From: Sinomonas mesophila
GTDB lineage: Bacteria; Actinomycetota; Actinomycetes; Actinomycetales; Micrococcaceae
DNA: 64,000 bases
Direction: 5' to 3'
Assembly: GCF_001999765.1 (NCBI RefSeq)
Contig: NZ_KV908325.1
Coordinates: 62,256 to 126,255, forward strand
A program made the translations under genes and the position numbers. This document shows, piece after piece, positions 1 to 64,000 of the stretch (positions are counted from its first letter, which is position 1; every line of letters begins with the position of its first letter). Below the pieces are notes generated by a model. That model was not told the DNA's origin and searched no databases. It saw nothing but the letters and a program-made list of their open reading frames with translations.

Positions 1-28
1 TCGATCCCCACAACTTCGATCCCCACAA
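1..28. repeat. two direct copies of TCGATCCCCACAA at the window edge
   Basis: The 13-mer TCGATCCCCACAA occurs at 1-13 and again at 16-28, a period of 15 bp. The window starts inside it, so more copies may lie upstream. It is part of the leader in front of the efflux pump gene; no function can be assigned. Confidence 0.5.
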
Positions 29-122
29 ACGGGGTTCTCCCAAGACCCGTCTCAAGCGGGACTCCCTCAGGGAATCCGGTTCATGGTCCGATCGGAGCAG
101 TACTGCAACGAGAGGGAGTTTC

Positions 123-1364
123 ATGTCATCCGACACTTCGGTCCTCCGTGAGCGCGAGGCGCAGGGGCCGAGCGGCAGCGAGCATCATCCCGAGCACTGG
201 GGAGGCGTCTTCGCCATGTCCTTCGGTGCCTTCGCGCTGGTCGCCTCGGAATTCATGCCCGTGAGCCTGCTCACGCCCATGGCCGCCGACCTCCAGGTCT
301 CCGAAGGGATGGTCGGGCAGGGCATCGCGATATCCGGAGTGTTCGCCGTGCTCACCAGCCTGTCGATCTCCGCGCTGACCGGCAGCATGGACCGCAGGAC
401 ACTGCTGATCGGGCTGACGGCGCTCATGGGCGTCTCGGGCGCCTTGGTCTCGCTGGCCCCGGGCTACCTTCCCTTCATGGCCGGCCGGGCATTCATCGGT
501 GTGGTGATCGGTGGCTTCTGGTCCATGTCGGCAGCCACCGCCATGCGGCTCGTGTCCGCCAGCCGCGTGCCCCGCGCCTTAGCGATCGTCAACGGCGGCA
601 ACGCCCTCGCCACCGTGCTGGCGGCGCCACTGGGCAGCTACCTGGGCTCCATCATGGGATGGCGGGGCGCGTTCTTCTGTCTGGTCCCGGTCTCCGCTCT
701 CTGCCTGGTCTGGCTGTGGATCAGCCTGCCTTCCCTTCCCGCCCCTCAGCGTTCGACGACGGTCCGCGACATCTTCGCGATCTTCACGGCCTTCCGGAGC
801 CGCGCCGTTGCCTGGGGCATGGCCGCCTGCGGCGCCTTCTTCATGGGCCAGTTCATGCTCTTCACCTACGTCCGGCCGTTCCTGGAGACGGTGACCCGGA
901 TCGACGTGACCGCCGTCTCCCTCGTGCTGCTCGTGCTCGGCATGACGGGCTTCGTCGGCACCGTGCTGATCGGCCGCTTCCTCGGACCGGGGCTGTACCG
1001 GACCCTGACCGCTATCCCTGCCGCGATGGCGCTCCTCGCGGCAGCCTTGATTCCCTTCGGCGCCTGGTTCGCCGCAGTCGTGGTTCTGCTGGGGCTGTGG
1101 GGGCTTCTGGGGACGTCGGCACCTGTCGGCTGGTGGAGTTGGGTCGCCGAGGCCATGCCCCACAGGGCCGAACAGGGCGGCGGACTCATGGTGGCCGTTG
1201 TCCAGACGTGTATCGCGCTCGGTTCCACCATGGGCGGAATCCTGTTCGACTCCCTCGGTTACCAGACCACCTTCCTGGCCGGTGCGGCGGTGCTGCTGCT
1301 GGCCTCCCTTCTGGCGCTCGTGACCACCCGAGTCACCCGCCGACAAGCCCAGCCAGCCTCGTAG
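123..1364 (+). CDS. MFS efflux transporter, NepI-like (purine ribonucleoside efflux type)
   Basis: This is a 413-residue inner-membrane protein with the 12-segment pattern of the major facilitator superfamily, DHA1 drug/metabolite efflux branch. From about residue 43 it reads EFMPVSLLTPMAADL, followed by SEGMVGQ, MDRR, and GGFWSMSAATAMRLV near residue 130. This is the pattern of Escherichia coli NepI, which exports purine ribonucleosides by proton antiport. The length (413 versus about 396) and the conserved PVGWWSW stretch near residue 335 also fit. The ATG at 123 has a GAGGGAG ribosome site. It stands alone and converges on the sulfur operon, with two strong hairpins between them. Substrate is inferred from similarity only; another small metabolite or drug is possible. 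Confidence 0.8.
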   Translation: MSSDTSVLREREAQGPSGSEHHPEHWGGVFAMSFGAFALVASEFMPVSLLTPMAADLQVSEGMVGQGIAISGVFAVLTSLSISALTGSMDRRTLLIGLTALMGVSGALVSLAPGYLPFMAGRAFIGVVIGGFWSMSAATAMRLVSASRVPRALAIVNGGNALATVLAAPLGSYLGSIMGWRGAFFCLVPVSALCLVWLWISLPSLPAPQRSTTVRDIFAIFTAFRSRAVAWGMAACGAFFMGQFMLFTYVRPFLETVTRIDVTAVSLVLLVLGMTGFVGTVLIGRFLGPGLYRTLTAIPAAMALLAAALIPFGAWFAAVVVLLGLWGLLGTSAPVGWWSWVAEAMPHRAEQGGGLMVAVVQTCIALGSTMGGILFDSLGYQTTFLAGAAVLLLASLLALVTTRVTRRQAQPAS

Positions 1365-1387
1365 GCAAGGCCGGACCCAGGTGGGCT

Positions 1388-1418
1388 GCACGACGGCGGA
1401 CGGCCGCCGCCGTCGTGC
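1388..1418. terminator. bidirectional hairpin terminator between convergent genes
   Basis: A perfect 12-bp stem pairs 1388-1399 (GCACGACGGCGG) with 1407-1418 across a 7-nt loop. It lies 24 bp after the efflux pump stop and in front of the end of the oppositely oriented sulfur operon. There is no clear U tract, which is common in high-GC actinobacteria. Confidence 0.6.
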
Positions 1419-1453
1419 GTCACAGGCAGCAGCACCGGGTGCCCGGCCACCCT

Positions 1454-1513
1454 GCTGCGCGGGGTCCCCGGGGAGCGCTGCCATGAGGCAGCGCTCCGCC
1501 GAGGACCCCGCAG
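1454..1513. terminator. second, larger imperfect hairpin
   Basis: An outer stem (GGGGTCC against GGACCCC) encloses a perfect inner stem AGCGCTGCC/GGCAGCGCT with loop ATGA. It lies 30 bp from the end of the monooxygenase gene on the minus strand and probably terminates the sulfur operon. Confidence 0.5.
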
Positions 1514-1543
1514 ACCAGCCCGTGCCCAGCGATGGCGGCGGGA

Positions 1544-2887
1544 TCAGGAGACGTGCGGGAGCCCACTTGCGGCGCTGAGCCGGCCTGCGGGCAGTGGCAG
1601 CCCGTAGTGTTCCCGCAGGGTCGTGCCCGCGTACTCCTCGCGGAACAGGCCCCGTGCCTGGAGCCGTGGCACCACGTGGTCGACGAACTCTTCGAGCCCT
1701 GAGGGCAGGGCCGCCGGCATGATGTTGAAGCCGTCGGCGGCCCCGGCCAGGAACCAGGCTTCGAGGGCGTCTGTGACCTGCTCCGGCGTGCCGGCGACGG
1801 TCCGGTGCCCGCGTCCGCCGCCGAGCCGGCCGATGAGCTGGCGTACGGTGAGCCGCTCGCGGCGGGCCAAGTCCACGATGAGCGTGTACCGGCTCTTGGC
1901 GCCCTCGATCTCGTCCTCGTCGGGAAGGTCAGCGGGCAGTTCCCTGTCCAGCGGGAGGTCCTCCGGCGCGATGCGGAGGGTCTCGGCGAGCTCGTTGCGC
2001 GCGTATTCGGGACGGATGAGCTCGTCGAGCTCACGTTCGCGCCGCAGCGCCTCGGCCTCGGTCCCGCCGAGGATGGGCACGATGCCGGGGAGGATCTTGA
2101 TCCCCTCCGGATCGCGCCCGGCCGCGGCCGTGCGCGCCTTGAGATCCCTGTAGAACCTCTGTGCCTCCTCGAGGGTCTGCTGTGCCGTGAAGACGGCCTC
2201 GGCGTAGCTGGCGGCGAGGTCCTTGCCGTCCTGGGAGGAACCGGCCTGCACAATGACAGGCCGCCCCTGGGGGGAGCGGGGGACGTCGAGGGGGCCGCGG
2301 ACCGAGAAGTGCGGGCCGGAATGCTCGACGGCGCGCACCCGCCGCGCGTCGGCCCAGATCCCGGCTTCCTTGTCGGCGAGGATGGCGTCGTCGTCCCACG
2401 AGTCCCAGAGCTTGAAGGCGACGTCGAGGAACTCGGCCGCACGCTCGTAGCGTCCGCGGTGGAGCGGCTGGTCGTCGAGGCCGAAGTTCCGCGCGGCCTC
2501 GGCCCCCGCCGTCGTCACGACGTTCCACCCGGCGCGGCCGCCGGAGAGGTGGTCGATGGAGGCGAAGCGCCGGGCGAGGTTGTACGGCGAGTTGTAGCTC
2601 GTCGAGGCGGTCGCGATGAGCCCGATCCGCTCGGTGGCCGCCGCGAGGGCGGCGAGCAGCACGGTGGGCTCGACGGCGCTGGTCGGCCGCCGCTCGACGG
2701 AGCCCCACAGCACGGGCGAGTCGGCGAAGAACACGGAGTCGAGCTTCCCCCGCTCGGCGGTCTGGGCCAGATGGGTGAAGTGCGCGAGGCTGGTGCCGGC
2801 GTGCGGGTCGCTCTCGGGGAGCCGCCACGAGGCCTCGTGGTGGCCGGTGCTCATGAGGAACGCGTTCAGGTGCAGCTTCTTGGCCAT
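1544..2887 (-). CDS. FMNH2-dependent monooxygenase, NtaA/SnaA/DszA family (LLM flavin oxidoreductase)
   Basis: This 447-residue protein belongs to the bacterial luciferase-like superfamily, nitrilotriacetate monooxygenase component A type. Family marks include MAKKLHLNAFLMSTGHHEASW at the start, the SVFFADSP strand near residue 52, SGGRAGWNVVTT near 130, and the VIVQAGSSQDGKDLAA stretch near 212. These enzymes use reduced FMN from a separate reductase to oxidise C-S, C-N or related bonds. It is the last gene of the operon, starting 2 nt after the dioxygenase stop. A flavin reductase sits at the head of the same operon. The context of sulfonate/sulfate-ester type transporter and SAM riboswitch argues for an organosulfur substrate. 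The exact substrate cannot be read from the sequence. Confidence 0.88.
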   Translation of the reverse strand: MAKKLHLNAFLMSTGHHEASWRLPESDPHAGTSLAHFTHLAQTAERGKLDSVFFADSPVLWGSVERRPTSAVEPTVLLAALAAATERIGLIATASTSYNSPYNLARRFASIDHLSGGRAGWNVVTTAGAEAARNFGLDDQPLHRGRYERAAEFLDVAFKLWDSWDDDAILADKEAGIWADARRVRAVEHSGPHFSVRGPLDVPRSPQGRPVIVQAGSSQDGKDLAASYAEAVFTAQQTLEEAQRFYRDLKARTAAAGRDPEGIKILPGIVPILGGTEAEALRRERELDELIRPEYARNELAETLRIAPEDLPLDRELPADLPDEDEIEGAKSRYTLIVDLARRERLTVRQLIGRLGGGRGHRTVAGTPEQVTDALEAWFLAGAADGFNIMPAALPSGLEEFVDHVVPRLQARGLFREEYAGTTLREHYGLPLPAGRLSAASGLPHVS

Positions 2888-2889
2888 GC

Positions 2890-3855
2890 TCAGGCACCCG
2901 CCCCGAGAGTGACGACCCCGGCAGTGCCCACCCCGACAGGGACCACCTCGGAGTAGTGGGACGAGTCGCCCTCGATGGCCTGGCTGGGCGTCCCGTCGAT
3001 GCCGGCGGGGATGTCTCCGGCGATCGTGACGCGGTTGAGCTTGCGGGGCTGGTCGTCGTAGTTCGACGGGGCGTAGTGCTGGGTGATGCGGTTGTCGAAC
3101 AGGACGAGCTGGTTCGGCTCCCAGTCCACGCGCACCACGTTCTCGGGTCGGGTGATGTAGGCCTGGAGCAGGCGCAGGATGTCCCTGGATTCGGTGGTGG
3201 AGAGCCCGACGATCCGGAGTCGCTGCGCGAAGCCGCCGATGAACAGGCCCCGTTCGCGGGTGAGGGGGTGCACGCGGACCACGGGGTGGGCGGTCTGGTA
3301 CTTGATGCGGGTGAAGACCTTGCGGCGCTCCTCCGCACCCTCGTGCTCGAGGTTCTTCGGCACGGCGTAGTCATAGTCGTTGGTGTGGATGGCCCAGAGC
3401 GTGTCGGCGAAGTTCCTCAGCTCGGCGGGCAGGTCCTCGTAGGCGGCCGCCGAGGAGGCGATGAGCGTCTCGCCGCCGTACGAGGGCACCGTGACGCTGC
3501 GCAGGGTCGTGGCCTGGGGCGGGTTGAGCACGAAGGTGACGTCGGTGTGCCACGTGTTCGCGGATCCGTCCTCACTGTCCACGGGCAGCACGTTCTCGGC
3601 GCCGTCCACGGACGCGACGGTGGGGTGGGCCGTGGTGAGGGGGCCGAACCGGGACGCGAAGCGGACCTGGTCCTCGTCGGTGCGGATGTTGGCCTCGCGG
3701 AACACGAGGGCCTTGTGCTCGTTCAGGGCGCCGCGGATCTCCCGGATGGTCTCCTCCGAGAGATCCTGGCTGAGGTCGAGGCCCCGGATCTCGGCGCCGA
3801 TGCGCGCGCCGAGCTTGGTGAAGGCGAGACGGGTGGAGATGGCAGTGCTGGTCAT
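2890..3855 (-). CDS. Fe(II)/2-oxoglutarate dioxygenase, TauD/AtsK family (alkylsulfatase-like)
   Basis: This 321-residue cytosolic enzyme releases sulfur from organosulfur compounds by oxidising the adjacent carbon. The iron ligands are visible as HTD in NTWHTDVTFV near residue 123 and the distal His in ITQHYAP near 275. An Arg in the following VTIAGDIP segment region would bind 2-oxoglutarate. The pattern HPVVRVHPLTRERGLFIG, and the EYDYA-like NDYDYA near residue 160, resemble Pseudomonas AtsK (alkyl sulfate dioxygenase) more than taurine-specific TauD. It has a C-terminal tail of about 20 residues beyond AtsK. It lies between the ABC permease and the flavin monooxygenase in one operon. Alkyl sulfates, sulfonates or both could be substrates. 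Confidence 0.87.
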   Translation of the reverse strand: MTSTAISTRLAFTKLGARIGAEIRGLDLSQDLSEETIREIRGALNEHKALVFREANIRTDEDQVRFASRFGPLTTAHPTVASVDGAENVLPVDSEDGSANTWHTDVTFVLNPPQATTLRSVTVPSYGGETLIASSAAAYEDLPAELRNFADTLWAIHTNDYDYAVPKNLEHEGAEERRKVFTRIKYQTAHPVVRVHPLTRERGLFIGGFAQRLRIVGLSTTESRDILRLLQAYITRPENVVRVDWEPNQLVLFDNRITQHYAPSNYDDQPRKLNRVTIAGDIPAGIDGTPSQAIEGDSSHYSEVVPVGVGTAGVVTLGAGA

Positions 3856-3889
3856 GACTGGGTCCTTTCGAAGGGAGGGAAGGGCAGGT

Positions 3890-4807
3890 TCAGGCGTTGG
3901 CCTCGACTCGCCAGCGCGAGAAGTGGCGCTCGAGAGCGACGAGGAGCGTGTTCACGGCCAGGCCGAGGACGGAGACGGTGAGGATCCCGGCATACATGTC
4001 CGGGATGAGGAAGCTGGACTGCGCGTTGACGATCAGGTAGCCGAGCCCGGCCTTGGCCCCGACCATCTCGGCCGCGATGAGCACGAGGATCGACGCCGTG
4101 CCCGCCATGCGGATGCCGGTGAAGATCGTGGGCACGGCCGAGGGCAGGATCACCTTGCGGAACAGCGCGAGACTGGAGAGCCCGAGCGAGCGCGCGGCCC
4201 GTACGAGCAGCGGGTCCACGGTCCGCACGCCCGCGATCGTGTTGAGCAGCACCGGGAAGAACGCGGCGTAGGCGACGATCGTGACCTTCGACTCCTCGCC
4301 GATCCCGAGCAGGAGCGTGAACACCGGCAGCAGCGCGAGGGCGGCGGTGTTGCGGAAGACCTCCAGGAGCGGCGTGAAGAACGAGCCGAGCGGCCGGTAC
4401 CACGCGGACACGAGCCCCGCGGCGACGCCGAGCACGACAGCGAGTCCGAACCCCGCCGCCGAGCGCGTGAGGCTCGCGGCGAGGTGCCCCTGCAGCGCGC
4501 CCGTCGCCACCAGGCTCCCCGTGGCAGCGAGCACCTCGTGCAGGGGCGGGAGGAAGACGCGCGTCGAGGGCGGGGCGAACCATAGCGGCCCCACCTCCCA
4601 CAGGAGAAGGAACGCGAGGATCGCCGCGGACTTCCACAGGGTGGAACGGACGACGCGCTGGGTGGAACGGACGGCGGCGGCGGCTCGCCGGAGCGTGCGG
4701 GCAGCGGCCTCTGTCCGGCCGGCAGGCACCGGGTGGAGGGCGGTCGTGCCCGATTCTGCCGCGGCGGGGGCGGTGGCAGCATGGACGGGGGATGTGAGGG
4801 TTGACAT
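3890..4807 (-). CDS. ABC transporter permease, SsuC/TauC type
   Basis: This 305-residue membrane protein carries the BPD_transp_1 fold. A hydrophilic, Ala-rich N-terminus of about 65 residues is followed by about six membrane segments. The coupling (EAA) loop is visible as LVRAARSLGLSSLALFRKVILPSAVPTIFTG, matching the SsuC/TauC consensus (ARxLGAS…VxLPAAxPxIxTG). It forms the channel for the organosulfur compound and docks on the ATPase encoded upstream. Its ATG overlaps the ATPase stop by one base (TGATG), indicating translational coupling. The dioxygenase starts 34 nt downstream. Confidence 0.9.
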   Translation of the reverse strand: MSTLTSPVHAATAPAAAESGTTALHPVPAGRTEAAARTLRRAAAAVRSTQRVVRSTLWKSAAILAFLLLWEVGPLWFAPPSTRVFLPPLHEVLAATGSLVATGALQGHLAASLTRSAAGFGLAVVLGVAAGLVSAWYRPLGSFFTPLLEVFRNTAALALLPVFTLLLGIGEESKVTIVAYAAFFPVLLNTIAGVRTVDPLLVRAARSLGLSSLALFRKVILPSAVPTIFTGIRMAGTASILVLIAAEMVGAKAGLGYLIVNAQSSFLIPDMYAGILTVSVLGLAVNTLLVALERHFSRWRVEANA

Positions 4808-5682
4808 CAGGCGAGGCTCCTCTCGCGCTCGGCGCTTGTTGCGGTCTTCGCGTGCTCATCGGGGGCCGAGCCGTCGGGCTGGATCTTGCGGTGGCCGGCA
4901 TCCTGGGCGCGGCGGACCTCGTCGTGCAGGAGGTCCCACACGCGATGGCGGTAGTCGACGAAGGCGGGGTGCGAGCGGATGTCCGCCTCGTCGTCGTGCG
5001 TGGGGAGATGGATGTCCACGATCGCCTTGAGCCGCCCGGGCCGGGAGCTCAGGACCGCGACCCGCTGCCCGAGGTAGACGGCCTCCTCGATGCCGTGCGT
5101 GATGAAGACGATGGTCTTGCCCGTGGCCCGCCAGATCTTCACCAGTTCGCCCTGGAGCTGCTCGCGGGTCTGGGCGTCGAGGGCGGCGAAGGGTTCGTCC
5201 ATGAGGAGGATGTCGGGCTCGTAGGCGAGGCTGCGGGCGATCGCGACGCGCTGCTTCATCCCGCCCGAGAGCTCGTGCGGATACCGGTCCTCGAACCCCG
5301 CGAGCCCCACGAGTCCCAGGTAGTGGCTGGCCCTCTCGGCCCGTTCGCGTTTGCCCAGGCCCGTGCCCTCGAGCCCGATCGAGACATTCTGCGAGGCCGT
5401 GCGCCACGGGAAGAGCGCGTACTGCTGGAACACGACGGCCCGGTCCGGGCCCGGGCCGGTGACCGGCCTGCCGTCCACGAGCACCTCGCCCGAGGTGGGC
5501 CTGGTGAGGCCCGCGAGCAGGTCGAGGAGCGTGGTCTTGCCAGAGCCGCTCGGGCCCACGAGGGTCAGGAATTCACCCTCATGGACGTCGAGGGTGATCG
5601 TGTCGAGGGCGGTCAGGGTGCCGGCGCCGCCGCGGACCGGAAAATGCTGGCTGACGTCGCGCAGGCTGATCTTCGGCGTCAT
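4807..5682 (-). CDS. ABC transporter ATPase, SsuB/TauB type
   Basis: This 291-residue nucleotide-binding protein has a Walker A GPSGSGKTT near residue 43, a Q-loop in VVFQQYALFPWR, the signature LSGGMKQR near residue 138, and Walker B ILLMDEPFAALD with the switch His in FITHGIEEA. The order and wording match the nitrate/sulfonate/taurine importer group. The gene starts 3 nt after the binding-protein stop and overlaps the permease start. It has a charged tail of about 40 residues after the ATPase core. Confidence 0.92.
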   Translation of the reverse strand: MTPKISLRDVSQHFPVRGGAGTLTALDTITLDVHEGEFLTLVGPSGSGKTTLLDLLAGLTRPTSGEVLVDGRPVTGPGPDRAVVFQQYALFPWRTASQNVSIGLEGTGLGKRERAERASHYLGLVGLAGFEDRYPHELSGGMKQRVAIARSLAYEPDILLMDEPFAALDAQTREQLQGELVKIWRATGKTIVFITHGIEEAVYLGQRVAVLSSRPGRLKAIVDIHLPTHDDEADIRSHPAFVDYRHRVWDLLHDEVRRAQDAGHRKIQPDGSAPDEHAKTATSAERERSLA

Positions 5683-5685
5683 GGG

Positions 5686-6717
5686 TCATCCCTTCGCTGC
5701 GGGCTGCGCGGTGGCGAGCTCGTTGAACTCGTTCGTGTAGTACTTCGACGGGGCAATGGGGCCGTTCACGATCCCGGACTCATGGAGCCACCTGTCCCAG
5801 CGGGCGAAATCGGCGTCGCCGATGATGCCCGCGTTGGGCACGCCGACGCTCTGCCAGTACTTCAGGTTCTTGGTGCTCTCGCCGCGGTTGCGCTTCTCGA
5901 TGATCTGGGTGAAGCGCTCGATCACCTGCTCGCGCGGGGTCGTGCGCTCCCATTCGATGGCCTTCGCGACGCCCGTGGTGAACGCGCGAACGGTCTCGGG
6001 GTTCTGGGCGATGAAATCGCTGCGGAACACGTACTGCCCGCCCGCGAACGCGCCGAACAGGCTGTAGTCGCTGAAGAGGGAGCGCAGGCCGCCAGCCGCG
6101 ACCGCGTTGTCCTGGAGAACACCGCCCAGCGAGCCGGCGTCCACCTGACCGCGGCGGATCGCCTCCTCCGTGTCGTTGGGCGGGAGCACGACGAGCTGGA
6201 CCTGCTCGATCTCCTCCGGCGTGAGCCCGTTCTTCTCCAGCCAGGTGTCGATCACAGCCTCGTGATGCGCGCCGAGCGTGTTGACGGCGACCTTCTTGCC
6301 GATCAGGTCCCGGGCGCTGCGGATGGGGCTGTCGTCCCGGACGTAGTAGCCGGTGAAGGTCTTCTCGTCCTCGCCGTAGTAGTTCACGACCGCCTTCACG
6401 GGTGCCCCTGCTTCGATGAGCTTGACGACGGCGCCGGCGAACGCGCCGCCGACATCCGTCTGGCCTGTCGCGGCGGACTGGATGTCCTGGGGCCCGCTCG
6501 TCGTATTGCCCACCCATCTGAGCCTGACGTCGCCGAGGAAGCCGAGATCTTGGGCGAGCTCGGCCAGGGTGACATTGTTCGCGGAGCCCTGATAGCGGAG
6601 CTCGGTGGTCTCCTGCCCTCCGGCGCCCGTGGCGGCAGCGGAGCCTGAGCAGGCCGAAACGGCCAGGGCGATGACGGCAGCGACCGCCGCACCTGCAATG
6701 GACGTGAGTTTCTTCAT
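5686..6717 (-). CDS. ABC substrate-binding lipoprotein, sulfonate/sulfate-ester type (SsuA/AtsR-like)
   Basis: This 343-residue exported lipoprotein has an n-region MKK, a hydrophobic core, and the lipobox VSAC with the acylated Cys near residue 23. The mature part follows the NMT1/SsuA-like type II periplasmic-binding fold. Examples are NNVTLAELAQDLGFLGDVRL near the N-terminus and the SGPQDIQSAATGQTDVGGAFAGAVV and GKKVAVNTLGAHHEAV segments. It would capture the organosulfur compound for the ATPase and permease encoded immediately downstream. The ribosome site is modest (AGGA 9 nt before the ATG). A hairpin separates it from the flavin reductase, so read-through or a second promoter is possible. 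Confidence 0.88.
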   Translation of the reverse strand: MKKLTSIAGAAVAAVIALAVSACSGSAAATGAGGQETTELRYQGSANNVTLAELAQDLGFLGDVRLRWVGNTTSGPQDIQSAATGQTDVGGAFAGAVVKLIEAGAPVKAVVNYYGEDEKTFTGYYVRDDSPIRSARDLIGKKVAVNTLGAHHEAVIDTWLEKNGLTPEEIEQVQLVVLPPNDTEEAIRRGQVDAGSLGGVLQDNAVAAGGLRSLFSDYSLFGAFAGGQYVFRSDFIAQNPETVRAFTTGVAKAIEWERTTPREQVIERFTQIIEKRNRGESTKNLKYWQSVGVPNAGIIGDADFARWDRWLHESGIVNGPIAPSKYYTNEFNELATAQPAAKG

Positions 6718-6806
6718 GGACGTTTCCTAGGGTTTCTGGGGTGCACGAAGGCAGCCGTGAGGGACGCGCGGGACTCCGCGCGCAGGATGGAATGAAGGGG
6801 GCCAGG

Positions 6807-6859
6807 CGGGCCGCCGCGCCCGGGGCGATAGGCGCCGTCTGCCCGGAGGCGGCGGCCCG
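6807..6859 (-). terminator. intercistronic stem-loop after the flavin reductase gene
   Basis: A perfect 11-bp stem pairs 6807-6817 (CGGGCCGCCGC) with 6849-6859. It lies in the 164-nt gap between flavin reductase and binding protein genes. It could partly terminate transcription or protect the upstream message, tuning reductase against transporter levels. Confidence 0.4.
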
Positions 6860-6881
6860 GCCGGCTACAGGGTCCGGAAGA

Positions 6882-7370
6882 CTACTTGGCCCAGTAGACG
6901 TGGTTGGTCAGGGGACGGAAGCTCTCCGGATCCGAGACGCTCACTGCCTCGCCGATCAGGATCACGTGGTCCCCTGCCTCCACCCGCTGCCACAGGCGAC
7001 ACTCGAGGCGCGGGACGTCGTCGGCCATGATCGGCGAGCCCAGCACCCCGGGCTCCCAGGCCAGTCCCGCAAACTTCTCCGTCCCCTTCGCCACGAAGCG
7101 CCGCACGAGGTCGCGATCCGACTCGGACAGGATGTGCACCGCGAAGTTGTCGGTGGTGTTCCACACATCGAAGGACGAGGACCGCCGGTCCACCGCCCAC
7201 GAGACCAGCGGCGGGTCCAGGCTCACGGACGTCAGCGAGTTGCTCACCAGGCCCGCCAGAGTGCCTTCGCTGCGGGTAGTGATGACCGAGACGCCCGTTG
7301 CCCAGTGCCCCATCGCGCGGCGGAGCTCCGCCCCGCTCACGGCCTGCACAGTCGTCACCGTCATCGTCAT
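6882..7370 (-). CDS. flavin reductase, HpaC/DIM6-NTAB family
   Basis: This 162-residue FMN-binding split-barrel protein supplies reduced flavin to a two-component monooxygenase, using NAD(P)H. Family marks are LRRAMGHWATGVSVITTR near residue 15, LVSNSLTSVSLDPPLVSWAV, and the GDHVILIGEAVS strand near residue 133. It is the first gene after the riboswitch. The oxygenase partner is most likely the NtaA-type enzyme at the far end of the operon. Two ATGs (7370 and 7364) are close together; the outer one is used here because a purine-rich stretch precedes it. Confidence 0.88.
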   Translation of the reverse strand: MTMTVTTVQAVSGAELRRAMGHWATGVSVITTRSEGTLAGLVSNSLTSVSLDPPLVSWAVDRRSSSFDVWNTTDNFAVHILSESDRDLVRRFVAKGTEKFAGLAWEPGVLGSPIMADDVPRLECRLWQRVEAGDHVILIGEAVSVSDPESFRPLTNHVYWAK

Positions 7371-7401
7371 CCCTCAGCCCTCCCCCCGGACGCCCGCCTC
7401 C

Positions 7402-7520
7402 GGGCGCCGTACTTGCCGCGGATGGAACACCGCGGCCGGATCCTCATCTGGGGCACCCCACTACGGGAGAGGGTTGCCGCCCGGCCAGCCAGAGCTTTCC
7501 GCCGGGGCTCTTGATCCTGG
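7402..7520 (-). promoter_or_regulatory. SAM-IV riboswitch
   Basis: Read on the minus strand, the leader shows P1 closed by GGATC (7513-7517) with GATCC (7438-7442). Inside are the core blocks GCTGGCCGG, CGGCAACCCTC and GTGGGGTGCCCC, followed by the 3' pseudoknot region CCGCGGCAAGTACGGCGCC. These blocks and their order match the SAM-IV class known from Actinomycetales, for example the Mycobacterium leader. SAM-I differs in the regions outside the core. It precedes the flavin reductase start by about 30 nt. A G-rich stem (GCGCCC…GGGCG) and the ribosome site lie in between, so control of translation initiation is plausible. The family normally switches sulfur genes off when S-adenosylmethionine is plentiful. 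Confidence 0.9.
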
Positions 7521-7524
7521 TCCG

Positions 7525-7553
7525 AATCTACGAAAGGCACCTGCCCCCGTCCA
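7525..7553 (-). promoter_or_regulatory. predicted promoter of the sulfur operon
   Basis: On the minus strand a -35 like TGGACG (7548-7553) and a -10 TAGATT (7525-7530) are separated by 17 bp. A start about 7 nt downstream falls on the first bases of the riboswitch P1 stem, which is the expected geometry. Confidence 0.55.
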
Positions 7554-7580
7554 TGCGCCTGCGTAACAACGACCCGTGGC

Positions 7581-7638
7581 GTCTCGAGGGGAAACACGGG
7601 GTCTCACAGGGAAACCAGACGGCGTCTCACGGGGAAAC
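7581..7638. repeat. three direct copies of GTCTC-ac-GGGGAAAC
   Basis: Fifteen-base units lie at 7581-7595 (GTCTCGAGGGGAAAC), 7601-7615 (GTCTCACAGGGAAAC) and 7624-7638 (GTCTCACGGGGAAAC). They sit just upstream of the sulfur-operon promoter and downstream of the glutamate dehydrogenase end. The 423-bp gap holds these repeats, the promoter and the riboswitch; I see no gene in the remaining 7640-7793. Confidence 0.6.
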
Positions 7639-7793
7639 AAGGACGCCCTGCGGGCAGCCCCAATACGACGGCAGCACCTACCTGCCCACGATGGTCGGGG
7701 CGAGCCCGCGCGCCGCGACCGTCAGGATCACGCCCGCTTGAGCGGCGGGCAGGAAGCCACCCATGCCGTCCGTGAAGAACTCAGGTGGTCGGG

Positions 7794-10700
7794 TCAGTTG
7801 CGCACGAGCGTCCTGAGCTGCTTGAGCGCAACGGAGAGCGGGATGAATCCCACCTCTCCGGGCCCCGTGACTTCGGCGAGAGTGTCTTTGATCCGTGCGA
7901 GCTGTTCCTGATGGCCGCGTTCCCACTCCACGATCCGCTCCGCGGGATCGGCCCGCGCGGGGTCGTGCCCTCGTGTCGTGTGCATCACCGAAAGGGTCAG
8001 ATCGGCCACGACGGAGTAGGCGTCGTCACGCAGGGCAGCGCGCCCGAGCGCTTCCCACGGGGTCTGGCGCGGAAGGTCGGTGATCTTCAGGAGCAGCTTC
8101 AGAACCCCGATGCGCTGGAACGCGGCGGAATAGAGATCGGCAATGCGCTCGACAGGTTCATGAACCTGCTCAGCGATGCGTGAGACGTCCAACAACGTGA
8201 AGCTCAGGACTGCCTCAAACGCCCGTCGCGCAATGTCCGGCGGGATCCCAATGGCCTCCCAGTGCGCCAGAAGGTCCTGTCCGAGGTCGATATCGTCACC
8301 GCGCAGGTAAACCACGGTGCGGTTCCGCCGGAGCTCCATCGCCGGGGTGATCCTCTTCAGGGCCCGTTCCACTGGCTGGTCCCGATGGTCATGCGTCAGG
8401 TACCAGCGCGTGCCCCGGTCCAGCATCCGGCGCACATACAGGGCCAATTCGGCCGCGTGCTCGGCCGGAATGGACGGCGGAAGCCCAGCCATCCAGTCGG
8501 CGAGCCAGTGAAGGTCAAAGGCCTCGCGTATTGTCACGAAGGCCCGTGCGAGAGCGGCCGCGCTCCCCGTGGTCTCCTCGACGGCACGGAAGGCGAAGGT
8601 GATGCCTCCGAGGTTGATGATGTCGTTGGCGAGCACGGTGCTGATGATCTGCCGGCGCAGCGGGTGTTCCTGGAGTTCCGGGCCAAAGCGTTCGACGATC
8701 TGGTGCGGGAAGTAGCTGCGCAGGACGCGGTCGAACCAGGGGTCGTCGGCGACGTCGCTCTCGTTCAGTTGCTTGGCGAGCGCGATCTTGGCATAGGCGG
8801 CCAACACGCACAGCTCGGGGCAGGTGAGCCATTTGCCGGCCTGAAGTCGTGCGTGGAATTCGTCCGTGGTGGGCAGTGCCTCGAGGGACCGGTCGAGGTC
8901 GGCGACCTTTTCCAGCCAGTCCATGGTGCGCTCGAAGCCGGGGCTCCAGTTGGGGTCGAAGCCGGGGCTCCAGTTGAGGATCAGGGCGCGGTCGTTGAGG
9001 AGGAGGGTGTTCTGGTTCTGGTTGTTCTTCAGGACGAGGCGGGCCACCTCGTCGGTGAGGGAGCGCAGGAAGTCGGCGCGTTCGCCGGGGGGCATCTTGC
9101 CGGCGGCGATCATGCGGTCGACGAAGATCTTGATGTTGACCTCGTGGTCGGAGCAGTCCACGCCAGCCGAGTTGTCGATCGCGTCGGTGTTGAGCAGCAC
9201 TCCGTTGAGCGCCGCCTCGACCCGTCCGCGCTGCGTCATCCCGAGGTTGCCGCCCTCGACGACGATGCGGGCCCTGAGCTCGCTGCCGTTGACCCGGACG
9301 GGGTCGTTGGCCTTGTCGCCCACGTGGGCGTTGGCCTCGGCGGAGGCCTTGACGTAGGTGCCGATTCCGCCGTTGTAGATCAGGTCCACTGGCGCGCGCA
9401 GGATGGCCTGGATGAGCTCGGGCGAGGTCATCGCCGTCGTCCTCGCCGCCAGCCGCAGCACCTGCCGGACCTCCGGCGTGACGGCGATCGACTTGGCCGA
9501 GCGCGGATGCACCCCGCCGCCGGGGCTGATCAGGGCAGGGCTGTAGTCGGCCCACGAGGAGCGGGGGAGCGCGAACAGGCGGCGGCGCTCCTCGAGGGAG
9601 GCCGCCGGGTCGGGGTCGGGGTCGAGGAAGATGTGCCGGTGGTCGAAGGCGGCCACGAGCCGGATGTGGGCCGAGAGGAGCATGCCGTTGCCGAAGACGT
9701 CTCCGCTCATGTCCCCGATGCCCACGGCGGTGAAGTCCTGGCGCTGGGGGTCGATGCCGAGCTCGTGGAGGTGCGCCCTGGCCGACTCCCACGCGCCGCG
9801 GGCGGTGATGCCCATACGCTTGTGGTCATAGCCCACGGAGCCGCCAGAGGCAAACGCATCGCCGAGCCAGAAGCCGTACTCCTCGGCCACCCCGTTGGCG
9901 ATGTCGGAGAACGCCGCGGTGCCCTTGTCCGCGGCCACGACGAGATAGTAGTCATCGTCGTCGTACCTGACGACGTTCGGCGGGGGGACGACGCGCCCGA
10001 CCGAGTGCCGGGCACCCCGCGCAGCCGGGGCGGCGGGGGTCCGGGCGCCGGTGGAAGCCGGAGCCGCGGCCTCGGGCGGGGTCAGGTTGTCGGTGAGATC
10101 GAGCAGCCCGCGCAGGAAGTCCCTGTAGGCCTCCGTGCCCTCCGCGAGCCACGCCGCGCGGTCCGCCCCCGGATCGGGGAGCCGCTTCGGGCAGAAGCCG
10201 CCCTTGGCGCCCGTCGGGACGATCACCGCATTCTTGACTGTCTGCGTCTTCACCAGCCCCAGGACCTCGGTGCGGAAGTCCTCGCGCCGGTCCGACCACC
10301 TCAGCCCGCCGCGCGCCACCGGCCCGAAGCGGAGGTGCACGCCCTCCACGCGGGGGGAGTAGACCCAGATCTCGGCCTTCGGCCGCGGGAACGGTGCGCC
10401 CGGAATGATGGCGGACCTGAGCTTGAGGCTCAGGTACGGCCGGGTGCGGTAGAAGTTGGTCCGGGTCGTGGCCTCGATGAGGCTCAGGAACACCCGCAGG
10501 AGCCGGTCCCCGTCCAGGGAGGCGACCGCGTCGATCGCCCCGGCCACCTCGGCACGGGCCGCGGCCGTCTCGCGGAGCCGCTCGGCGATGCCGAGCGCCG
10601 GGTGGAACCGGGCACGGAACAGGCCCAGGAGCGCGTGGGTTGCCCTCGCATTGGCCAGCAGGGTCTCCGCGATGAAGCCATAGGAGTTGGTGGTCCCCAG

Positions 10701-11336
10701 CTGCTGCAAATACTTCGCGTAGCCGCGCAGGATCACCACCTGCCGCCACTCCAGGCCCTCCCGCAGGACCAGGGCGTCGAATCCGTCCGACTCCGCGTCC
10801 CCGCGCATCGCCGCCCCGAACGCGTCCGCGAGCAGCGCACTGGTCCCGGCCGGGTCCACGCCGGGCGGGTACGTCACGCCGAGGTCGTACAGGAACAGCG
10901 GCCGGTCCCTGCCGCGCAGGAGGTCGAACGGGCGCTGGTTCAGCACCTCGAGGCCCAGGTTGTGGAGCAGCGGCAGCAACTGCGTCAGGGTCCGGGGACC
11001 CGTGAGATAGAGCCGGAGCCGCGCGCTCCGGGTGGGAGCACGGACGACGCCGGCCTCGGCCACCGGGGGCACGGAACCCGGGCGGGTGGAGACGACGAGC
11101 AGCGGATCGCCCAGGGGCCGCCCGCCGGTGCCGTCGAGATCGAACTGCTCGAACCGTTCGATGTCCTCGACCGCGTCCTCGACCCCGAAATCGGCCCGAT
11201 AGCTCGCCGGGAACGCCGCGGACCACAGCGAGGACAGCCGCGCGGCCTGCCCGGGGGGCAGACGGCCCTGCAGGGCCGCATCCAGCCGCTCCGCCCACGC
11301 CCGATTCACGCTCGCCGGCGCGGTCTCACGCGACAT
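7794..11336 (-). CDS. NAD-specific glutamate dehydrogenase (large GDH class), N-terminally short form
   Basis: This 1180-residue enzyme oxidatively deaminates glutamate to 2-oxoglutarate and ammonia with NAD. The catalytic Lys region PTGAKGGFCPK lies near residue 377, the ADH-like nucleotide domain follows (VGIGDMSGDVFGNG near 545), and IVVEGGNLGMTQRGR lies near 696. Full-length bacterial members have about 1600 residues with N-terminal ACT-type regulatory modules. This protein begins where those modules end. The start looks genuine: GGAGG lies 9 nt before the ATG, and only 136 bp separate it from the next gene. A 24-bp tandem duplication at 8932-8976 gives NWSPGFDPNWSPGFER. The enzyme may therefore be regulated differently from the standard form, or assemble with another protein. 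Confidence 0.88.
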   Translation of the reverse strand: MSRETAPASVNRAWAERLDAALQGRLPPGQAARLSSLWSAAFPASYRADFGVEDAVEDIERFEQFDLDGTGGRPLGDPLLVVSTRPGSVPPVAEAGVVRAPTRSARLRLYLTGPRTLTQLLPLLHNLGLEVLNQRPFDLLRGRDRPLFLYDLGVTYPPGVDPAGTSALLADAFGAAMRGDAESDGFDALVLREGLEWRQVVILRGYAKYLQQLGTTNSYGFIAETLLANARATHALLGLFRARFHPALGIAERLRETAAARAEVAGAIDAVASLDGDRLLRVFLSLIEATTRTNFYRTRPYLSLKLRSAIIPGAPFPRPKAEIWVYSPRVEGVHLRFGPVARGGLRWSDRREDFRTEVLGLVKTQTVKNAVIVPTGAKGGFCPKRLPDPGADRAAWLAEGTEAYRDFLRGLLDLTDNLTPPEAAAPASTGARTPAAPAARGARHSVGRVVPPPNVVRYDDDDYYLVVAADKGTAAFSDIANGVAEEYGFWLGDAFASGGSVGYDHKRMGITARGAWESARAHLHELGIDPQRQDFTAVGIGDMSGDVFGNGMLLSAHIRLVAAFDHRHIFLDPDPDPAASLEERRRLFALPRSSWADYSPALISPGGGVHPRSAKSIAVTPEVRQVLRLAARTTAMTSPELIQAILRAPVDLIYNGGIGTYVKASAEANAHVGDKANDPVRVNGSELRARIVVEGGNLGMTQRGRVEAALNGVLLNTDAIDNSAGVDCSDHEVNIKIFVDRMIAAGKMPPGERADFLRSLTDEVARLVLKNNQNQNTLLLNDRALILNWSPGFDPNWSPGFERTMDWLEKVADLDRSLEALPTTDEFHARLQAGKWLTCPELCVLAAYAKIALAKQLNESDVADDPWFDRVLRSYFPHQIVERFGPELQEHPLRRQIISTVLANDIINLGGITFAFRAVEETTGSAAALARAFVTIREAFDLHWLADWMAGLPPSIPAEHAAELALYVRRMLDRGTRWYLTHDHRDQPVERALKRITPAMELRRNRTVVYLRGDDIDLGQDLLAHWEAIGIPPDIARRAFEAVLSFTLLDVSRIAEQVHEPVERIADLYSAAFQRIGVLKLLLKITDLPRQTPWEALGRAALRDDAYSVVADLTLSVMHTTRGHDPARADPAERIVEWERGHQEQLARIKDTLAEVTGPGEVGFIPLSVALKQLRTLVRN

Positions 11337-11472
11337 GCCTCTACGCCTCCAGCGGATGGGGTCGGCTCAGGCTCTGCCGGAGTCCCGATCATCACGCTAC
11401 TTTCATGATCGCGGGCCGCGGGCCCGGCGTCTACGAGGGCTCGTCCCCCCGGCGTCGGCCGGATGCCGGACT

Positions 11473-12321
11473 CTAGGAGACCGACCTCGGGGCCGATTCC
11501 GGCGTGATGATGCGGACGCCGTTGTCCCGCAGTGCGGCCTCGAGTTCCTTGGGGGGCCGCGCGTCCGTGACGAAGTAATCGGCTGCATTGAGCAGGCCGA
11601 CTTGCGCGAAGAGCTGCTTCTCGAACTTGGAGGAGTCCGCGAGGATGGCGACCTTCGTGGCGCGTGACATCATCTCGCTCATCATCGCGGCCTCGCCGAC
11701 GTTGCTTGTCGTATACCCACCCCGCACCGACACGGCCCCCACGGCGACGAGCGCCAGGTCGCAGCGAATGTCGAGCTCGGCGCCGCCCGTGGCGATGCGC
11801 AGACTCGTGGGGCCGGTCGTGGCCAGAGTTGTCGATCGAACGGCTCCGCCGAAGATGTAGAGCTCCCGCCAGACTGCCGGGTCGAGTTCCGCTGGCACGA
11901 GCAGATTGTTGGTCGCGATCGTCAGGTCCCGGTGGGCGTGCAGCGCGCGTGCGACCGACAGCATCGTGGTGCCGCCATTCATGATGACCCCAGAGTCGTC
12001 GCGCACGAGCCGCGCAGCGAGAGTGCCGATCGTCTCTTTCTCCGCGGCCTGCATGCCGAGGCGGACGTCGACGGCCTTCTCGACCCGGGAGCTCATGGCG
12101 ACGCTCACCGCACCGCCGTAGGTGCGGACGAGGAGCCCTTCATTGTCGAGTTGATCGAGGTCGCGGCGGATGGTGTCGATCGACACGCCGAACTTCTCTG
12201 CCAGGGTGCCCACCGTCACCTGGCCAGCGTCAGCGACGTAGGCAGCAAGTTGCGCTTTTCTGCCTGCTGGATGCCGGTGTGCCCGACTCTCGTCGACGGC
12301 CATGCTGTCTAGCTCGTTCAC
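11473..12321 (-). CDS. DeoR/GlpR-family transcriptional regulator
   Basis: This 282-residue DNA-binding protein has an N-terminal winged helix around residues 25-75 (VTVGTLAEKFGVSIDTIRRDLDQL). The sugar-phosphate sensing DeoRC domain follows, with GGTTMLSVARAL near residue 115 and LALVAVGAVS near 195. Such proteins repress sugar-catabolic operons until a phosphorylated sugar binds. It is divergent from the sugar ABC/aldolase/kinase operon and is its likely local regulator. The intergenic region of 245 bp contains the predicted promoter for that operon. I could not identify a convincing operator. Confidence 0.88.
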   Translation of the reverse strand: MNELDSMAVDESRAHRHPAGRKAQLAAYVADAGQVTVGTLAEKFGVSIDTIRRDLDQLDNEGLLVRTYGGAVSVAMSSRVEKAVDVRLGMQAAEKETIGTLAARLVRDDSGVIMNGGTTMLSVARALHAHRDLTIATNNLLVPAELDPAVWRELYIFGGAVRSTTLATTGPTSLRIATGGAELDIRCDLALVAVGAVSVRGGYTTSNVGEAAMMSEMMSRATKVAILADSSKFEKQLFAQVGLLNAADYFVTDARPPKELEAALRDNGVRIITPESAPRSVS

Positions 12322-12482
12322 GCTCGAATGCTAGCACCCGGGGCCGCTCCATTCGAAGGGAAGGACCGCAAAGTCATGCAGGATCACGCAAGCGAGCCTG
12401 CTTAGCTAGGCGACCTAGGCATTTCCATGCACTTCCAGCAGGAGTTTTCGCCCTCTTGGTTCATCTCTTTGCGCTTCTATGC

Positions 12483-12512
12483 TTGCCAGCGCTGGGAGCG
12501 CGGGACTAATGT
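12483..12512 (+). promoter_or_regulatory. predicted promoter of the sugar operon
   Basis: TTGCCA (12483-12488) and TAATGT (12507-12512) are spaced by 18 bp. This places the transcript start near 12519, about 48 nt before the ATG of the binding protein. Confidence 0.4.
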
Positions 12513-12566
12513 GGCGTACATCACGCATCAAGGAGCATGATCAAGCATTCGCACGAAGGAGTGGAC

Positions 12567-13853
12567 ATGAGCATGAGGAGGCGCGGCGGCCCGCGGTTGC
12601 TCGCGACATTGGGCACAGCTGCGGCAATGGTGGTCGCGATGTCGGGCTGCAGCGGCCCGGCCCCGGGTGGTGGCCCCACGGGTGAGGTGACCATCGAATT
12701 CGCCCAGTGGTGGGAGCCGGAGCTGCCGGCAGGCTCGTTCGCCGGACTGATTGACGAGTTCCAGAAGGAGAACCCCACCATCAAGGTGAAGCTGCTGAGC
12801 GCGCCCTTCGCGTCCACCCAGCAGCAGATGGTCGCGGCCGCGGCGTCGGGACAGCTTCCTGACGTCGTGGGGCTCGACGGCGCCTGGGTCAGCGACTTCG
12901 CGAAGCAGGGCGCCATCGCGGACCTGTCTCCGCTCCTGAAGGCCGACAACTTCCCGGAGGACCAGCTCGCGAGCCAGGTCAAGGTCAACGGCAAGACCTA
13001 CATGATCCCTGTGGTCAACTTCGTCTACCCCCTGTTCGTGAACAACGACCTGCTCCAGCAGGCCGGCGTGAGCAAGGCGCCGACCAATCGCAGCGAGTTC
13101 CTCGATGCGGCGAAGAAGATCAGCGCGCTCGGTGGCAACGTGAAGGGCTGGGCCCTTCCCCTCGACACCGCGGTCCCGAACGGCATCCAGAACGACGTCA
13201 TGTCGTGGGTCTGGGCCTCTGGCGGCAGCATGCTGAAGAACGGGAAGCCCGACGTCACGAACGCCCAGGTCAAGAGCGGGGTCGAGTACGTCAAGAGCCT
13301 CTATGACGCGGACGTCGTCGCTCCTGGCGCCCTCACGATGAAGGAGCAGGACAAGGTCGAGAAGTTCACCAATGGACAGGTCGGCATGGTGATCGACTCG
13401 CTCGCTCACATCACCCTGATCAAGAAGAACAACCCGAGCCTCGACTTCACGGTCGCGGCGCTGCCCTCCGAGGACTCCTACACCGGCAAGCGCGGCATCC
13501 CCTACGCCTCGTGGGGCATCGGCGTCTCCGACAAGTCGGCGCACAAGGCGGAAGCGGCCAAGCTCGTTGAATTCCTCATGGGCAAGGACGTCAACGCCCA
13601 GCTGAGCACGCTCGCGAACGGCTTCCCCGGCAACAAGACGGCGTCGCCGGACTTCAGCAAGAGCGATCCGCTGTTCAAGACGGCGTTCGACATCTACCAG
13701 GCGGGCTACCCGGCCAATGAGTTCGTCGGTCTGCCGAAGTCCGATCATCTGCAGCGCACGTTCGACGAGCAGCTGCAGAAGACGCTCACCGACAGCCAGA
13801 GCGTCGACCAGACGCTGACCGCCGTCCAATCCGAGTGGGCGTCCGTCTTCTGA
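12567..13853 (+). CDS. sugar ABC transporter substrate-binding lipoprotein (family 1)
   Basis: This 428-residue exported lipoprotein has a positively charged start MSMRRRGG, a hydrophobic stretch and a lipobox MSGC (Cys near residue 26). The mature region has the fold of carbohydrate-binding proteins of the UgpB/MalE group. Examples are VTIEFAQWWEPELP near residue 43, MVAAAASGQLPDVVGLDGAW near 94 and FTNGQVGMVIDS near 270. The start is placed at 12567 rather than 30 nt upstream because GAAGGAG lies 5 nt before it. It is the first and probably most expressed gene of the operon, followed by a stem-loop. The sugar is unknown; downstream enzymes suggest a hexose that reaches mannose-6-phosphate or fructose-6-phosphate. 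Confidence 0.87.
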   Translation: MSMRRRGGPRLLATLGTAAAMVVAMSGCSGPAPGGGPTGEVTIEFAQWWEPELPAGSFAGLIDEFQKENPTIKVKLLSAPFASTQQQMVAAAASGQLPDVVGLDGAWVSDFAKQGAIADLSPLLKADNFPEDQLASQVKVNGKTYMIPVVNFVYPLFVNNDLLQQAGVSKAPTNRSEFLDAAKKISALGGNVKGWALPLDTAVPNGIQNDVMSWVWASGGSMLKNGKPDVTNAQVKSGVEYVKSLYDADVVAPGALTMKEQDKVEKFTNGQVGMVIDSLAHITLIKKNNPSLDFTVAALPSEDSYTGKRGIPYASWGIGVSDKSAHKAEAAKLVEFLMGKDVNAQLSTLANGFPGNKTASPDFSKSDPLFKTAFDIYQAGYPANEFVGLPKSDHLQRTFDEQLQKTLTDSQSVDQTLTAVQSEWASVF

Positions 13854-13868
13854 CGCTGAATATCTGAA

Positions 13869-13929
13869 GGGGCCGTGCCGCCGCAGCCAAGGCGCCGCAG
13901 CCAAGCCGCCACACCGGCGGTATGGCCCC
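13869..13929 (+). terminator. intercistronic stem-loop between binding protein and permease
   Basis: GGGGCC (13869-13874) pairs with GGCCCC (13924-13929), and inner CCGCC/GGCGG pairs extend it. The loop holds two copies of GCCGCAGCCAAG. Such hairpins after binding-protein genes commonly give an excess of binding protein over permease. Confidence 0.5.
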
Positions 13930-13946
13930 GCAAGGGAGCTTGAGAC

Positions 13947-14903
13947 ATGAATCTGTCGTCCACCAACATCGAGGGGCTCGGGGTACGCCCCGCAGCGCGC
14001 CGGCCGGCCGCCCGCTCGAACGCCGCCGTCGTCCGCACCCGCAGGCTCGCCCCCTTCGCCTTCATCTCGCCGACGGTCGCCCTCATCACCGTGCTGACTG
14101 TCGTGCCGATCGTGATGGTCGTGGGCTATTCGTTCATGGACAGCGCGATCGTCGCACCGAACCCGGTCTTCGTGGGATTCGCCAACTACCTGAAGGTCCT
14201 CAGCGACCCGACGTTCCTGCTCGCCCTCGGCAACACCTTCGTCTTCATCTCGCTCAGCACGATCCTTCACCTCGTGATCGGGCTGGCCTTCGCAATGCTG
14301 CTCAACACGTCGCTGCTGAGCGATGTGACCAAGGCGATCTTCCGGGTGGTCTACATCCTTCCGTGGCTGTTCACCATCGCGGTCATCGCCGTCGTCTGGC
14401 GCCTCATCATGGACCCGTATGGCGTCGCGAACTACATCCTCACCTCCGTCGGAATCCTCAACCAGGGGGTCAACTGGCTCGCGACTCCGGGCAGCGCCAT
14501 GGGCGCCCTGACCTTCATCAACATCTGGTCCGGGTACCCGTTCTTCATGATCAGCCTCCTTGCCGCCCTGCAGGGTGTGCCGACGGTGCTGCACGAGGCC
14601 GCACGTGTCGACGGTGCGGGGTGGTGGCAGCGATTCCGGTACGTGACCCTGCCCCATATCCGGCCGGTGATCATCAGCATGGCGGTGCTCGACCTCATCT
14701 GGACCTCGCAGCAGTTTGCGCTGATCTGGTTGACGACGGGCGGCGGTCCGCTGGGTGCCACTGAAATGCTGAGCACCTACACCTACAAGCAGGCCTTCAG
14801 CAGCTTCGAATTCGCCACGGCTTCGGCCAGTGCAGTCATCGTGCTGCTGCTCACGATGATCCTGGCGTTCTTCTACGTGCGGCAGCAGACGGTGCGTGAT
14901 TGA
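13947..14903 (+). CDS. sugar ABC transporter permease, MalF/UgpA type
   Basis: This 318-residue inner-membrane protein has about six transmembrane segments. The EAA coupling loop lies near residue 214 (LHEAARVDGAGWWQRFRYVTLPHIRPVI), which is the standard MalF-family form EAAxxDGAxxxQxFxxxTLPxL. It pairs with the MalG-type permease encoded next, with which it nearly overlaps. No ATPase is encoded in the operon, so a shared sugar ATPase of the MsiK type elsewhere in the genome is expected. Confidence 0.92.
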   Translation: MNLSSTNIEGLGVRPAARRPAARSNAAVVRTRRLAPFAFISPTVALITVLTVVPIVMVVGYSFMDSAIVAPNPVFVGFANYLKVLSDPTFLLALGNTFVFISLSTILHLVIGLAFAMLLNTSLLSDVTKAIFRVVYILPWLFTIAVIAVVWRLIMDPYGVANYILTSVGILNQGVNWLATPGSAMGALTFINIWSGYPFFMISLLAALQGVPTVLHEAARVDGAGWWQRFRYVTLPHIRPVIISMAVLDLIWTSQQFALIWLTTGGGPLGATEMLSTYTYKQAFSSFEFATASASAVIVLLLTMILAFFYVRQQTVRD

Positions 14904-14904
14904 C

Positions 14905-15759
14905 ATGAGCGACGTGACGGTTCGGCACGGGCGCCCCAACCATTGGCTCAAGGCGGCAGCATTCACCGGCCTCGTGATCGGTGCCCTGTACGCGGGACTG
15001 CCCGTGCTGTGGATGCTCGCCACGTCGTTCAAGGGGAACGGTGAGGTCTTCGCAGTGCCCCCGAAGCTGATCACGCCGGGATTCTCGCTCGATGCCTACA
15101 CGGCGATCCTCACTGACCCTGCACGGCTGCGGTTCTTCATGAACAGCTACATCGTGGCCATTGCGGTCACCCTGCTCACCCTCCTGACGGCGATGCTCAG
15201 CGCCTACGGCTTCAGCCGCTATGAGTTCCCGGGCAAGAAGCTGATCAACATCGCCATCGTCTCCGTTCAGGCGGTTCCTCCGATCACACTCGTGATCCCG
15301 TATTTCGGCCTCATGGTCGCGCTTGGCCTCTACAACACCTACCCAGGCCTGATCCTGACGCACATGGTGTTCACGCTGCCGTACGCGATCATCATGATGA
15401 CGGCGTACTTCAACACCCTGCCGCGCGAACTCGACGAAGCGGTCAAGGTCGACGGCGGAAACGCGTGGACCGCCCTGTGGCGAGTGCTCGTGCCCATTTC
15501 GGTGCCGGGAATCGTCGCCGTCGGCGTCTACACGTTCATGATCTCGTGGAACGAGTACCTCTTCGCGCTCACCCTGACACGCACTGACGCCATGCGTACG
15601 GTGCCGATCGGAATCCAATTGCTCATGGGCCAGCACTCCTACGAGTGGAACCAGATGATGGCCATGAGCATCCTCGGTTCGATTCCCGTGCTCCTGCTCT
15701 TCCTCCTCTTCCAGCGCCGTTTCATCGGCGGCCTCACCTCTGGCGCGGTCAAAGACTGA
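14905..15759 (+). CDS. sugar ABC transporter permease, MalG/UgpE type
   Basis: This 284-residue inner-membrane protein has about six membrane segments. The coupling loop lies near residue 175 (LDEAVKVDGGNAWTALWRVLVPISVPG). The N-terminal YAGLPVLWMLATSFK is typical of MalG-like permeases. The ATG at 14905 is one base past the preceding stop; an in-frame GTG at 14896 would overlap it by 8 nt and cannot be excluded. It works with the MalF-type partner. Confidence 0.9.
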   Translation: MSDVTVRHGRPNHWLKAAAFTGLVIGALYAGLPVLWMLATSFKGNGEVFAVPPKLITPGFSLDAYTAILTDPARLRFFMNSYIVAIAVTLLTLLTAMLSAYGFSRYEFPGKKLINIAIVSVQAVPPITLVIPYFGLMVALGLYNTYPGLILTHMVFTLPYAIIMMTAYFNTLPRELDEAVKVDGGNAWTALWRVLVPISVPGIVAVGVYTFMISWNEYLFALTLTRTDAMRTVPIGIQLLMGQHSYEWNQMMAMSILGSIPVLLLFLLFQRRFIGGLTSGAVKD

Positions 15760-15797
15760 CGCCCCAAGACCTTTCATCCACACGAAGGAGACACGCC

Positions 15798-16658
15798 ATG
15801 CTCGTCGACGGCAAGACCATCCTGGACGTCGCGAACACGCACAACTTCGCGGTTCCCGCGTTCAATATCAGCGACTGGGCCATGTTCAAGGGCATCGCGG
15901 AGATCAGCGAGGAGATGGAAGCCCCTCTCATCGTGGCGATCCACCCCGATGAGGTCCGCCACATCACCACGGACCTGATGGCCGCGATCATCTCCCGCGC
16001 ACACCGCTCGTCCGTCCCGATGGCGATCCACTGGGACCACGGGGCCACCTACGAGCAGATCCTGACCGCGATCCAAGCTGGGTTCACGTCCGCCATGATC
16101 GACGGCTCGATGCTGCCGTTCGAGGACAACGTCGCCATCTCCACGAAGGTGGTCGAGGCGGCGCACGCCGTCGGCGTCTCCGTCGAGGGCGAGTTGGGCA
16201 CCATCGGCAAGACCGACAGCGAGGCCGAGTACGGTACCGAGGGAATCATCTACACCGTTCCGGACGACGCCGTCACCTTCGTTGAGCTGACCGGCGTCGA
16301 TAGCCTCGCCGTCGCGATCGGCACCTATCACGGGCTCTACCCGGCCACGCTCAAGCCAGAGCTCAAGCTCGACCTCCTGAAGGAGATCAAGTCCAAGGTG
16401 GGCATCCCGCTCGTGCTGCACGGCGGATCGAACAACCCCGACGACGAGATCGCCCAGGCGGTCAAGCTCGGCATCAACAAGATCAACATCTCAAGCGACA
16501 TCAAGGTGGCGTACCACGCGAAGATGCGAGAGGTGCTGGCGGACACGAGCCTGCGCGAGCCGCTCAGCATCCAGCCACCGTGCATCGATGCGATGAAGGC
16601 GACGGCGGCGCAGAAGATCGATCTGTTCGACGCGGCCGGCAAGGCAGTCCTGTACTGA
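15798..16658 (+). CDS. class II fructose/tagatose-bisphosphate aldolase family (GatY/KbaY/FbaA)
   Basis: This 286-residue zinc-dependent aldolase cleaves a ketose-1,6-bisphosphate to dihydroxyacetone phosphate and an aldehyde. MLVDGKTILDVANTHNFAVPAFN opens the TIM barrel. Metal ligands are visible in MAIHWDHGA near residue 80, AIGTYHGLYP near 178 and LVLHGGSN near 206; GINKINISSD near 227 binds phosphate. The start at 15798 is set by GAAGGAG, although the frame is open further upstream. It sits directly before a sugar-kinase gene, 1 nt apart, so the two steps phosphofructokinase and aldolase are encoded together. Specificity between fructose- and tagatose-bisphosphate cannot be told from the sequence. 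Confidence 0.88.
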   Translation: MLVDGKTILDVANTHNFAVPAFNISDWAMFKGIAEISEEMEAPLIVAIHPDEVRHITTDLMAAIISRAHRSSVPMAIHWDHGATYEQILTAIQAGFTSAMIDGSMLPFEDNVAISTKVVEAAHAVGVSVEGELGTIGKTDSEAEYGTEGIIYTVPDDAVTFVELTGVDSLAVAIGTYHGLYPATLKPELKLDLLKEIKSKVGIPLVLHGGSNNPDDEIAQAVKLGINKINISSDIKVAYHAKMREVLADTSLREPLSIQPPCIDAMKATAAQKIDLFDAAGKAVLY

Positions 16659-16659
16659 C

Positions 16660-17871
16660 ATGACGAGACGGCTGGTTCTCGGGCTCGGCGGCAGCGTCGA
16701 CTACGAAATCACGTGGTCCTCGGAGGTGATCGAGGAGCTCGCCGAAAGCTATGGCGTTCGCGCCGACGAGCTCGGGACCTCGCCGCCGATCACCGACGAG
16801 CGGAGCCTCGTCGTGTCCGTGCTCGGGTACTTCGTCAGGGGCGTCGGGGGAGAGCATCATGTTGCGTCCCCCGACGTCCTCGAGACCTTCGCCTCACGGC
16901 TTCCCCGCAAGGTGACGCTGGGAGGAACCGGGGTCCGGGCGGGACTCGCCCTGGCCCGGCTCGGGGTCCCGTCGACCCTCCACCTCGTCAGCGTGAACGA
17001 GCACTTTCGGCGCCTGCTGCCCCAGGAGTGCTCGTGGGTCACGAGCGCCGAACAGGACTCGATCGAGCCGCACCTGATCGTGCAGTGGGACAGCGGGGCG
17101 CGGGTCCGCGTCGGTGAAACCGAACTCGTCGCTCCCTTCCCCAACCGCCTGATCTACGTCAACGATCCGCCGAACGCCGAGATGCGTCTCAGCCGCGATC
17201 TTCCTGCGGCGCTCGCCGAGGCCGACATCGTCCTGCTCTCCGGGCTCAACGCCATGCAGGACGAGCGAACCTTGGCAGCTCGGCTCGACGAGCTGCGATC
17301 AGCACTGACATCGCTCCCCGACGAGGCCTTCGTGTACTACGAGGACGCGGGGTTCCACTGGCCGGCCTTCAGTGGGCTGGTCCGTGCAGCGCTGCTCGAC
17401 CGCATCGACGTCTACGGCATGAACGAAGACGAGCTTCAGACCCATCTCGCCCGCGAGGTCGACCTGCTCGATCCCGTGTCGGTACGACGCGCGGTCACGG
17501 ACATCGCCGTCGTCATCCCGGCCCGAACGCTCGTGGTCCACACGAAGTATTGGGCCCTTGCGGCGGGAGAACGCGCGGAGCGGTATGCGCCTGCGCTCGC
17601 GGGCGGCGTGGCCATGGCAAGCACCCGTTACCGTTTCGGCGACGATTTCACGCCGGCACAGTATGCCGAGGCAGCGGACCTGCCGTTCAACGAAGCGGGT
17701 GCGGCGTTCGCCGCGGCGATGTCCGGTCACGGATTGTGCGCCGTTCCGGCCCGGTCCATCACGGCCCCTGCCGCCGCGACCGTCGGACTGGGGGACACGT
17801 TCGTCGGCGGGTTCCTGGGTGCCCTCGCGAGAGGCGCCCTCGCGAGAGAAGGAGCAACAGTGTGGACGTGA
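16660..17871 (+). CDS. ADP-dependent phosphofructokinase/glucokinase-family sugar kinase
   Basis: This 403-residue protein belongs to the ribokinase superfamily, ADP-specific PFK/GK branch. Visible marks are the N-terminal VLGLGGSVDYEI, the substrate-loop GGTGVRAGLALARLG near residue 88, LLSGLNAMQDE near 193, the NXXE motif in YGMNEDEL near 253, and the GXGD catalytic motif in VGLGDTFVGG near 375. The family is best known from archaea, animals and some bacteria, and phosphorylates fructose-6-phosphate or glucose using ADP. It lies 1 nt after the aldolase gene and overlaps the mannose-6-phosphate isomerase start. The cosubstrate (ADP versus ATP) is inferred only from family membership. A PfkB-like kinase with another sugar is the alternative. 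Confidence 0.75.
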   Translation: MTRRLVLGLGGSVDYEITWSSEVIEELAESYGVRADELGTSPPITDERSLVVSVLGYFVRGVGGEHHVASPDVLETFASRLPRKVTLGGTGVRAGLALARLGVPSTLHLVSVNEHFRRLLPQECSWVTSAEQDSIEPHLIVQWDSGARVRVGETELVAPFPNRLIYVNDPPNAEMRLSRDLPAALAEADIVLLSGLNAMQDERTLAARLDELRSALTSLPDEAFVYYEDAGFHWPAFSGLVRAALLDRIDVYGMNEDELQTHLAREVDLLDPVSVRRAVTDIAVVIPARTLVVHTKYWALAAGERAERYAPALAGGVAMASTRYRFGDDFTPAQYAEAADLPFNEAGAAFAAAMSGHGLCAVPARSITAPAAATVGLGDTFVGGFLGALARGALAREGATVWT

Positions 17872-18854
17872 TCGTCCTGCCATCCAACCGACCGGCGAAC
17901 CGGTTCTATCGCGGGGGCCGCCACATCACGGACTTCCGCGGTGAGTCCCCGGCGGGAAGCCACGAGCCCGAGGATTGGATCGCGTCCACCACCCCCGTGT
18001 TCGGCGAACCCGAGATGGGAATCACCGTGTTGCCGGATCACGTCCCTCTGCCGACGGCGGTCCGGCAGGATCCGGAGCGATGGCTGGGCCGGGAGCACGT
18101 GGCCGCCTTCGGGGCGGACACGAAGCTCCTCGTCAAGCTGCTCGATGCGGGCCAACGGCTTCCCGTGCATGCCCACCCCGACGGCGCCTTCGCGGCTGCG
18201 CATCTCGGCCACGCGCACGGCAAGGCCGAGGCGTGGTACATCCTCCGCGGGGGCACCGTGCACCTCGGCCTGCGCGAGGACGTCGACGCTCACGAGCTTC
18301 GCGACCTGATCGACCAGCAGGATTCCGAGCGCCTGCTGGGCCTTCTCCACCACGTCGAGGTCGCACCCGGCGACGTAGTGTTCGTGCCGCCCGGGCAGCT
18401 CCACGCGATCGGTGAGGGCGTCTTCCTGCTCGAGGTGCAGGAACCCGAAGACCTGTCGATCCTTCTCGAGTGGCGGGGTTTCGATCTGGACGGTCCCCGG
18501 GACGGACACCTGGGGCTCGGTTTCGACCTCGCGCTGACCGCGGTTTCGCGCCGACGCCTCGACGGGGACGCGCTCGATGGGCTGATCACGCGCGCCGCGG
18601 ACTCGGGCCGGGACTCGGGACCCCTCCTGCCGCGGGCGGCGGACCCGTACTTCGGCATCGAGCGCGTGCTCCTGGACGGTCGGCGGGAGATCGCTTCGGG
18701 CTTCGCGGTGATCGTGATCGCAGAGGGGGAGGCCGTTGTCTCCGGGGTCACGATGCCCGCGGGACGCACCGCGGTTGTTCCTCATGCCGTCGGACCCATC
18801 GCCGCCAACGGCCACGGCGAGATCCTGGTCTGCCGGCCCCCGAGCCCTCACTAA
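17862..18854 (+). CDS. manA: mannose-6-phosphate isomerase, class I
   Basis: This 330-residue cupin-fold isomerase interconverts mannose-6-phosphate and fructose-6-phosphate. Zinc ligands appear in LPVHAHPDGAF near residue 103, in KAEAWYIL near 122, and in PPGQLHAIGEGVFLLEVQ near 175. The GTG at 17862 is chosen because GAAGGAG lies 6 nt upstream. The frame is open further upstream, but only as a shadow of the kinase gene. It overlaps the kinase end by 10 nt. With the kinase and aldolase it would carry mannose-6-phosphate to triose phosphates. Confidence 0.9.
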   Translation: MDVIVLPSNRPANRFYRGGRHITDFRGESPAGSHEPEDWIASTTPVFGEPEMGITVLPDHVPLPTAVRQDPERWLGREHVAAFGADTKLLVKLLDAGQRLPVHAHPDGAFAAAHLGHAHGKAEAWYILRGGTVHLGLREDVDAHELRDLIDQQDSERLLGLLHHVEVAPGDVVFVPPGQLHAIGEGVFLLEVQEPEDLSILLEWRGFDLDGPRDGHLGLGFDLALTAVSRRRLDGDALDGLITRAADSGRDSGPLLPRAADPYFGIERVLLDGRREIASGFAVIVIAEGEAVVSGVTMPAGRTAVVPHAVGPIAANGHGEILVCRPPSPH

Positions 18855-18890
18855 CCAGCCTTCCCACAGAACGTTCACACCCCGCGGGCT

Positions 18891-19592
18891 TCAGGCGGCC
18901 TCTGTGGTCCTCACCGCCTCGAAGACGGTCCTGATGGGCGGCAGGGGATCGCTGAAGTCGATTCCGAGGGCGTCGGCCACCTGACTCTTGAAGTGGGTCG
19001 CGAAATCGGAAGCATCGGCCGCGAACCGTCGGTTCGCTTCGATCGGATCCGGCGCCTCGAAGTAGACGCTCGTGAAGTCGCCCATCGGAGTCGAGATGAT
19101 GTAGGCGCGATGGAGCGTTACCCCGTTCTCTCGGTTGAGGGCTTCCCATTCCGCCTTCCGGGGACCCGTGGTCTCGCCGGTGAGGGCGCGGAGTACCCCT
19201 GCCTTCCCCGGCTGGATCGGCGCCGAGAAGGCAATGCCGGGATGGCGCTGGCTGTTCGGCTCGGAGTATTCCAGCCATTGCTCCGCTTCTGGGGGCGGTT
19301 GCGCCGAGAGGTCGATTCCGTGGGTGTCCTTGACGAACTCGCGCAGAAGCTGCGCCACCTCGGAGGGGTCATCGATCTGGTTCTGGAAGGACCGTTCGAC
19401 CGAGTCCGCCTCCTCATAGGTGGTGACGATGTCCCCCATGGGTGTCGTCATCTGGTACACCCGGACCAGGCTCAGCGTGCCAGCGGCCAGGAAGTCCTGC
19501 AGCCCCGGATGCTCGGCAAGCTTCGCGCCCATCTCGGCCGGCGCGGCCTCCTTCCCGGGAAGGACGGGGGAGGGAAAGGCTAGCGAATCCAT
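18891..19592 (-). CDS. hypothetical protein with two internally repeated domains
   Basis: This 233-residue soluble protein is not one I can assign to a named family. It consists of two similar halves. In each, a PxxPGK-type start is followed by an Ala/Glu-rich helix, a central [13 protein letters not shown] or [13 protein letters not shown] strand, an EA/EEA segment, and an end reading [11 protein letters not shown] or [11 protein letters not shown]. The pattern suggests a tandem duplication of a ferredoxin-like or dimeric alpha/beta barrel domain of about 100 residues. The start at 19592 has GGAGG 8 nt upstream; a longer frame to 19676 lacks one. It converges on manA with 36 bp between them. 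Confidence 0.6.
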
Positions 19593-19863
19593 TGTTCTTA
19601 CCTCCGGTTCAGTGAATCCGTCAGATGCCGCCCCGAACAGTGTGTGCGTGGTGGCGAGAGCCTCGCGGGGGTGCACCGTGCGGTCTCAGCCACCATTGCG
19701 CGCGTCGCCGGCAATCCTGTCAACGTCCCGAGAAGCGATCCCCTCACCGGGCGCCGTCGTCCGCTGTGACCCCCGCCACAGGGTCGCAACCAGCCCGCAA
19801 CCCCCACGCTCCTACGCTCGCATCAGGCCGGACGACCGGCACGAGAGACGAAGGAGTTTCGCC

Positions 19864-21387
19864 ATGACCGTCTACGCATTCCCCGGGACCGAGGGCGCCA
19901 AGGTCACCTTCAGGGACCGGTACGAGAACTTCATCGGCGGCGAGTGGGTCGCGCCCGTCGGCGGGCAGTACTTCGAGAACATCACCCCGGTCACGGGCAA
20001 GGTCTTCTGCGAGGTCGCGCGCTCGCAGGCCGAGGACATTGAGCTTGCCCTCGACGCCGCGCACAAGGCGGCCCCCGGCTGGGGCAAGACGTCTGTGGCC
20101 GAGCGCGCGCTCGTCCTGCACCGGATCGCGGACCGGATCGAGGAGAACCTCGAGCTGCTCGCCGTCGCCGAGACGTGGGACAACGGCAAGCCCGTCCGGG
20201 AGACGCTCGCCGCGGACCTGCCGCTCGCCGTCGACCACTTCCGCTACTACGCCGGTGCGATCCGCGCCCAGGAGGGCTCGCTCTCGCAGATCGACGAGAC
20301 CACGACGGCGTACCACTTCCATGAGCCGCTCGGCGTCGTCGGGCAGATCATCCCGTGGAACTTCCCGCTGCTCATGGCCACGTGGAAGCTCGCCCCAGCG
20401 CTCGCGGCAGGCAACGCCGTCGTCCTCAAGCCTGCCGAGCAGACCCCCGCCTCGGTGCTGGTCCTCGCCGAGCTCATCGGCGACCTGCTCCCGGCGGGCG
20501 TGCTGAACATCGTCAACGGCTTCGGGGTCGAGGCCGGCAAGCCGCTCGCCTCGTCCCCGCGGATCCGCAAGATCGCCTTCACAGGGGAGACGACGACGGG
20601 CCGGCTCATCATGCAGTACGCCTCGCAGAACCTCATCCCGGTCACGCTCGAGCTCGGCGGCAAGAGCCCGAACATCTTCTTCGAGGACATCGCCGCCGCG
20701 GACGACGCCTTCTACGACAAGGCCCAGGAGGGCTTCACCCTCTTCGCGCTCAACCAGGGCGAGGTGTGCACGTGCCCGTCCCGGGCGCTGATCCAGGAGG
20801 GCATCTACGAGCGGTTCCTGGGCGACGTCGTGGCGCGCACCCGGGCGATCAAGCAGGGCAACCCGCTCGACACCGAGACCATGATCGGCGCGCAGGCCTC
20901 GAACGACCAGCTCGAGAAGATCCTCTCCTACATCGAGATCGGCAAGGCCGAGGGCGCCACGGTCCTCACCGGCGGCAGGCGCGCCGAGCTGCCCGGCGAG
21001 CTCGCGGGCGGGTTCTACGTCGAGCCGACCATCTTCGAGGGCCACAACGGGATGCGCATCTTCCAGGAGGAGATCTTCGGGCCCGTCGTGTCCGTGGCGA
21101 AGTTCTCCGACTACGACGAGGCGCTCGAGATCGCCAACGACACGTTGTATGGCCTCGGCGCCGGCGTGTGGAGCCGCAACGGCAACACCGCGTACCGCGC
21201 CGGGCGCGAGATCCAGGCCGGGCGCGTGTGGGTGAACAACTACCACGCGTACCCCGCGCACGCGGCCTTCGGCGGATACAAGTCCTCCGGCATCGGCCGC
21301 GAGACGCACCTCATGATGCTCGAGCACTACCAGCAGACCAAGAACCTGCTCGTCTCCTACGCCGAGAGCAAGCTCGGGTTCTTCTGA
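19864..21387 (+). CDS. NAD-dependent aldehyde dehydrogenase (acetaldehyde dehydrogenase II / ExaC type)
   Basis: This 507-residue cytosolic enzyme oxidises aldehydes to carboxylic acids. The catalytic Glu lies in [14 protein letters not shown] near residue 263. The nucleophilic Cys lies in [15 protein letters not shown] near 301, a CxC form typical of the AcoD/ExaC group. FTGETTTGR near 239 and the PWNFPLL motif near 163 bind NAD. AAGGAG precedes the ATG by 8 nt; the frame is open for another 444 bp upstream without a second site. It is followed by an alcohol dehydrogenase and a DUF779 protein, so the three form an alcohol-to-acid unit. Confidence 0.93.
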
Positions 21388-21448
21388 GCCCTCTCGGAGT
21401 CCGCGCGAGACCTCACCCTCATCCAGTCCCATGCAAAGGAGCATGTCC

Positions 21449-22507
21449 ATGACCGCCGCCGCAACCACCAGCCCGACCGCAGCCGCCACCGGAACGTTCC
21501 GGGCCGCCGTCGTCCGCACGCTCGGCGAGCCGCTCAGCGTCGACGACCTCGAGATCCCCACTCCCGGCCCCGGCCAGGCGCTCGTCAAGCTCATCGCCTC
21601 CGGCGTGTGCCACACCGATCTCCACGCCGCCCAGGGCGACTGGCCGGTCAAGCCCAAGCTCCCGCTCGTGCCAGGGCACGAGGGCGTCGGGACCGTCGTC
21701 GCCGTCGGCGAGGGCGTCACCGATCTGGGAGTGGGCGACCTCGTGGGCAACGCGTGGCTCTGGAGCGCATGCGGCTCGTGCGAGCACTGCCGCACCGGCT
21801 GGGAGACCCTGTGCGAGTCGCAGTCCAACGGCGGCTACGGCGTCGACGGGTCCTTCGGGCAGTACATGCTCGTCGACGCGAGGTTCGCCGCGCGCATCCC
21901 CGAGGGTGCCGACCCGTACGAGATCGCGCCCGTGCTGTGCGCCGGCGTGACCGTGTACAAGGGCCTCAAGCAGACGGAGGTGAAGCCCGGGCAGTGGGTC
22001 GTGATCTCGGGCATCGGCGGGCTCGGGCACATCGCCGTCCAGTACGCAGTCGCGATGGGCATGCGCGTCGCGGCCGTCGACGTCGCCGACGAGAAGCTCG
22101 CGCTTGCGAAGAAGCACGGCGCCGAGGTGACCGTCAACGCGTTCGCCGAGGACCCGGTCGAGGCTATCCAGAGGGCGACCGGCGGCGCGCACGGCGTCCT
22201 CGTCACGGCGGTGCATCCGGCCGCGTTCGGCCAGGCGATCGGGATGACGCGGCGCGGCGGGACGATCGTGTTCAACGGCCTCCCGCCGGGGGACTTCCCG
22301 GCGCCGATCTTCGACATCGTGCTCAAGGGCCTCACGATCCGCGGCTCGATCGTCGGCACGCGCCAGGACATGGAGGAGGCGCTCGACTTCTACGCCCGCG
22401 GGCACATCCACCCGACCTTCCACACGCGGGACCTGGCCGAGATCAACCAGGTCTTCGACGAGATGCACCGCGCCACGATCGACGGCCGCGTGGTCATCAG
22501 GTTCTGA
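21449..22507 (+). CDS. zinc-dependent alcohol dehydrogenase, AdhP type
   Basis: This 352-residue medium-chain dehydrogenase oxidises alcohols with NAD. The catalytic zinc site lies in SGVCHTDLHAAQGDW near residue 51 and GHEGVGTV near 75. The structural zinc Cys cluster appears as WSACGSCEHCRTGWETLC near 108. The Rossmann motif is GIGGLGHIAVQYA near 188. The start is set at 21449, 8 nt after AAAGGAG; the ATGs at 21431 and 21443 lie upstream of or too close to that site. It would supply the aldehyde for the dehydrogenase encoded 61 nt upstream. Confidence 0.93.
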   Translation: MTAAATTSPTAAATGTFRAAVVRTLGEPLSVDDLEIPTPGPGQALVKLIASGVCHTDLHAAQGDWPVKPKLPLVPGHEGVGTVVAVGEGVTDLGVGDLVGNAWLWSACGSCEHCRTGWETLCESQSNGGYGVDGSFGQYMLVDARFAARIPEGADPYEIAPVLCAGVTVYKGLKQTEVKPGQWVVISGIGGLGHIAVQYAVAMGMRVAAVDVADEKLALAKKHGAEVTVNAFAEDPVEAIQRATGGAHGVLVTAVHPAAFGQAIGMTRRGGTIVFNGLPPGDFPAPIFDIVLKGLTIRGSIVGTRQDMEEALDFYARGHIHPTFHTRDLAEINQVFDEMHRATIDGRVVIRF

Positions 22508-22911
22508 TGGGCGTTCCCGCGTCAGCTGCGCTCCACGCGCGGCCCGTGCTTCCCGGGGAGGACTTCTCCCGGGTGGCGCTGGCCGCGCCGGCCCTCCCGC
22601 TCCTCGACTCCTTGTGGGGCCGGCACGGAGCGCTCATGTTCCACCAGTCCGGCGGCTGCTGCGACGGGTCCGCGCCGATGTGCTACCCCGCGGGGGAGTT
22701 CATGACGGGCGACGCCGATGTGCTGCTCGGCGTCTTCGACCTCCCCGGGCGGGGCGAGCTGCCGTTCTGGATGTCCCGCGAGCAGTTCGGGTACTGGTCC
22801 CACACGCACCTGACGGTCGACGTCGTCGTGGGCCGCGGGAGCGGGTTCTCCCTCGAGGCGCCGGAGGGGAAGCGCTTCCTGATCAGGAGCGAGATTCTCG
22901 ACATCCCCTAG
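22507..22911 (+). CDS. DUF779 protein
   Basis: This is a small 134-residue protein of the DUF779 family, whose members usually sit beside aldehyde dehydrogenases. The core HGALMFHQSGGCCDGSAPMC near residue 38 carries a Cys-Cys pair and two further Cys or Ser positions that could bind a metal. FDLPGRGELPFWMSREQF and HTHLTVDVVVGRG follow. Its ATG overlaps the alcohol dehydrogenase stop (TGATG), so it is translationally coupled. No biochemical role is established; accessory or maturation functions for the dehydrogenases are only inferred. Confidence 0.85.
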   Translation: MGVPASAALHARPVLPGEDFSRVALAAPALPLLDSLWGRHGALMFHQSGGCCDGSAPMCYPAGEFMTGDADVLLGVFDLPGRGELPFWMSREQFGYWSHTHLTVDVVVGRGSGFSLEAPEGKRFLIRSEILDIP

Positions 22912-22922
22912 CGAATGACGAC

Positions 22923-23027
22923 GCAGGGTCACCTCCCAGCGTTGCGGGGTCACCTCCCAGCGTTGCGGGGTCGTGTCCCAAGGGTGCGGGGTCGTGTCCC
23001 TGCGACGCGGGGTCACATCTCGCACGT
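22923..23027 (+). repeat. forward array of five 21-bp units (GCGGGGTCACCTCCCAGC-type)
   Basis: Five contiguous units of exactly 21 bp start at 22923, 22944, 22965, 22986 and 23007. Each begins GC(A/G)GGGTC followed by (A/G)(C/T)(C/A/G)TC(C/T)C. A degenerate sixth unit may start at 23028. There are no spacers between units, unlike CRISPR. The array follows the DUF779 stop by 11 bp. Between it and the inverted array at 23288 lie 260 bp in which I see no credible gene. Confidence 0.85.
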
Positions 23028-23287
23028 GCAGGTTTCCCCGGTGTTACCGTCTCCGAGGCCGCGACACGCCGCAAAAATGACCGACACGCCGAGGTTTGAA
23101 GGTTAAAGCTGGGGAAATCTGCGCGCCAGTCTTGGCGAGGGTCGCACCCAGCAGACCCATAGCCACACCACCCGGTCACGGCGTAAGCGCCGGGACCGGC
23201 GCGACCCGGCCCGCCGTCGTCGTCCGCTACGCCGAGGAGGGGCCCGCGGCGTCAACGCATCCTGGCTCGAAGGGGTCGCCCCGCCTT

Positions 23288-23371
23288 GGGCGCATAGGGT
23301 GACCCCGGAACGTTGAGAGGTGACCCCGGATCGTTGGGAGGTGACCTCGCAACGTTGGGAGGTGACCCCGC
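23288..23371 (-). repeat. inverted array of four 21-bp units of the same family
   Basis: Read on the minus strand, units begin at 23371, 23350, 23329 and 23308. Each reads (G/C)CG(G/A)GGTCACCTC(C/T)CAACG or close to it; the last is partial. It lies 56 bp from the end of the MHS transporter gene and points toward the forward array. A transcript from either side could fold the two arrays into a long imperfect hairpin. Confidence 0.85.
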
Positions 23372-23427
23372 ATCCATGGCTGGGTGCGGGGCCACCTCTC
23401 CGTCGCGCTGTGTCGCCGGGCCGGACC

Positions 23428-24792
23428 CTACTTCGAGCCGTGGACCTTGTTGCCCAGCTCGTGGATCGGGGTCCGATAGGTCTCGCGGGCCCAGAGGGCG
23501 CCGATGACCGCGAGGACCGTCGAGCCGGCCACGATCCAGGCCGCCGGGCCCCAGTTGGCCGGGACGCCGCCCACGAGGGCGGTACCGAGCAGCGGCGTGA
23601 AGCCGGCGCACAGGATGCCGATCTGCAGGCCGATCGCCATGCCCGAGTAGCGGACGCGGACGTTGAACAGCTCGGCGAACCAGGCCGGGTAGATCGCGTT
23701 GGACAGCGCGTACGTGCCGGCCGTGATGAGCGTGGAGACCACGAAGACGAGCGGGATGTTCGCCGTCGAGATCGCCCAGAAGTACACGAAGATCAGGACG
23801 GTCGAGCCGGTCACGCCGGCGAGGAACACCGGCTTGCGGCCGAACTTGTCCGCGAGCCATGCGCTCAGCGGCTGGGTGGCGATCGCAAGGACGTTGCCGA
23901 GGATGCTGACCCAGAGCATCGTCGAGGCGGGGATGCCCACCGAGACGGCGTAGGCCAGGCCGAAGGACTGCATGAACGTGTTCGTGACGGTCTCGAAGGA
24001 CATAAGCGCGACCTGGAAGAACTGGGCCGGGTGCGTCTTGAGCATGTCCATGAACGGCAGCTTGACGAGGTCGTTGTGCTCGGCCTTCTCCTCGAAGACC
24101 TCGGGCTCCTCGAGCGAGCGGCGCACGATGTACGCGACGACGAGGACGAGCAGCGAGGACCAGAACGGGATGCGCCAGCCCCAGGCGAGGCGGTCGGCCT
24201 CGGCCATGGATGCGACCGGGAGGAACACGAGCGAGGCCATGACGATGCCGGCGGAGATGCCGCTCATCGCGAACGAGGGGAAGAACGCGCGGCGGCCCAC
24301 GGGGGACTCCTCCATGGTCAGCGCCGAAGCGCCGGCAGTCTCCGCGCCGGCGGAGAGGCCCTGCATGAGGCGCAGCAGCACGAGCAGGATCGGGGCGAGG
24401 TAGCCCGCGGTCTGGAAGTCCGGCAGGACCCCGATGAGGAACGTCGCCGCGCCCATGAGCACGAGCGTCATGACGAGCGTGTTCTTGCGCCCGATCCGGT
24501 CGCCGAGGTGGCCGAAGAAGATCGCGCCGAACGGGCGGGCCACGTAGGCCACGCCGAAGGTCGCGAACGAGGCGATCAGGGCGACCGTCGGGTCGCCGGA
24601 GGGGAAGAAGATCTTCGAGAACACGAGCGAGGCGGCGGTCGCGTAGACGAAGAAGTCGTAGTACTCGAGCGCGCCGCCGAGGAAGGCAGCGAGGGCGGCC
24701 TTCTTGGCGCGGCGGAGCCGCCTGGCCTCGTCCGCGGGGGACCGGAAATCGGGATCCAGGCTCGCGAGCTGGGTCTCGGAGGGCTTGGTCAT
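23428..24792 (-). CDS. MFS transporter, metabolite:H+ symporter (MHS) family, probable shikimate/quinate uptake
   Basis: This 454-residue inner-membrane symporter has 12 segments. Family marks are FLGGALEYYDFFVYATAASLVF near residue 37, GHLGDRIGRKNTL near 95, and the YVARPFGA stretch typical of MHS proteins such as ShiA, KgtP and ProP. It is encoded 58 nt after the LacI-type regulator on the same strand. It lies next to the divergent qsuD-qsuB genes, so shikimate or quinate is the likely cargo. Similar transporters in this family also carry dicarboxylates or betaine. Confidence 0.85.
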   Translation of the reverse strand: MTKPSETQLASLDPDFRSPADEARRLRRAKKAALAAFLGGALEYYDFFVYATAASLVFSKIFFPSGDPTVALIASFATFGVAYVARPFGAIFFGHLGDRIGRKNTLVMTLVLMGAATFLIGVLPDFQTAGYLAPILLVLLRLMQGLSAGAETAGASALTMEESPVGRRAFFPSFAMSGISAGIVMASLVFLPVASMAEADRLAWGWRIPFWSSLLVLVVAYIVRRSLEEPEVFEEKAEHNDLVKLPFMDMLKTHPAQFFQVALMSFETVTNTFMQSFGLAYAVSVGIPASTMLWVSILGNVLAIATQPLSAWLADKFGRKPVFLAGVTGSTVLIFVYFWAISTANIPLVFVVSTLITAGTYALSNAIYPAWFAELFNVRVRYSGMAIGLQIGILCAGFTPLLGTALVGGVPANWGPAAWIVAGSTVLAVIGALWARETYRTPIHELGNKVHGSK

Positions 24793-24850
24793 GGCACGCC
24801 TTTCGTGCGTCAGCGGAACGGGGGTGGTGAAGGGGGAGGGGCGGGACGTC

Positions 24851-25825
24851 TCAGTCCCGGACGGGCGCGGGCCCGGTGCTCGCGCGGACCACGAGGTCCC
24901 CGGAGAGGTGGACGGTGCTGGCCGGGCGGTCCGGGTCGCCGATGCGCTCGGTCAGCATGCGGAGGGCGACGGCGCCGCCCCGCTCGTACGGGGTCGTCAC
25001 CGTGGTCAGGGCCGGGCGGGAGGCCGAGGCGAGCCAGTTGTTGTCGAACCCGATGACGCTCATGTCCTTGCCGACGTTGACGCCGCGGTCAGCGAGCCGG
25101 TTCATGCAGCCGAAGGCCATGAGGTCGTTGTGCGCGATCACCGCGGTGACCGGCTCGGCGAGGACGAGGTCCGCGCCGCGGACGCCGGCAGCGTAGGACG
25201 GCTCGGCGTGCGTGAGGAGCCGCAGGGTGACGCCGAGGTGGTCGGCGGCCTCCTCCGCCGCGGCGATGCGGACCTGGCTCGAGTAGTTGTCCTCCCGCCC
25301 GGGCAGGTACGCGATGGACGTGTGGCCGAGGGCCGCAAGGTGCTCGACCGCCTGCCGCGCGCCCTCGGGGGCCGAGAGCACGACTGAGGGGAGCCCGTCG
25401 GTGAGGTGGTTGATGAGCACGACCGGCGAAACGGCGTCGAGCGCCCGCAGGCGCCCGGCGCCGAGACGCGGTGCGAACACGAGCGCGCCGTCGACGCGCC
25501 CGATGATCCGCTCGAGCTCCTCGGCGTCCGCCTCGGGATCGTCCTCGCCGTCGACGATGAGCAGCGAGATCGACTGCCGCCGGCAGGCCGCCTGGACGGC
25601 CTTGACGAGCGGCGGGTAGTAGGGGTTCGCGATGTCCGGGATGAACAGCGCGATGGTGCCGGTCGCCTCGGCCTTCGCGGGGGCGGGGGTGTAGCCCAGG
25701 GAGGCGGCGACGGCGAGGATGCGCTCGCGGGTCTCGGCGTTGACCGAGTCGGGCCGCGTGAAGGACCGGGAGACGGTGGACTTGGAGACGCCCGCGGCCT
25801 GCGCGATGTCGGCAATGGTCGCCAT
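24851..25825 (-). CDS. LacI-family transcriptional regulator
   Basis: This 324-residue repressor has an N-terminal helix-turn-helix (ATIADIAQAAGVSKSTVSRSF) and a hinge helix near residues 50-60. A periplasmic-binding-like effector domain follows (IALFIPDIANPYYPPLVKAV near 61; VIGFDNNWLASASRPALTTV near 255). GAGGAGG precedes the ATG. It is divergent from qsuD, and a palindrome lies in the 127-bp gap. It probably controls shikimate/quinate uptake and breakdown. In Corynebacterium glutamicum the equivalent genes are controlled by a LysR protein (QsuR) instead, so the regulator type is exchanged here. Confidence 0.88.
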   Translation of the reverse strand: MATIADIAQAAGVSKSTVSRSFTRPDSVNAETRERILAVAASLGYTPAPAKAEATGTIALFIPDIANPYYPPLVKAVQAACRRQSISLLIVDGEDDPEADAEELERIIGRVDGALVFAPRLGAGRLRALDAVSPVVLINHLTDGLPSVVLSAPEGARQAVEHLAALGHTSIAYLPGREDNYSSQVRIAAAEEAADHLGVTLRLLTHAEPSYAAGVRGADLVLAEPVTAVIAHNDLMAFGCMNRLADRGVNVGKDMSVIGFDNNWLASASRPALTTVTTPYERGGAVALRMLTERIGDPDRPASTVHLSGDLVVRASTGPAPVRD

Positions 25826-25903
25826 GCGAACCTCCTCGTCCGGTGTGTCCAGCTGATCTGATCTGTGGCCGCTGTCACAGCGACTGCATCAAGACTGACA
25901 TTT

Positions 25904-25945
25904 TTTCTGCAACACGTCAACGCGTTGCAGAAACGCGTGTACTCT
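25904..25945. promoter_or_regulatory. LacI-type operator overlapping divergent promoters
   Basis: TTTCTGCAAC (25904-25913) and GTTGCAGAAA (25924-25933) form a perfect 10-bp inverted repeat about a 10-bp centre. On the plus strand a -10 TACTCT lies at 25940-25945. On the minus strand TTGACG followed by a 17-bp spacer and CAGTCT could serve the regulator gene. The operator overlaps both. Confidence 0.65.
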
Positions 25946-25952
25946 GGATCAC

Positions 25953-26846
25953 ATGAGCCTCCCCTCTGAGTCCTACCTGGCCGGCCTGATCGGCGACGGC
26001 GTCACGCCGTCCCTCACCCCGCCGCTGCACGAGCGCGAGGGCTCCGAGCACGGACTCCTCTACCTCTACCGGCCCATCGACATCGCCGCGCTGGGCCTCG
26101 CGCCCGGGTCCGTCGGCGAGCTCGTGCGCGCCGCGCGGAACCTCGGCTTCAACGGCCTGAACATCACGCACCCGTGCAAGCAGCTCGTCCTGGCGCACCT
26201 CGACGAGGTCGACGCCGACGCCGCGCGCCTGGGCGCCGTGAACACCGTCGTCATCCGTCCCGACGGCACCACCGTGGGCCACAACACCGACTGGTCGGGC
26301 TTCCTCTCCGCGTTCCGCGCGGGCCTGCCCGGCGCCGCGCTCGGGCGCGTCGTCCAGCTCGGCGCGGGCGGGGCCGGCTCGGCCGTCGCGTACGCGCTGC
26401 TCACGGCCGGCGTCGAGCACCTCTCGATCGTCGACGTCGCCCCCGAGCGTGCGGCCGAGCGCACCGCGGAGCTCGCGCGGCTCTTCCCCGCGGCGTCCGT
26501 CGAGGCGCGCACGACGGCGGAGCTCGCCCCGCTGCTCGAGGACGCCGACGGCGTCGTGCACTGCACCCCGATCGGGATGGCCGCGCACCCGGGAACGCCC
26601 TTCGACACCTCGCTCCTGACGCCGCGGCACTGGGTCGCGGACATCGTCTACCGGCCGATCGAGACCCAGCTCGTGCGCGACGCGCGCGCCGCGGGCTGCC
26701 GCGTGCTCGACGGGGGGCGGATGGCCGTGGGCCAGGCCGTCGACGCGTTCCGCATCTTCACGGGCCTCGAGCCGGACGCGGAGCGCATGCGCGAGCACTT
26801 CCTCGCGCTGATCGAGGCCGAGGCGCTCGAGGCGGGGGCGCGCTGA
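25953..26846 (+). CDS. qsuD: quinate/shikimate dehydrogenase
   Basis: This 297-residue enzyme oxidises shikimate to 3-dehydroshikimate, and probably quinate to 3-dehydroquinate. The sequence follows C. glutamicum QsuD along its length. LAGLIGDGVTPSLTPPLHE holds the substrate loop, GFNGLNITHPCKQ near residue 66 holds the catalytic Lys, and NTDWSGF near 108 holds the catalytic Asp. The Rossmann glycine motif is GAGGAGSAVA near 132. The strand after it ends SIVDVAPERA; an acidic Asp there disfavours NADP phosphate, so NAD is the expected cosubstrate for catabolism. No ribosome site is visible, and the -10 box lies 8 nt before the ATG, so the message may be leaderless. It overlaps qsuB by one base. 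Confidence 0.9.
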   Translation: MSLPSESYLAGLIGDGVTPSLTPPLHEREGSEHGLLYLYRPIDIAALGLAPGSVGELVRAARNLGFNGLNITHPCKQLVLAHLDEVDADAARLGAVNTVVIRPDGTTVGHNTDWSGFLSAFRAGLPGAALGRVVQLGAGGAGSAVAYALLTAGVEHLSIVDVAPERAAERTAELARLFPAASVEARTTAELAPLLEDADGVVHCTPIGMAAHPGTPFDTSLLTPRHWVADIVYRPIETQLVRDARAAGCRVLDGGRMAVGQAVDAFRIFTGLEPDAERMREHFLALIEAEALEAGAR

Positions 26847-28747
26847 TGCGCACCGGGATTGCGACGGTCTGCCTCTCGGGGACCCTCGAAGAGAAGATGC
26901 GCGCGGCCGCGAAGGCCGGCTTCGACGGCATCGAGATCTTCGAGGCCGACCTCGTGGCCTCGCCGCTGAGCCCCGAGGACGTGCGCGCCCTCGCCGCGGA
27001 CCTTGGCCTCGGCCTCGACCTCTACCAGCCGTTCCGCGACCTCGACTCCGTCCCCGAGGAGCTCTACCGCGCCAACCTGCGTCGCGCCGAGGCGAAGTTC
27101 CGGCTCATGGGCCGGCTCGGGATCGACACGATCCTCGTGTGCAGCAATGTGGCGACCGCGAGCATCGATGACGACGCCCTCCGCGCGGAGCAGCTGCGCG
27201 GCCTCGCCGAGCTCGCCGCCGAGCACGGAGTCAGGGTCGCGTACGAGGCGCTCGCGTGGGGCACCTACGTCAACGACTACGAGCACGCGTGGCGGATCGT
27301 GGCCGACGCCGACCACCCCAGCCTCGGCACGTGCCTCGACACCTTCCACATCCTCTCGCGCGGCTGGGACACCGAGCCGATCGAGAGGATCCCGGCGGAG
27401 AAGATCTTCTTCGTCCAGGTCGCCGACGCCCCCAAGCTCTCGATGGACGTGCTCTCCTGGAGCCGCCACTACCGCGTCTTCCCGGGCGAGGGGCAGTTCG
27501 ACCTGCCCACGTTCCTGGGCCACGTGGCACGCACGGGCTACAACGGGCCCGTCTCGCTCGAGGTCTTCAACGACACGTTCCGCCAGGCCGACGTCGAGCG
27601 CACCGCCGTGGACGCGATGCGCTCGCTCATCTGGCTCGAGGAGCGGACGGCCCAGGCCGCACGCACAGACCAGGCTGCTGGGAGCGGGAAGCTCGCGATG
27701 CCGCTGCGCACCCTGCCCGAGGTGGCCCCGCCCGCCGGCGTGAACTTCGCCGAGGTGAAGTCCGCGGACGGGGGGCCGGTCACCGCCGAGCTCGCCCGGC
27801 TCTTGGCCCAGCTCGGCTTCGAGGCCCGCGGCGAGCACCGCACCAAGCCCGTCTCGCTGTGGACGCTCGGCGACGCGCGGATAGTCCTCAACCGGCAGCA
27901 GGCCCGCGGCGTCGCCCCGGCGATCTCTGCGCTCGGCTTCGACGTGGCCAAGGCGGTCACCGCCGTCGCCCGCGCCGTCCAGCTCAAGGCCGTGCCCGTC
28001 CCGCGCCTGTCCCAGGCCGGCGAGGAGGTCCTCCAGGCCGTGCAGGCGCCGGACGGCACGGAGGTGTTCCTGTGCGAGGACACGGCGTGGATGGACGAGT
28101 TCGGCGAGCACGCGCCGTCGGCCGCGTCGCCGCAGCCGGGAACGCGCGCCCGGATCGACCACATCAACCTCGCCCAGCCGTGGCAGCACTTCGACGAGGC
28201 CGTGCTGTTCTACTCCTCCGTGCTCGCGCTCACGCCGCAGCCTTCGCAGGACGTCTCGAGCCCGACGGGGCTCGTGCGCTCGCAGGTCATGCAGACGGCG
28301 GCCGCGGGGGAGGGCGGCCGCGGCGCTGGCTCCGGGGGGCGCGCCGTGCGGCTCGCGCTCAACCTCGCGCCCTGGATCCAGGCCGACTCGGTGCGCGGCA
28401 CCATGCAGGACTCCTTCCAGGAGCACATCGCCATCGAGGTCGAGGACCTCGTGGCCCACGCGCGGGCCTGCCGGCGGCGCGGGCTGCCGTTCCTGACGAT
28501 CCCGGAGAACTACTACGAGGATCTCGACGCGCGGTTCGGCCTCGAGCCGGAGTTCCTCGCGACGCTGCGCGAGCTCAACCTGCTGTACGACCGGGATGCC
28601 GACGGCGAGTTCATCCACTTCTACACGGCCACCGTGGGGAGCGTGTTCTTCGAGGTCGTGCAGCGGATCGGCGGCTACGACGGGTTCGGGGCGCCCAACG
28701 CGCCCATCCGTCACGCCGTGCAGCACGCGCGCCGGCAGGGGCGGTAG
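26846..28747 (+). CDS. qsuB: 3-dehydroshikimate dehydratase, two-domain QsuB/QuiC type
   Basis: This 633-residue enzyme converts 3-dehydroshikimate to protocatechuate. Residues 1-270 form an AP-endonuclease-2-type TIM barrel with metal-site segments YEALAWGTYVNDYEHAW, CLDTFHILSRG, FFVQVADAP and SLEVFND. Residues from about 290 onward form a hydroxyphenylpyruvate-dioxygenase-like (VOC) region, with metal-ligand style segments IDHINLAQ near 437, HIAIEVEDL and SVFFEVVQRIGG near the end. The same fusion occurs in C. glutamicum QsuB and Pseudomonas QuiC. The dehydratase activity resides in the barrel. The ATG overlaps the qsuD stop. Its product feeds the pca operon 13 kb away. Confidence 0.92.
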   Translation: MRTGIATVCLSGTLEEKMRAAAKAGFDGIEIFEADLVASPLSPEDVRALAADLGLGLDLYQPFRDLDSVPEELYRANLRRAEAKFRLMGRLGIDTILVCSNVATASIDDDALRAEQLRGLAELAAEHGVRVAYEALAWGTYVNDYEHAWRIVADADHPSLGTCLDTFHILSRGWDTEPIERIPAEKIFFVQVADAPKLSMDVLSWSRHYRVFPGEGQFDLPTFLGHVARTGYNGPVSLEVFNDTFRQADVERTAVDAMRSLIWLEERTAQAARTDQAAGSGKLAMPLRTLPEVAPPAGVNFAEVKSADGGPVTAELARLLAQLGFEARGEHRTKPVSLWTLGDARIVLNRQQARGVAPAISALGFDVAKAVTAVARAVQLKAVPVPRLSQAGEEVLQAVQAPDGTEVFLCEDTAWMDEFGEHAPSAASPQPGTRARIDHINLAQPWQHFDEAVLFYSSVLALTPQPSQDVSSPTGLVRSQVMQTAAAGEGGRGAGSGGRAVRLALNLAPWIQADSVRGTMQDSFQEHIAIEVEDLVAHARACRRRGLPFLTIPENYYEDLDARFGLEPEFLATLRELNLLYDRDADGEFIHFYTATVGSVFFEVVQRIGGYDGFGAPNAPIRHAVQHARRQGR

Positions 28748-28795
28748 CGCGACGGGTCGGGAGGCGCTAGCACGGGCCTCCCCGAGGCCAACATG

Positions 28796-28820
28796 ACGAC
28801 GCGGGTTCGCCCCGTGTCGT
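28796..28820 (+). terminator. UUCG-loop hairpin terminator after qsuB
   Basis: ACGACGCGGG pairs with CCCGTGTCGT around TTCG(C), with one mismatch, followed by TATGTTTTT. It closes the qsu operon and lies 8 bp before the promoter of the next gene. Confidence 0.75.
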
Positions 28821-28827
28821 TATGTTT

Positions 28828-28857
28828 TTGATATCAACTGTGTGTTTGCTTTACCCT
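28828..28857 (+). promoter_or_regulatory. predicted promoter giving a leaderless message
   Basis: TTGATA (28828-28833) and TACCCT (28852-28857) are spaced by 18 bp. The expected start, about 7 nt past the -10, falls at the ATG of the next gene (28865). No Shine-Dalgarno sequence is present. The -35 lies inside the palindrome TTGATATCAA. Confidence 0.65.
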
Positions 28858-28864
28858 TCATGGG

Positions 28865-29665
28865 ATGGCTGACACCCCCCAATTCCGTGATCGCTCGCGG
28901 GCGGCGCGCAGGCGCGGCCCCGCCTTTGTCGACTCGTCCCCCAGGAGGCGGGCCCGTAGGCGCCTGACCGGTGGGCCGGCCCTGGCCCCCGTCGTGGGCT
29001 CCGGTGCGCTCCTCGCGGTGGCCGTGCTCAGCGGCCCAAGCATCGTGGCCCCCGAGCTCCTCCGCTTCCTCGGGGCCTCGGCCTCGGCCCCCGCGGCTGC
29101 GCCGTCCCCCTCGGCGGACTCTTCGCAGGACGCCGCCCTCCCGCTTCTGTCGGCGCCTGCCGGCCCGGTTTTCACGGGCGGCGCGCCGGCGGCCGACGCC
29201 GCAAACGCGCCGGACGTCGAGGTCGTCGTGCCCGCCGAGCTGCCCGTGCCGCTGATGGCCGACCCTGCCGCGGCCGCGCCTGCCCCCGCGTTCGTGGCCG
29301 TCCCCACGGCGGCCGAGCGCGCCGCGGCTCCCGCGCCCGCCGTCGCGCCCGGGTCCTCCGTCGCGCCCGCGTCGACGTCGACGGCGGAGCCCGCTGCCGC
29401 CGCGGCCGAGCCCGCCCCTGCGACGGCGCCTGCCCCCGCGCCGACCGCCGAGCCCGCCCCTGCGACGGAGCCTGCGCCCGCGCCGACGGCCGAGCCTGCG
29501 CCCGCGCCGACCACGGAGCCCGCTCCCGCGCCGACGACGGAGCCCGCTCCCGCGCCGACGACGGAGCCCGCTCCCGCGCCGACGACGGAGCCCGCTCCCG
29601 CGCCGACGACGGAGCCCGCTCCCGGGAGGAGTGCGTCCGCGCCCGGCCGCGCTGCCCGGTCCTGA
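28865..29665 (+). CDS. membrane-anchored Pro/Ala/Glu-rich repeat protein, paralog A
   Basis: This 266-residue protein has a short basic cytoplasmic start (MADTPQFRDRSRAARRRGP) and one membrane segment around residues 38-58. A long low-complexity extracellular part rich in Ala, Pro, Thr and Glu follows. The last 60 residues are made of TTEPAPAP-type octapeptides encoded by a 24-bp minisatellite. It looks like a wall-spanning stalk. It is paralogous to the next gene in its first 60 residues. Both precede the polysaccharide synthase gene, so a role in presenting or anchoring the polymer at the surface is possible but unproven. No known domain is recognised. Confidence 0.65.
   Translation: MADTPQFRDRSRAARRRGPAFVDSSPRRRARRRLTGGPALAPVVGSGALLAVAVLSGPSIVAPELLRFLGASASAPAAAPSPSADSSQDAALPLLSAPAGPVFTGGAPAADAANAPDVEVVVPAELPVPLMADPAAAAPAPAFVAVPTAAERAAAPAPAVAPGSSVAPASTSTAEPAAAAAEPAPATAPAPAPTAEPAPATEPAPAPTAEPAPAPTTEPAPAPTTEPAPAPTTEPAPAPTTEPAPAPTTEPAPGRSASAPGRAARS
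29513..29632 (+). repeat. 24-bp minisatellite, five copies
   Basis: Units start at 29513, 29537, 29561, 29585 and 29609 (each begins ACGGAGCCCGCTCCCG). They encode TEPAPAPT repeats within paralog A. Because 24 is a multiple of 3, copy changes would alter length but not frame. Confidence 0.85.
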
Positions 29666-29702
29666 GCGGGGCGCCGAGCAAGGCCTCCGACTGGAGAACA
29701 TG

Positions 29703-29728
29703 ACGACGCGGGCTTCGGCCCGCGTCGT
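29703..29728 (+). terminator. perfect UUCG-loop hairpin terminator
   Basis: ACGACGCGGGC (29703-29713), loop TTCG, GCCCGCGTCGT (29718-29728), then TATCATTTT. It is nearly the same sequence as the hairpin at 28796 and lies between the two paralogous genes. Confidence 0.85.
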
Positions 29729-29735
29729 TATCATT

Positions 29736-29765
29736 TTGATATCAATCGTCTGTTTGGCCTAGCCT
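29736..29765 (+). promoter_or_regulatory. predicted promoter, copy of the 28828 promoter
   Basis: TTGATA (29736-29741) and TAGCCT (29760-29765) are spaced by 18 bp, with the same TTGATATCAA palindrome at the -35. The predicted start falls within a few bases of the ATG at 29775, and there is no ribosome site. Confidence 0.65.
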
Positions 29766-29774
29766 TGATGCCCG

Positions 29775-30257
29775 ATGGCAGACACTCCCCGACTCCGTGA
29801 CCGGTCCAGGTCCGCGCGCAGGCGCGGCCCCATCTTCGTCGACGCCTCCGGCAGGAGCCTGGGCCGCGTCCGTGTGATCGGCGGGGCGGCCCTCGCCGCG
29901 GTCGCGGGCTACATGGTCCTCCTCGTGGTGGCTGTGCTCGGCGGCCCGAACGTCGCCGCCCCCTACCTCCAGCCCCTGGTCAAGGCGCCCCAGGCCGCAC
30001 CCGCTCCCGCCACCACGGGGACGCCCGCGCCGCAGCCGGCCGCCGACGCCCCGGAGAGCGTCGCCGGGGCCGTCCCCGCCGCCGTCGCCGTCCCCGTCTC
30101 TGCTCAGCCGGCGCCCGCCGCCGTCCCGGCCGAGGGGGCGCCCGTCGCGGCGCCGTCGGCCCCCGCCGCGGCCGTGCCGTCCGCCCCCGTTGACCCGGGC
30201 AAGAGCGAGTCCGCCCCCGGTCAGACCTCCCGACCCACTGCCCCCGCGAAACCGTGA
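29775..30257 (+). CDS. membrane-anchored Pro/Ala-rich protein, paralog B
   Basis: This 160-residue protein is homologous to paralog A over its first 60 residues (MADTPRLRDRSRSARRRGPIF). It has one membrane segment near residues 37-58 (ALAAVAGYMVLLVVAVLGG) and then an Ala/Pro-rich extracellular tail of about 100 residues without exact repeats. Its stop overlaps the GTG start of the deacetylase-glycosyltransferase gene (GTGA). The two products are therefore probably made together and may work as a pair. No biochemical function is known to me. Confidence 0.65.
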   Translation: MADTPRLRDRSRSARRRGPIFVDASGRSLGRVRVIGGAALAAVAGYMVLLVVAVLGGPNVAAPYLQPLVKAPQAAPAPATTGTPAPQPAADAPESVAGAVPAAVAVPVSAQPAPAAVPAEGAPVAAPSAPAAAVPSAPVDPGKSESAPGQTSRPTAPAKP

Positions 30258-32557
30258 CCCCGCGCCGCACCACGGCCCGGCCCACCGGCACGAGGCGCAT
30301 CGGCACGAGGCGCATCGGCACGAGGCACCCGAGCGCGAAGCGACCCGGCCCGACGGCGGTCCGTGCCCACTGGGCCGTGCTCGCCGCCCTCCTCGTCGCG
30401 CTCGGCCTCGCGCTCGCCGTCGAGGGGTACATGCGCCACGCGTCGGGGATCGACGACGGCGCCCCCTCGGCGGCTGCGTCTGCCGGGGGCGCGTCTGCCG
30501 GAGGAGCGGCACCCGGAGACGCCGCACCCGGCGCCGGAGCTGCCCAGGCCGCCGTCCCCGCCTCCGTCACCGGCGGCGGCCCCGTCATCGACGCGCGCGG
30601 CGGTGCCGTCCAGACGGTCCGGCCGCCCGAGAGAACCGTGGCCCTGACGTTCGACGACGGCCCCGACCCTGAGGTGACGCCGCAGATCCTCGAGGTCCTG
30701 CGTCGGCACAACGCGCACGCGACGTTCTTCGCCGTGGGCTCCGCCCTCATCGACCACCCCGAGCTCGCCCGGCGCATCCTCGAGGAGGGCCACGAGCTCG
30801 GCGTCCACACGCTGACCCACACGGACCTCGGCAGCGCCCCCGCCTGGCGGCAGCACCTCGAGGTGCAGGGCGCCCAGCAGGCCATCGTCGACGCGACCGG
30901 ACAGGCCGCCTCCCTCCTGCGGCCGCCCTTCAGCTCCACGAACGCCGCCGTCACCGGCCGCACCTGGTCCGCGATGCGCGCCGCCGCTGACCAGGGCTAC
31001 CTCACCGTCCTCAGCACCGTGGACAGCGGGGACTGGCGCCGGCCCGGCGCGCCCGCGATCGAGGAGCAGCTCGCACTCTCCGGCGACGAGGGCCAGGTGG
31101 TCCTGATGCACGACGGCGGGGGGAGCCGGGACCAGACCGTCGCCGCGCTCGACGCGGCGCTCACCGGATGGGCCGAGCAGGGCTACCGCGTGACCGGCGT
31201 CGGCGATGCCCTCGGCGTCGGCACGATGCGCGAGGCGACGCCGGCCGAGCAGCTCGGCGGGGCCGCGTTCGCCTGGGGCGTGCGGCTCAGCGGCTGGGTC
31301 GTCACGGCCATCTCGTGGGCGCTGGTCGCGAGCGGCATCGTGACCTTCGCCCGTGCGGTCCTCGTCATGGGTGTCGCGGCGCAGCACAGCCGTCAATCCC
31401 GGCTGCACCGGGCGGTGGGCCGCGGCCGCCGGCGCGTGGACATCCCGGTCCGGCCCGACGTCACGGAACGGGTCACCGTCGTCGTCCCCGCCTACAACGA
31501 GTCGGCGGGGATCGAGGCCGCCGTCCGGTCCATTGCCGCCTCGACCCACCCCGTCGAGGTCATCGTCGTCGACGACGGCTCGACCGACGGGACGGCGGAG
31601 ATCGTCGAGGCGCTCGGCCTGCCCGGGGTCAGGCTGATCCGGAAGGAGAACGGCGGCAAGCCGTCCGCCCTCAACGCCGGGCTCGAGGCCGCCTCGTGCG
31701 AGATCGTCGTCATGGTCGACGGCGACACGGTCTTCGAGCCGGGCACCGTCCGCGCGCTCGTCCAGCCCTTCGCCGACCCCGCGATCGGCGCCGTCTCCGG
31801 CAACACGAAGGTCGCGAACCGCGGCGGGATCCTCGGGGCGTGGCAGCACATCGAATACGTCGTCGGGTTCAACCTCGACCGCCGGCTCTTCGACGTCGGC
31901 GAGTGCATGCCGACCGTCCCCGGGGCCATCGGGGCGTTCCGCCGCGACGCCCTGCGGCGCGTCGGCGGCGTCAGTGAGGACACGCTCGCCGAGGACACCG
32001 ACCTCACGATGTCGCTCTGCCGCGACGGCTGGCGCGTCGTGTACAAGGACGACGCCCTGGCCTGGACCGAGGCCCCGGCGACCCTCGGCGCGCTCTGGAA
32101 GCAGCGTTATCGGTGGTGCTACGGGACGCTGCAGGCCATGTGGAAGCACCGCGGCGCCGTCGTGCAGCGCGGGGCGGCGGGCAAGCTCGGCCGGCGCGGC
32201 CTCGGCTACCTGCTCGTGCTGCAGGTCCTGCTCCCGCTCTTCGCCCCCGTGGTCGACGTCTTCGCCGTCTACGGGCTCATCTTCCTCGACCCGGTCCGGA
32301 TCGCGGCGCTGTGGCTCGTGTTCCTCGCGGTGCAGCTGGGCATGGCCGCGTACGCCTTCAGGCTCGACGGCGAGCGGCTGGGGCCGCTGTGGACGCTCCC
32401 GCTCCAGCAGCTCGTCTACCGCCAGCTCATGTACCTCGTCGTCATCCAGTCTGTCGTCACCGCCTTCGCCGGCGTGCACCTCAGGTGGCACCGCATGGAG
32501 CGCTACGGGACCCTGCGCGTGCCGCGCGCCCGGATTGGCGAAGACCACCGCGGGTAG
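30254..32557 (+). CDS. bifunctional polysaccharide deacetylase / family 2 glycosyltransferase
   Basis: This 767-residue membrane protein first has a membrane anchor (residues about 37-57). A NodB-type carbohydrate esterase 4 domain follows outside the cell, with metal Asp in TFDDGPD near residue 130, His pair in HTLTHTD near 178, RPPF near 218, and LMHDGGG near 283. After a membrane segment near 340 comes a GT2 synthase domain, with VVPAYNES near 410, VVDDGSTDGT, the metal-binding MVDGDTVFEPG near 490, EDTDLT near 577 and the QxxRW-like QRYRW near 617. Several C-terminal membrane segments follow. This combines polymer synthesis and export with N-deacetylation, as in PgaB/PgaC-type poly-N-acetylglucosamine systems and the Streptomyces MatAB proteins. 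The GTG start is coupled to paralog B. Confidence 0.88.
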   Translation: MTPRRTTARPTGTRRIGTRRIGTRHPSAKRPGPTAVRAHWAVLAALLVALGLALAVEGYMRHASGIDDGAPSAAASAGGASAGGAAPGDAAPGAGAAQAAVPASVTGGGPVIDARGGAVQTVRPPERTVALTFDDGPDPEVTPQILEVLRRHNAHATFFAVGSALIDHPELARRILEEGHELGVHTLTHTDLGSAPAWRQHLEVQGAQQAIVDATGQAASLLRPPFSSTNAAVTGRTWSAMRAAADQGYLTVLSTVDSGDWRRPGAPAIEEQLALSGDEGQVVLMHDGGGSRDQTVAALDAALTGWAEQGYRVTGVGDALGVGTMREATPAEQLGGAAFAWGVRLSGWVVTAISWALVASGIVTFARAVLVMGVAAQHSRQSRLHRAVGRGRRRVDIPVRPDVTERVTVVVPAYNESAGIEAAVRSIAASTHPVEVIVVDDGSTDGTAEIVEALGLPGVRLIRKENGGKPSALNAGLEAASCEIVVMVDGDTVFEPGTVRALVQPFADPAIGAVSGNTKVANRGGILGAWQHIEYVVGFNLDRRLFDVGECMPTVPGAIGAFRRDALRRVGGVSEDTLAEDTDLTMSLCRDGWRVVYKDDALAWTEAPATLGALWKQRYRWCYGTLQAMWKHRGAVVQRGAAGKLGRRGLGYLLVLQVLLPLFAPVVDVFAVYGLIFLDPVRIAALWLVFLAVQLGMAAYAFRLDGERLGPLWTLPLQQLVYRQLMYLVVIQSVVTAFAGVHLRWHRMERYGTLRVPRARIGEDHRG

Positions 32558-32609
32558 TCCTCCCACGTCGGGGGGAGCACGCCCCCACCTGAGCGCACAG
32601 GAGGCCACG

Positions 32610-32954
32610 ATGACGGTGAAGCTGAACAACAAGGCGTACGAGCATGCCAAGGCGCTCGTCCGCGAGGGCAAGGTCGTCTCCGACGAGCGCGACGACTGGA
32701 GCGAGCACGCGCCGTCGACGGAGACGTTCAACGAGCTCCTCGACAACGAGGGCGAGGGCGAGTACTCGAAGTGGTTCCTCGGGATCGACGATGAGGAGGG
32801 CGGACCGAAGGGGAAGTACAAGTTCCCCTACGGCGACCTGAAGAAGGTGCACCGCTGCGCGGTCATCTCCGGGGAGAGCCGCGCGGGCCAGTACGACCAC
32901 TATGACGTGCGCGACGCGCTCAAGGACCTGCTCACGCGCATCGACGAGCGCTGA
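32610..32954 (+). CDS. conserved hypothetical protein (114 aa)
   Basis: This is a small acidic, soluble protein (MTVKLNNKAYEHAKALVREGKVV…). It has the highly ordered segments DERDDWSEHAPS near residue 25, KGKYKFPYGDLKKVHRCAV near 68 and ESRAGQYDHYDV near 90. I recall similar proteins as widespread uncharacterised genes in actinobacteria but can name no family. CAGGAGG lies 7 nt before the ATG, which fixes the start. It follows the polysaccharide synthase by 52 bp and ends just before a large palindrome. Confidence 0.75.
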   Translation: MTVKLNNKAYEHAKALVREGKVVSDERDDWSEHAPSTETFNELLDNEGEGEYSKWFLGIDDEEGGPKGKYKFPYGDLKKVHRCAVISGESRAGQYDHYDVRDALKDLLTRIDER

Positions 32955-32961
32955 CGACGCC

Positions 32962-33026
32962 GCAACGCCGCATCGCAACACGCTGGAATGCGGGCCTGAA
33001 AGGCGCGTGTTGCGATGCGGCGTTGC
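32962..33026. repeat. intergenic palindrome, CGCATCGCAACACGC family, copy 1
   Basis: A perfect 22-bp inverted repeat pairs 32962-32983 with 33005-33026 around a 21-nt loop. The arms contain CGCATCGCAACACGC. Related copies lie at 53636-53698 and 60953-61015. It may also terminate the upstream gene. Confidence 0.9.
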
Positions 33027-33093
33027 CATGCGGGCCATACGGGTTGCGGCAGGGCCTCCCTCCGCCCGCGGCCCACGTCGTAGCGTGGTCTGC

Positions 33094-34005
33094 ATGGACA
33101 ACCGAGCCGAGGTGCGAGAGTTCCTCATCTCCCGCCGCGGACGCATCACCCCCGAGCAGGCAGGCATCCAGCCCATCGGCGGGCGCCGCCGCGTCGCGGG
33201 CCTGCGGCGCGAGGAAGTGGCCCGCCTCGCGGGCGTCAGCGTCGACTACTACACCCGCCTCGAGCGCGGGAACCTCTCGGGCGTCTCGGACAGCGTCCTC
33301 GACGCGATCGCGCGGGCCCTCGAGCTCGACCGCGCCGAGCACGACCACCTGTACGACCTCGCGAGGGCCTCGAGCGGCCCGGCGCGGCGGAGGACGACGG
33401 CGGGCGGCTCGCCGTCGTCGTCGTCCGTCCGCCCCGTCCTGCAGAACCTCCTCGACGCGATCACGGGCGCGCCCGCGTTCATCGGGAACAACCGGATGGA
33501 CATCGTCGCCGCCAACCTGCTCGGCTTCGCCCTCTACTCCGACATGTACCGGGGCCCCTCGCGGCCGGCCAACCACTCGCGGTTCATCTTCCTCGACCCG
33601 CGCTCGCAGGACTTCTACACGGACTGGAACGCGGCCGCGAACGCCAACGTGGCCATCCTGCGCCGCGAGGCGGGCCGCAACCCGCATGACAAGCAGCTCG
33701 CCGAGCTCATCGGCGAGCTCTCCATGCGCAGCGAGGAGTTCCGCACCCGGTGGGCGGCGCACAATGTCCGCCGGCACTACACGGGGGCCAAGACCTTTCG
33801 GCACCCCGTGGTCGGGCTCCTCGAGCTGAACTACCAGGTCCTCGAGCTCGAGGAGGATCCGGGGCACACCCTCACGGTGTACCCCGCCGTCCCCGGGAGC
33901 CCCGCGGACGAGGCGCTCCGGCTCCTCGCGTCGTGGGCCGCGAGCGAGAAGATCATGGAGACGGTGGGGGTTCCTCGGGCGGGGGCGGGCCATGCGACGG
34001 CGTAG
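33094..34005 (+). CDS. HTH-type regulator with MmyB-like sensor domain, A
   Basis: This 303-residue regulator has an N-terminal XRE helix-turn-helix around residues 30-85 (RRVAGLRREEVARLAGVSVDYYTRLERG). The MmyB-like ligand-binding domain follows (AFIGNNRMDIVAANLLGFALYSDM near 130; HPVVGLLELNYQVLELEEDPGHTLTVYPAVPGSPADEAL near 235). Proteins of this kind often control neighbouring oxidoreductases in actinobacteria and may bind fatty acids. No obvious target is adjacent. A -10-like TAGCGT lies 7 nt before the ATG and no ribosome site is seen, so the message may be leaderless. Confidence 0.85.
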   Translation: MDNRAEVREFLISRRGRITPEQAGIQPIGGRRRVAGLRREEVARLAGVSVDYYTRLERGNLSGVSDSVLDAIARALELDRAEHDHLYDLARASSGPARRRTTAGGSPSSSSVRPVLQNLLDAITGAPAFIGNNRMDIVAANLLGFALYSDMYRGPSRPANHSRFIFLDPRSQDFYTDWNAAANANVAILRREAGRNPHDKQLAELIGELSMRSEEFRTRWAAHNVRRHYTGAKTFRHPVVGLLELNYQVLELEEDPGHTLTVYPAVPGSPADEALRLLASWAASEKIMETVGVPRAGAGHATA

Positions 34006-34024
34006 GGCCCAGGCCGTCGGGCCG

Positions 34025-34069
34025 TGTGGGCGCCGTCGGTTTGGGCGCCGTCCGTTTGGGCGCCGTCGC
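34025..34069. repeat. three tandem 15-bp units (TTTGGGCGCCGTCxG)
   Basis: Units at 34025-34039, 34040-34054 and 34055-34069 differ at one to three bases. They lie in the 131-bp gap before the small acidic protein gene. No role is evident. Confidence 0.7.
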
Positions 34070-34136
34070 CTCGGGTACGGCACAGTCGGGGCCGAATGGC
34101 CACGCCGACCCCCGCGGCTACCTAAGGAGGCAGAAC

Positions 34137-34418
34137 ATGACTGGCGAAGTGCCTGAAGCCGACGCGGTCGAGCAGAGCATCCCTGCGCGGCCGGCCGCCC
34201 AGGACGCGGCCGCCCAGGCCGCGCCCGGCGGCGGGACTCCGGCGGACGCGACCGAGGCGGACTACCTCGAGCAGCGGACCCCGGCCGTGCCGGACGAGGG
34301 CCCCGGGGTGATCAACCCGGACGCCGAGGCCTCCGAGGCGGACCTGCTGGAGCAGGCAGAGGGGCTGCCGGGCGACGACGAGGACTACCCGCCCGCGGGC
34401 GGCGAGTTCGAGGAATAG
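34137..34418 (+). CDS. small acidic protein with repeated (E)ADxxEQ motif
   Basis: This 93-residue, very acidic and probably disordered protein has DAVEQ near residue 9, EADYLEQ near 41 and EADLLEQ near 68. This resembles actinobacterial DUF5709-type proteins, in which such motifs recur. There is no membrane segment or signal peptide. AAGGAGG precedes the ATG by 6 nt, giving a confident start. It is followed directly by a strong hairpin and faces an alpha/beta hydrolase gene. Function unknown. Confidence 0.7.
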   Translation: MTGEVPEADAVEQSIPARPAAQDAAAQAAPGGGTPADATEADYLEQRTPAVPDEGPGVINPDAEASEADLLEQAEGLPGDDEDYPPAGGEFEE

Positions 34419-34422
34419 CGGG

Positions 34423-34477
34423 AATTGTTGGGTTGGGACGGGTCGCGGGCCTCCGCACCCGCCCCAACCCAACAATT
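34423..34477. terminator. hairpin terminator between convergent genes
   Basis: AATTGTTGGGTTGGG (34423-34437) pairs perfectly over 15 bp with 34463-34477. It starts 5 bp after the acidic-protein stop, and its AT-containing base could serve in both directions. A similar half-site CCAACAACCCAACCC occurs at 49332. Confidence 0.7.
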
Positions 34478-34585
34478 GCGGGGAGAGGCGGCCTCAGGCC
34501 CCCGTGCCCGCCCCGTTGCCGAGGTAGACCGCCCCGAGACGCCGATTGCGAGAACTGCCTGAGTGCGCAGTCGCACCGCGTCCGA

Positions 34586-35290
34586 CTACTCGGGCAGAGG
34601 CCCTTCCTGACGGATCCAGGATGCTGAGCCGTTGAACTCCTCGATGGCCGCCGCCACCGCGGCCGGATGGGACAGCATGGGCAGGTGCCCGGCGGGGACC
34701 TCGGACCGGAAGGCTGGACCCAGCCGATCGGCGTAGCGGCGTTGCGCGGCGGGCGGGAGCTCGCGGTCCTCGGTTGTGACGATGTACCCCTTGCGCGGCT
34801 GGGTGCGCAGGGTGTTCGAGTCCGTCCGGCTCGTGAAGTAGCTGAGCGGCTCGGGTTCGAAGTCGGCAATGAGCCGCTCGATCGTCGCGTCGTCGAGCCC
34901 GGAGCCGAGGCCGCTGCGGATGGCAGAGTCCGGCGGGCGCGTTCCCGCGACCCGAAGGACGAGCGGGAGGAGCAGCCGGTTCGGGAACGGCGTCGACGAG
35001 ACGAAGGATCCGCCGGCTGTCGGGATGACGGCAGCGACCCCGAGGACTCCGGCGATCCGTTCGGGGGCGAGGCGCGTGAGCTCGCTCGCCACGACGCCGC
35101 CAGCCGAGTGGGCCACGACCGTGACGTCCTGACCCGGGCTCGCCTCGAGCGCGGCCTGCGCGTAGTCCGTCACCGACCCACTCCCCGGGTGGGGAGCGAC
35201 GACGGAGGGCGGCTTCATCCGTTCCCGGACCGAGTCCCAGATCCACGCGGGAAGGCCGGCCCCGGAGATGAACAGCAGTGGAGTTTCCAT
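34586..35290 (-). CDS. alpha/beta hydrolase
   Basis: This is a 234-residue soluble hydrolase. METPLLFISGAGLPAWIWDSV opens with the oxyanion-hole region, VTVVAHSAGGVVASEL near residue 76 carries the nucleophile Ser, and AGHLPMLSHPAAVA near 203 carries the catalytic His. The fold and size are those of RsbQ/esterase-like proteins (about 230-260 residues). The start is placed at 35290, after an extended frame without a ribosome site. It converges with the acidic protein gene. Substrate unknown. Confidence 0.8.
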   Translation of the reverse strand: METPLLFISGAGLPAWIWDSVRERMKPPSVVAPHPGSGSVTDYAQAALEASPGQDVTVVAHSAGGVVASELTRLAPERIAGVLGVAAVIPTAGGSFVSSTPFPNRLLLPLVLRVAGTRPPDSAIRSGLGSGLDDATIERLIADFEPEPLSYFTSRTDSNTLRTQPRKGYIVTTEDRELPPAAQRRYADRLGPAFRSEVPAGHLPMLSHPAAVAAAIEEFNGSASWIRQEGPLPE

Positions 35291-35422
35291 GGCCCCGATT
35301 CTGTCCTCTCGGTGCCTGGTCGGGCCATCCCTCGGGAGGGTGATCCGCACCCTGTTCCGGCAGCGCGTCGGCAGCCGGATCGCCCAGAAGAGATGCGCGC
35401 TGCGCGCTGTGGTCGCTGAGCC

Positions 35423-35815
35423 TCAATCGGCCTTCGCGTAGATCGCGGCGCTGACGAACTCAAGGCCCACGAACTTCTCGTCGCCGTTGACCCACGCGTC
35501 GTGGCCCGGCGGGATCGTGTAGGAATCGCCCGCCGTCACGGTGGCCTCCTCGCCGCTCTCGAGGCGGACCGTGAGCGAGCCGGAGACGACGTAGCCCACG
35601 TGGTTGTTCTGGCAGCTCTCGGTCTTGACCACCGGCTTGATGCACTCCGACCAGCGCCAGCCGGGCTCGAACGTGAACCGCCCGATTGTGTAGTCGCCAA
35701 CGTGAACGACGTCGACCTGGGTCTTCTCGGGGGTCCGCCGCTCGTCGGGCTCGTTGTGGGACTTCTTGGCCAGGCTCGTGACGAGATTCGTGGCGCTGCC
35801 GGGGTTGGTGGACAT
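35423..35815 (-). CDS. cupin-domain protein
   Basis: This 130-residue single-domain cupin has GRFTFEPGWRWSECIKPV near residue 47, NNHVGYVVSGSLTVRLESGEEATVTAGDSYTIPPGHDAWV near 70 and a final VGLEFVSA strand. The first metal-site His is in the CQNNHVGYV segment and the second in PPGHDAW. GAAGGAG before the ATG at 35815 sets the start. Small cupins bind a metal and act as sensors or isomerases; no specific role can be assigned. It lies on the same strand as the hydrolase with 132 bp between them. Confidence 0.78.
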   Translation of the reverse strand: MSTNPGSATNLVTSLAKKSHNEPDERRTPEKTQVDVVHVGDYTIGRFTFEPGWRWSECIKPVVKTESCQNNHVGYVVSGSLTVRLESGEEATVTAGDSYTIPPGHDAWVNGDEKFVGLEFVSAAIYAKAD

Positions 35816-35891
35816 GGCATTCTCCTTCGGATTGAGGTGCCGCCCCACGCGTCTCCAGCCTTCTCAGCGGGGCGACTCACTCGGGACGGGT

Positions 35892-36293
35892 TCAGTGGGC
35901 GTGGTCTCCTCGGCTGTACTCGAAGACCCACCCGATGAGCGAGATGAGCGCAGCGCCCGCTCCGATAAAGAGCAGCCACCAGTCGATGGCCACGCCGAGA
36001 ATGGAGATGGCGGCTGCGGCTCCGAGCGTGATGGGCCACCAGCTCCACGGACTGAAGTGGCCCTGCTCGCCGGCGCCCTCGTGGATTTCGGCGTCCTCGC
36101 GGTCCTCTGGCCGGGTTCCGACACGTCGGGACGTGACGCCGAGATAGGAGCCGATCAAGACGGAGAGTCCGCCCAGCAGGAGCATGCCGATGACGCCGAC
36201 CCACTCGGACCAGTTCGTGAGCCACCCGTAGATGGCAGCGAGCGGGATGAAGAAGAATGCTCCCGTTCCAAAGAGCCAGGTTTCGACCTTCAT
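35892..36293 (-). CDS. ctaF: cytochrome c oxidase subunit IV (actinobacterial type)
   Basis: This 133-residue membrane protein belongs to the actinobacterial aa3 oxidase complex. MKVETWLFGTGAFFFIPLAAIYGWLTNWSEWVG gives the first membrane segment with the characteristic W-x-T/N-x-W end. GMLLLGGLSVLIGSYLG, then FSPWSWWPITLGAAAAI and WWLLFIGAGAALISLIGWVFEY complete four segments. The wording matches ctaF proteins. The gene is normally next to ctaC/ctaD, which are not here, so this may be a second copy or a displaced subunit. No ribosome site is strong; the ATG at 36293 gives the normal family length. Confidence 0.85.
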   Translation of the reverse strand: MKVETWLFGTGAFFFIPLAAIYGWLTNWSEWVGVIGMLLLGGLSVLIGSYLGVTSRRVGTRPEDREDAEIHEGAGEQGHFSPWSWWPITLGAAAAISILGVAIDWWLLFIGAGAALISLIGWVFEYSRGDHAH

Positions 36294-36423
36294 CAGTGGG
36301 CGTCCTTCCGATCGGCCGAGACTGCCCAGCGGCCGGTGGTGGTTCGGGGTCCGACCGCTGGTACCTACGGACTCGAAGATACGCCGGGGCGCATCCCACG
36401 TCAGTACTCCAAGCAGCGGAGGC

Positions 36424-36561
36424 CTCCGCCTTGAGGAACATGAGTTTCTCCTCGACGCCATGGAGGCGCAGGATGCGGAGAAGGCGGCGTCGATCATGGC
36501 CAGCCATCTGCGGCACGTCCGGGGTGCCTGGGCAGGCGGGATCGAGACGCCCCAGAGCTGA
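36424..36561 (+). pseudogene. C-terminal remnant of a GntR/FCD-family regulator
   Basis: The frame ends LRLEEHEFLLDAMEAQDAEK, then ASIMASHLRHV and the stop. This is the last-helix signature of FCD-domain GntR regulators (EHxxILxAIxxxDxxxAxxxMxxHL). Nothing upstream in this frame resembles the rest of the protein, because the ctaF gene occupies that DNA on the other strand. The 320-bp gap 36294-36613 holds only this remnant. It is probably the end of a deleted regulator gene. Confidence 0.6.
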
Positions 36562-36613
36562 CGCGGGGCCGACGTTCTGCAGGACCACGTCCCGCGGAGG
36601 CCGACCCCGCGGA

Positions 36614-37039
36614 TCAGGCACTGGGTGTGGTGTGGCGGAGCCGCCGGGCGGCCGCCCGGAGCTGGATGATCCGCACCGCGCCGACGACGGCGACGAGGAC
36701 TCCGCCAGCGACGGCAGCGATGAAGAGCGCGAGGCCGAGCGGGACGGGGCCCTCGAATCCGAGGAATCTCACGAGCACGAGGTCCTGGTTCTGGATGAAG
36801 AAGACGACCAGGAGCACGAAGACAACCAGCGCTGTGACGACGGCGGCCCACGTCATCCCCGCTCTGGTCACACGGGGCTTGTCAGGATGGCCCGCGGCGG
36901 GCACAGGGCGGGCGGCCCCGCGCTCGCCGGGCCTGCGCTCGCTGTCCCCACCCGGCTGGGGCCGGAAGGGCGGGCGCTCGTGGCTGTTGGGATCGGAGGT
37001 CATCGGCAGTGCCGTCCTTTCAGGCCTGACGTCCGTCAT
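36614..37039 (-). CDS. LapA-domain (DUF1049) membrane protein
   Basis: This is a 141-residue protein. After a hydrophilic N-terminus of about 60 residues rich in Arg, Pro and Gly come two membrane segments with the LapA/DUF1049 pattern. These are TWAAVVTALVVFVLLVVFFIQNQDLVLVRFLG and PLGLALFIAAVAGGVLVAVVGAVRIIQLR. The FIQN motif between strand and membrane is typical. GGGAGG lies 8 nt before the ATG at 37039; an ATG at 37003 is also possible. Role unknown; related proteins take part in lipopolysaccharide or envelope assembly in other bacteria. Confidence 0.78.
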   Translation of the reverse strand: MTDVRPERTALPMTSDPNSHERPPFRPQPGGDSERRPGERGAARPVPAAGHPDKPRVTRAGMTWAAVVTALVVFVLLVVFFIQNQDLVLVRFLGFEGPVPLGLALFIAAVAGGVLVAVVGAVRIIQLRAAARRLRHTTPSA

Positions 37040-37315
37040 GCGCTGTCCTCCCGACTTTCCCCCGCGCAGCACCCAGGCAAACACGGCCTGGATGAGTGCG
37101 TTCCTGCGCGCCTCACTCGACGTCGGGCTCCCGGCCTCCCACAGCGCACCCCTACCGCGGGGTGGTGCCCCAACCCGGTCCGTGACGCGTCGAACCCCGT
37201 TCCCGCGCTCACCTTCTCCCATATCTGCATCAAGCGCATTGGCGCTATCCCCAGACCATCTGGGCTGCTGCCTATCCCACTTCGCGCGGCAGAAAACCCA
37301 AGATCAATGGAATGA

Positions 37316-37990
37316 TCATCGAGTCCGCATCCACTCTGATCCGATGCGTTCAAAGCCTTCCCCAACTTCGAGGGACAGAGCGAGCGACCAATCAGCAACC
37401 AGCGCTGTGAGCACCCCGAAGGGCGCCACGCGCGCAGTGGCTCGATCCAGCTCGACTGCTGGCTTGTCCAAGGCCTCCCATTGATCAACGTCCCAGCGAT
37501 AGATCGATACTGGCGGTGAGAATCTGGTGAGGACCGCGAGTGTGGTGACCAAGCAGCTCTTCTCTGGTATGGGCAGATCCCAGGGGCGCACTAGCCACTG
37601 CCAAACTGGATCATGCCCCTCACTCAGGCTCCTGGCCATGTCGGGGGTGTCGACGGTGGGGGTCGGCTCGACTGGGATGACCTGAACCCAATGCGCCTGC
37701 AGCCGCCGCATTGGCGTGCCGAGTAGTAATGCCTCTACCCAGTCTGATTCGACGCCTCCGGTCGTGAAAGTCCCGAGTCCGGCGACTTCCACCATGGCCG
37801 CCTCATGAGACGACCGGCGTGCGAGATTCTCGGCGCAGGCGCGGAGAATTCGATCCACTTCATAGACGTTGTATCGCAATGCCCCCGCGCACACTAGCTC
37901 GCAGCCTGCGAGGGCTGTAACGCCCTCGGTATAGCCATAGGACGGCGTTGTTCCCTGCTGGACAAAAATGACTCGAATCTCAGGGCTCAT
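37316..37990 (-). CDS. orphan protein, weakly DUF4262-like
   Basis: This 224-residue soluble protein is encoded in DNA of clearly lower GC than its surroundings. The N-terminal part (GTTPSYGYTEGVTALAGCELVCAG) has the order seen in DUF4262 proteins (YTxGL…PELxxxG), but the match is weak and I would not rely on it. Trp-rich segments (VWQWLVRPWDL, YRWDVDQWEAL) follow. It is the last of a minus-strand run of small unknown genes. Base composition, lack of recognisable homologs and clustering fit an accessory, possibly immunity-type protein. This is an inference. Confidence 0.6.
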   Translation of the reverse strand: MSPEIRVIFVQQGTTPSYGYTEGVTALAGCELVCAGALRYNVYEVDRILRACAENLARRSSHEAAMVEVAGLGTFTTGGVESDWVEALLLGTPMRRLQAHWVQVIPVEPTPTVDTPDMARSLSEGHDPVWQWLVRPWDLPIPEKSCLVTTLAVLTRFSPPVSIYRWDVDQWEALDKPAVELDRATARVAPFGVLTALVADWSLALSLEVGEGFERIGSEWMRTR

Positions 37991-38049
37991 GAGCGTCCCC
38001 CTCTTAGGCCGGAGATATTCTCCCAGCAGTCGTCGCCGTTGTGCCGGTG

Positions 38050-38373
38050 CTATGTTTCGGGCACGTACGATTCGACCGTCCCGAAGCCGACGATTCTTCC
38101 GTCGTACCAGAGCTTGAAGTCAGTTCCGGGGGTTGCGTAGATGCGCCCGAGGTCATCCCAGAAGCTGAGTTGGGCCGATACCGCTGTTCCTGGAGCCAAG
38201 GCGGCCGGGCCGCTAATCATCGCGCCGATTTGGAGCTCTGTTTGGTCTGCCTCTGGATCAAGGTGAGAGACGACCAATAGGAGCGATGGGGTCGGTGCGG
38301 GCATGGGCACCTTCAGCCCCTCGTCGGGGGTCGATGACAGCTTCAAAGTACAGGCGACGGAGTACGCGTTCAT
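38050..38373 (-). CDS. orphan small protein (107 aa)
   Basis: The protein has 107 residues and no signal or membrane segment. It appears to be mostly beta strand: YSVACTLKLSSTPDEG, LLLVVSHLDPEA, TAVSAQLSFWDDLGRIY and DFKLWYDGRIVGFGTVES. The last element resembles the third-domain barrel of EF-Tu (strand-Gly-xx-VGxGxV), which recurs in small uncharacterised proteins. Lower GC than flanks. It belongs to the orphan run at 37.3-39.0 kb. Confidence 0.6.
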   Translation of the reverse strand: MNAYSVACTLKLSSTPDEGLKVPMPAPTPSLLLVVSHLDPEADQTELQIGAMISGPAALAPGTAVSAQLSFWDDLGRIYATPGTDFKLWYDGRIVGFGTVESYVPET

Positions 38374-38429
38374 TCGATGATTCCTCAGCAGTGGAATTGC
38401 ACATACGTGGGATGTTATTGGGAGCCGCG

Positions 38430-38771
38430 TCAGGTGTGCTCCTGATCGACCCGAAGATTCTCCACGTTCACGTAGTAGACCCGGCGTATCAGATCGGCGG
38501 GACTGTTGAACTCATACTGCTCCGGGACCAGGAGGAGGTTCCGAGCGGCGGCTGGATCAAGTACTTCTGGCTCCTCTGGCCAGGGGCCACTCCAGACCTG
38601 AATGAGGCCTTCCTGGAGAAGAGAGATCAATGCAGAGGAGACTTCCGTGACCACGGATCCAGGGTCCACGAGTTGCAGGACCTTGACCGTTTCCGCGATC
38701 TCCGGCAACGGAATCAGGTCCTCAAGGCCCTCCGTGAGGATCGTCTCCCGCAGGGACGCACGGGCGCTCAT
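38430..38771 (-). CDS. orphan small protein (113 aa)
   Basis: This is a 113-residue acidic soluble protein. Predicted helices (SLRETILTEGLEDLIPLPEIAETV, VVTEVSSALISLLQEGLIQVWSG) look like a small winged-helix-type module. A tail DPAAARNLLLVPEQYEFNS and RRVYYVNVENLRV follows. Its ATG overlaps the stop of the preceding 62-residue frame (ATGA). I recognise no family. The composition and size are typical of immunity or antitoxin-like proteins, but that is a guess from context. Confidence 0.6.
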   Translation of the reverse strand: MSARASLRETILTEGLEDLIPLPEIAETVKVLQLVDPGSVVTEVSSALISLLQEGLIQVWSGPWPEEPEVLDPAAARNLLLVPEQYEFNSPADLIRRVYYVNVENLRVDQEHT

Positions 38772-39078
38772 GACGTTCCCAACGGGATGTGCCTGTCATG
38801 CAGCGCGCCGTCAAAGTACTTGAGGTACGGCCTAATCTTGACGCCGGCGTGCCAGGGAACGCCTCGCGGCAGAACCCGGGAGCACAGCGGCCCGCTTTCC
38901 CTAGCGCTGCGACATCGAACGAAGCCGGTCGCCTGATCTGCAAATGCACTTGTCATGGGACGATCCTGATGCCATTCATCACTTCATTGAACTCCGATAG
39001 GCCCTTTACATATCGGTCAATAGGAGCGTCGGGTACGTATCTCGCCCCTGATTCGGGCAAACGGGTACGACGGCGGTC
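38768..39078 (-). pseudogene. broken upstream gene of the orphan run (two overlapping frames)
   Basis: Two short frames overlap by ATGA. The downstream one (38768-38956, 62 residues) includes WHAGVKIRPYLKYFDGALHD and ends HIPLGTS. The upstream one runs in from the palindrome at 39030-39188 and ends ARYVPDAPIDRYVKGL, then SEFNEVMNGIRIVP and a stop at 38953. It has no plausible start, because a nested palindrome occupies that position. Both read like real protein. The simplest view is the C-terminal end of a larger protein, for example a toxin or exported protein, cut off at the palindrome. Confidence 0.4.
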
Positions 39079-39188
39079 GGCCGCGTCCGCAGGGAGCGCG
39101 CCGGCCGCCGTCGTGCTGTACCCGGGACGCCTGATGGGCGACGAGATGCGTACCAGGAACGGTGATTGGGCGTCGAGATACGTACCCG
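39030..39188. repeat. nested palindromic element after mobA
   Basis: Outer arms CGGGTACGTATCTCG (39030-39044) and its exact complement (39174-39188) enclose a second inverted repeat, ACGACGGCGG (39067-39076) with 39105-39114. That inner repeat is flanked by CGGGTAC/GTACCCG. The element begins 5 bp after the mobA stop (read on the minus strand) and ends at the orphan run. It could be a large terminator or a small non-autonomous mobile element. Confidence 0.7.
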
Positions 39189-39193
39189 AAAGG

Positions 39194-41095
39194 TCAGGCG
39201 GGGGTGGCCGCGCGGCCCTTCGTCACGCCCGCGAAGAAGGCGCCGAGCTCCGCCCTGGCCGTGAGCGGCAGGACGTTCGCGACGTACTGGTCCGGGCGCA
39301 CGACGACGACCACGCCGCCGCGGTCGATCCCGCGCTCCTCGAAGATGTCCTCGCCGGGGAGCGTCGCGTACACCTTCTCGAGGTCGGTGAGCTGGAACGG
39401 CCCGACCGAGGGCTTGAACACGGTCGGGACGGCGTTGATGTCCACGTGCGGGTGGTCCTGCTGGTAGACGACCTTGACGTCGAACCACGCATCGCGGTCG
39501 AGCCCCTCCGGCGTCGCGGCGATCGGCGAGTCGGGCGACGTCGAGAGCCACTGGGCGAGGTCGGCGACCTTCGACTGCTCGCCTGCCGCGGCCGCGTCGG
39601 CGAAGACGTAGATGCGCCAGCGGCCGTCCGCCGTCGCCTGGTGGCCGAGGTGCAGCGGGTTGGTGTCGCACACCCGCGCCACGCGGGCGGACTTGAAGCG
39701 CTTGCCGATCGGGAACCCGGTCGCGAGGTCCTGGTACGCGGGCTCGGAGGTGAGCATCGACGGCGCGTACTGGGTCATGAACCCGGCCGGGAACTCGGCG
39801 GTGCGCACGTAGAAGTCCGCGAGGTCCGAGGGGTTCTCGAACTCGTCCGGCTTCTTCGCCATGAGCGTGGACCACTCCTTGTCGAAGTCGATGAGGTTCT
39901 GCGCGATCACCTGGCGCTCGGCCGAGTACGTGGCCAGGAGGCTCTCGGGGCTGCGGCCCTCGAGCACGTGGCCGAGCTTCCAGCCGAGGTTGAAGCCGTC
40001 CTGCATCGAGACGTTCATGCCCTGGCCGGCCTTCGCGCTGTGCGTGTGGCACGCGTCGCCCGCGATGAACACGCGCGGGGTCCGGGTGCCCTTCTCGGCG
40101 GGCACGACGTCGTCGAACCGGTCGGTGAGGCGGTGGCCCACCTCGTAGACGCTGTGCCACGCGACGTTGCGCACCTCGAGCGTGTAGGGGTGGATGATCT
40201 CGTTCGCCTTGCGGATGACCTCCTCGAGCGGGGTCTTGCGGATCGCGCCGTGGTCGTCCGCCGGCACGACGCCGAGGTCCACGTACATCCGGAAGAGGTG
40301 GCCGCCCTCGCGCGGGATCAGGAGGATGCTGCCGCCGTCGTGCGACTGGATCGCGCACTTGGTGCGGATGTCCGGGAAGTCGGTCACCGCGAGGACGTCC
40401 ATGACGCCCCACGCGTGGTTGGCCTGGTCCCCGGCGAGCGTGCAGCCGATCGACTCGCGGACCCTGCTGCGCGCGCCGTCGGCCCCCACGACGAACTTCG
40501 CGCGGACAGTGCGCTCCTGGCCCTCGAGCTCGCCCGCGGTGTGGAGGAGGGTGACGACGACGGGGTACTCGCCCTCGCCGGTGACCTCGAGGGAGCGGAA
40601 CTCGTAGCCGTAGTCCGGCGTCAGGCGCGTCGGCGAGTTCTTCGCGAACTCGGCGAAGTAGTCGAGGACGCGGGCCTGGTTGACGATCAGGTGCGGGAAC
40701 TCGCTGATGCCCATCTCGTCGTCGACCGCGCGCGAGCTGCGGACGATGTTCTCGGGGTTGGCCGGGTCCGGCACCCAGAAGTTCATCTCGGTGATCTGGT
40801 AGGCCTCGGCCGTGATCCGCTCGGCGAAGCCGAACGCCTGGAAGGTCTCGACGCTGCGCGCCTGGATGCCGTCCGCCTGGCCGATCGCGAGCCGGCCGGG
40901 GCGGCGCTCGACGATCCGGGTCGTCACGTTCGGGAACTGGGAGAGCTGAGCGGCGGCGATCATGCCCGCCGGGCCGGTGCCCACGATGAGGACGTCGACG
41001 TGGTCGGGGAGCTCCTCGGGCCGGTCGATGCCGACGCCGGCGGCCGGCTGGACTCGCGGGTCACCGGATACGTAGCCGTGGTGGTGGAACTGCAC
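39194..41095 (-). CDS. mobA: 3-hydroxybenzoate 4-monooxygenase
   Basis: This 633-residue FAD monooxygenase hydroxylates 3-hydroxybenzoate to protocatechuate with NADPH and O2. The FAD GxGxxG motif is VLIVGTGPAGMIAAAQL near residue 36, the DG motif is FVVGADGARSRVRE near 203, and the GD motif is FIAGDACHTHSAKAGQGMNVSMQD near 345. A C-terminal thioredoxin-like domain (from about 440; RWRIYVFAD, RPDQYVANVLPL) places it with the phenol hydroxylase/MobA subgroup, not with PobA. Length matches Comamonas MobA (about 640). It is divergent from the protocatechuate operon that consumes its product. An AT-rich palindrome lies 55 bp upstream of its start. Confidence 0.88.
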   Translation of the reverse strand: MQFHHHGYVSGDPRVQPAAGVGIDRPEELPDHVDVLIVGTGPAGMIAAAQLSQFPNVTTRIVERRPGRLAIGQADGIQARSVETFQAFGFAERITAEAYQITEMNFWVPDPANPENIVRSSRAVDDEMGISEFPHLIVNQARVLDYFAEFAKNSPTRLTPDYGYEFRSLEVTGEGEYPVVVTLLHTAGELEGQERTVRAKFVVGADGARSRVRESIGCTLAGDQANHAWGVMDVLAVTDFPDIRTKCAIQSHDGGSILLIPREGGHLFRMYVDLGVVPADDHGAIRKTPLEEVIRKANEIIHPYTLEVRNVAWHSVYEVGHRLTDRFDDVVPAEKGTRTPRVFIAGDACHTHSAKAGQGMNVSMQDGFNLGWKLGHVLEGRSPESLLATYSAERQVIAQNLIDFDKEWSTLMAKKPDEFENPSDLADFYVRTAEFPAGFMTQYAPSMLTSEPAYQDLATGFPIGKRFKSARVARVCDTNPLHLGHQATADGRWRIYVFADAAAAGEQSKVADLAQWLSTSPDSPIAATPEGLDRDAWFDVKVVYQQDHPHVDINAVPTVFKPSVGPFQLTDLEKVYATLPGEDIFEERGIDRGGVVVVVRPDQYVANVLPLTARAELGAFFAGVTKGRAATPA

Positions 41096-41149
41096 GGGGT
41101 TTCCTCACTTCTCTGTGGGGCGGCGACCTCTCGCCAGCAGCGGTTTGTT

Positions 41150-41178
41150 CGATAATAGAATTCATTGTTCTAATATCG
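41150..41178. promoter_or_regulatory. predicted operator upstream of mobA
   Basis: CGATAaTAGAA (41150-41160) and TTCTAaTATCG (41168-41178) form an inverted repeat with one mismatched position about a 7-bp centre. It is strikingly AT-rich for this DNA. MobR of Comamonas, a MarR-family protein, controls mobA by such a palindrome; no MarR gene is present in this window. Confidence 0.5.
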
Positions 41179-41294
41179 CTCAGACCATGCTAAACGTGAT
41201 CCCCGGCACCTTCAAGAGGACGTGGGTAGCCACGCCCGCTCGCGAGACGCGTCCAGCCGCCCGGCCACCCATCACGGCGGCTCGGCGGTTGTGC

Positions 41295-41309
41295 TTCCGT
41301 TCAACGGAA
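41295..41309. promoter_or_regulatory. predicted IclR-type operator TTCCGTTCAACGGAA upstream of pcaH
   Basis: Perfect 7-bp arms about one central base. The identical 15-mer lies upstream of pobA (59632-59646), and a compensated variant lies between the aromatic transporter and IclR genes (58785-58799). It is 115 bp before the predicted pcaH -10 box. Confidence 0.65.
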
Positions 41310-41381
41310 GATCTCTGGCCCGCGCTGTGAGCCGCGCCCTACGCTGGCAGGACCGCCCCGCATCGCCTCGGCACCTCCAAA

Positions 41382-41429
41382 TGTTCGCATCGCGAACACT
41401 TGTGCAGAATGCGAACACACGGTTACCCT
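41382..41429 (+). promoter_or_regulatory. predicted PcaR operator (palindrome plus third repeat) and pcaH promoter
   Basis: TGTTCGC-ATC-GCGAACA (41382-41398) is a perfect palindrome. A third copy GCGAACA lies at 41411-41417 as a direct repeat. The -10 candidate TACCCT is at 41424-41429, so the operator covers the -35 region. Acinetobacter PcaU and PobR, also IclR-type, bind a palindrome plus one extra direct repeat in a similar arrangement. Confidence 0.6.
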
Positions 41430-41494
41430 GAACGAGGACGCCGTGCCGCCGCGGGGCACGTGGCAATGAAGCAAGAGCGACCTTAGGAGGGTCC

Positions 41495-42316
41495 ATGGGC
41501 GAGCCCGTCAAGTCGTCGGACGCCGCAGCTGACAACCAGGCGATCCTCAGCCGGGAGATCCGGGACATCGAGGAGTCCTACAAGGCGTCGGTCGCTGCCG
41601 GCGCGCCAGCGGAGACCCAGCCGCGCATCGACTACCCGCCGTATCGCAGCTCGATCCTGCGGCACCCGACCAAGAGCCTGCACCACGCGGACCCGGAGAC
41701 CATCGAGCTCCACAGCCCCGCGTTCGGCCACCAGGACGTGCACGCCCTCGAGTCCAACCTCACCATCCAGCACGGCGGCGAGCCGCTGGGCGAGCGCATG
41801 ATCCTCAAGGGCAAGGTGCTCGACGGCGACGGCCGTCCCGTCACGGGCCAGCTCGTGGAGATCTGGCAGGCCAACTCGGCCGGCCGCTACATCCACAAGC
41901 GCGACCAGCATCCGGCCCCGCTCGACCCGAACTTCACCGGCGTCGGCCGCTGCATCACCGGTCCCGACGGCTCCTACGAGTTCCTCACGATCAAGCCGGG
42001 CGCCTACCCGTGGAAGAACCACCTCAACGCGTGGCGCCCGGCGCACATCCACTTCAGCCTCTTCGGCACGGAGTTCACGCAGCGCATCGTCACCCAGATG
42101 TACTTCCCGGGCGACCAGCTCTTCCCGCTGGACCCGATCTACCAGTCGATCGTGGACCAGGGCGCGCGCGACCGCCTCGTCGCGACGTACAACCACGACC
42201 TCACCTCGCCCGAGTGGGCGCTGGGCTACGAGTGGGACATCGTGCTCACGGGCCCGAAGCGGACCTGGACCGAGAACGAGGCCTACGGAGAGCAGGGCGA
42301 AGACAGTGAGCACTGA
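41495..42316 (+). CDS. pcaH: protocatechuate 3,4-dioxygenase beta subunit
   Basis: This 273-residue non-haem Fe(III) intradiol dioxygenase subunit opens the ring of protocatechuate to 3-carboxy-cis,cis-muconate with PcaG. Iron ligands are visible: Tyr in AGRYIHKRD near residue 131, Tyr in PGAYPWKNH near 170, and the two His in WRPAHIHFSLFG near 184-186. The N-terminal YPPYRSSILRHPTKSL segment is typical of the beta chain. TAGGAGGG precedes the ATG. It is the first gene of the nine-gene operon, overlaps pcaG by 11 nt, and has two different operators upstream. Confidence 0.95.
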   Translation: MGEPVKSSDAAADNQAILSREIRDIEESYKASVAAGAPAETQPRIDYPPYRSSILRHPTKSLHHADPETIELHSPAFGHQDVHALESNLTIQHGGEPLGERMILKGKVLDGDGRPVTGQLVEIWQANSAGRYIHKRDQHPAPLDPNFTGVGRCITGPDGSYEFLTIKPGAYPWKNHLNAWRPAHIHFSLFGTEFTQRIVTQMYFPGDQLFPLDPIYQSIVDQGARDRLVATYNHDLTSPEWALGYEWDIVLTGPKRTWTENEAYGEQGEDSEH

Positions 42317-42902
42317 GAAGACCATGACTGAGAAGCTGACCCCCACCCCAGGCCAGACCGTCGGCCCCTTCTTCGGCTACGCGCTGCCGTACGAGAAGGG
42401 CGGCGAGCTCCTCGCCCCCGGCACGCCTGGCAGCATCCGCCTCGCCGGCACCGTCTACGACGGCAACGGCGAGCCCATCCCGGACGCGATCCTCGAGATC
42501 TGGCAGGCAGACGCGGCGGGCAACGTCGTGACGGAGACCGGCTCGCTGGTGCGGGACGGCTACACCTTCACGGGGTTCGGCCGCGCCCCGGTCGGCAACA
42601 CGGGCAAGTACACGTTCACCACGGTCAACCCCGGCGCGACCGAGCCGGGCAAGGCGCCGTTCATCGCGATGGCGGTCTTCGCCCGCGGCCTCATGAACCG
42701 CCTCTTCACCCGCGCCTACCTTCCCGAGGACACAGAGGCCCTCGCGAACGACCCGCTCCTGGCCTCCCTCGAGCCGGCCCGCCGCAAGACCCTCATCGCC
42801 GAGCGCCTCGCGGACGGCTCGCTGCACTTCGACGTGCGCCTGCAGGGCGAGGACGAGACCGTGTTCCTCGACTTCGCCTCTCCGGCGTCTCGCGAGGGCT
42901 AG
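42306..42902 (+). CDS. pcaG: protocatechuate 3,4-dioxygenase alpha subunit
   Basis: This 198-residue partner chain lacks the iron ligands but completes the active site. TPGQTVGPFFGYALPYEKGG near residue 11 and DGNGEPIPDAILEIWQADAAGN near 60 are typical, as is IAMAVFARGLMNRLFTRAYLPED near 120. The GTG at 42306 overlaps the pcaH end; an ATG at 42324 is an alternative start just downstream. pcaB follows after 5 nt. Confidence 0.95.
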   Translation: MSTEKTMTEKLTPTPGQTVGPFFGYALPYEKGGELLAPGTPGSIRLAGTVYDGNGEPIPDAILEIWQADAAGNVVTETGSLVRDGYTFTGFGRAPVGNTGKYTFTTVNPGATEPGKAPFIAMAVFARGLMNRLFTRAYLPEDTEALANDPLLASLEPARRKTLIAERLADGSLHFDVRLQGEDETVFLDFASPASREG

Positions 42903-42907
42903 CCACG

Positions 42908-44455
42908 ATGACGACGGATCCCGCCGCCGGCGCATCGGCGGAGCTGGGCCAGCCGGCTGCCGGCCACGCCGATCTCGGCCTCCTCGCCCCCGTCTGGGCC
43001 GCGCCCGCCGTGGCCGGCCCGACGGGCGACGCCGCGATCGCCGCCGCGATGCTCGAGCTCGAGGCCGCCTGGGCTGAGACGCTCGAGTCCGCGGGGCTCG
43101 CGGTTGCCGGAGCCGGCGAGTCGGTGCGGCAGGGCGTGGAGGCTCTGCACAGCGCCCCGCACGCGGCAGGGCACGACGCCGGCCTGGCCGCCTTCGCGGG
43201 TTGGCCGCACTCTGCGGCAAGCCCCGCGTTCGTCGCCCGGCTCGCCAGGGACGCTCAGGGCGGCGGGAATCCGGTCATCCCCCTCGTGAAGGAACTGCGG
43301 AAGGCGGTCGAGTCCGTCGACCCCCGGGGTCCGGGCCCCCGATCCCTGTACACAGCTGCCGTGCACCAAGGCCTCACAAGCCAGGACGTCCTGGACTCGG
43401 CCCTCATGCTCGTCGCCCGCCGGGCCGTCGCGGGCATCGCCGCAGACCTCGGCGCCGCGGGCCACGCGCTCGCTGACCTCGCGGCCCGGCACCGCACCAC
43501 CCCGCAGGTCGCCCGAACCCTCACCCAGCATTCGCTGCCCTCGAGCTTCGGGCTCAAGGCCGCGAACTGGCTCCAGAGCGTAGCGCACGCCGAGGCTGCC
43601 CTCGAGGCGCTCCGATTCCCCGTCCAGTGCGGGGGAGCGGCGGGGACGAACGCGTCCCTCGTCGCCCTCGGCGCCGAACCGGCGGCCCTTTCCGCCGACT
43701 GGGCGCACCGCGCCGGCCTGCACCCCGCGGTCGCCCCGTGGCAGACGTTCCGCGGCCCGGTCACCGACCTCGGCCGGGCGCTCGCGGCGGCCTGCACCGC
43801 GGCCGGCCACGTCGCCAACGACGTCATGCTGCTCTCCCGCCCCGAGATCGGCGAGGTCGGCGAGCCGCTCGCCGCCGGCCGCGGCGTCTCCTCGGCCATG
43901 CCGCAGAAGCAGAACCCCGCGCTCTCGGCCCTGATCCGCTCGGCCGCGCTCCAGGCCCCCGCGCACGCGATGCAGCTCGAGCTCGCCGCGGCCCTGAGCG
44001 AGGACGAGCGAACCGGCGGGGCCTGGCACACCGAGTGGCCGGCCCTGCGCGCCCTCCTGCGCCTCGCCGCCGGCGCCGCCGCCGCGCTGCGCGAGCTCGC
44101 CGAGGGCCTGCGCGTCGTCCCCGAGCGCATGCGCGCGAACCTCGCGCTCTCCGGCCCGCTCCTCGTGAGCGAGCGGATCATGCTCGAGCTCGCCCCCCAC
44201 GCTGAGGGCGGACGCGCGGGTATCCAGTCCGCGGTCGACGCCGCGCTGGCCGCCGGTGCCGACGCTTCGGGTAGCAGCGCCGAGCGCCAGGCGAGCGTCC
44301 TGCGCGAGCGGCTGCGCGCCGTCGTCCTCGAGGAGGACGTGAGCGACGCGCGGCTCGACGAGGTCCTCGACCCCGCGAACTACCAGGGCGACGCTGCCGG
44401 GATCGTAGACCGGATCCTGATCGACTTCGACGAAAACCACACGAGAGGGAAGTGA
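42908..44455 (+). CDS. pcaB: 3-carboxy-cis,cis-muconate cycloisomerase
   Basis: This 515-residue enzyme of the fumarase/aspartase superfamily converts 3-carboxy-cis,cis-muconate to 4-carboxymuconolactone. The family signature loop is SSAMPQKQNPALSAL near residue 328. The N-terminal LLAPVWAAPAVAGPTGDAAIAAAMLELEAAWAETL and YTAAVHQGLTSQDVLDSALML near 150 also fit. It is longer than the typical 450 residues because of a C-terminal Ala-rich extension (VDAALAAGADASGSSAERQ). It lies between pcaG and pcaD with 5 and 7 nt gaps. Confidence 0.93.
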   Translation: MTTDPAAGASAELGQPAAGHADLGLLAPVWAAPAVAGPTGDAAIAAAMLELEAAWAETLESAGLAVAGAGESVRQGVEALHSAPHAAGHDAGLAAFAGWPHSAASPAFVARLARDAQGGGNPVIPLVKELRKAVESVDPRGPGPRSLYTAAVHQGLTSQDVLDSALMLVARRAVAGIAADLGAAGHALADLAARHRTTPQVARTLTQHSLPSSFGLKAANWLQSVAHAEAALEALRFPVQCGGAAGTNASLVALGAEPAALSADWAHRAGLHPAVAPWQTFRGPVTDLGRALAAACTAAGHVANDVMLLSRPEIGEVGEPLAAGRGVSSAMPQKQNPALSALIRSAALQAPAHAMQLELAAALSEDERTGGAWHTEWPALRALLRLAAGAAAALRELAEGLRVVPERMRANLALSGPLLVSERIMLELAPHAEGGRAGIQSAVDAALAAGADASGSSAERQASVLRERLRAVVLEEDVSDARLDEVLDPANYQGDAAGIVDRILIDFDENHTRGK

Positions 44456-44462
44456 CGCCCCC

Positions 44463-45314
44463 ATGACCACGCCCACCATCAAGGCCGTGCGGCTCTCGCC
44501 GCGCGAGCAGCTCGGCGAGCGGGAGCTCGTGGTGCTCGGGCCGTCTCTCGGCACCTCGACTGCGATGTGGGAGGCCGCGGCCCGCCTGCTCGGCGAGGAC
44601 TACGACCTCCTCGGCTGGGACCTCCCCGGCCACGGGAACTCCCCGGCCGCCGCGCCCGAGGACGCCACCGCGCCCGGCGCGTTCACGATCGCGGAGCTGG
44701 CCGAGGCCGTCGTCGGGCTCGTCGACTCGATCGTCCCGGCAGCTGCGTCCTCACCTACGGCGTTTCACTACGCCGGCGACTCCGTCGGCGGGGCCGTCGG
44801 CGCCGAGCTGGCGCTCGCCCACGGCGACCGGCTCCTGAGCCTCGCGATGCTGTGCTCCTCGCCGAAGTTCGGGACCCCCGAGATGTGGAACGAGCGGGCC
44901 GACGCCGTCGCCGCGCAGGGCACCGCGATCCGCATCCAGGCCTCCGCCGAGGTCTGGTTCGCCCCCGGCTTCCTCGGCGAGCACCCGGCGGAGGGCTCGC
45001 GCCTCCTGCATGCCCTCCGCGATGCGGACCGCTTCGGCTACGCCGCCGTCTGCCGCGCCCTGGCCGCCTACGACGTGCGCCCCCGCTTCGGCGAGATCGC
45101 CGTCCCGTTCCTCGCGATCGCCGGCGAGCACGACTCCGTGAGCCCCTTCTCCGACGCCCAGTGGATGGCCGCGCACGCCCAGGACGGCACCGCCGTCGAG
45201 CTCCCCGGCGTCGCACACATCGCCCCGACCGAGGACCCGAACGCGGTCGCGGACCTCCTGCGCACGCACTTCCGCGCGGCCGTCACCGTCGCAACGCAGG
45301 AGAAGGCCCAGTGA
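44463..45314 (+). CDS. pcaD: 3-oxoadipate enol-lactonase
   Basis: This 283-residue alpha/beta hydrolase opens beta-ketoadipate enol-lactone to 3-oxoadipate. VLGPSLGTSTAMWE near residue 23 contains the oxyanion hole, FHYAGDSVGGAVGAELAL near 103 the nucleophile Ser, FLAIAGEHDSVSP near 218 the Asp, and LPGVAHIAPTEDP near 247 the His. In many actinobacteria the lactonase is fused to PcaC as PcaL. Here they are separate genes, joined only by a GTGA overlap. Confidence 0.92.
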   Translation: MTTPTIKAVRLSPREQLGERELVVLGPSLGTSTAMWEAAARLLGEDYDLLGWDLPGHGNSPAAAPEDATAPGAFTIAELAEAVVGLVDSIVPAAASSPTAFHYAGDSVGGAVGAELALAHGDRLLSLAMLCSSPKFGTPEMWNERADAVAAQGTAIRIQASAEVWFAPGFLGEHPAEGSRLLHALRDADRFGYAAVCRALAAYDVRPRFGEIAVPFLAIAGEHDSVSPFSDAQWMAAHAQDGTAVELPGVAHIAPTEDPNAVADLLRTHFRAAVTVATQEKAQ

Positions 45315-45811
45315 ACTCCCAGCAGGTCGGCCAGAATTGGACGGACGACCGACGCGCGGGCGCCGTCCAGCCGGACGCGACGCAGCGCGAGCTGTACGAC
45401 GGCGGCATGGTCGTGCGGCGCGAGGTGCTCTCCGACGAGCATGTGGACCGCGCGAACGCGAACACCACCGAGTTCACGGCCGAGTTCCAGAACATGATCA
45501 CCCGCATCGCGTGGGGCGGCATCTGGACCCGCCCCGGCCTCACCCGGCAGATGCGCTCCGTGGCCGTCCTGACCGCGATGATCGCGCACGGCCACTGGGA
45601 GGAGTTCGCGATGCACGTCCGCGCGGCCCTGCGCAACGGGCTCACGCGCGACGAGATCAAGGAGGTGATCCTGCAGTCCGCCATCTACTGCGGGGTGCCC
45701 TCCGCCAACACGGCCTTCAAGGTCGCCCAGGAGACTCTCGCATCGCTCGACTCCCAGACCCCAGATTCACAGACCCCCGACGCCGACACCCTCAAGGAAG
45801 AGCAGAAGTGA
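45311..45811 (+). CDS. pcaC: 4-carboxymuconolactone decarboxylase
   Basis: This 166-residue enzyme decarboxylates 4-carboxymuconolactone to the enol-lactone. NTTEFTAEFQNMITRIAWGGIWTRPGLTRQMRSV near residue 48 and LTRDEIKEVILQSAIYCGVPSANTAFKVAQE near 115 are the family core (CMD domain). The family is usually about 130 residues. The extra C-terminal tail has a short repeat, DSQTPDSQTPD. The GTG start overlaps the pcaD stop, and its own stop overlaps pcaF in the same way. The order pcaD-pcaC is the order of the PcaL fusion reversed. Confidence 0.93.
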   Translation: MNSQQVGQNWTDDRRAGAVQPDATQRELYDGGMVVRREVLSDEHVDRANANTTEFTAEFQNMITRIAWGGIWTRPGLTRQMRSVAVLTAMIAHGHWEEFAMHVRAALRNGLTRDEIKEVILQSAIYCGVPSANTAFKVAQETLASLDSQTPDSQTPDADTLKEEQK

Positions 45812-47055
45812 CTGAAGCATTCGTCTACGACGCGATCCGCACGCCGTTCGGGAAGTTCGGCGGCGGGCTCGCCGGCGTGCGCCCCGACGACCTGGCCGCG
45901 CACATCGTCCGGTCCATCGTGGACCGCGCGCCGGGCCTCACCGCCGAGGCGCTCGAAGGCACCGACGGCAAGCACAGCGCGATCGACGAGGTCGTGTTCG
46001 GCAACGCCAACGGCGCCGGCGAGGAGAACCGCAACGTGGCGCGCATGGCCACGCTCCTCGCGGGCCTGCCGACGTCGATCCCCGGGACGACCGTCAATCG
46101 CCTGTGCGGCTCCTCGCTCGACGCGGCGATCATCGCCTCGCGCCAGATCGCGGTGGGCGACGCCGACGTTGTCCTCGTGGGCGGCGTCGAGTCGATGTCC
46201 CGCGCGCCGTGGGTCCTGCCCAAGACGGAGAAGCCGTACCCGGCCGGGGACATGACGCTCGCCTCGACGACGCTGGGCTGGCGCCTCGTCAACCGGAACA
46301 TGCCGAAGGAGTGGACCGTGTCCCTCGGCGAGGCGACCGAGCAGCTGCGCGAGCGGCACGCGATCGGCCGCGACCGCCAGGACGAGTTCTCCGCGCGCTC
46401 GCACAACCGCGCCGACGCCGCATGGAACGAGGGCTTCTACGACAACCTCGTCGTGCCCGTCCCCGGAACCGAGCTCACGCGCGACGAGGGCATCCGCCCC
46501 GGCTCGTCCGCCGAGAAGCTCGCGGGCCTCAAGACCGTCTTCCGCCCCGACAACGGCGACCGCTCGGGCACGACGGCGGGCGGCACCGTGACCGCCGGCA
46601 ACGCCTCCCCGCTCTCCGACGGCGCCTCCGCTGTCCTCCTCGGCTCCGAGGCCGCGGCCGGGACGCTCGGCCTCGAGCCGATCGCGCGCATCGCCGGCCG
46701 CGGGGCCGCGGGCAACGAGCCGCAGTTCTTCGGCTTCGCGCCCGTCGAGGCCGCGAACCGGGCCCTCGCCAAGGCGGGCATCGGCTGGGACCAGGTCGGC
46801 GCCGTCGAGCTCAACGAGGCCTTCGCCGCGCAGTCCCTCGCGTGCCTCGACGCATGGAAGATCGACCCCGAGATCGTCAACCGGCACGGCGGCGCGATCG
46901 CGATGGGCCACCCGCTCGGGGCCTCCGGCGGGCGCATCCTCGGCACCCTCGCCCGCTCGCTCCAGGCCAGCGGCGAGCGCTGGGGCGTCGCCGCCATCTG
47001 CATCGGCGTGGGGCAGGGGCTCGCCGTCGTGCTCGAGAACGTCTCGGCCAAGTAA
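45808..47055 (+). CDS. pcaF: 3-oxoadipyl-CoA thiolase
   Basis: This 415-residue thiolase cleaves 3-oxoadipyl-CoA to succinyl-CoA and acetyl-CoA, the last step. The acyl-binding Cys lies in TVNRLCGSSLDAAIIAS near residue 96, the His in GGAIAMGHPLGASGGR near 363, and the second Cys in AICIGVGQGLAVVLE near 397. FVYDAIRTPFGKFGG opens the protein as in PcaF/PaaJ. GTG start, overlapping the pcaC stop. Confidence 0.94.
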   Translation: MTEAFVYDAIRTPFGKFGGGLAGVRPDDLAAHIVRSIVDRAPGLTAEALEGTDGKHSAIDEVVFGNANGAGEENRNVARMATLLAGLPTSIPGTTVNRLCGSSLDAAIIASRQIAVGDADVVLVGGVESMSRAPWVLPKTEKPYPAGDMTLASTTLGWRLVNRNMPKEWTVSLGEATEQLRERHAIGRDRQDEFSARSHNRADAAWNEGFYDNLVVPVPGTELTRDEGIRPGSSAEKLAGLKTVFRPDNGDRSGTTAGGTVTAGNASPLSDGASAVLLGSEAAAGTLGLEPIARIAGRGAAGNEPQFFGFAPVEAANRALAKAGIGWDQVGAVELNEAFAAQSLACLDAWKIDPEIVNRHGGAIAMGHPLGASGGRILGTLARSLQASGERWGVAAICIGVGQGLAVVLENVSAK

Positions 47056-47068
47056 GGAGTCCACGGAC

Positions 47069-47728
47069 ATGCTGGAATTCAAGGACACCGTCGCGGAGGC
47101 CGTGGCGGGGATCGAGGACGGCTCGATCGTCATGATCGGCGGGTTCGGCAATGCCGGGCAGCCGTTCGAGCTCATCGACGCGCTGCTGCAGAGCGGCGCG
47201 ACAGGCCTCACGGTCGTGAACAACAACGCCGGCCAGGCCGACGAGGGCCTCGCGCTCCTCATCAAGGAGGGGCGTGTGAGGAAGATGATCTGCTCGTTCC
47301 CGCGGCAGAGCGACTCGTGGCACTTCGACGCGAAGTACCGGGCAGGGCAGATCGAGCTCGAGCTCGTCCCGCAGGGCAACCTCGCCGAGCGCATCCGCGC
47401 CGCCGGCGCCGGGATCGGCGGCTTCTTCACCCCGACCGGCTACGGCACGATGCTCGCCGAGGGCAAGGAGACCCGCTTCCTCGACGGCAAGTGGCAGGTC
47501 TTCGAGACCCCGATCCACGCCGACGTCGCCCTCATCAAGGCGCTCACGGCGGATCGCAAGGGCAACCTCGTCTACCGCAAGACCGCACGGAACTTCGGCC
47601 CGATCATGGCCGCGGCCGCGAAGCGGACCATCGCCCAGGTCTCCGAGATCGTCCCGACCGGCGGCCTCGACCCGGAGAACGTCATCACGCCGGGCATCTA
47701 CGTCAACACGATCGTGAAGGTGGGCTGA
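47069..47728 (+). CDS. pcaI: 3-oxoadipate CoA-transferase subunit A
   Basis: This 219-residue subunit works with PcaJ to transfer CoA from succinyl-CoA to 3-oxoadipate. The family signature IGGFGNAGQPFELIDAL lies near residue 27, and LTVVNNNAGQADEGLALL and CSFPRQSDSWHF follow. TAAGGAG precedes the ATG at a good distance. It is followed 4 nt later by pcaJ. Confidence 0.94.
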   Translation: MLEFKDTVAEAVAGIEDGSIVMIGGFGNAGQPFELIDALLQSGATGLTVVNNNAGQADEGLALLIKEGRVRKMICSFPRQSDSWHFDAKYRAGQIELELVPQGNLAERIRAAGAGIGGFFTPTGYGTMLAEGKETRFLDGKWQVFETPIHADVALIKALTADRKGNLVYRKTARNFGPIMAAAAKRTIAQVSEIVPTGGLDPENVITPGIYVNTIVKVG

Positions 47729-47732
47729 AAGC

Positions 47733-48437
47733 ATGAGCGAACAGACGACGTCGAACCTCACCACCGCGGGCGGCGCGCCTCACGGCGCCCCCCAGGCTTC
47801 CGACGCTCCCCTCGGCCGCGACGACCTCGCACGGCTCGTCGCGCGGGACATCGCCCCGGGATCGTTCGTGAACCTCGGGATCGGCCAGCCGACCCTCGTC
47901 TCGAACTACCTCACGGACGAGCAGGACATCACCCTGCACACGGAGAACGGCATGCTCGGCATGGGCCCCGTCGCGACCGGCGACGAGATCGACCCCGACC
48001 TCATCAACGCCGGCAAGATCCCCGTCACGGAGCTCCCGGGCGCGAGCTACTTCCACCACGCCGACTCGTTCGCGATCATGCGCGGCGGGCACCTCGACGT
48101 GTGCGTGCTCGGCGCGTTCCAGGTCTCCGCGGGCGGCGACCTTGCGAACTGGCACACCGGCGCGCCTGACGCGATCCCCGCCGTCGGCGGCGCGATGGAC
48201 CTGGCGACGGGCGCGAAGGACGTCTACGTCATGATGACCCTGCTGACGAAGGACGGGAAGCCGAAGCTCGTGCCGGAGCTGACCTACCCCGCCACCGGCG
48301 TCGGCTGCGTGACGCGCGTGTACACCGACCAGGCCGTCTTCCTCATCGCGGCCGACGGCGTGCGCGTCCGCGAGACGTTCGGCATCACGTTCGAGGAGCT
48401 CGAGGGGCTCATGGAGGTCCCGCTGATCGCTGGTTGA
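47733..48437 (+). CDS. pcaJ: 3-oxoadipate CoA-transferase subunit B
   Basis: This 234-residue catalytic subunit carries the active-site Glu in HTENGMLGMGPVATG near residue 71. NLGIGQPTLVSNYL near 47 and AVGGAMDLATGAKDVYVMM near 150 are family segments. The first 30 residues form a short Ala/Gly-rich extension. The stop is followed closely by the pcaR gene. Confidence 0.94.
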   Translation: MSEQTTSNLTTAGGAPHGAPQASDAPLGRDDLARLVARDIAPGSFVNLGIGQPTLVSNYLTDEQDITLHTENGMLGMGPVATGDEIDPDLINAGKIPVTELPGASYFHHADSFAIMRGGHLDVCVLGAFQVSAGGDLANWHTGAPDAIPAVGGAMDLATGAKDVYVMMTLLTKDGKPKLVPELTYPATGVGCVTRVYTDQAVFLIAADGVRVRETFGITFEELEGLMEVPLIAG

Positions 48438-48466
48438 GGGTGCATCGGTGGTTGGATGGAGGCACT

Positions 48467-49321
48467 GTGATTGATCCAAGCATGCCGGACCCCGGCCCGG
48501 GGCCGGTCGACTACGCCCACCCGCCGGTGCCGGTCGCGAGTGACCAGTTCGTCCAGTCGCTCGCGCGCGGGCTCGCCGTCATCCGCGCGTTCGACGCCCA
48601 GCACCCCGAGATGACCCTCTCGGAGGTCGCGGCGCGCACGTCGCTCACGCGGGCGACGGCCCGCCGCTTCCTGCACACACTCGTCGGCCTCGGCTACGTC
48701 CGGACCGACGGGCGGGTCTTCGCGCTCGCGCCGCTCGTGCTCCAGCTCGGCTACGCGTACCTCTCCGGGCAGCGGCTGCCCGAGCTCGCCCAGCCGATCC
48801 TCGAGGAGCTCTCGCATCGCCAGGGAGAGTCGACCTCGCTCGCGATCCTCGACGGCACCGACATCGTCTACCTCACGCGCATCCACACGCGCCGGATCAT
48901 GACCGTGGGGATCTCGCCCGGCACGCGGTTCCCCGCGCATGCGACGTCGATGGGCCGCGTCCTGCTCGCGGGCCTCGGGCCCGCCGAGCTCGAGGACTAC
49001 TTCGCCCGCGCCGACCTGGCTCCCCTCACCCCGCGCACCCTCACATCGCGCGAGGCGATCGAGGCCGAGCTCGCGCGCGTGCGGGAGGCGGGCTACGCCG
49101 TCGTCGACCAGGAGCTCGAGGTGGGGCTGCGCTCGGTCGCCGTGCCGGTCCTGGGCGCGGATGGGCGGACGCTCGCCGCGATCAACGTCGCGCTCTCGGC
49201 CCGGCTCGACGGTGCCGGGCAGGGTGAGGACCGCGACGCCGAGGTGGCCCGCCTCGTGCCCGAGCTCCACGCGGCGGCGGCCTCCATCGCCGAGGCAGCA
49301 AGGGCGGTAGGTGCCCCCTGA
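48467..49321 (+). CDS. pcaR: IclR-family pca regulon regulator
   Basis: This 284-residue regulator of the PcaR/PcaU/PobR subgroup has a winged helix around residues 20-85, beginning QSLARGLAVIRAF, with MTLSEVAARTSLTRATARRFLHTLVGLGYV as recognition region. FALAPLVLQLGYAYLSG and the IclR effector domain follow. This wording is the standard pca-regulon regulator type, which responds to protocatechuate or 3-oxoadipate. The GTG at 48467 follows GGAGG by 4 nt; a TTG overlapping the pcaJ stop and an ATG at 48482 are alternatives. As last gene of the operon it would regulate itself through the triple-repeat site at 41382. Confidence 0.88.
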   Translation: MIDPSMPDPGPGPVDYAHPPVPVASDQFVQSLARGLAVIRAFDAQHPEMTLSEVAARTSLTRATARRFLHTLVGLGYVRTDGRVFALAPLVLQLGYAYLSGQRLPELAQPILEELSHRQGESTSLAILDGTDIVYLTRIHTRRIMTVGISPGTRFPAHATSMGRVLLAGLGPAELEDYFARADLAPLTPRTLTSREAIEAELARVREAGYAVVDQELEVGLRSVAVPVLGADGRTLAAINVALSARLDGAGQGEDRDAEVARLVPELHAAAASIAEAARAVGAP

Positions 49322-49351
49322 GCCTGGCACCCCAACAACCCAACCCTCGTT

Positions 49352-49467
49352 ACGGGGTCACGTCTCAAGGATGCGGGGTCACGTCTCTAAAACGCCTCAA
49401 GTGCGTGATAGAGAGGTGACCCCGCAACGCAGGAAGGTGACCCCGCAACGCAGGAAGGTGACCCCGC
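49352..49467. repeat. facing 21-bp arrays (two forward, three reverse units)
   Basis: Forward units lie at 49352-49372 and 49373-49393 (ACGGGGTCACGTCTC, GCGGGGTCACGTCTC). Reverse units end GGTGACCCCGC at 49425, 49446 and 49467, the last two being identical 21-mers. The family is the same as at 22923-23371. Here the two orientations are only 17 bp apart, so they form one hairpin between the convergent pcaR and ilvD genes. Confidence 0.85.
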
Positions 49468-49489
49468 GTCGTGGGTGGTGGGGTCCGCG

Positions 49490-51373
49490 CTAGGCGACCG
49501 GCTGGGGGGACGTGATCCGGGTGAGGGAGTCGACATCGCGCACGGCGCCCTTGTCGGCCGAGGTGGCCATCGCCGCGTAGGCGCGCAGGGCCGCGGAGAC
49601 CTGACGCTCGCGGTTCGCCGGGTGGTAGCCGGTCGTGGCCTCGAGCCGCTCGCGCCGGGCGTCGAGCTCGGCCTGGTCCACGACGAGCTCCATCGAGCGG
49701 TTCGGGATGTCGATGCGGATGAGGTCGCCGTCCTCGACGAGCGCGATCGTGCCGCCCGAGGCCGCCTCGGGGGAGATGTGCCCGATCGAGAGGCCGGAGG
49801 TGCCGCCCGAGAAGCGCCCGTCGGTGATGAGCGCGCACTTCTTCCCGAGACCGCGGCCCTTGAGGAACGAGGTCGGGTACAGCATCTCCTGCATGCCCGG
49901 CCCGCCCTTCGGACCCTCGTAGCGGATGACGACGACGTCGCCCTCCTTGACCGTCTTGTTCAGGATCTTCTCGACGGCCTCGTCCTGCGACTCGCACACG
50001 ACCGCCGGGCCCTCGAACGTCCAGATCGACTCGTCCACGCCGGCCGTCTTCACGACCGCGCCGTCGACGGCGATGTTGCCGCGCAGCACCGCGAGGCCGC
50101 CGTCCTTCGAGTAGGCGTGCTCGACCGAGCGGATGCAGCCGCCCTCGGCGTCGAGGTCGAGGGAGGTCCACTCGTTGGACTGCGAGAACGCCGTCGAGGA
50201 GCGCTGCCCGCCCGGCGCGGCGTGCCACAGCTGCTGCGCCTCCTCGGTGGCCTTGCCGCCGCGGATGTCCCAGTCGTCGAGCCACGACTCGAGGTCCGGA
50301 GAGTGCACCGAGCGCACGTCGGTGTGGAGGAGGCCGCCGCGGCGCAGCTCGCCCAGGAGGGCGGGGATGCCGCCGGCGCGGTGCACGTCCTCCATGTAGT
50401 ACGTCTTGTCCTTGGCCACGTTCGGGGCGACCTTCGCGAGGCACGGCACGTTGCGGGACTTCGCGTCGATCTCGGCGAGGCCGTACTCGACGCCGGCCTC
50501 CTGGGCCGCCGCGAGCAGGTGCAGGATCGTGTTGGTCGAGCCGCCCATGGCGATGTCGAGGGCCATAGCGTTGTCGAAGGCCTTCGCGGTGGCGATCGAG
50601 CGCGGGAGGACGGAGTCGTCGTCGTGCGCGTAGTAGCGGGTGGCGAGCTCGACGGCGGTCGCCCCCGCGCGCTCGTAGAGCGCCTTGCGCGCGGTGTGGG
50701 TCGCGAGGACGGAGCCGTTGCCCGGGAGGGAGAGGCCGATGGCCTCGGTGAGGCAGTTCATCGAGTTGGCCGTGAACATGCCGGAGCACGAGCCGCACGT
50801 GGGGCACGCGTTCTGCTCGATGAGGTCGATGTCGGCGTCCGAGACGGACTCGTCGACGGCGTCGGCGATCGCGTTGACGAGGTCGAGCGAGCGGATCGAG
50901 CCGTCCGTGAGCGTCACGCGGCCGGCCTCCATGGGGCCGCCGGAGACGAACACGGTCGGGATGTTGAGGCGCATCGCGGCCATGAGCATGCCCGGGGTGA
51001 TCTTGTCGCAGTTGGAGATGCAGACGAGGGCGTCGGCGCAGTGCGCGTTGACCATGTACTCGACCGAGTCGGCGATGAGGTCGCGCGAGGGGAGCGAGTA
51101 GAGCATGCCGCCGTGGCCCATGGCGATGCCGTCGTCGACGGCGATCGTGTTGAACTCGCGCGGGACGGCGCCGGCGGCGAGGATCGCGTCCGAGACGATG
51201 CGGCCCACCGGGGCGAGGTGCGTGTGGCCCGGGACGAACTCGGTGAAGGAGTTGGCGACGGCGATGATCGGCTTCCCGATGTCCGAGTCGGCGACGCCGG
51301 AGGCGCGCATCAGTGCGCGGGCGCCGGCCATGTTGCGGCCATGGGTGACGGTGCGGGAGCGAAGAGCTGGCAT
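49490..51373 (-). CDS. ilvD: dihydroxy-acid dehydratase
   Basis: This 627-residue iron-sulfur enzyme dehydrates 2,3-dihydroxy-isovalerate or -methylvalerate in valine and isoleucine synthesis. Cluster-ligand Cys residues are in [13 protein letters not shown] near residue 109 and [21 protein letters not shown] near 182. The N-terminal [15 protein letters not shown] and [17 protein letters not shown] are highly conserved, as is the C-terminal [20 protein letters not shown]. It stands alone, convergent with the pca operon and divergent from an MmyB-type regulator across 77 bp. Confidence 0.96.
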
Positions 51374-51416
51374 TGGACCAGAACATCACGCGCGCGCGGG
51401 CGGCCGCCAGTCTGCC

Positions 51417-51444
51417 TTGGTACTAGTAGTGGGAGTGCTAGCGT
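51417..51444 (+). promoter_or_regulatory. predicted promoter giving a leaderless message
   Basis: TTGGTA (51417-51422) and TAGCGT (51439-51444) are spaced by 16 bp. The expected start coincides with the GTG at 51451. The same -10 hexamer TAGCGT lies 7 nt before the start of the related regulator at 33094. Confidence 0.55.
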
Positions 51445-51450
51445 TGGGGG

Positions 51451-52302
51451 GTGGGCAGCGCGGGACCTGACGATCGGCGCAAGGAGCTCGGGGCCTTCCT
51501 CCGGAAGCGCCGGGAGCGGCTGGTCCGCGCCGAGTACGACCTCCCGCCGGTGGGTCGCGGGCGCACCCTCGGCCTGCGCCGGGAGGAGATTGCGTTCCTC
51601 TCCGGGGTCTCGGTCACGTGGTACACGTGGCTCGAGCAGGGCCGGGACATCAACCCCTCGCGCCAGGTGCTCGACGCCGTCGCCGTCAACCTGCGCCTGA
51701 CCGCCCCCGAGCACGACTACATCCTCGGCCTGAGCGGCTTCGCCCCTGCCCCGCGACAGGCTCCCGGCGCGCCCGAGCCCGTCCCCGAGCACATCCAGCA
51801 CCTGCTCGACGCCCTCGATCCCTCGCCGGCGTTCGCCATCACGTCCACGTGGGCCATCGGTGCGTGGAACCGGGGGTATCAGGCGCTCTTCCCGGGCATC
51901 GCGACGGTCCCCGCCCGCGATCGCAACCTCCTCCGGCTGACCTTCACCGACCCCTACGTCCGCGGCATGCTCCCCGACTGGGAGGTCACGAGCCGCAGCT
52001 TCCTCGCCGATTACCGCGCCGAGGCCGGGTCGCACGCCGACCGCGCCGCGCACGTCGAGCTGGTGACGCGGCTGCGGGAGGACAGCGAGGACTTCGCCCG
52101 CGTCTGGGACGACCACGAGGTGCGCCGCTTCGCCTCCCGGGCCCGGACCTTCCTCCATCCTGTGGCCGGGAGGCTGGACTTCGAGCAGCACCAGCTCGTC
52201 CCCTCCGACGTGCCCAGCCTGCGCATCGTCGCCTACCTGCCCGCGCCCGGCACCGATATGGGGGAGCGCATGGCGAGGCTCGTCGCGGATACGGTCACGT
52301 AG
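51451..52302 (+). CDS. HTH-type regulator with MmyB-like sensor domain, B
   Basis: This 283-residue regulator has an XRE helix-turn-helix around residues 35-90 (LGLRREEIAFLSGVSVTWYTWLEQGRDINPS). An MmyB-like domain follows (PAFAITSTWAIGAWNRGYQALFPG near 130; FLHPVAGRLDFEQHQLVPSDVPSLRIVAYLPAPGTD near 231). It is a distant paralog of the gene at 33094. GTG start without ribosome site, matching a leaderless promoter. It is divergent from ilvD, but no functional link is evident. Confidence 0.83.
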   Translation: MGSAGPDDRRKELGAFLRKRRERLVRAEYDLPPVGRGRTLGLRREEIAFLSGVSVTWYTWLEQGRDINPSRQVLDAVAVNLRLTAPEHDYILGLSGFAPAPRQAPGAPEPVPEHIQHLLDALDPSPAFAITSTWAIGAWNRGYQALFPGIATVPARDRNLLRLTFTDPYVRGMLPDWEVTSRSFLADYRAEAGSHADRAAHVELVTRLREDSEDFARVWDDHEVRRFASRARTFLHPVAGRLDFEQHQLVPSDVPSLRIVAYLPAPGTDMGERMARLVADTVT

Positions 52303-52792
52303 CCGACGATAGACCTCGAGGCCCTGCTCGCGGCCGTCCACGGTCACGGTTCCCGACGACATGTGCCTCTTGTCCTGCTCAACTTCCTCTTTGAGCAGGT
52401 CCACGGTGGCGCGGTACTTTTCGAAGTCCGCCGTTCGGCGCCGAGCCACGGTGAAACTGATGACGGCAGCGAGGATTGCCAAAGGGAACGACACCAGCAG
52501 TGCCCACCCCGACGCGGAGAGGAACTCTAGCGCTATGGGAAGTGCCTGTTTGAAGGACAGAAAATCGTTCACCTCGCCGACCACTGCATTCAGCGTGGAA
52601 TCGAGGGGCCCCAGAAACTGCCCCACGAGGGGTGTCCCCGAAAGCGGCGGAGCGATCAACGGGGGCTCTCCGCCCACAGACCAGCGCGCATCCCACAGTC
52701 CAATGAATCTTGCGCCAGCTCACGATGCCGGCCACAACCACGAAGATGCCTGGCAGAACCCAAGACCAGAGGTGGAGTTCCTCGCGACTCAT
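52303..52792 (-). pseudogene. frameshifted two-segment membrane protein
   Basis: One frame begins MSREELHLWSWVLPGIFVVV (start 52792) with a membrane segment, then loses sense after VSWRKIHW. The next frame picks up with FIGLWDARWSVGGEPPLIAP and continues through a second membrane segment (GWALLVSFPLAILAAVISFT) and a charged tail TADFEKYRATVDLLKEEVEQ. The switch falls between about 52690 and 52720. The tail then runs into the end of the regulator gene on the other strand. This is either a decayed gene or a one-base sequence error. Confidence 0.5.
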
Positions 52793-52823
52793 CACGCCCA
52801 GCACATCCAAGGAATTCCTCGCC

Positions 52824-53249
52824 TCAGCCGATCTGCTCCGCGAGGGCAACGATGATGCCCGCCGGGCCGCGAAGGTAGCAGAGCCGGTAGCTGTCCTCGT
52901 ACTGCGCCACCTCGCCGAGGAGTTCGGCGCCGTGGGCGCGCAGACGGACGATGGTCTCGTCGATGTCGTCGACGGCGAACATGACGCGGTGCAGGCCCAG
53001 CGTGTTGGGCGGCGGGCTCTGCGGCTGGGCGTCGACCGCCGGCGGGTGGTGGTACTTCGTCAGCTCGAGCCTGCCGTGGCCGTCGGGGGTTCGCATCATC
53101 GCGATGTCGGTCCGGACGCCGTCGAGTCCGACCGTCTGGTCGGCGACGAGCCCCTCGATCGGCGCCCTGCCCTCCACCTCCATGCCGAGGTCGGCGAAGA
53201 ACGCGACGGCGGCGTCCAGGTCCTCGACGACGATCGCGACGTTGTCCAT
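52824..53249 (-). CDS. VOC-family (glyoxalase/bleomycin resistance type) protein
   Basis: This 141-residue protein is built of two beta-alpha-beta-beta-beta units: MDNVAIVVEDLDAAVAFFADLGMEVEGRAP, then LGLHRVMFAVDDIDETIVRLRAHGAELLGEV and YRLCYLRGPAGIIVALAEQIG. A metal-ligand Glu is visible in GRLELTKYH near residue 64 and a His in LHRVMF. The start at 53249 gives the usual family length. A GTG 15 nt upstream is possible. Members bind metals and act as lyases, isomerases, dioxygenases or resistance proteins. Substrate unknown. Confidence 0.8.
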   Translation of the reverse strand: MDNVAIVVEDLDAAVAFFADLGMEVEGRAPIEGLVADQTVGLDGVRTDIAMMRTPDGHGRLELTKYHHPPAVDAQPQSPPPNTLGLHRVMFAVDDIDETIVRLRAHGAELLGEVAQYEDSYRLCYLRGPAGIIVALAEQIG

Positions 53250-53370
53250 CCGTTCAACAGCCACACTGCCACCCTTCGCTCGCGCCGCTGGACCACACCC
53301 AGTCTCTTGCCGAGACCCACCCCAGACAACCCGCGACGGCGGACGCCGGCTTCGTCGCAGGGACGTGACC

Positions 53371-53622
53371 CGGGTCGCAGGGACGCTCAACGGCACGGCG
53401 AGCATCTCGGGCGGCGTCGTCGTCAACGGCCCGACCGCCAACGGCAACGGGGCGATCGACGTCAACGGCGGGCTCGTCGTCTCGGGCGGTAGGCTCGCCG
53501 CGCCGGGCGGCGCCGAGATGGCGGAGGGCCTGGACGGCGAGACCTGCACCGTCTACACGGGCGGCACGGCCGAGCGGTCCGCGGGTCTCGGCTCCGGGAC
53601 GCTCGACGGCCCACGCTGGTAG
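53371..53622 (+). pseudogene. remnant of a carbohydrate-binding (Cthe_2159-like) protein
   Basis: The frame reads ISGGVVVNGPTANGNGAIDV, NGGLVVSGGRLAAPGG, AEMAEG, then abruptly GETCTVYTGGTAERSAGLGSG and a stop. The first part matches the repeating beta-helix near the end of Cthe_2159-type extracellular proteins (NGNGALDVNGxxxxSGGTLxAAGSxGMAE). The second matches their last strand (GxTYTVYTGG). The intervening segment and the whole N-terminal part are missing, so this is a decayed gene end. It occupies most of the gap 53250-53723 with the palindrome that follows. Confidence 0.6.
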
Positions 53623-53635
53623 GAGGCACCCAGCC

Positions 53636-53698
53636 CAACGCGGCATCACAACACGACGCAATCCGGGCGGGATTGGGGCGTGTTGCGATGCGGCGTTT
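53636..53698. repeat. intergenic palindrome, CGCATCGCAACACGC family, copy 2
   Basis: Imperfect outer arms 53636-53655 and 53679-53698 (CGTGTTGCGATGCGGCGTTT). The loop carries its own inverted repeat CAATCC/GGATTG. Related to 32962-33026 and 60953-61015. Confidence 0.8.
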
Positions 53699-53723
53699 CG
53701 GGTTGCTCGCCGGTTACCACACG

Positions 53724-54533
53724 CTAACTGAAGCTCGTCGTCGGACCCTCCTCGTCGAAGCGGGCGAGCACGGCGGCCGCGACGTCCCGCAGCTTAATGT
53801 TCCGGTGGTTGGAGGCGGCCTTGAGCACCTCAATGGCCTGGGCCTGTGAGTAGCCGGACTGGGCCATGATGACGCCCACGGCGAGGTTGATCGCCGTCCG
53901 CGACTCGAGGGCCGCGGCGAGGTCGGACGAGCGGTCCGCCTCGCTGGCGAACTTCACCGCGAGGTGGATCGTCTTCGACACGAGGCCAGCGAGCTCCGCG
54001 ACCCTTCCCTGCAGCTCGGGCGGGAAGCCGTCCACGGCGGAGCTGTAGCAGTTCAGCGCGGCGTCAGCCTTCGAGGAGGCCGGCAGCGGGATGGGCGCGG
54101 CAAAGACCGAGCGCAGGTCCGAGTCTGCCAACGCCGCGGTGTACCGGGGGTAGCGCCGGTCCGTCCGGAGGTCCGGGACGTACACGGCCCGCTGCGTCGA
54201 GACCGCCTCGCTGCACGGGCCCTGGCCGCTCGCGTATTGGCGCTCGTCCATGGCCGCTGCCGCCTCGTCGCTGCTGCCGACCGTGTCCCTGCGGTTCTCG
54301 CGGCCCACTGTGACGCTGCAGTGCACCGTTCCCTCGGCCCCGGGGGCCGAGAGGGCCCGGGCCGCGAGCTCGGAGACCCTGGCCAGGAAGGCGGCGAGGT
54401 CGGCGCTGTCGAGGAACAGGTCAAGGAGGTCGCCGTTTGCCGGACGCATCAGACCCGCGCTGTCACCGTCAGCGTTCCAGCGCCCGATGCCCGGCTCTTC
54501 TGCGTGCACTGACCTCTCGGGCTTCTCGCTCAC
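53724..54533 (-). CDS. GAF-ANTAR domain protein
   Basis: This 269-residue protein has a GAF sensor domain (residues about 55-195; YASGQGPCSEAVSTQRAVYVPDLRTDRRYPRY near 100, SVFAAPIPL near 142). A C-terminal ANTAR RNA-binding domain follows (LAAALESRTAINLAVGVIMAQSGYSQAQAIEVLKAASNHRNIKLRDVAAAVLARF from about 205). Such proteins act as antiterminators, binding paired hexaloop hairpins in nascent RNA when the GAF domain senses a signal. Start is GTG with GGAGG 9 nt upstream. It is not next to an obvious target operon. The gap to the next gene (54534-54729) shows nothing notable. Confidence 0.9.
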   Translation of the reverse strand: MSEKPERSVHAEEPGIGRWNADGDSAGLMRPANGDLLDLFLDSADLAAFLARVSELAARALSAPGAEGTVHCSVTVGRENRRDTVGSSDEAAAAMDERQYASGQGPCSEAVSTQRAVYVPDLRTDRRYPRYTAALADSDLRSVFAAPIPLPASSKADAALNCYSSAVDGFPPELQGRVAELAGLVSKTIHLAVKFASEADRSSDLAAALESRTAINLAVGVIMAQSGYSQAQAIEVLKAASNHRNIKLRDVAAAVLARFDEEGPTTSFS

Positions 54534-54729
54534 GCCTCATCGCCTCCGCTGCATGTCGCGTCCAGCCCCCCAGTCGACTCAAGACTACGTGGCGTGATCA
54601 TTTGCCCCCAACCACGGTGTGCGTCAAGGTGGAGCGGGACGACTAGCCCCGTGGCCCATGAAGGCCGGCACCGCGGACATCGCGATGGGCCACCTGCAAG
54701 ACCGTTACGGAGTTTGGGGAGGGCTGATC

Positions 54730-55914
54730 GTGGCGAAGAAGATGAAGGCGCGCGGACGCAAGGCTTCTTCCGGCCGGGCTGATGGGGGCCGAAGGCCCAC
54801 GTCGCTCGTCGCGGCCCGGGCCTCCCGCGCTGTGGACGCGCTCGCCAGCGATTTCATGCGCTGGTTCGAGGCGGACTTCGGACCCGCCGAGGAGGGGCTG
54901 GCCTGCCTCGAGGTGGTCACGTCGCTGGTTGCGGCCTATTTCGAGAAGACTGGCGCGGTGACGGCGACGGCCTTTGAGCCCGGCCCGCTGGAGGACCTGC
55001 TGGGTGAGCTCGCAGACGAGGCCGACGACGAGGTGACTCCCCTCGTGGTCCTGGACATGCTTCACCGCTATGTCGATTTCCTCTACGGCACCGGGCGGTG
55101 GTCCGGGTCCGAAGACGACTATGCCCAAGTCCATGCGCTGGTCGGGGAAGGCGGTCCTCTGGGGTCCCGGGGCCCGGTGATCCACGTGCCGTCGCTGACT
55201 GAGGACGAGCAGGCGGAGTCCTTCGCGTCCCTGCCACTCGTCCAGCGCGCACGTGCGCTGCTGGGCTGGCTGGGTGGCGGCAGGCCAGTCACCGGGACCG
55301 GCGGACTGCGCCTCGCGGACCTCGAGGAGGCCGCGGCCTGCGCGGGCGAGCGCGCCCGCGGCGTCCGCAAGCGGTCGCAGGAGGCCCTTGCGGCGGCCGC
55401 TGATGGCGGCTATGCCCTGGCCCAATCGATGTGGGACCTTCCTCTCCTGAGCCGACTGTGGACTGCACTCGCTGCCGCGGACATGGTCCAGATCCGCGCC
55501 ACCAAGGCGGTGCCGCGGGCGACCGCGGAGAGGTTCCTGACGGGGACCGCCAGCGAGCAGCTTGAACAGAGCCGTGCCCTGGCGACCGAGTACTTCTCCA
55601 GAGTTGTGGAATCGGACCTCGGCGCGACGCCGGGGGAGGCTGCCGTCGCGGCGATGAAGGTCGGTATTCTCGCGGCTGCGGCCTCCGAGACGCCTCCCGA
55701 GATGGCCCGCCTCCGCGCTGTCCCAGACCACGCACCCGAGGAGGAGAGGTTCATGGCCCGCTACGTGGTGCATTCCGCACTTGCCGACCTACTGTGGCTC
55801 ACAGACGTGGGCCTCCTTGAGATGGACGAGCACATCAGGGTCCCGCCTGCGCTTGTCCAGTGCGTCGGCGCGGCGTTCAAGGACGAATTCGACCTCACCA
55901 TGGTCTACCTCTGA
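54730..55914 (+). CDS. hypothetical actinobacterial protein (394 aa)
   Basis: This is a soluble, mostly helical protein without signal peptide or membrane segment. It starts VAKKMKARGRKASS and has a basic first 25 residues. The rest is acidic and Ala/Leu-rich (DFMRWFEADFGPAEEG, DEVTPLVVLDMLHRYVDFLYGTGRW, LPLVQRARALLGWLGGGRPVTGTGGLR). LRLADLEEAAACAGE in the middle resembles tails of a plasmid-type pRiA4b/SEC-C-associated family, but I cannot assign it. The GTG at 54730 is chosen for GGAGGG 7 nt upstream; the frame is open to 54619. It converges with an MFS gene. Confidence 0.7.
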   Translation: MAKKMKARGRKASSGRADGGRRPTSLVAARASRAVDALASDFMRWFEADFGPAEEGLACLEVVTSLVAAYFEKTGAVTATAFEPGPLEDLLGELADEADDEVTPLVVLDMLHRYVDFLYGTGRWSGSEDDYAQVHALVGEGGPLGSRGPVIHVPSLTEDEQAESFASLPLVQRARALLGWLGGGRPVTGTGGLRLADLEEAAACAGERARGVRKRSQEALAAAADGGYALAQSMWDLPLLSRLWTALAAADMVQIRATKAVPRATAERFLTGTASEQLEQSRALATEYFSRVVESDLGATPGEAAVAAMKVGILAAAASETPPEMARLRAVPDHAPEEERFMARYVVHSALADLLWLTDVGLLEMDEHIRVPPALVQCVGAAFKDEFDLTMVYL

Positions 55915-56051
55915 GGACCGTCTTACGGCTTCCAGGCCTCGCTCATCCCGGTCCAGAGGCCCCCGAGTCGTCTCGCCCGCCGAACGGTGCAGCGAATCAG
56001 ACCTTGCGAGCGGAGAGCATCCTGGAAGCGCAGGTCTTCGGGGCTGGCTTC

Positions 56052-57344
56052 TCAGCTCTGGTTGGATCGCTGTATCGCGGTCACGGCGAGCCGTCGTCCA
56101 GCGACCACGAGCGCAATAGCCAGCACGAGCCCCGCCACCCCACTCACGAGCAGCGGCACCTGCCCCGCATCACCCCACGCGAGGCCTGCCCAGAGGCCCG
56201 CCGTCAGGATCCCGCCGCCCGTGAGCCCCTGGAAGAGGCCCTGCGCCCGCCCCTGCAGCGCCTCCGGCGCGAGACTCGAGACCCACGCCTTGCCCACGCC
56301 GTCCGTGCACGCGGCGAAGCCGCCGTACGCGAGCAGGATGGGGAACACCCAGGCCGGGTCGTCGATGAGCCCGAGCCCGAGATATCCGGCCGCGAAGAAC
56401 ACGAGCCCCGCCGCGAACACGAGGTGCCGGGGGATCCTGTCCGAGAGTGCCCCCGCTGGGTAGGACAGCGCCGCGTATGCGATGTTGAACAGGATGTACG
56501 CCGCGACGACTCCCTCGGTGGGCAGCCCGAGCTCGTGCGCGCGCAGCAGCAGGAGCGCGTCGGGGAAGTTCACGAGCGAGAACACGGTGAGCACTGCGAT
56601 GAGGATGCGCAGGCGCCTGGGGAGGGCGGGCCGGAGGCGGGCCGGCGCGCCCGGCGGGGCGCCCGCCGTCGTGCGTGTGGCGTCCGATGGCGGGGCGGTC
56701 GCCGAGCGAACGACGGCGGCGGGGGCCGCGCGCTTCTCCCGCACGACCGCGACCAGGAGCACCGAGAGGACCGCGGGCACGACGGCGATCGCGAGGAGTG
56801 GCTGGATCTGCCCGCCGAAGAGGGCGAGCAGCCCGAGCCCGATGGCGGGGCCGACTACGGCGCCGGCCGTGTCCGCCATGCGGTGGAAGCCGAAGATCCG
56901 GCCGCGGCTGACGGGGTCGGCGGCCTCGGTGAGGAGTGCGTCGCGCGGTGCGCCGCGGATGCCCTTGCCCAGGCGGTCGACGCAGCGGCCCGCGAGAACC
57001 ACCGGCCATGCGGAGGCGAGGGCGATGATGAGCTTCCCGAACGCCGCGAGCCCGTAGCCGAGGCCGATGAGGCGCCGCTTCGAGGAGCGGTCCGCGAGCC
57101 GGCCAGCGACGATCTTCGTGAGGGACGCGGCGCCCTCGGCCGCACCCTCGACGGCCCCGACCACCGCGGCTGGCGCCCCGAGGACAGCGGTGAGGAAGAT
57201 CGGCAGGACCGGATACAGGAGCTCGCTCGCGGTGTCCTGGAGGAAGCTCACGCCGGAGAGCGCCGCAACGTTGCGGGTAAGCCAGCGCGGACGGCGAGGC
57301 CTGCGCCCCACGCCCCGAGCCGGAGCGTTGCTGCCGCCCGCCAT
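56052..57344 (-). CDS. MFS transporter (putative efflux)
   Basis: This is a 430-residue inner-membrane protein with 12 segments. SFLQDTASELLYPVLPIFL near residue 35, GRLADRSSKRRLIGLGYGLAA near 82 and GRCVDRLGKGIRGAPRDALL near 119 are typical of a DHA1-like subgroup with a conserved D-x-x-SE motif in the first helix. A hydrophilic loop of about 45 residues (RSATAPPSDATRTTAGAPPG) divides the halves. Substrate not predictable. It lies 95 bp upstream of the aromatic transporter gene end, on the same strand. Confidence 0.85.
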   Translation of the reverse strand: MAGGSNAPARGVGRRPRRPRWLTRNVAALSGVSFLQDTASELLYPVLPIFLTAVLGAPAAVVGAVEGAAEGAASLTKIVAGRLADRSSKRRLIGLGYGLAAFGKLIIALASAWPVVLAGRCVDRLGKGIRGAPRDALLTEAADPVSRGRIFGFHRMADTAGAVVGPAIGLGLLALFGGQIQPLLAIAVVPAVLSVLLVAVVREKRAAPAAVVRSATAPPSDATRTTAGAPPGAPARLRPALPRRLRILIAVLTVFSLVNFPDALLLLRAHELGLPTEGVVAAYILFNIAYAALSYPAGALSDRIPRHLVFAAGLVFFAAGYLGLGLIDDPAWVFPILLAYGGFAACTDGVGKAWVSSLAPEALQGRAQGLFQGLTGGGILTAGLWAGLAWGDAGQVPLLVSGVAGLVLAIALVVAGRRLAVTAIQRSNQS

Positions 57345-57439
57345 CGCGCCTCCCCACGTCTTGCGGCCACTTTAATGCGAGTGCTGGCCGTTCGGGCGGA
57401 AGGGATCTCCGGACGTCGGGTGCGACGCCCGAACGCTCC

Positions 57440-58684
57440 TCAGAGGTCCTTGCGCCCCGGTACGACGTGCGGCACGGCCACGAGGGCCAGGACCGCGAGC
57501 ACCGCCGCGGCGGCGAAGACGTAGAAGCCCCACGGGTAGGCGATGCCGAGCGCGACGAGCGTTCCCGTCACGGCCGGGCCCAGGATTGCGCCGAGACGGC
57601 CCACGCCCGCGGAGAACCCGAGCGCCGTCCCGCGCAGGTACGCCGGGAAGATCTGCGAGACCCACGCATACACGAGCACCTGCGCGCTGAACACGAACAC
57701 GCCCGTGACGAAGACGGCCGCGTTGAGCAGGAGCTCGTTCTGCATCTTGATGCTCAGCACCGCCAAGAGCAGGGCAGACAGCCCGAACCACAGCAGCACC
57801 ACCCGCTTCGCGCCGTGTTTGTCCGCGAGCCAGCCGGCGAGGAACAGGCCCGCGACAGCGCCGACGTTGAGCACGAGCAGCAGCGTCAGGGACGAGCTGA
57901 GCGAGTAGCCGGCCGAGGCCATGAGCGTGGGCAGCCACGTGTTGAGCCCATACACGAGCAGGAGGCCCATGAAGGACGCGACCGCGATGCCCAGAGCCAC
58001 GAGCGGGTATGGCTTCTGCAGGAGGCTGCGGAACCCGATGGGCTGGGCTTCCTCGGCGACCTCGGCCGGCTCGAGGGTGCCTTCCGGGGCTCCCTTGGAG
58101 GGCAGCGACTCGGGCAGCTTGATCCACAGGACCGGGAGCAGGGCCAGACCCGCGACTCCGCCGATGATGAACATGACGCGCCAGTCGGGGATGACGAGGA
58201 GGGCGAGGAACGCCGTCGCGACGGCGCCCACGTGGTAGCCGGTCATCGTGCGGGTCGTGGCGCTCGCGCCGGAGCCGGGGTGGGCGTAGTCGTTCATGTA
58301 GGCGAGGGCGGCGGGGAGGCACGCGCCGAGGCCGGTGCCCGCGAGAAGGCGGAAGACGCCGAAGACGGCCACGTTCGGGGCCACGACCACCGCGAGGGTG
58401 AAGACCGAGAACCACGCGACGCACGCGATGAGCAGCCGGCGCCGGCCGAACCGGTCCGAGAGCGGGGCGATGAAGAGCGCCCCGAGGCCGACTCCGACGA
58501 GGGAGATCGTCGCGGCGAAGGTCGCGCCGACGGCGTCGAAGCCGAGGTCCTGGGACTTGATGAGCGTGGGGATGACGGTGCCGAGGACCACGAGGTCGAA
58601 GCCGTCGAGGACCATCGCGAACCAGCACAGCCACACGGGCCACTGGGATCGTTGCAAGGCGGGCAGGGGAGTCGTCGTCGACAT
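57440..58684 (-). CDS. MFS aromatic acid:H+ symporter (PcaK/BenK family)
   Basis: This 414-residue inner-membrane symporter has the aromatic-acid family mark DGFDLVVLGTVIPTL in helix 1 (near residue 27) and GALFIAPLSDRFGRRR near 70. The arrangement Asp-Gly-x-Asp in helix 1 is required for transport in PcaK. An ATG at 58684 gives the normal length; the frame is open upstream only by chance. It is divergent from the IclR regulator and near pobA, so 4-hydroxybenzoate and/or protocatechuate are the likely substrates. The predicted operator at 58785 lies in the shared promoter region. Confidence 0.88.
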   Translation of the reverse strand: MSTTTPLPALQRSQWPVWLCWFAMVLDGFDLVVLGTVIPTLIKSQDLGFDAVGATFAATISLVGVGLGALFIAPLSDRFGRRRLLIACVAWFSVFTLAVVVAPNVAVFGVFRLLAGTGLGACLPAALAYMNDYAHPGSGASATTRTMTGYHVGAVATAFLALLVIPDWRVMFIIGGVAGLALLPVLWIKLPESLPSKGAPEGTLEPAEVAEEAQPIGFRSLLQKPYPLVALGIAVASFMGLLLVYGLNTWLPTLMASAGYSLSSSLTLLLVLNVGAVAGLFLAGWLADKHGAKRVVLLWFGLSALLLAVLSIKMQNELLLNAAVFVTGVFVFSAQVLVYAWVSQIFPAYLRGTALGFSAGVGRLGAILGPAVTGTLVALGIAYPWGFYVFAAAAVLAVLALVAVPHVVPGRKDL

Positions 58685-58784
58685 CGTGACCTCGGGGATT
58701 GGGATGGGGCTGGGAAGCCGGGGCGCTGCGGCGCCGGGCATGTGAGATTTGTACCACCGGCGCCTATGGTCCGCGACACATGGC

Positions 58785-58799
58785 ACCATTGAATGGAAT
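58785..58799. promoter_or_regulatory. predicted IclR operator variant between transporter and regulator
   Basis: On the minus strand it reads ATTCCATTCAATGGT. Compared with TTCCGTTCAACGGAA, two symmetrical changes (G to A and C to T) keep the inner palindrome CCATT-G-AATGG. It sits in the 142-bp gap between the divergent genes, 28 bp before the regulator start. Confidence 0.55.
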
Positions 58800-58826
58800 T
58801 GGGGGACCGGAAAGTGAGGAAGCTCC

Positions 58827-59573
58827 ATGGCCAACTCCGCCTCCGGCGATTCGGTCGTGGACCGGATCGTGCGGATCCTCGAGGCGTTCCCCGAGGGCAT
58901 CAGCTCGCTGCCGCTCGGGGAGCTCGCCGAGCGCGCGGGCCTGCCGCTCACGAGCGCGCACCGGCTCGTCAAGCAGCTCGCCGAGCACCGGCTCCTCGAG
59001 CAGGCGCCGGGCGGGAAGGTCCAGCTCGGGCTCCGCCTGTGGGAGCTCGTGAACCGGAACTCGCCCACGCTCGTCCTGCGCCAGGCCGCGCTGCCATTCA
59101 TGGACGACATCCACCAGGTGCTCAACCAGAACGTCAACCTCGGGGTGCTCCAGGGCGACGACGTGCTCTTCGTCGAGCGGTTCTCTCGCCGCGGATCCGT
59201 GGCCAACCGCGCGAAGGTCGCGGGCCGCATGCCCGTGCACATCTCCTCGGCCGGCATCGCGCTCATGTCCGCCCAGCCCGCCCACGTCCAGGCCGCCTAC
59301 CTCTCGCGCTTCCGCGACCCCGCGGGCAAGACGACGACCGATCACGTCCGCCAGCTCCTCGCCGCCGCCTCGGCGCAGGGCTACGCGGAGCTGGCGGGCG
59401 TCGTCGATCCGGACACGTGGGGCATCGCCGTCCCCGTGCACGACCGCCAGCGCCGCCCGGTGGCGGCGATCGGCGTCGTCGTCCCCCTCGCCGAGGTGCG
59501 GATCCCGCAGATCGTGCCCGCGCTGCGGACGGCGGCGCGGGGGATCGGGCGCCAGCTCGGGGGGCCGGAGTAG
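58827..59573 (+). CDS. IclR-family regulator of 4-hydroxybenzoate genes (PobR-like)
   Basis: This 248-residue regulator has a winged helix over residues 8-62 (VVDRIVRILEAFPEGISSLPLGELAERAGLPLTSAHRLVKQL). An IclR effector domain follows (LGLRLWELVNRNSPTLVLRQAALPFMDDI near 70; ELAGVVDPDTWGIAVPVHD near 190; VAAIGVVVPLAE near 212). AGGAAG precedes the ATG. It is flanked by the aromatic transporter (divergent) and pobA (downstream, same strand). It is the best candidate to bind the shared TTCCGTTCAACGGAA sites. It is less like PcaR than the regulator at 48467. Confidence 0.85.
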   Translation: MANSASGDSVVDRIVRILEAFPEGISSLPLGELAERAGLPLTSAHRLVKQLAEHRLLEQAPGGKVQLGLRLWELVNRNSPTLVLRQAALPFMDDIHQVLNQNVNLGVLQGDDVLFVERFSRRGSVANRAKVAGRMPVHISSAGIALMSAQPAHVQAAYLSRFRDPAGKTTTDHVRQLLAAASAQGYAELAGVVDPDTWGIAVPVHDRQRRPVAAIGVVVPLAEVRIPQIVPALRTAARGIGRQLGGPE

Positions 59574-59631
59574 GGCGGGCTGCGGCAGCCGCGCACGACG
59601 GCGCGTCGCCTCCCCCGCTGTCGGCTTGGAA

Positions 59632-59646
59632 TTCCGTTCAACGGAA
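59632..59646. promoter_or_regulatory. predicted IclR-type operator TTCCGTTCAACGGAA upstream of pobA
   Basis: With flanking bases the palindrome extends to ATTCCGTT-C-AACGGAAT (59631-59647). It is identical over 15 bases to the site upstream of pcaH and lies 101 bp before the pobA start. Confidence 0.7.
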
Positions 59647-59747
59647 TCCAGGTACTCGGCGCGCGCGGGCCGCGCCACACTCGAAGCAGCCGCGCCGCTC
59701 CGCGTCCGGAGCCGGCGAGAACCCCTCGAGCAATGTAAGGAACGATC

Positions 59748-60938
59748 ATGGGCGATCGCACCGTCATCACCACGCAGGTGGCCATCATGGGCGCAGGCCC
59801 GGCGGGCCTCATGCTGTCCCACCTCCTCGCGCAGTCCGGCATCGAGAACACGGTGGTCGAGATCCGCAGCCGCCGGGACATCTCCCACACCATCCGCGCC
59901 GGCATCCTCGAGGCCGGCAGCGTGGACCTCCTCGTCGACTCGGGCGTGGACAACGTGCTCCGCGACGGTCACAAGCACGAGGGCACCGAGTTCCGCGTCA
60001 ACGGCGAGGGCCACCGCATCGACTTCACGAGCCTCGTGGGCCAGTCCGTGTGGCTCTACCCGCAGAACGACGTGTTCGACGACCTCTCCGCGCGCCGCGA
60101 GGCCGACGGCGGGGACGTGCGCTACTCGTGCTCCGACGTCTCGACGGAGGACCTCGCCGGCCAGCCGAAGGTCCTCTTCACCGACCCGAACGGCGAGCGG
60201 TTCGAGCTGCGCGCGCAGATCCTCGTCGGCGCCGACGGCTCGCGCAGCCACTGCCGCTTCCAGATCCCCGAGGGCGAGCGGACCTGGTACTTCAACGAGT
60301 ACCCCTTCGCGTGGTTCGGCATCCTCGCCGAGGCCCCGCGCAGCGCCCCCGAGCTCATCTACGCCACCTCGGACGCCGGCTTCGCGCTCATCAGCCAGCG
60401 CACCGACACCGTCCAGCGCATGTACTTCCAGTGCGACCCCACGACCAACGCCGCGGACTGGACCGACGAGCAGATCTGGGAGCAGCTGCGCGCCCGCGTC
60501 AACGGCAACGGCTTCGAGCTCAAGGAGGGGCCGGTCCTCGACAAGATGGTCCTGCCGTTCCGCTCGTTCGTGAACGCCCCGATGCGGTACGGGAACCTCT
60601 TCCTCGCGGGCGACGCCGCGCACACCGTGCCGCCGACCGGGGCCAAGGGCCTCAACCTCGCGCTGCATGACGTGAAGCTGCTCTTCGAGGGCCTCGACTC
60701 CTTCTTCACGACCGGCTCGTCCGCGCTCCTGGACTCCTACTCGGGCCGGGCCCTGGACCGGGTGTGGAAGGCGCAGAACTTCTCCTACTGGATGACGACG
60801 CTCCTGCACACCGTCCCGACCGAGGAGAACCACGCGTTCTTCCGCGCCCGCCAGCTCGGCGAGCTGCGCTCCCTCCTCGAGTCCGAGCACGGCCGCGCCT
60901 ATATCGCCGAGTGCTACACGGGCTGGCAGACGAAGTAG
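59748..60938 (+). CDS. pobA: 4-hydroxybenzoate 3-monooxygenase
   Basis: This 396-residue FAD enzyme hydroxylates 4-hydroxybenzoate to protocatechuate using NAD(P)H. The FAD motif is VAIMGAGPAGLMLSHLL near residue 11, the DG motif ILVGADGSRSHCRFQIP near 158, and the GD motif LFLAGDAAHTVPPTGAKGLNLALHD near 284. The substrate Tyr region (YFNEYPFAWFGILAEAPRS near 184) is also present. AAGGAA precedes the ATG. Length equals that of characterised PobA proteins (about 390-395). A palindrome of the CGCATCGCAACACGC family follows the stop. Confidence 0.96.
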   Translation: MGDRTVITTQVAIMGAGPAGLMLSHLLAQSGIENTVVEIRSRRDISHTIRAGILEAGSVDLLVDSGVDNVLRDGHKHEGTEFRVNGEGHRIDFTSLVGQSVWLYPQNDVFDDLSARREADGGDVRYSCSDVSTEDLAGQPKVLFTDPNGERFELRAQILVGADGSRSHCRFQIPEGERTWYFNEYPFAWFGILAEAPRSAPELIYATSDAGFALISQRTDTVQRMYFQCDPTTNAADWTDEQIWEQLRARVNGNGFELKEGPVLDKMVLPFRSFVNAPMRYGNLFLAGDAAHTVPPTGAKGLNLALHDVKLLFEGLDSFFTTGSSALLDSYSGRALDRVWKAQNFSYWMTTLLHTVPTEENHAFFRARQLGELRSLLESEHGRAYIAECYTGWQTK

Positions 60939-60952
60939 CGCCCGCCCCCTTG

Positions 60953-61015
60953 CAACCCCGCATCGCAACACGCTGTTGTCCCGACCGGACAACGGCGTGT
61001 TGCGATGCGGCGTTG
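60953..61015. repeat. intergenic palindrome, CGCATCGCAACACGC family, copy 3
   Basis: Arms 60953-60973 and 60995-61015 share GCATCGCAACACGC exactly. The loop contains a second inverted repeat TTGTCC/GGACAA (60976-60992). It starts 14 bp after pobA and may serve as its terminator. Confidence 0.88.
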
Positions 61016-61061
61016 GGGCGGGGAGGGGGTTCCGGGCGTGGGTGCAGGACATGATGGGTGC

Positions 61062-61541
61062 ATGACGAACTCCGCCGCCGAGCCCGACGACGCCCACGCC
61101 TTCTACCTCGACAAGGCCAACCCTCCGATCTGGAAGGCGCTGAACTCACTCGCGCTCGCGGTGCGGAAGGCGACGGACGACGCCGGCCTGCCGCGCGACG
61201 TCGTCGAACTCGCCAGCGTGCGCATCTCGCAGATCAACGGCTGCGCGTACTGCCTGGACATGCACGGCCGGCTCGCGGTCGAGGCGGGCGTGCCCGAGCG
61301 CAAGCTGCACGTCCTGCCCGCGTGGCGCGAGACGGGCATCTTCACGGTGCTCGAGCGGGCCGCGCTCGACATCGCCGAGGCGGTCACGCTCCTGCCCGAC
61401 GACGAGGTGCGGATCGAGGCGCTGGCCCGCGCCCGCGCGGAGCTCGGGGACGAGCGGTTCTCCGCGCTCTCCTGGGCCGCGATCTCGATGAACGCCTTCA
61501 ACCGCCTCTCGATCGTGAGCCGGCACAAGGTCACGCTGTAG
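61062..61541 (+). CDS. carboxymuconolactone decarboxylase-domain (AhpD-like) protein
   Basis: This 159-residue protein has the AhpD core ASVRISQINGCAYCLDMHGRLA near residue 52, with the CxxC pair and the following His of alkylhydroperoxidase-like proteins. ALNSLALAVRKATDDAGLP precedes it. The C-terminal LSWAAISMNAFNRLSIVSR matches the usual helix. It probably acts in peroxide or disulfide chemistry, not in the pca pathway, despite the shared domain name; the true PcaC lacks the Cys pair. The start at 61062 has no strong ribosome site. Confidence 0.85.
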   Translation: MTNSAAEPDDAHAFYLDKANPPIWKALNSLALAVRKATDDAGLPRDVVELASVRISQINGCAYCLDMHGRLAVEAGVPERKLHVLPAWRETGIFTVLERAALDIAEAVTLLPDDEVRIEALARARAELGDERFSALSWAAISMNAFNRLSIVSRHKVTL

Positions 61542-61615
61542 CGGCGCCGCTCCGCTCCCGACACGGCGCCGACGCCGAGGCGACAACGAAGGGGGTCTTG
61601 TTCTCCGATGTTCAG

Positions 61616-61625
61616 CGATATATCG
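61616..61625. promoter_or_regulatory. palindrome CGATATATCG upstream of padR-like gene
   Basis: A 10-bp perfect AT-rich palindrome in GC-rich DNA, 57 bp before the regulator start. PadR-type repressors commonly bind AT-rich inverted repeats at their own promoter, so autoregulation is likely. Confidence 0.45.
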
Positions 61626-61682
61626 TTAATTGTCGGTTCCGCTCGGGGATCGACTGATACGTCCATCGGACCAGGAGAACCC

Positions 61683-62327
61683 ATGCGCAGGCACCCAGAC
61701 CATTGCCCGCCCCACGGGCACCATCCGCACGACCAGCAGTTCCACCACGACGGCCCTCCCGGGCGCGGCTTCCCGATGGGTGAGTTCGGCCCCGGCCGGG
61801 GCATGGGCCCGGGATTCGGCCCCGGCTTCGGCCCGGGCTTCGGCCACGGGCGCGGATTCCCGCCGGGCTTCGGGCCACGCGGAGGGCGCCGGGCCAGCCG
61901 GGGGGACGTCCGGGCCATGATCCTCTCGCTCCTGACGGATCAGCCGCTCACGGGCTACGGGATCATCCAGGCTGCGAGCGCCAAGACCAATGGCATGTGG
62001 CGCCCCAGCCCCGGCTCGGTCTACCCCACTCTCCAGCAACTCGTCGACGAAGAGCTCGTCGAGCAGGCGGGAGAGGGCAAGCGCACCGAATTCACGCTCA
62101 CCGAGGCGGGGCGGAAGTACGCCGCTGACCACGCCGAGGAACTCCAGAAGGCGTGGGACGCGGCCCCCGGAAGAAGTGAGGACACGGAGGCGTTCATGGA
62201 GAGTGTCGGCAAGCTCATGGGCGTCCTGCACCAGTTCCGTGCTGCCGCGACGGACGAGCAGCGCGCCCAGGCGGCCGCGAAAATCGACGAGGCCCGCAAG
62301 GCCCTCTACCTGATCCTTGCGGAATAG
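61683..62327 (+). CDS. PadR-family regulator with His/Gly/Phe-rich N-terminal extension
   Basis: This is a 214-residue regulator. Residues 1-68 are unusual: HPDHCPPHGHHPHDQQFHHD followed by FGPG-type repeats (GPGFGPGFGPGFGHGRGFPPGFGPRGG). The PadR winged helix runs from about residue 75 (DVRAMILSLLTDQPLTGYGIIQAASAKTNGMWRPSPGSVYPTLQQLVDEELV). The C-terminal helix (AFMESVGKLMGVLHQFRAAATDEQRAQ) allows dimerisation. The His/Cys cluster could bind Ni, Zn or Cu. CAGGAG precedes the ATG. It lies 20 nt upstream of an ABC exporter, its probable target. Confidence 0.88.
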   Translation: MRRHPDHCPPHGHHPHDQQFHHDGPPGRGFPMGEFGPGRGMGPGFGPGFGPGFGHGRGFPPGFGPRGGRRASRGDVRAMILSLLTDQPLTGYGIIQAASAKTNGMWRPSPGSVYPTLQQLVDEELVEQAGEGKRTEFTLTEAGRKYAADHAEELQKAWDAAPGRSEDTEAFMESVGKLMGVLHQFRAAATDEQRAQAAAKIDEARKALYLILAE

Positions 62328-62347
62328 CCCCGAGTCAGGAGAAGCCC

Positions 62348-64000
62348 ATGTCCATGCACCCACCCGGGCGACCCCCCGCCGTCGTGCGCGGCGGGCGCAT
62401 TGGAACTGGCGACGCCGAAGCCCAGCGCAAGCTCAACGCCGAGGCGCCCAAGATCCCGCACCTCCTGGCTCGCATCGTGGAGCTGTTCCGGCCGCACCGG
62501 TTCGCCCTCGGGCTCACGGTGGCCCTCGTCCTCGCCGGGGCAGCCCTCTCCGTGGCCCCGCCCCTGCTGACGCAGCGCATCTTCGACGAGGGGCTGTTCC
62601 CGCCCGGCGGCGGCGTGGACCTTCCCCGGCTCGCCGAGCTCGTGGGGCTCATGGTCGCCGCGTACGTCGTGTCCGCGCTGCTCGGCGTCTGGCAGACGTA
62701 CCTGACGGCGACGGTCGGCAACGCCGTCATGGGCGCGCTGCGCGTGCGGCTGTTCAGCCACCTGCAGTCCATGGAGCTGAGCTTCTTCACCCGCACCAAG
62801 ACCGGCGTCATCCAGTCGCGGCTGCAGAACGACGTCGGCGGCGTCGCGAGCGTTTTGACCAACACGGTCTCGAGCGTCGTCGGGAACGTCGTCACGGTCA
62901 TCGCGGCGTTCGTCGCGATGGTGCTGCTCAACTGGCAGCTGACCCTCATCGCCGTCGTCCTCATGCCGTTCCTCGTCGTCGCGCAGCGGCGCGTGGGCCA
63001 GGTGCGGGCGCGGATCGCGACCAAGACGCAGGAGTCGCTCTCGGACATGACGGCGATCACCCAGGAGTCCCTGAGCGTCTCCGGCATCCTGCTCTCCAAG
63101 AGCTTCAACCGGCAGCCCAACGAGATCTCGCGGTACTCCGCGGAGAACGAGAACCTCGTCAGGCTGCAGGTGCGCCAGACCATGAGCGGCCAGTACTTCT
63201 TCGCGCTCGTGACGATCTTCATGTCCTCCATCCCCGCGATCGTCTACCTCGTGGCCGGCTGGCTCCTGTTCGGCGGGGCCGGGGCGATCACGGCCGGCAC
63301 GATCGTGGCGTTCACCAACGTCCAGGCGCGCCTGCTGTTCCCGCTCATCGGCCTCATGCGCGTGGCCCTGGACCTGCAGACCTCCGGCGCCCTCTTCGCG
63401 CGCATCTTCGAGTACCTCGACCTCAGGCCCGCGATTGCCGACGCCGACGGCGCGCCCTCGCTGCCCGCCGACGCCCCGCGCCTCGGCGAGGTCGAGTTTG
63501 ACCATGTGACGTTCCGGTACCCCGATGCGCGCGGCACCGAGCGGGCGACCCTCGACGACGTCTCGTTCACCATCCGCCCCGGGCAGTTCGCCGCGTTCGT
63601 CGGGCCGAGCGGCGCGGGCAAGACGACCGTCTCGTACCTCATCCCGCGGTTCTACGAGGTGAGCCAGGGCGCCGTGCGGTTCGCGGGGCACGACGTGCGA
63701 GACGTCGCCCACGATTCGCTCGTGCGGCACATCGGCGTCGTGAGCCAGGAGACGTACCTGTTCCACGCGACGATCGCCGAGAACCTGCGCTACGCGAAGG
63801 CCGACGCGACGGCCGAGGAGCTCGAGGCCGCCGCCCGCGCGGCGCACATCCACGACACGATCGCGTCCTTCCCCGACGGCTACGACACCGTGGTGGGCGA
63901 GCGGGGGTACCGGCTCTCCGGGGGCGAGAAGCAGCGGATCGCGATCGCGCGCGTTCTGCTCAAGGACCCCGAGGTGCTCGTGCTCGACGAGGCCACGAGC
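62348..64000 (+). CDS. ABC-type multidrug/lipid exporter, fused permease-ATPase (incomplete at window edge)
   Basis: The first 551 residues of a half-transporter are present; the frame is still open at 64000. A 50-residue cytoplasmic start leads into a six-helix exporter domain (residues about 55-340; FALGLTVALVLAGAALSVAPPLLTQ, ELSFFTRTKTGVIQSRLQNDVG). The ATPase domain shows VEFDHVTFRYPDA near 380, Walker A VGPSGAGKTTVSYL near 420, a Q-loop in VVSQETYLF, the signature RLSGGEKQRIAIAR near 523, and Walker B EVLVLDEATS at the very end. GGAG lies 6 nt before the ATG. It probably exports drugs or lipids under PadR control. Confidence 0.93.
   Translation, partial: MSMHPPGRPPAVVRGGRIGTGDAEAQRKLNAEAPKIPHLLARIVELFRPHRFALGLTVALVLAGAALSVAPPLLTQRIFDEGLFPPGGGVDLPRLAELVGLMVAAYVVSALLGVWQTYLTATVGNAVMGALRVRLFSHLQSMELSFFTRTKTGVIQSRLQNDVGGVASVLTNTVSSVVGNVVTVIAAFVAMVLLNWQLTLIAVVLMPFLVVAQRRVGQVRARIATKTQESLSDMTAITQESLSVSGILLSKSFNRQPNEISRYSAENENLVRLQVRQTMSGQYFFALVTIFMSSIPAIVYLVAGWLLFGGAGAITAGTIVAFTNVQARLLFPLIGLMRVALDLQTSGALFARIFEYLDLRPAIADADGAPSLPADAPRLGEVEFDHVTFRYPDARGTERATLDDVSFTIRPGQFAAFVGPSGAGKTTVSYLIPRFYEVSQGAVRFAGHDVRDVAHDSLVRHIGVVSQETYLFHATIAENLRYAKADATAEELEAAARAAHIHDTIASFPDGYDTVVGERGYRLSGGEKQRIAIARVLLKDPEVLVLDEATS

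Follow-up and report, generated by a model that had tools for sequence, protein, structure and literature searches.

Facing arrays of a 21-bp word in Sinomonas mesophila belong to a genus-specific repeat family with dialects, tentatively read as dispensable DNA

The facing arrays of a short word that lie between two convergent genes of Sinomonas mesophila are members of a Sinomonas-specific repeat family with dialects. The arrays sit where insertion is tolerated, that is past stop codons, between convergent genes and in the linkers of proteins; their positions are partly common to species, while the spelling of the word and its period change genome by genome. A search of the literature turned up no description of these repeats. 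Among the explanations that we weighed, the one we favour, tentatively and with a confidence just short of even, is that the arrays are dispensable, probably selfish interspersed repeats, recognised unit by unit as double-stranded DNA by a putative protein. Binding sites that serve the host come second, as a distinctly weaker candidate, and an RNA element comes third and is improbable. The unmatched arms of facing arrays, the lack of a U-tract at their ends, the use of four reading frames inside genes and the lack of a Y1/RAYT match together favour a dispensable, DNA-recognised repeat over an RNA terminator.

In the window (the whole stretch of S. mesophila DNA that was analysed, 64,000 nucleotides), a first-pass annotation had described five forward and four reverse units of an exact 21-bp repeat facing each other between convergent genes, with a recurrence at 49352. 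The features of the two sites, in window coordinates, are as follows.

22546..22911, forward strand: DUF779 gene, the upstream convergent partner (PF05610, E 1.2e-43)
22925..23029, forward strand: array of five units at 21-bp spacing, directly 3' of the DUF779 stop codon (position-weight unit scores 30, 33, 16, 16 and 9; maximum 34.6)
23030..23293, no strand: inter-array segment, where a genome search matched the array parts of the query only
23294..23369, reverse strand: array of three strong units (23307-23369) and a weak unit with its core at 23294
23428..24792, reverse strand: opposing MFS transporter gene, 3' end at 23428
48482..49321, forward strand: IclR-type regulator gene preceding the second site
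49354..49395, forward strand: array of two units at the second site
49403..49465, reverse strand: array of three units at the second site, 7 bp from the forward array
49490..51331, reverse strand: opposing dihydroxy-acid dehydratase (IlvD) gene

The facing units are there as described, if with a weak fourth unit on the reverse strand, and they go far beyond chance: the window contains the 12-base core, with at most one mismatch allowed, 17 times where 4.2 would be expected, a number attained by 0 of 100 shuffles, and ten mononucleotide shuffles of the window contained zero arrays. What had been called an exact repeat is exact in its spacing and not in its spelling. The forward cores lie at 22925, 22946, 22967, 22988 and 23009, and units 3 and 4 of that array are spelled GGGGTCGTGTCCC; the reverse cores lie at 23315, 23336 and 23357, with the weak one at 23294, again in 21-bp steps throughout. 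The two sets are some 265-280 bp apart, and the segment between them holds no convincing reading frame confined to it. The second site, with two forward and three reverse units between the convergent IclR and IlvD genes, bears out the recurrence, and the placement between convergent genes is thus correct for both sites. Regular direct repeats are a feature in common with CRISPR, but here the units abut at 21 bp without unique spacers, and the statement that this is not CRISPR stands. Rfam gave zero matches over window positions 20000-51000.

Further observations concern the same neighbourhood. Beyond the reverse array, window 23388-23400 holds a single forward core, GGGGCCACCTCTC, that departs from the word by one mismatch. 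The IclR protein of the window has its nearest named homologues in Sinomonas species, a genus of the Micrococcaceae. An unrelated tandem repeat with units of 18-24 bp is found inside a predicted gene at 29330-29624. In S. atrocyanea DS1018 a gene of 494 amino acids lies between the IclR and ilvD genes (locus L105), at the place where the S. mesophila window (48482-51331) has the facing arrays instead.

The S. mesophila unit consists of a 13-bp core, GGGGTCACCTCCC, and an 8-bp linker. Eleven of the 13 core positions carry more than 1.4 bits, and the linker is looser yet patterned. A loss of the 21-bp spacing elsewhere in the genome, which the first-pass annotation had named as the outcome that would speak against it, is the opposite of what we find: the step from one unit to the next is 21 bp in 202 of 206 instances (the exceptions being 20, twice, 22 and 43), with adjacent units differing at a mean of 3.1 of 21 positions. 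Genomes are cited below by number where this is needed: G061 and G104 are S. atrocyanea DS1015 and DS1018, G150 is S. albida, G175 S. gamaensis and G186 S. humi, and G121, G197 and G199 are Sinomonas sp. R1AF57, ASV486 and ASV322. A comparison of G061 with G104 at orthologous loci gives 556 substitutions and 76 indels (7.3 to 1) for intergenic DNA outside the neighbourhood of arrays, and 267 substitutions and 49 indels, changes of unit number included, for DNA within 30 bp of them. Scaled by the 7.3:1 ratio, the 206 steps should include about 88 changes of spacing, against the 4 seen; the figure is rough, given that units may also convert.

The period classes of the genus (21, 22, 32 and 51-53 bp) are 0 to 1.5 bp off multiples of 10.5. 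The strict 21-bp spacing and the other periods near helical turns, which are few and amount to only about three independent classes, fit recognition of the same DNA face. Tight pairs of arrays in S. mesophila are facing in 17 cases and back to back in 6; a gap of 26 nt is common to 11 of the 17 facing pairs, and a palindromic centre of the type GGGGTCAATG...CATTGACCCC is frequent. In the two S. atrocyanea genomes, whose loci are shared, 13 tight pairs are facing and 6 back to back, with loops of 3, 13-15, 25 or 34-35 nt. Pooled, 30 of 42 tight pairs are facing; a binomial test of this number was set aside because the two S. atrocyanea strains have loci in common.

Genome-wide, a pattern of two 21-bp units with at most three mismatches has 272 matches in S. 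mesophila, and its reversed control has 0. A position-weight search delimited 106 arrays, which form 83 elements when arrays at most 60 bp apart are merged, in 52 loci (366,050 bp of 4.0 Mb) that were picked for holding arrays and include the window. Gene calls came from a codon-usage script, and the background of gene pairs was drawn from these array-bearing neighbourhoods themselves. Between called genes lie 75 of the 83 elements: 39 are in convergent, 28 in co-directional and 8 in divergent context, with 7 intragenic and 1 at a locus edge. The 7 intragenic cases among 82 placed elements, set against some 85% coding DNA, are far from the random placement inside genes that had been proposed as contrary evidence. 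Within the 52 loci an array is held by 32 of 59 convergent gene pairs, 27 of 182 co-directional and 7 of 56 divergent ones (convergent against all others, odds ratio 7.1, p 8.6e-10). When distances up to 150 nt are considered, the stop codon is a median of 13 nt from the nearest array, and at most 30 nt in 74 of 90 cases. The scan for the unit and its orientation at gene ends, which had been suggested as a check, accordingly gives many matches and a bias to gene ends but only a loose bias in orientation, with 56 arrays in the same direction as the nearest gene end and 34 opposite (p 0.026). Both array directions occur in 23 of the 83 elements and one direction only in 60 (arrays up to 60 bp joined). 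The notion of a feature of convergent gene ends only is weakened by the 28 co-directional, 8 divergent and 7 intragenic elements.

A host function could alternatively lie behind the preference for convergent 3' ends (32 of 59 pairs) and behind the excess of facing over back-to-back tight pairs (17 to 6). A chromosomal protein might coat the phased arrays cooperatively to the benefit of the host, perhaps placing a roadblock where genes converge or helping to organise the nucleoid. Cooperative protein binding was the main idea of the first-pass annotation; this is a possibility that we take seriously while holding it to be fairly unlikely. The strict period (202/206), with periods near whole helical turns, the convergent-pair enrichment (odds ratio 7.1) and the presence of arrays at one convergent site, L186, in 11 of 15 genomes by eye are all consistent with it. 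A beneficial site is harder to reconcile with two congeners in which the arrays are absent or at background and with numbers as uneven as 0 to 249 per genome for the 21-bp pattern; nor does it sit well with the 28 of 83 elements that are co-directional, the 7 in genes and an orientation bias as loose as 56 to 34.

In the 7 of 83 S. mesophila elements that are intragenic the frame is open throughout, a count that frame-breaking insertions would escape. Five host genes were confirmed with Pfam (HrpB, RskA, PutA, LigD and TilS), and in 5 of 5 the array lies outside the matched domains: between two of them in HrpB, PutA, LigD and TilS, and before the sole one in RskA. Further array-bearing genes, named by reading of their sequence, encode an ECF-type ABC ATPase, an MFS protein, TreY and a KipA-like protein. 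Counted over S. mesophila, G061 and G104, the 16 in-gene arrays fall into four of the six reading frames, and the constraint is thus not on one peptide. Unit scores have a mean of 26.1 in genes (n=30) versus 28.9 between them (n=306). A comparison of the linkers of six genes (TilS and TreY with a subset of genomes) shows heptapeptide repeats for several clade-A species; clade B mostly has different sequence there. The LigD linker of G084 and G121 (L361, L373) has other heptapeptide repeats, GAPDAEI-like and AEVTPSA-like, perhaps decayed or different arrays.

Period and gene location go together in G162, where 14 of 14 22-bp runs (10 loci) are intergenic and 3 of the 5 runs at 21 bp are intragenic (Fisher p 0.010 when runs are counted, 0.022 when loci are); in S. 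albida, once three duplicate runs were removed (L314/L486, L315/L492), 20 of 20 distinct 22-bp runs and the single 21-bp run are all intergenic. These numbers supersede an earlier count over 30 loci (26 of 26 22-bp matches intergenic, 3 of 4 21-bp matches in genes), in which some arrays had been counted repeatedly. Thus, in G162 and S. albida the frame-breaking period is not seen in genes, and in G162 21-bp runs stay there. Of 30 loci examined from the 32-bp class, 18 are intergenic (several being one array), 10 are without a pattern match and 2 are in-gene cases with a period of 36 that look like chance.

Facing arrays of one word can also be thought of at the level of RNA, as the first-pass annotation had done in noting that the two arrays can pair; they would then fold into one long hairpin at which transcripts arriving from both sides terminate or by which they are stabilised. 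Whole elements do fold strongly against mononucleotide shuffles, with z of -9.2 and -5.7 for the two window sites and -13.5 for locus L209, and this reading would further account for the 74 of 90 arrays within 30 nt of stop codons and for the frequent palindromic centre of S. mesophila tight pairs. Two arrays of one word, however, must pair, and strong folding of the whole element follows from this. The arms of one locus are no better matched with each other than with those of other loci (mismatch 5.21 within and 4.83 across for 17 S. mesophila pairs, permutation p 0.98; 5.88 and 5.87 for 13 S. atrocyanea pairs, p 0.43), and single units, taken from seven dialects, fold no better than shuffles (z -1.4 to +1.3). 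A run of at least five T within 30 nt is found at 0 of 212 array ends, which sets the arrays apart from intrinsic terminators with their T-run after a GC-rich hairpin, and there are zero terminator-like sites at the window site; 60 of 83 elements, moreover, are unidirectional. The case for RNA pairing is therefore weakened by arms that are not preferentially complementary and by ends without T-runs, and we regard an RNA element as improbable. Unmatched arms and unfolded single units favour recognition of the unit in double-stranded form.

Two related candidates were dismissed. Local inverted duplication, or change of the arms that keeps a hairpin, was rejected after the same arm-match permutations. 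Mimicry of the 16S rRNA 3' end had been considered for TCACCTCC, which lies within the S. mesophila core and which we take to be the anti-Shine-Dalgarno end of 16S rRNA; it was dropped, the words of S. atrocyanea (TCATGTCC) and S. albida (TCCCGTCC) being no match.

Across the genus, an array pattern of some dialect is matched in 13 of 15 genomes. The 21-bp pattern has matches in 9 of the 15, with counts of 0 to 249 per genome, and patterns of the other dialects add G150, G200, G199 and G186. The word of S. atrocyanea is GGGGTCATGTCCC TGCGTTGA, at 21 bp; S. albida has GGGGTCCCGTCCC words with a period of 22 bp, G162 a GGGGTCACCTCCCACCCGACGC word also at 22 bp, G200 periods of 22 and 32, and S. 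humi and ASV322 a period of 32 bp with a few units of 51-53 bp. The spacings matched in S. humi (range 23-53) are 32 in 76 of 82 cases, and an alignment by eye suggests that the 32-bp unit resembles the 21-bp unit with 11 bp inserted between GTCACCTCCC and CGTT..GGG. Matches and reversed controls number 82 and 3 in S. humi, 104 and 0 in ASV322, and 51 and 1 in G200; G135 and S. gamaensis are at background, with 0 and 1 and with 1 and 1, respectively. Beyond the genus, the 21-bp pattern with at most one mismatch was matched in 0 of 186 sampled genomes of 31 other genera, a search that covers the 21-bp dialect only. A core-like word is present in 102 of 165 tandem arrays of S. mesophila and 11 of 63 from 20 congener stretches (both sets partly array-selected), in 0 of 24 from 11 Sinomonas IclR loci, and in 4 of 79 and 1 of 26 from loci of other genera. 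A unit-agnostic search for facing arrays through TRF consensus sequences returned 11 pairs in S. mesophila and 0 elsewhere, including 0 in congener stretches where facing arrays are visible by eye; it was too strict and carries no weight as evidence of absence. Several contigs have an array within about 400 bases of their start (C12 and C25 of G186; C4, C10 and C14 of G199), so that assemblies are probably interrupted by long arrays and the counts may be underestimates.

Arrays at orthologous sites are spelled differently. The convergent site L186, inspected by eye across the 15 genomes, has a core-bearing array or inverted repeat in 11, written in several dialects. Nothing of the kind is seen there in G150, G135 or G175, and G006 shows a simple hairpin. 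Fifteen of the 20 G104 loci have both-flank counterparts among the 20 G061 loci and 4 have them in S. mesophila; locus L237, one flank at a time, matches S. mesophila L054. Between S. mesophila and S. atrocyanea, orthologous units show a mean of 6.34 differences over 21 positions, and randomly paired units 6.40 (11 locus pairs); arrays at the same site are thus as unlike as random ones, which argues that units evolve in concert within a genome. Between G061 and G104 orthologous units are somewhat closer than random (4.27 versus 4.77 differences, 15 locus pairs), so that concerted change is not instant. A tree of the linker-flank pieces of four proteins clusters G162 with G104 and G061, yet its intergenic word and period differ from theirs, and dialects can therefore turn over fast. 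Orthologous array-free sites are too divergent for a junction or target-site duplication to be read.

Locus L067 deserves separate mention. The TetR-type gene that lies there between facing arrays (2036-2928) is reversed relative to its flanks in G150, G175, G186, G135 and G200; an inversion between the arrays is possible, and several of the reversed-gene genomes are without arrays there. Among its orthologues (loci L284-L305), that of G199 is not between these flanks and G006 has no match. At L284, L289 and L293, the TetR gene of some genomes apparently has as its stop codon the TGA of an array unit (TGACCCC or TGACTCC).

Mobile elements offer another reading, in which the arrays would be ends or remnants of a transposon or MITE and the inverted arrays transposase sites. 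Some facing pairs do enclose a gene (L057, L059 and L067), the enclosed TetR gene of L067 is the one reversed in five clade-B genomes, and the core GGGGTCAC agrees with GGGGWSAS, in the part of PMC3733652 available to us the motif of repeats that flank some tyrosine transposase genes, an agreement that we treat as a lead only. For the transposase families searched, rve and PF01797, however, no gene flanked by arrays was found: the three rve-domain matches of S. mesophila have no arrays within 1.5 kb, and PF01797 (Y1/RAYT transposase) was found in 0 of 15 Sinomonas genomes, against 5 of 14 control genomes that were positive. The interiors of facing pairs are not common to other array sites of the genome, and the word is absent from viral contigs (exact pattern), PLSDB plasmids and phage records (301-bp query), the BLAST low-complexity filter being on for two of these searches. 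Taken together, this makes transposon or MITE ends the least probable of the readings weighed. Two specific forms were rejected. Ends of IS21-like transposons have multiple tandem sites in inverted order; here the rve matches are without nearby arrays and pair interiors are not common. A RAYT system was set aside for want of PF01797 in the 15 genomes.

The arrays work like several described families of dispersed repeats but differ from each of them in at least one respect. The BOX elements of pneumococcus are modular, with distinct end modules and a variable number of internal modules; the Sinomonas arrays are likewise modular interspersed repeats of variable module number, but consist of units only, with no end modules recognised. 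REP, BIME and REPIN sequences are, in the portions of PMC3733652 and PMC3116915 available to us, mostly extragenic, near 3' ends, often in inverted pairs and in some cases intragenic. So far as those portions go, the arrays have in common with them a genome-wide and mostly extragenic distribution, the bias to 3' ends and convergent genes, inverted pairs, and some copies inside genes, including DNA-repair and RNA-related ones. Unlike them, the arrays are direct and tandem with a fixed period, their spelling and period depend on the species, and the unit is not palindromic (z -1.4 to +1.3, seven dialect units). The GTAG tag occurs in 0 of 7 typed units, and CGTC in 2 of 7 (its complement GACG in 3 of 7) without being conserved. 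The missing Y1/RAYT (0 of 15 genomes) is a further difference, although CGTC REPs are also without one in the part of PMC3733652 available. Rickettsia palindromic elements, elements of about 150 bp in the available part of PMC10969869, have in-frame copies in unrelated genes, as the arrays do in seven S. mesophila genes; by that description they differ from the 21-bp non-palindromic units, which vary in number and lie mostly outside genes. The DNA uptake sequences of Neisseriaceae show species dialects, permissive sites including genes, and inverted pairs (PMC3630211, available in part), and these traits, the pairs at gene ends among them, recur in Sinomonas. By analogy, the arrays might be uptake signals for natural transformation, with species dialects, permissive sites and frequent inverted pairs. 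Fixed-period tandem arrays fall outside the Neisseriaceae description, as far as that partial source goes, and two congeners are at background; we consider uptake signals very improbable.

For the preferred reading of dispensable, DNA-recognised repeats we envisage the following mechanism. A putative sequence-specific protein would bind unit after unit along a single face of the helix, arrays would grow by duplication of whole units, and copies would spread into permissive DNA. Copies at different loci might then be homogenised, either via ectopic recombination or by a putative enzyme, and with such homogenisation each genome would drift to its own dialect. A bolder version, possible in our eyes but rather doubtful, is an analogue of satellite-DNA drive, in which arrays of helically phased sites (21/22, 32 and 51-53 bp) co-evolve with a fast-changing putative DNA-binding protein; genome-wide replacement of dialect and period could then occur between close relatives, as in G162 versus S. 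atrocyanea, with in-gene copies held to periods that keep the frame.

The REP families described in bacteria are palindromes, many of them linked to transposases. The Sinomonas word, in contrast, is non-palindromic, keeps a constant pitch in about a hundred arrays, stands in frame in protein linkers and shifts its spelling genome-wide between related species. With congeners that look array-free at hand as controls, the homogenisation of dispersed bacterial repeats becomes testable in this system, and so does the question of whether a DNA-binding protein drives the change of dialect.
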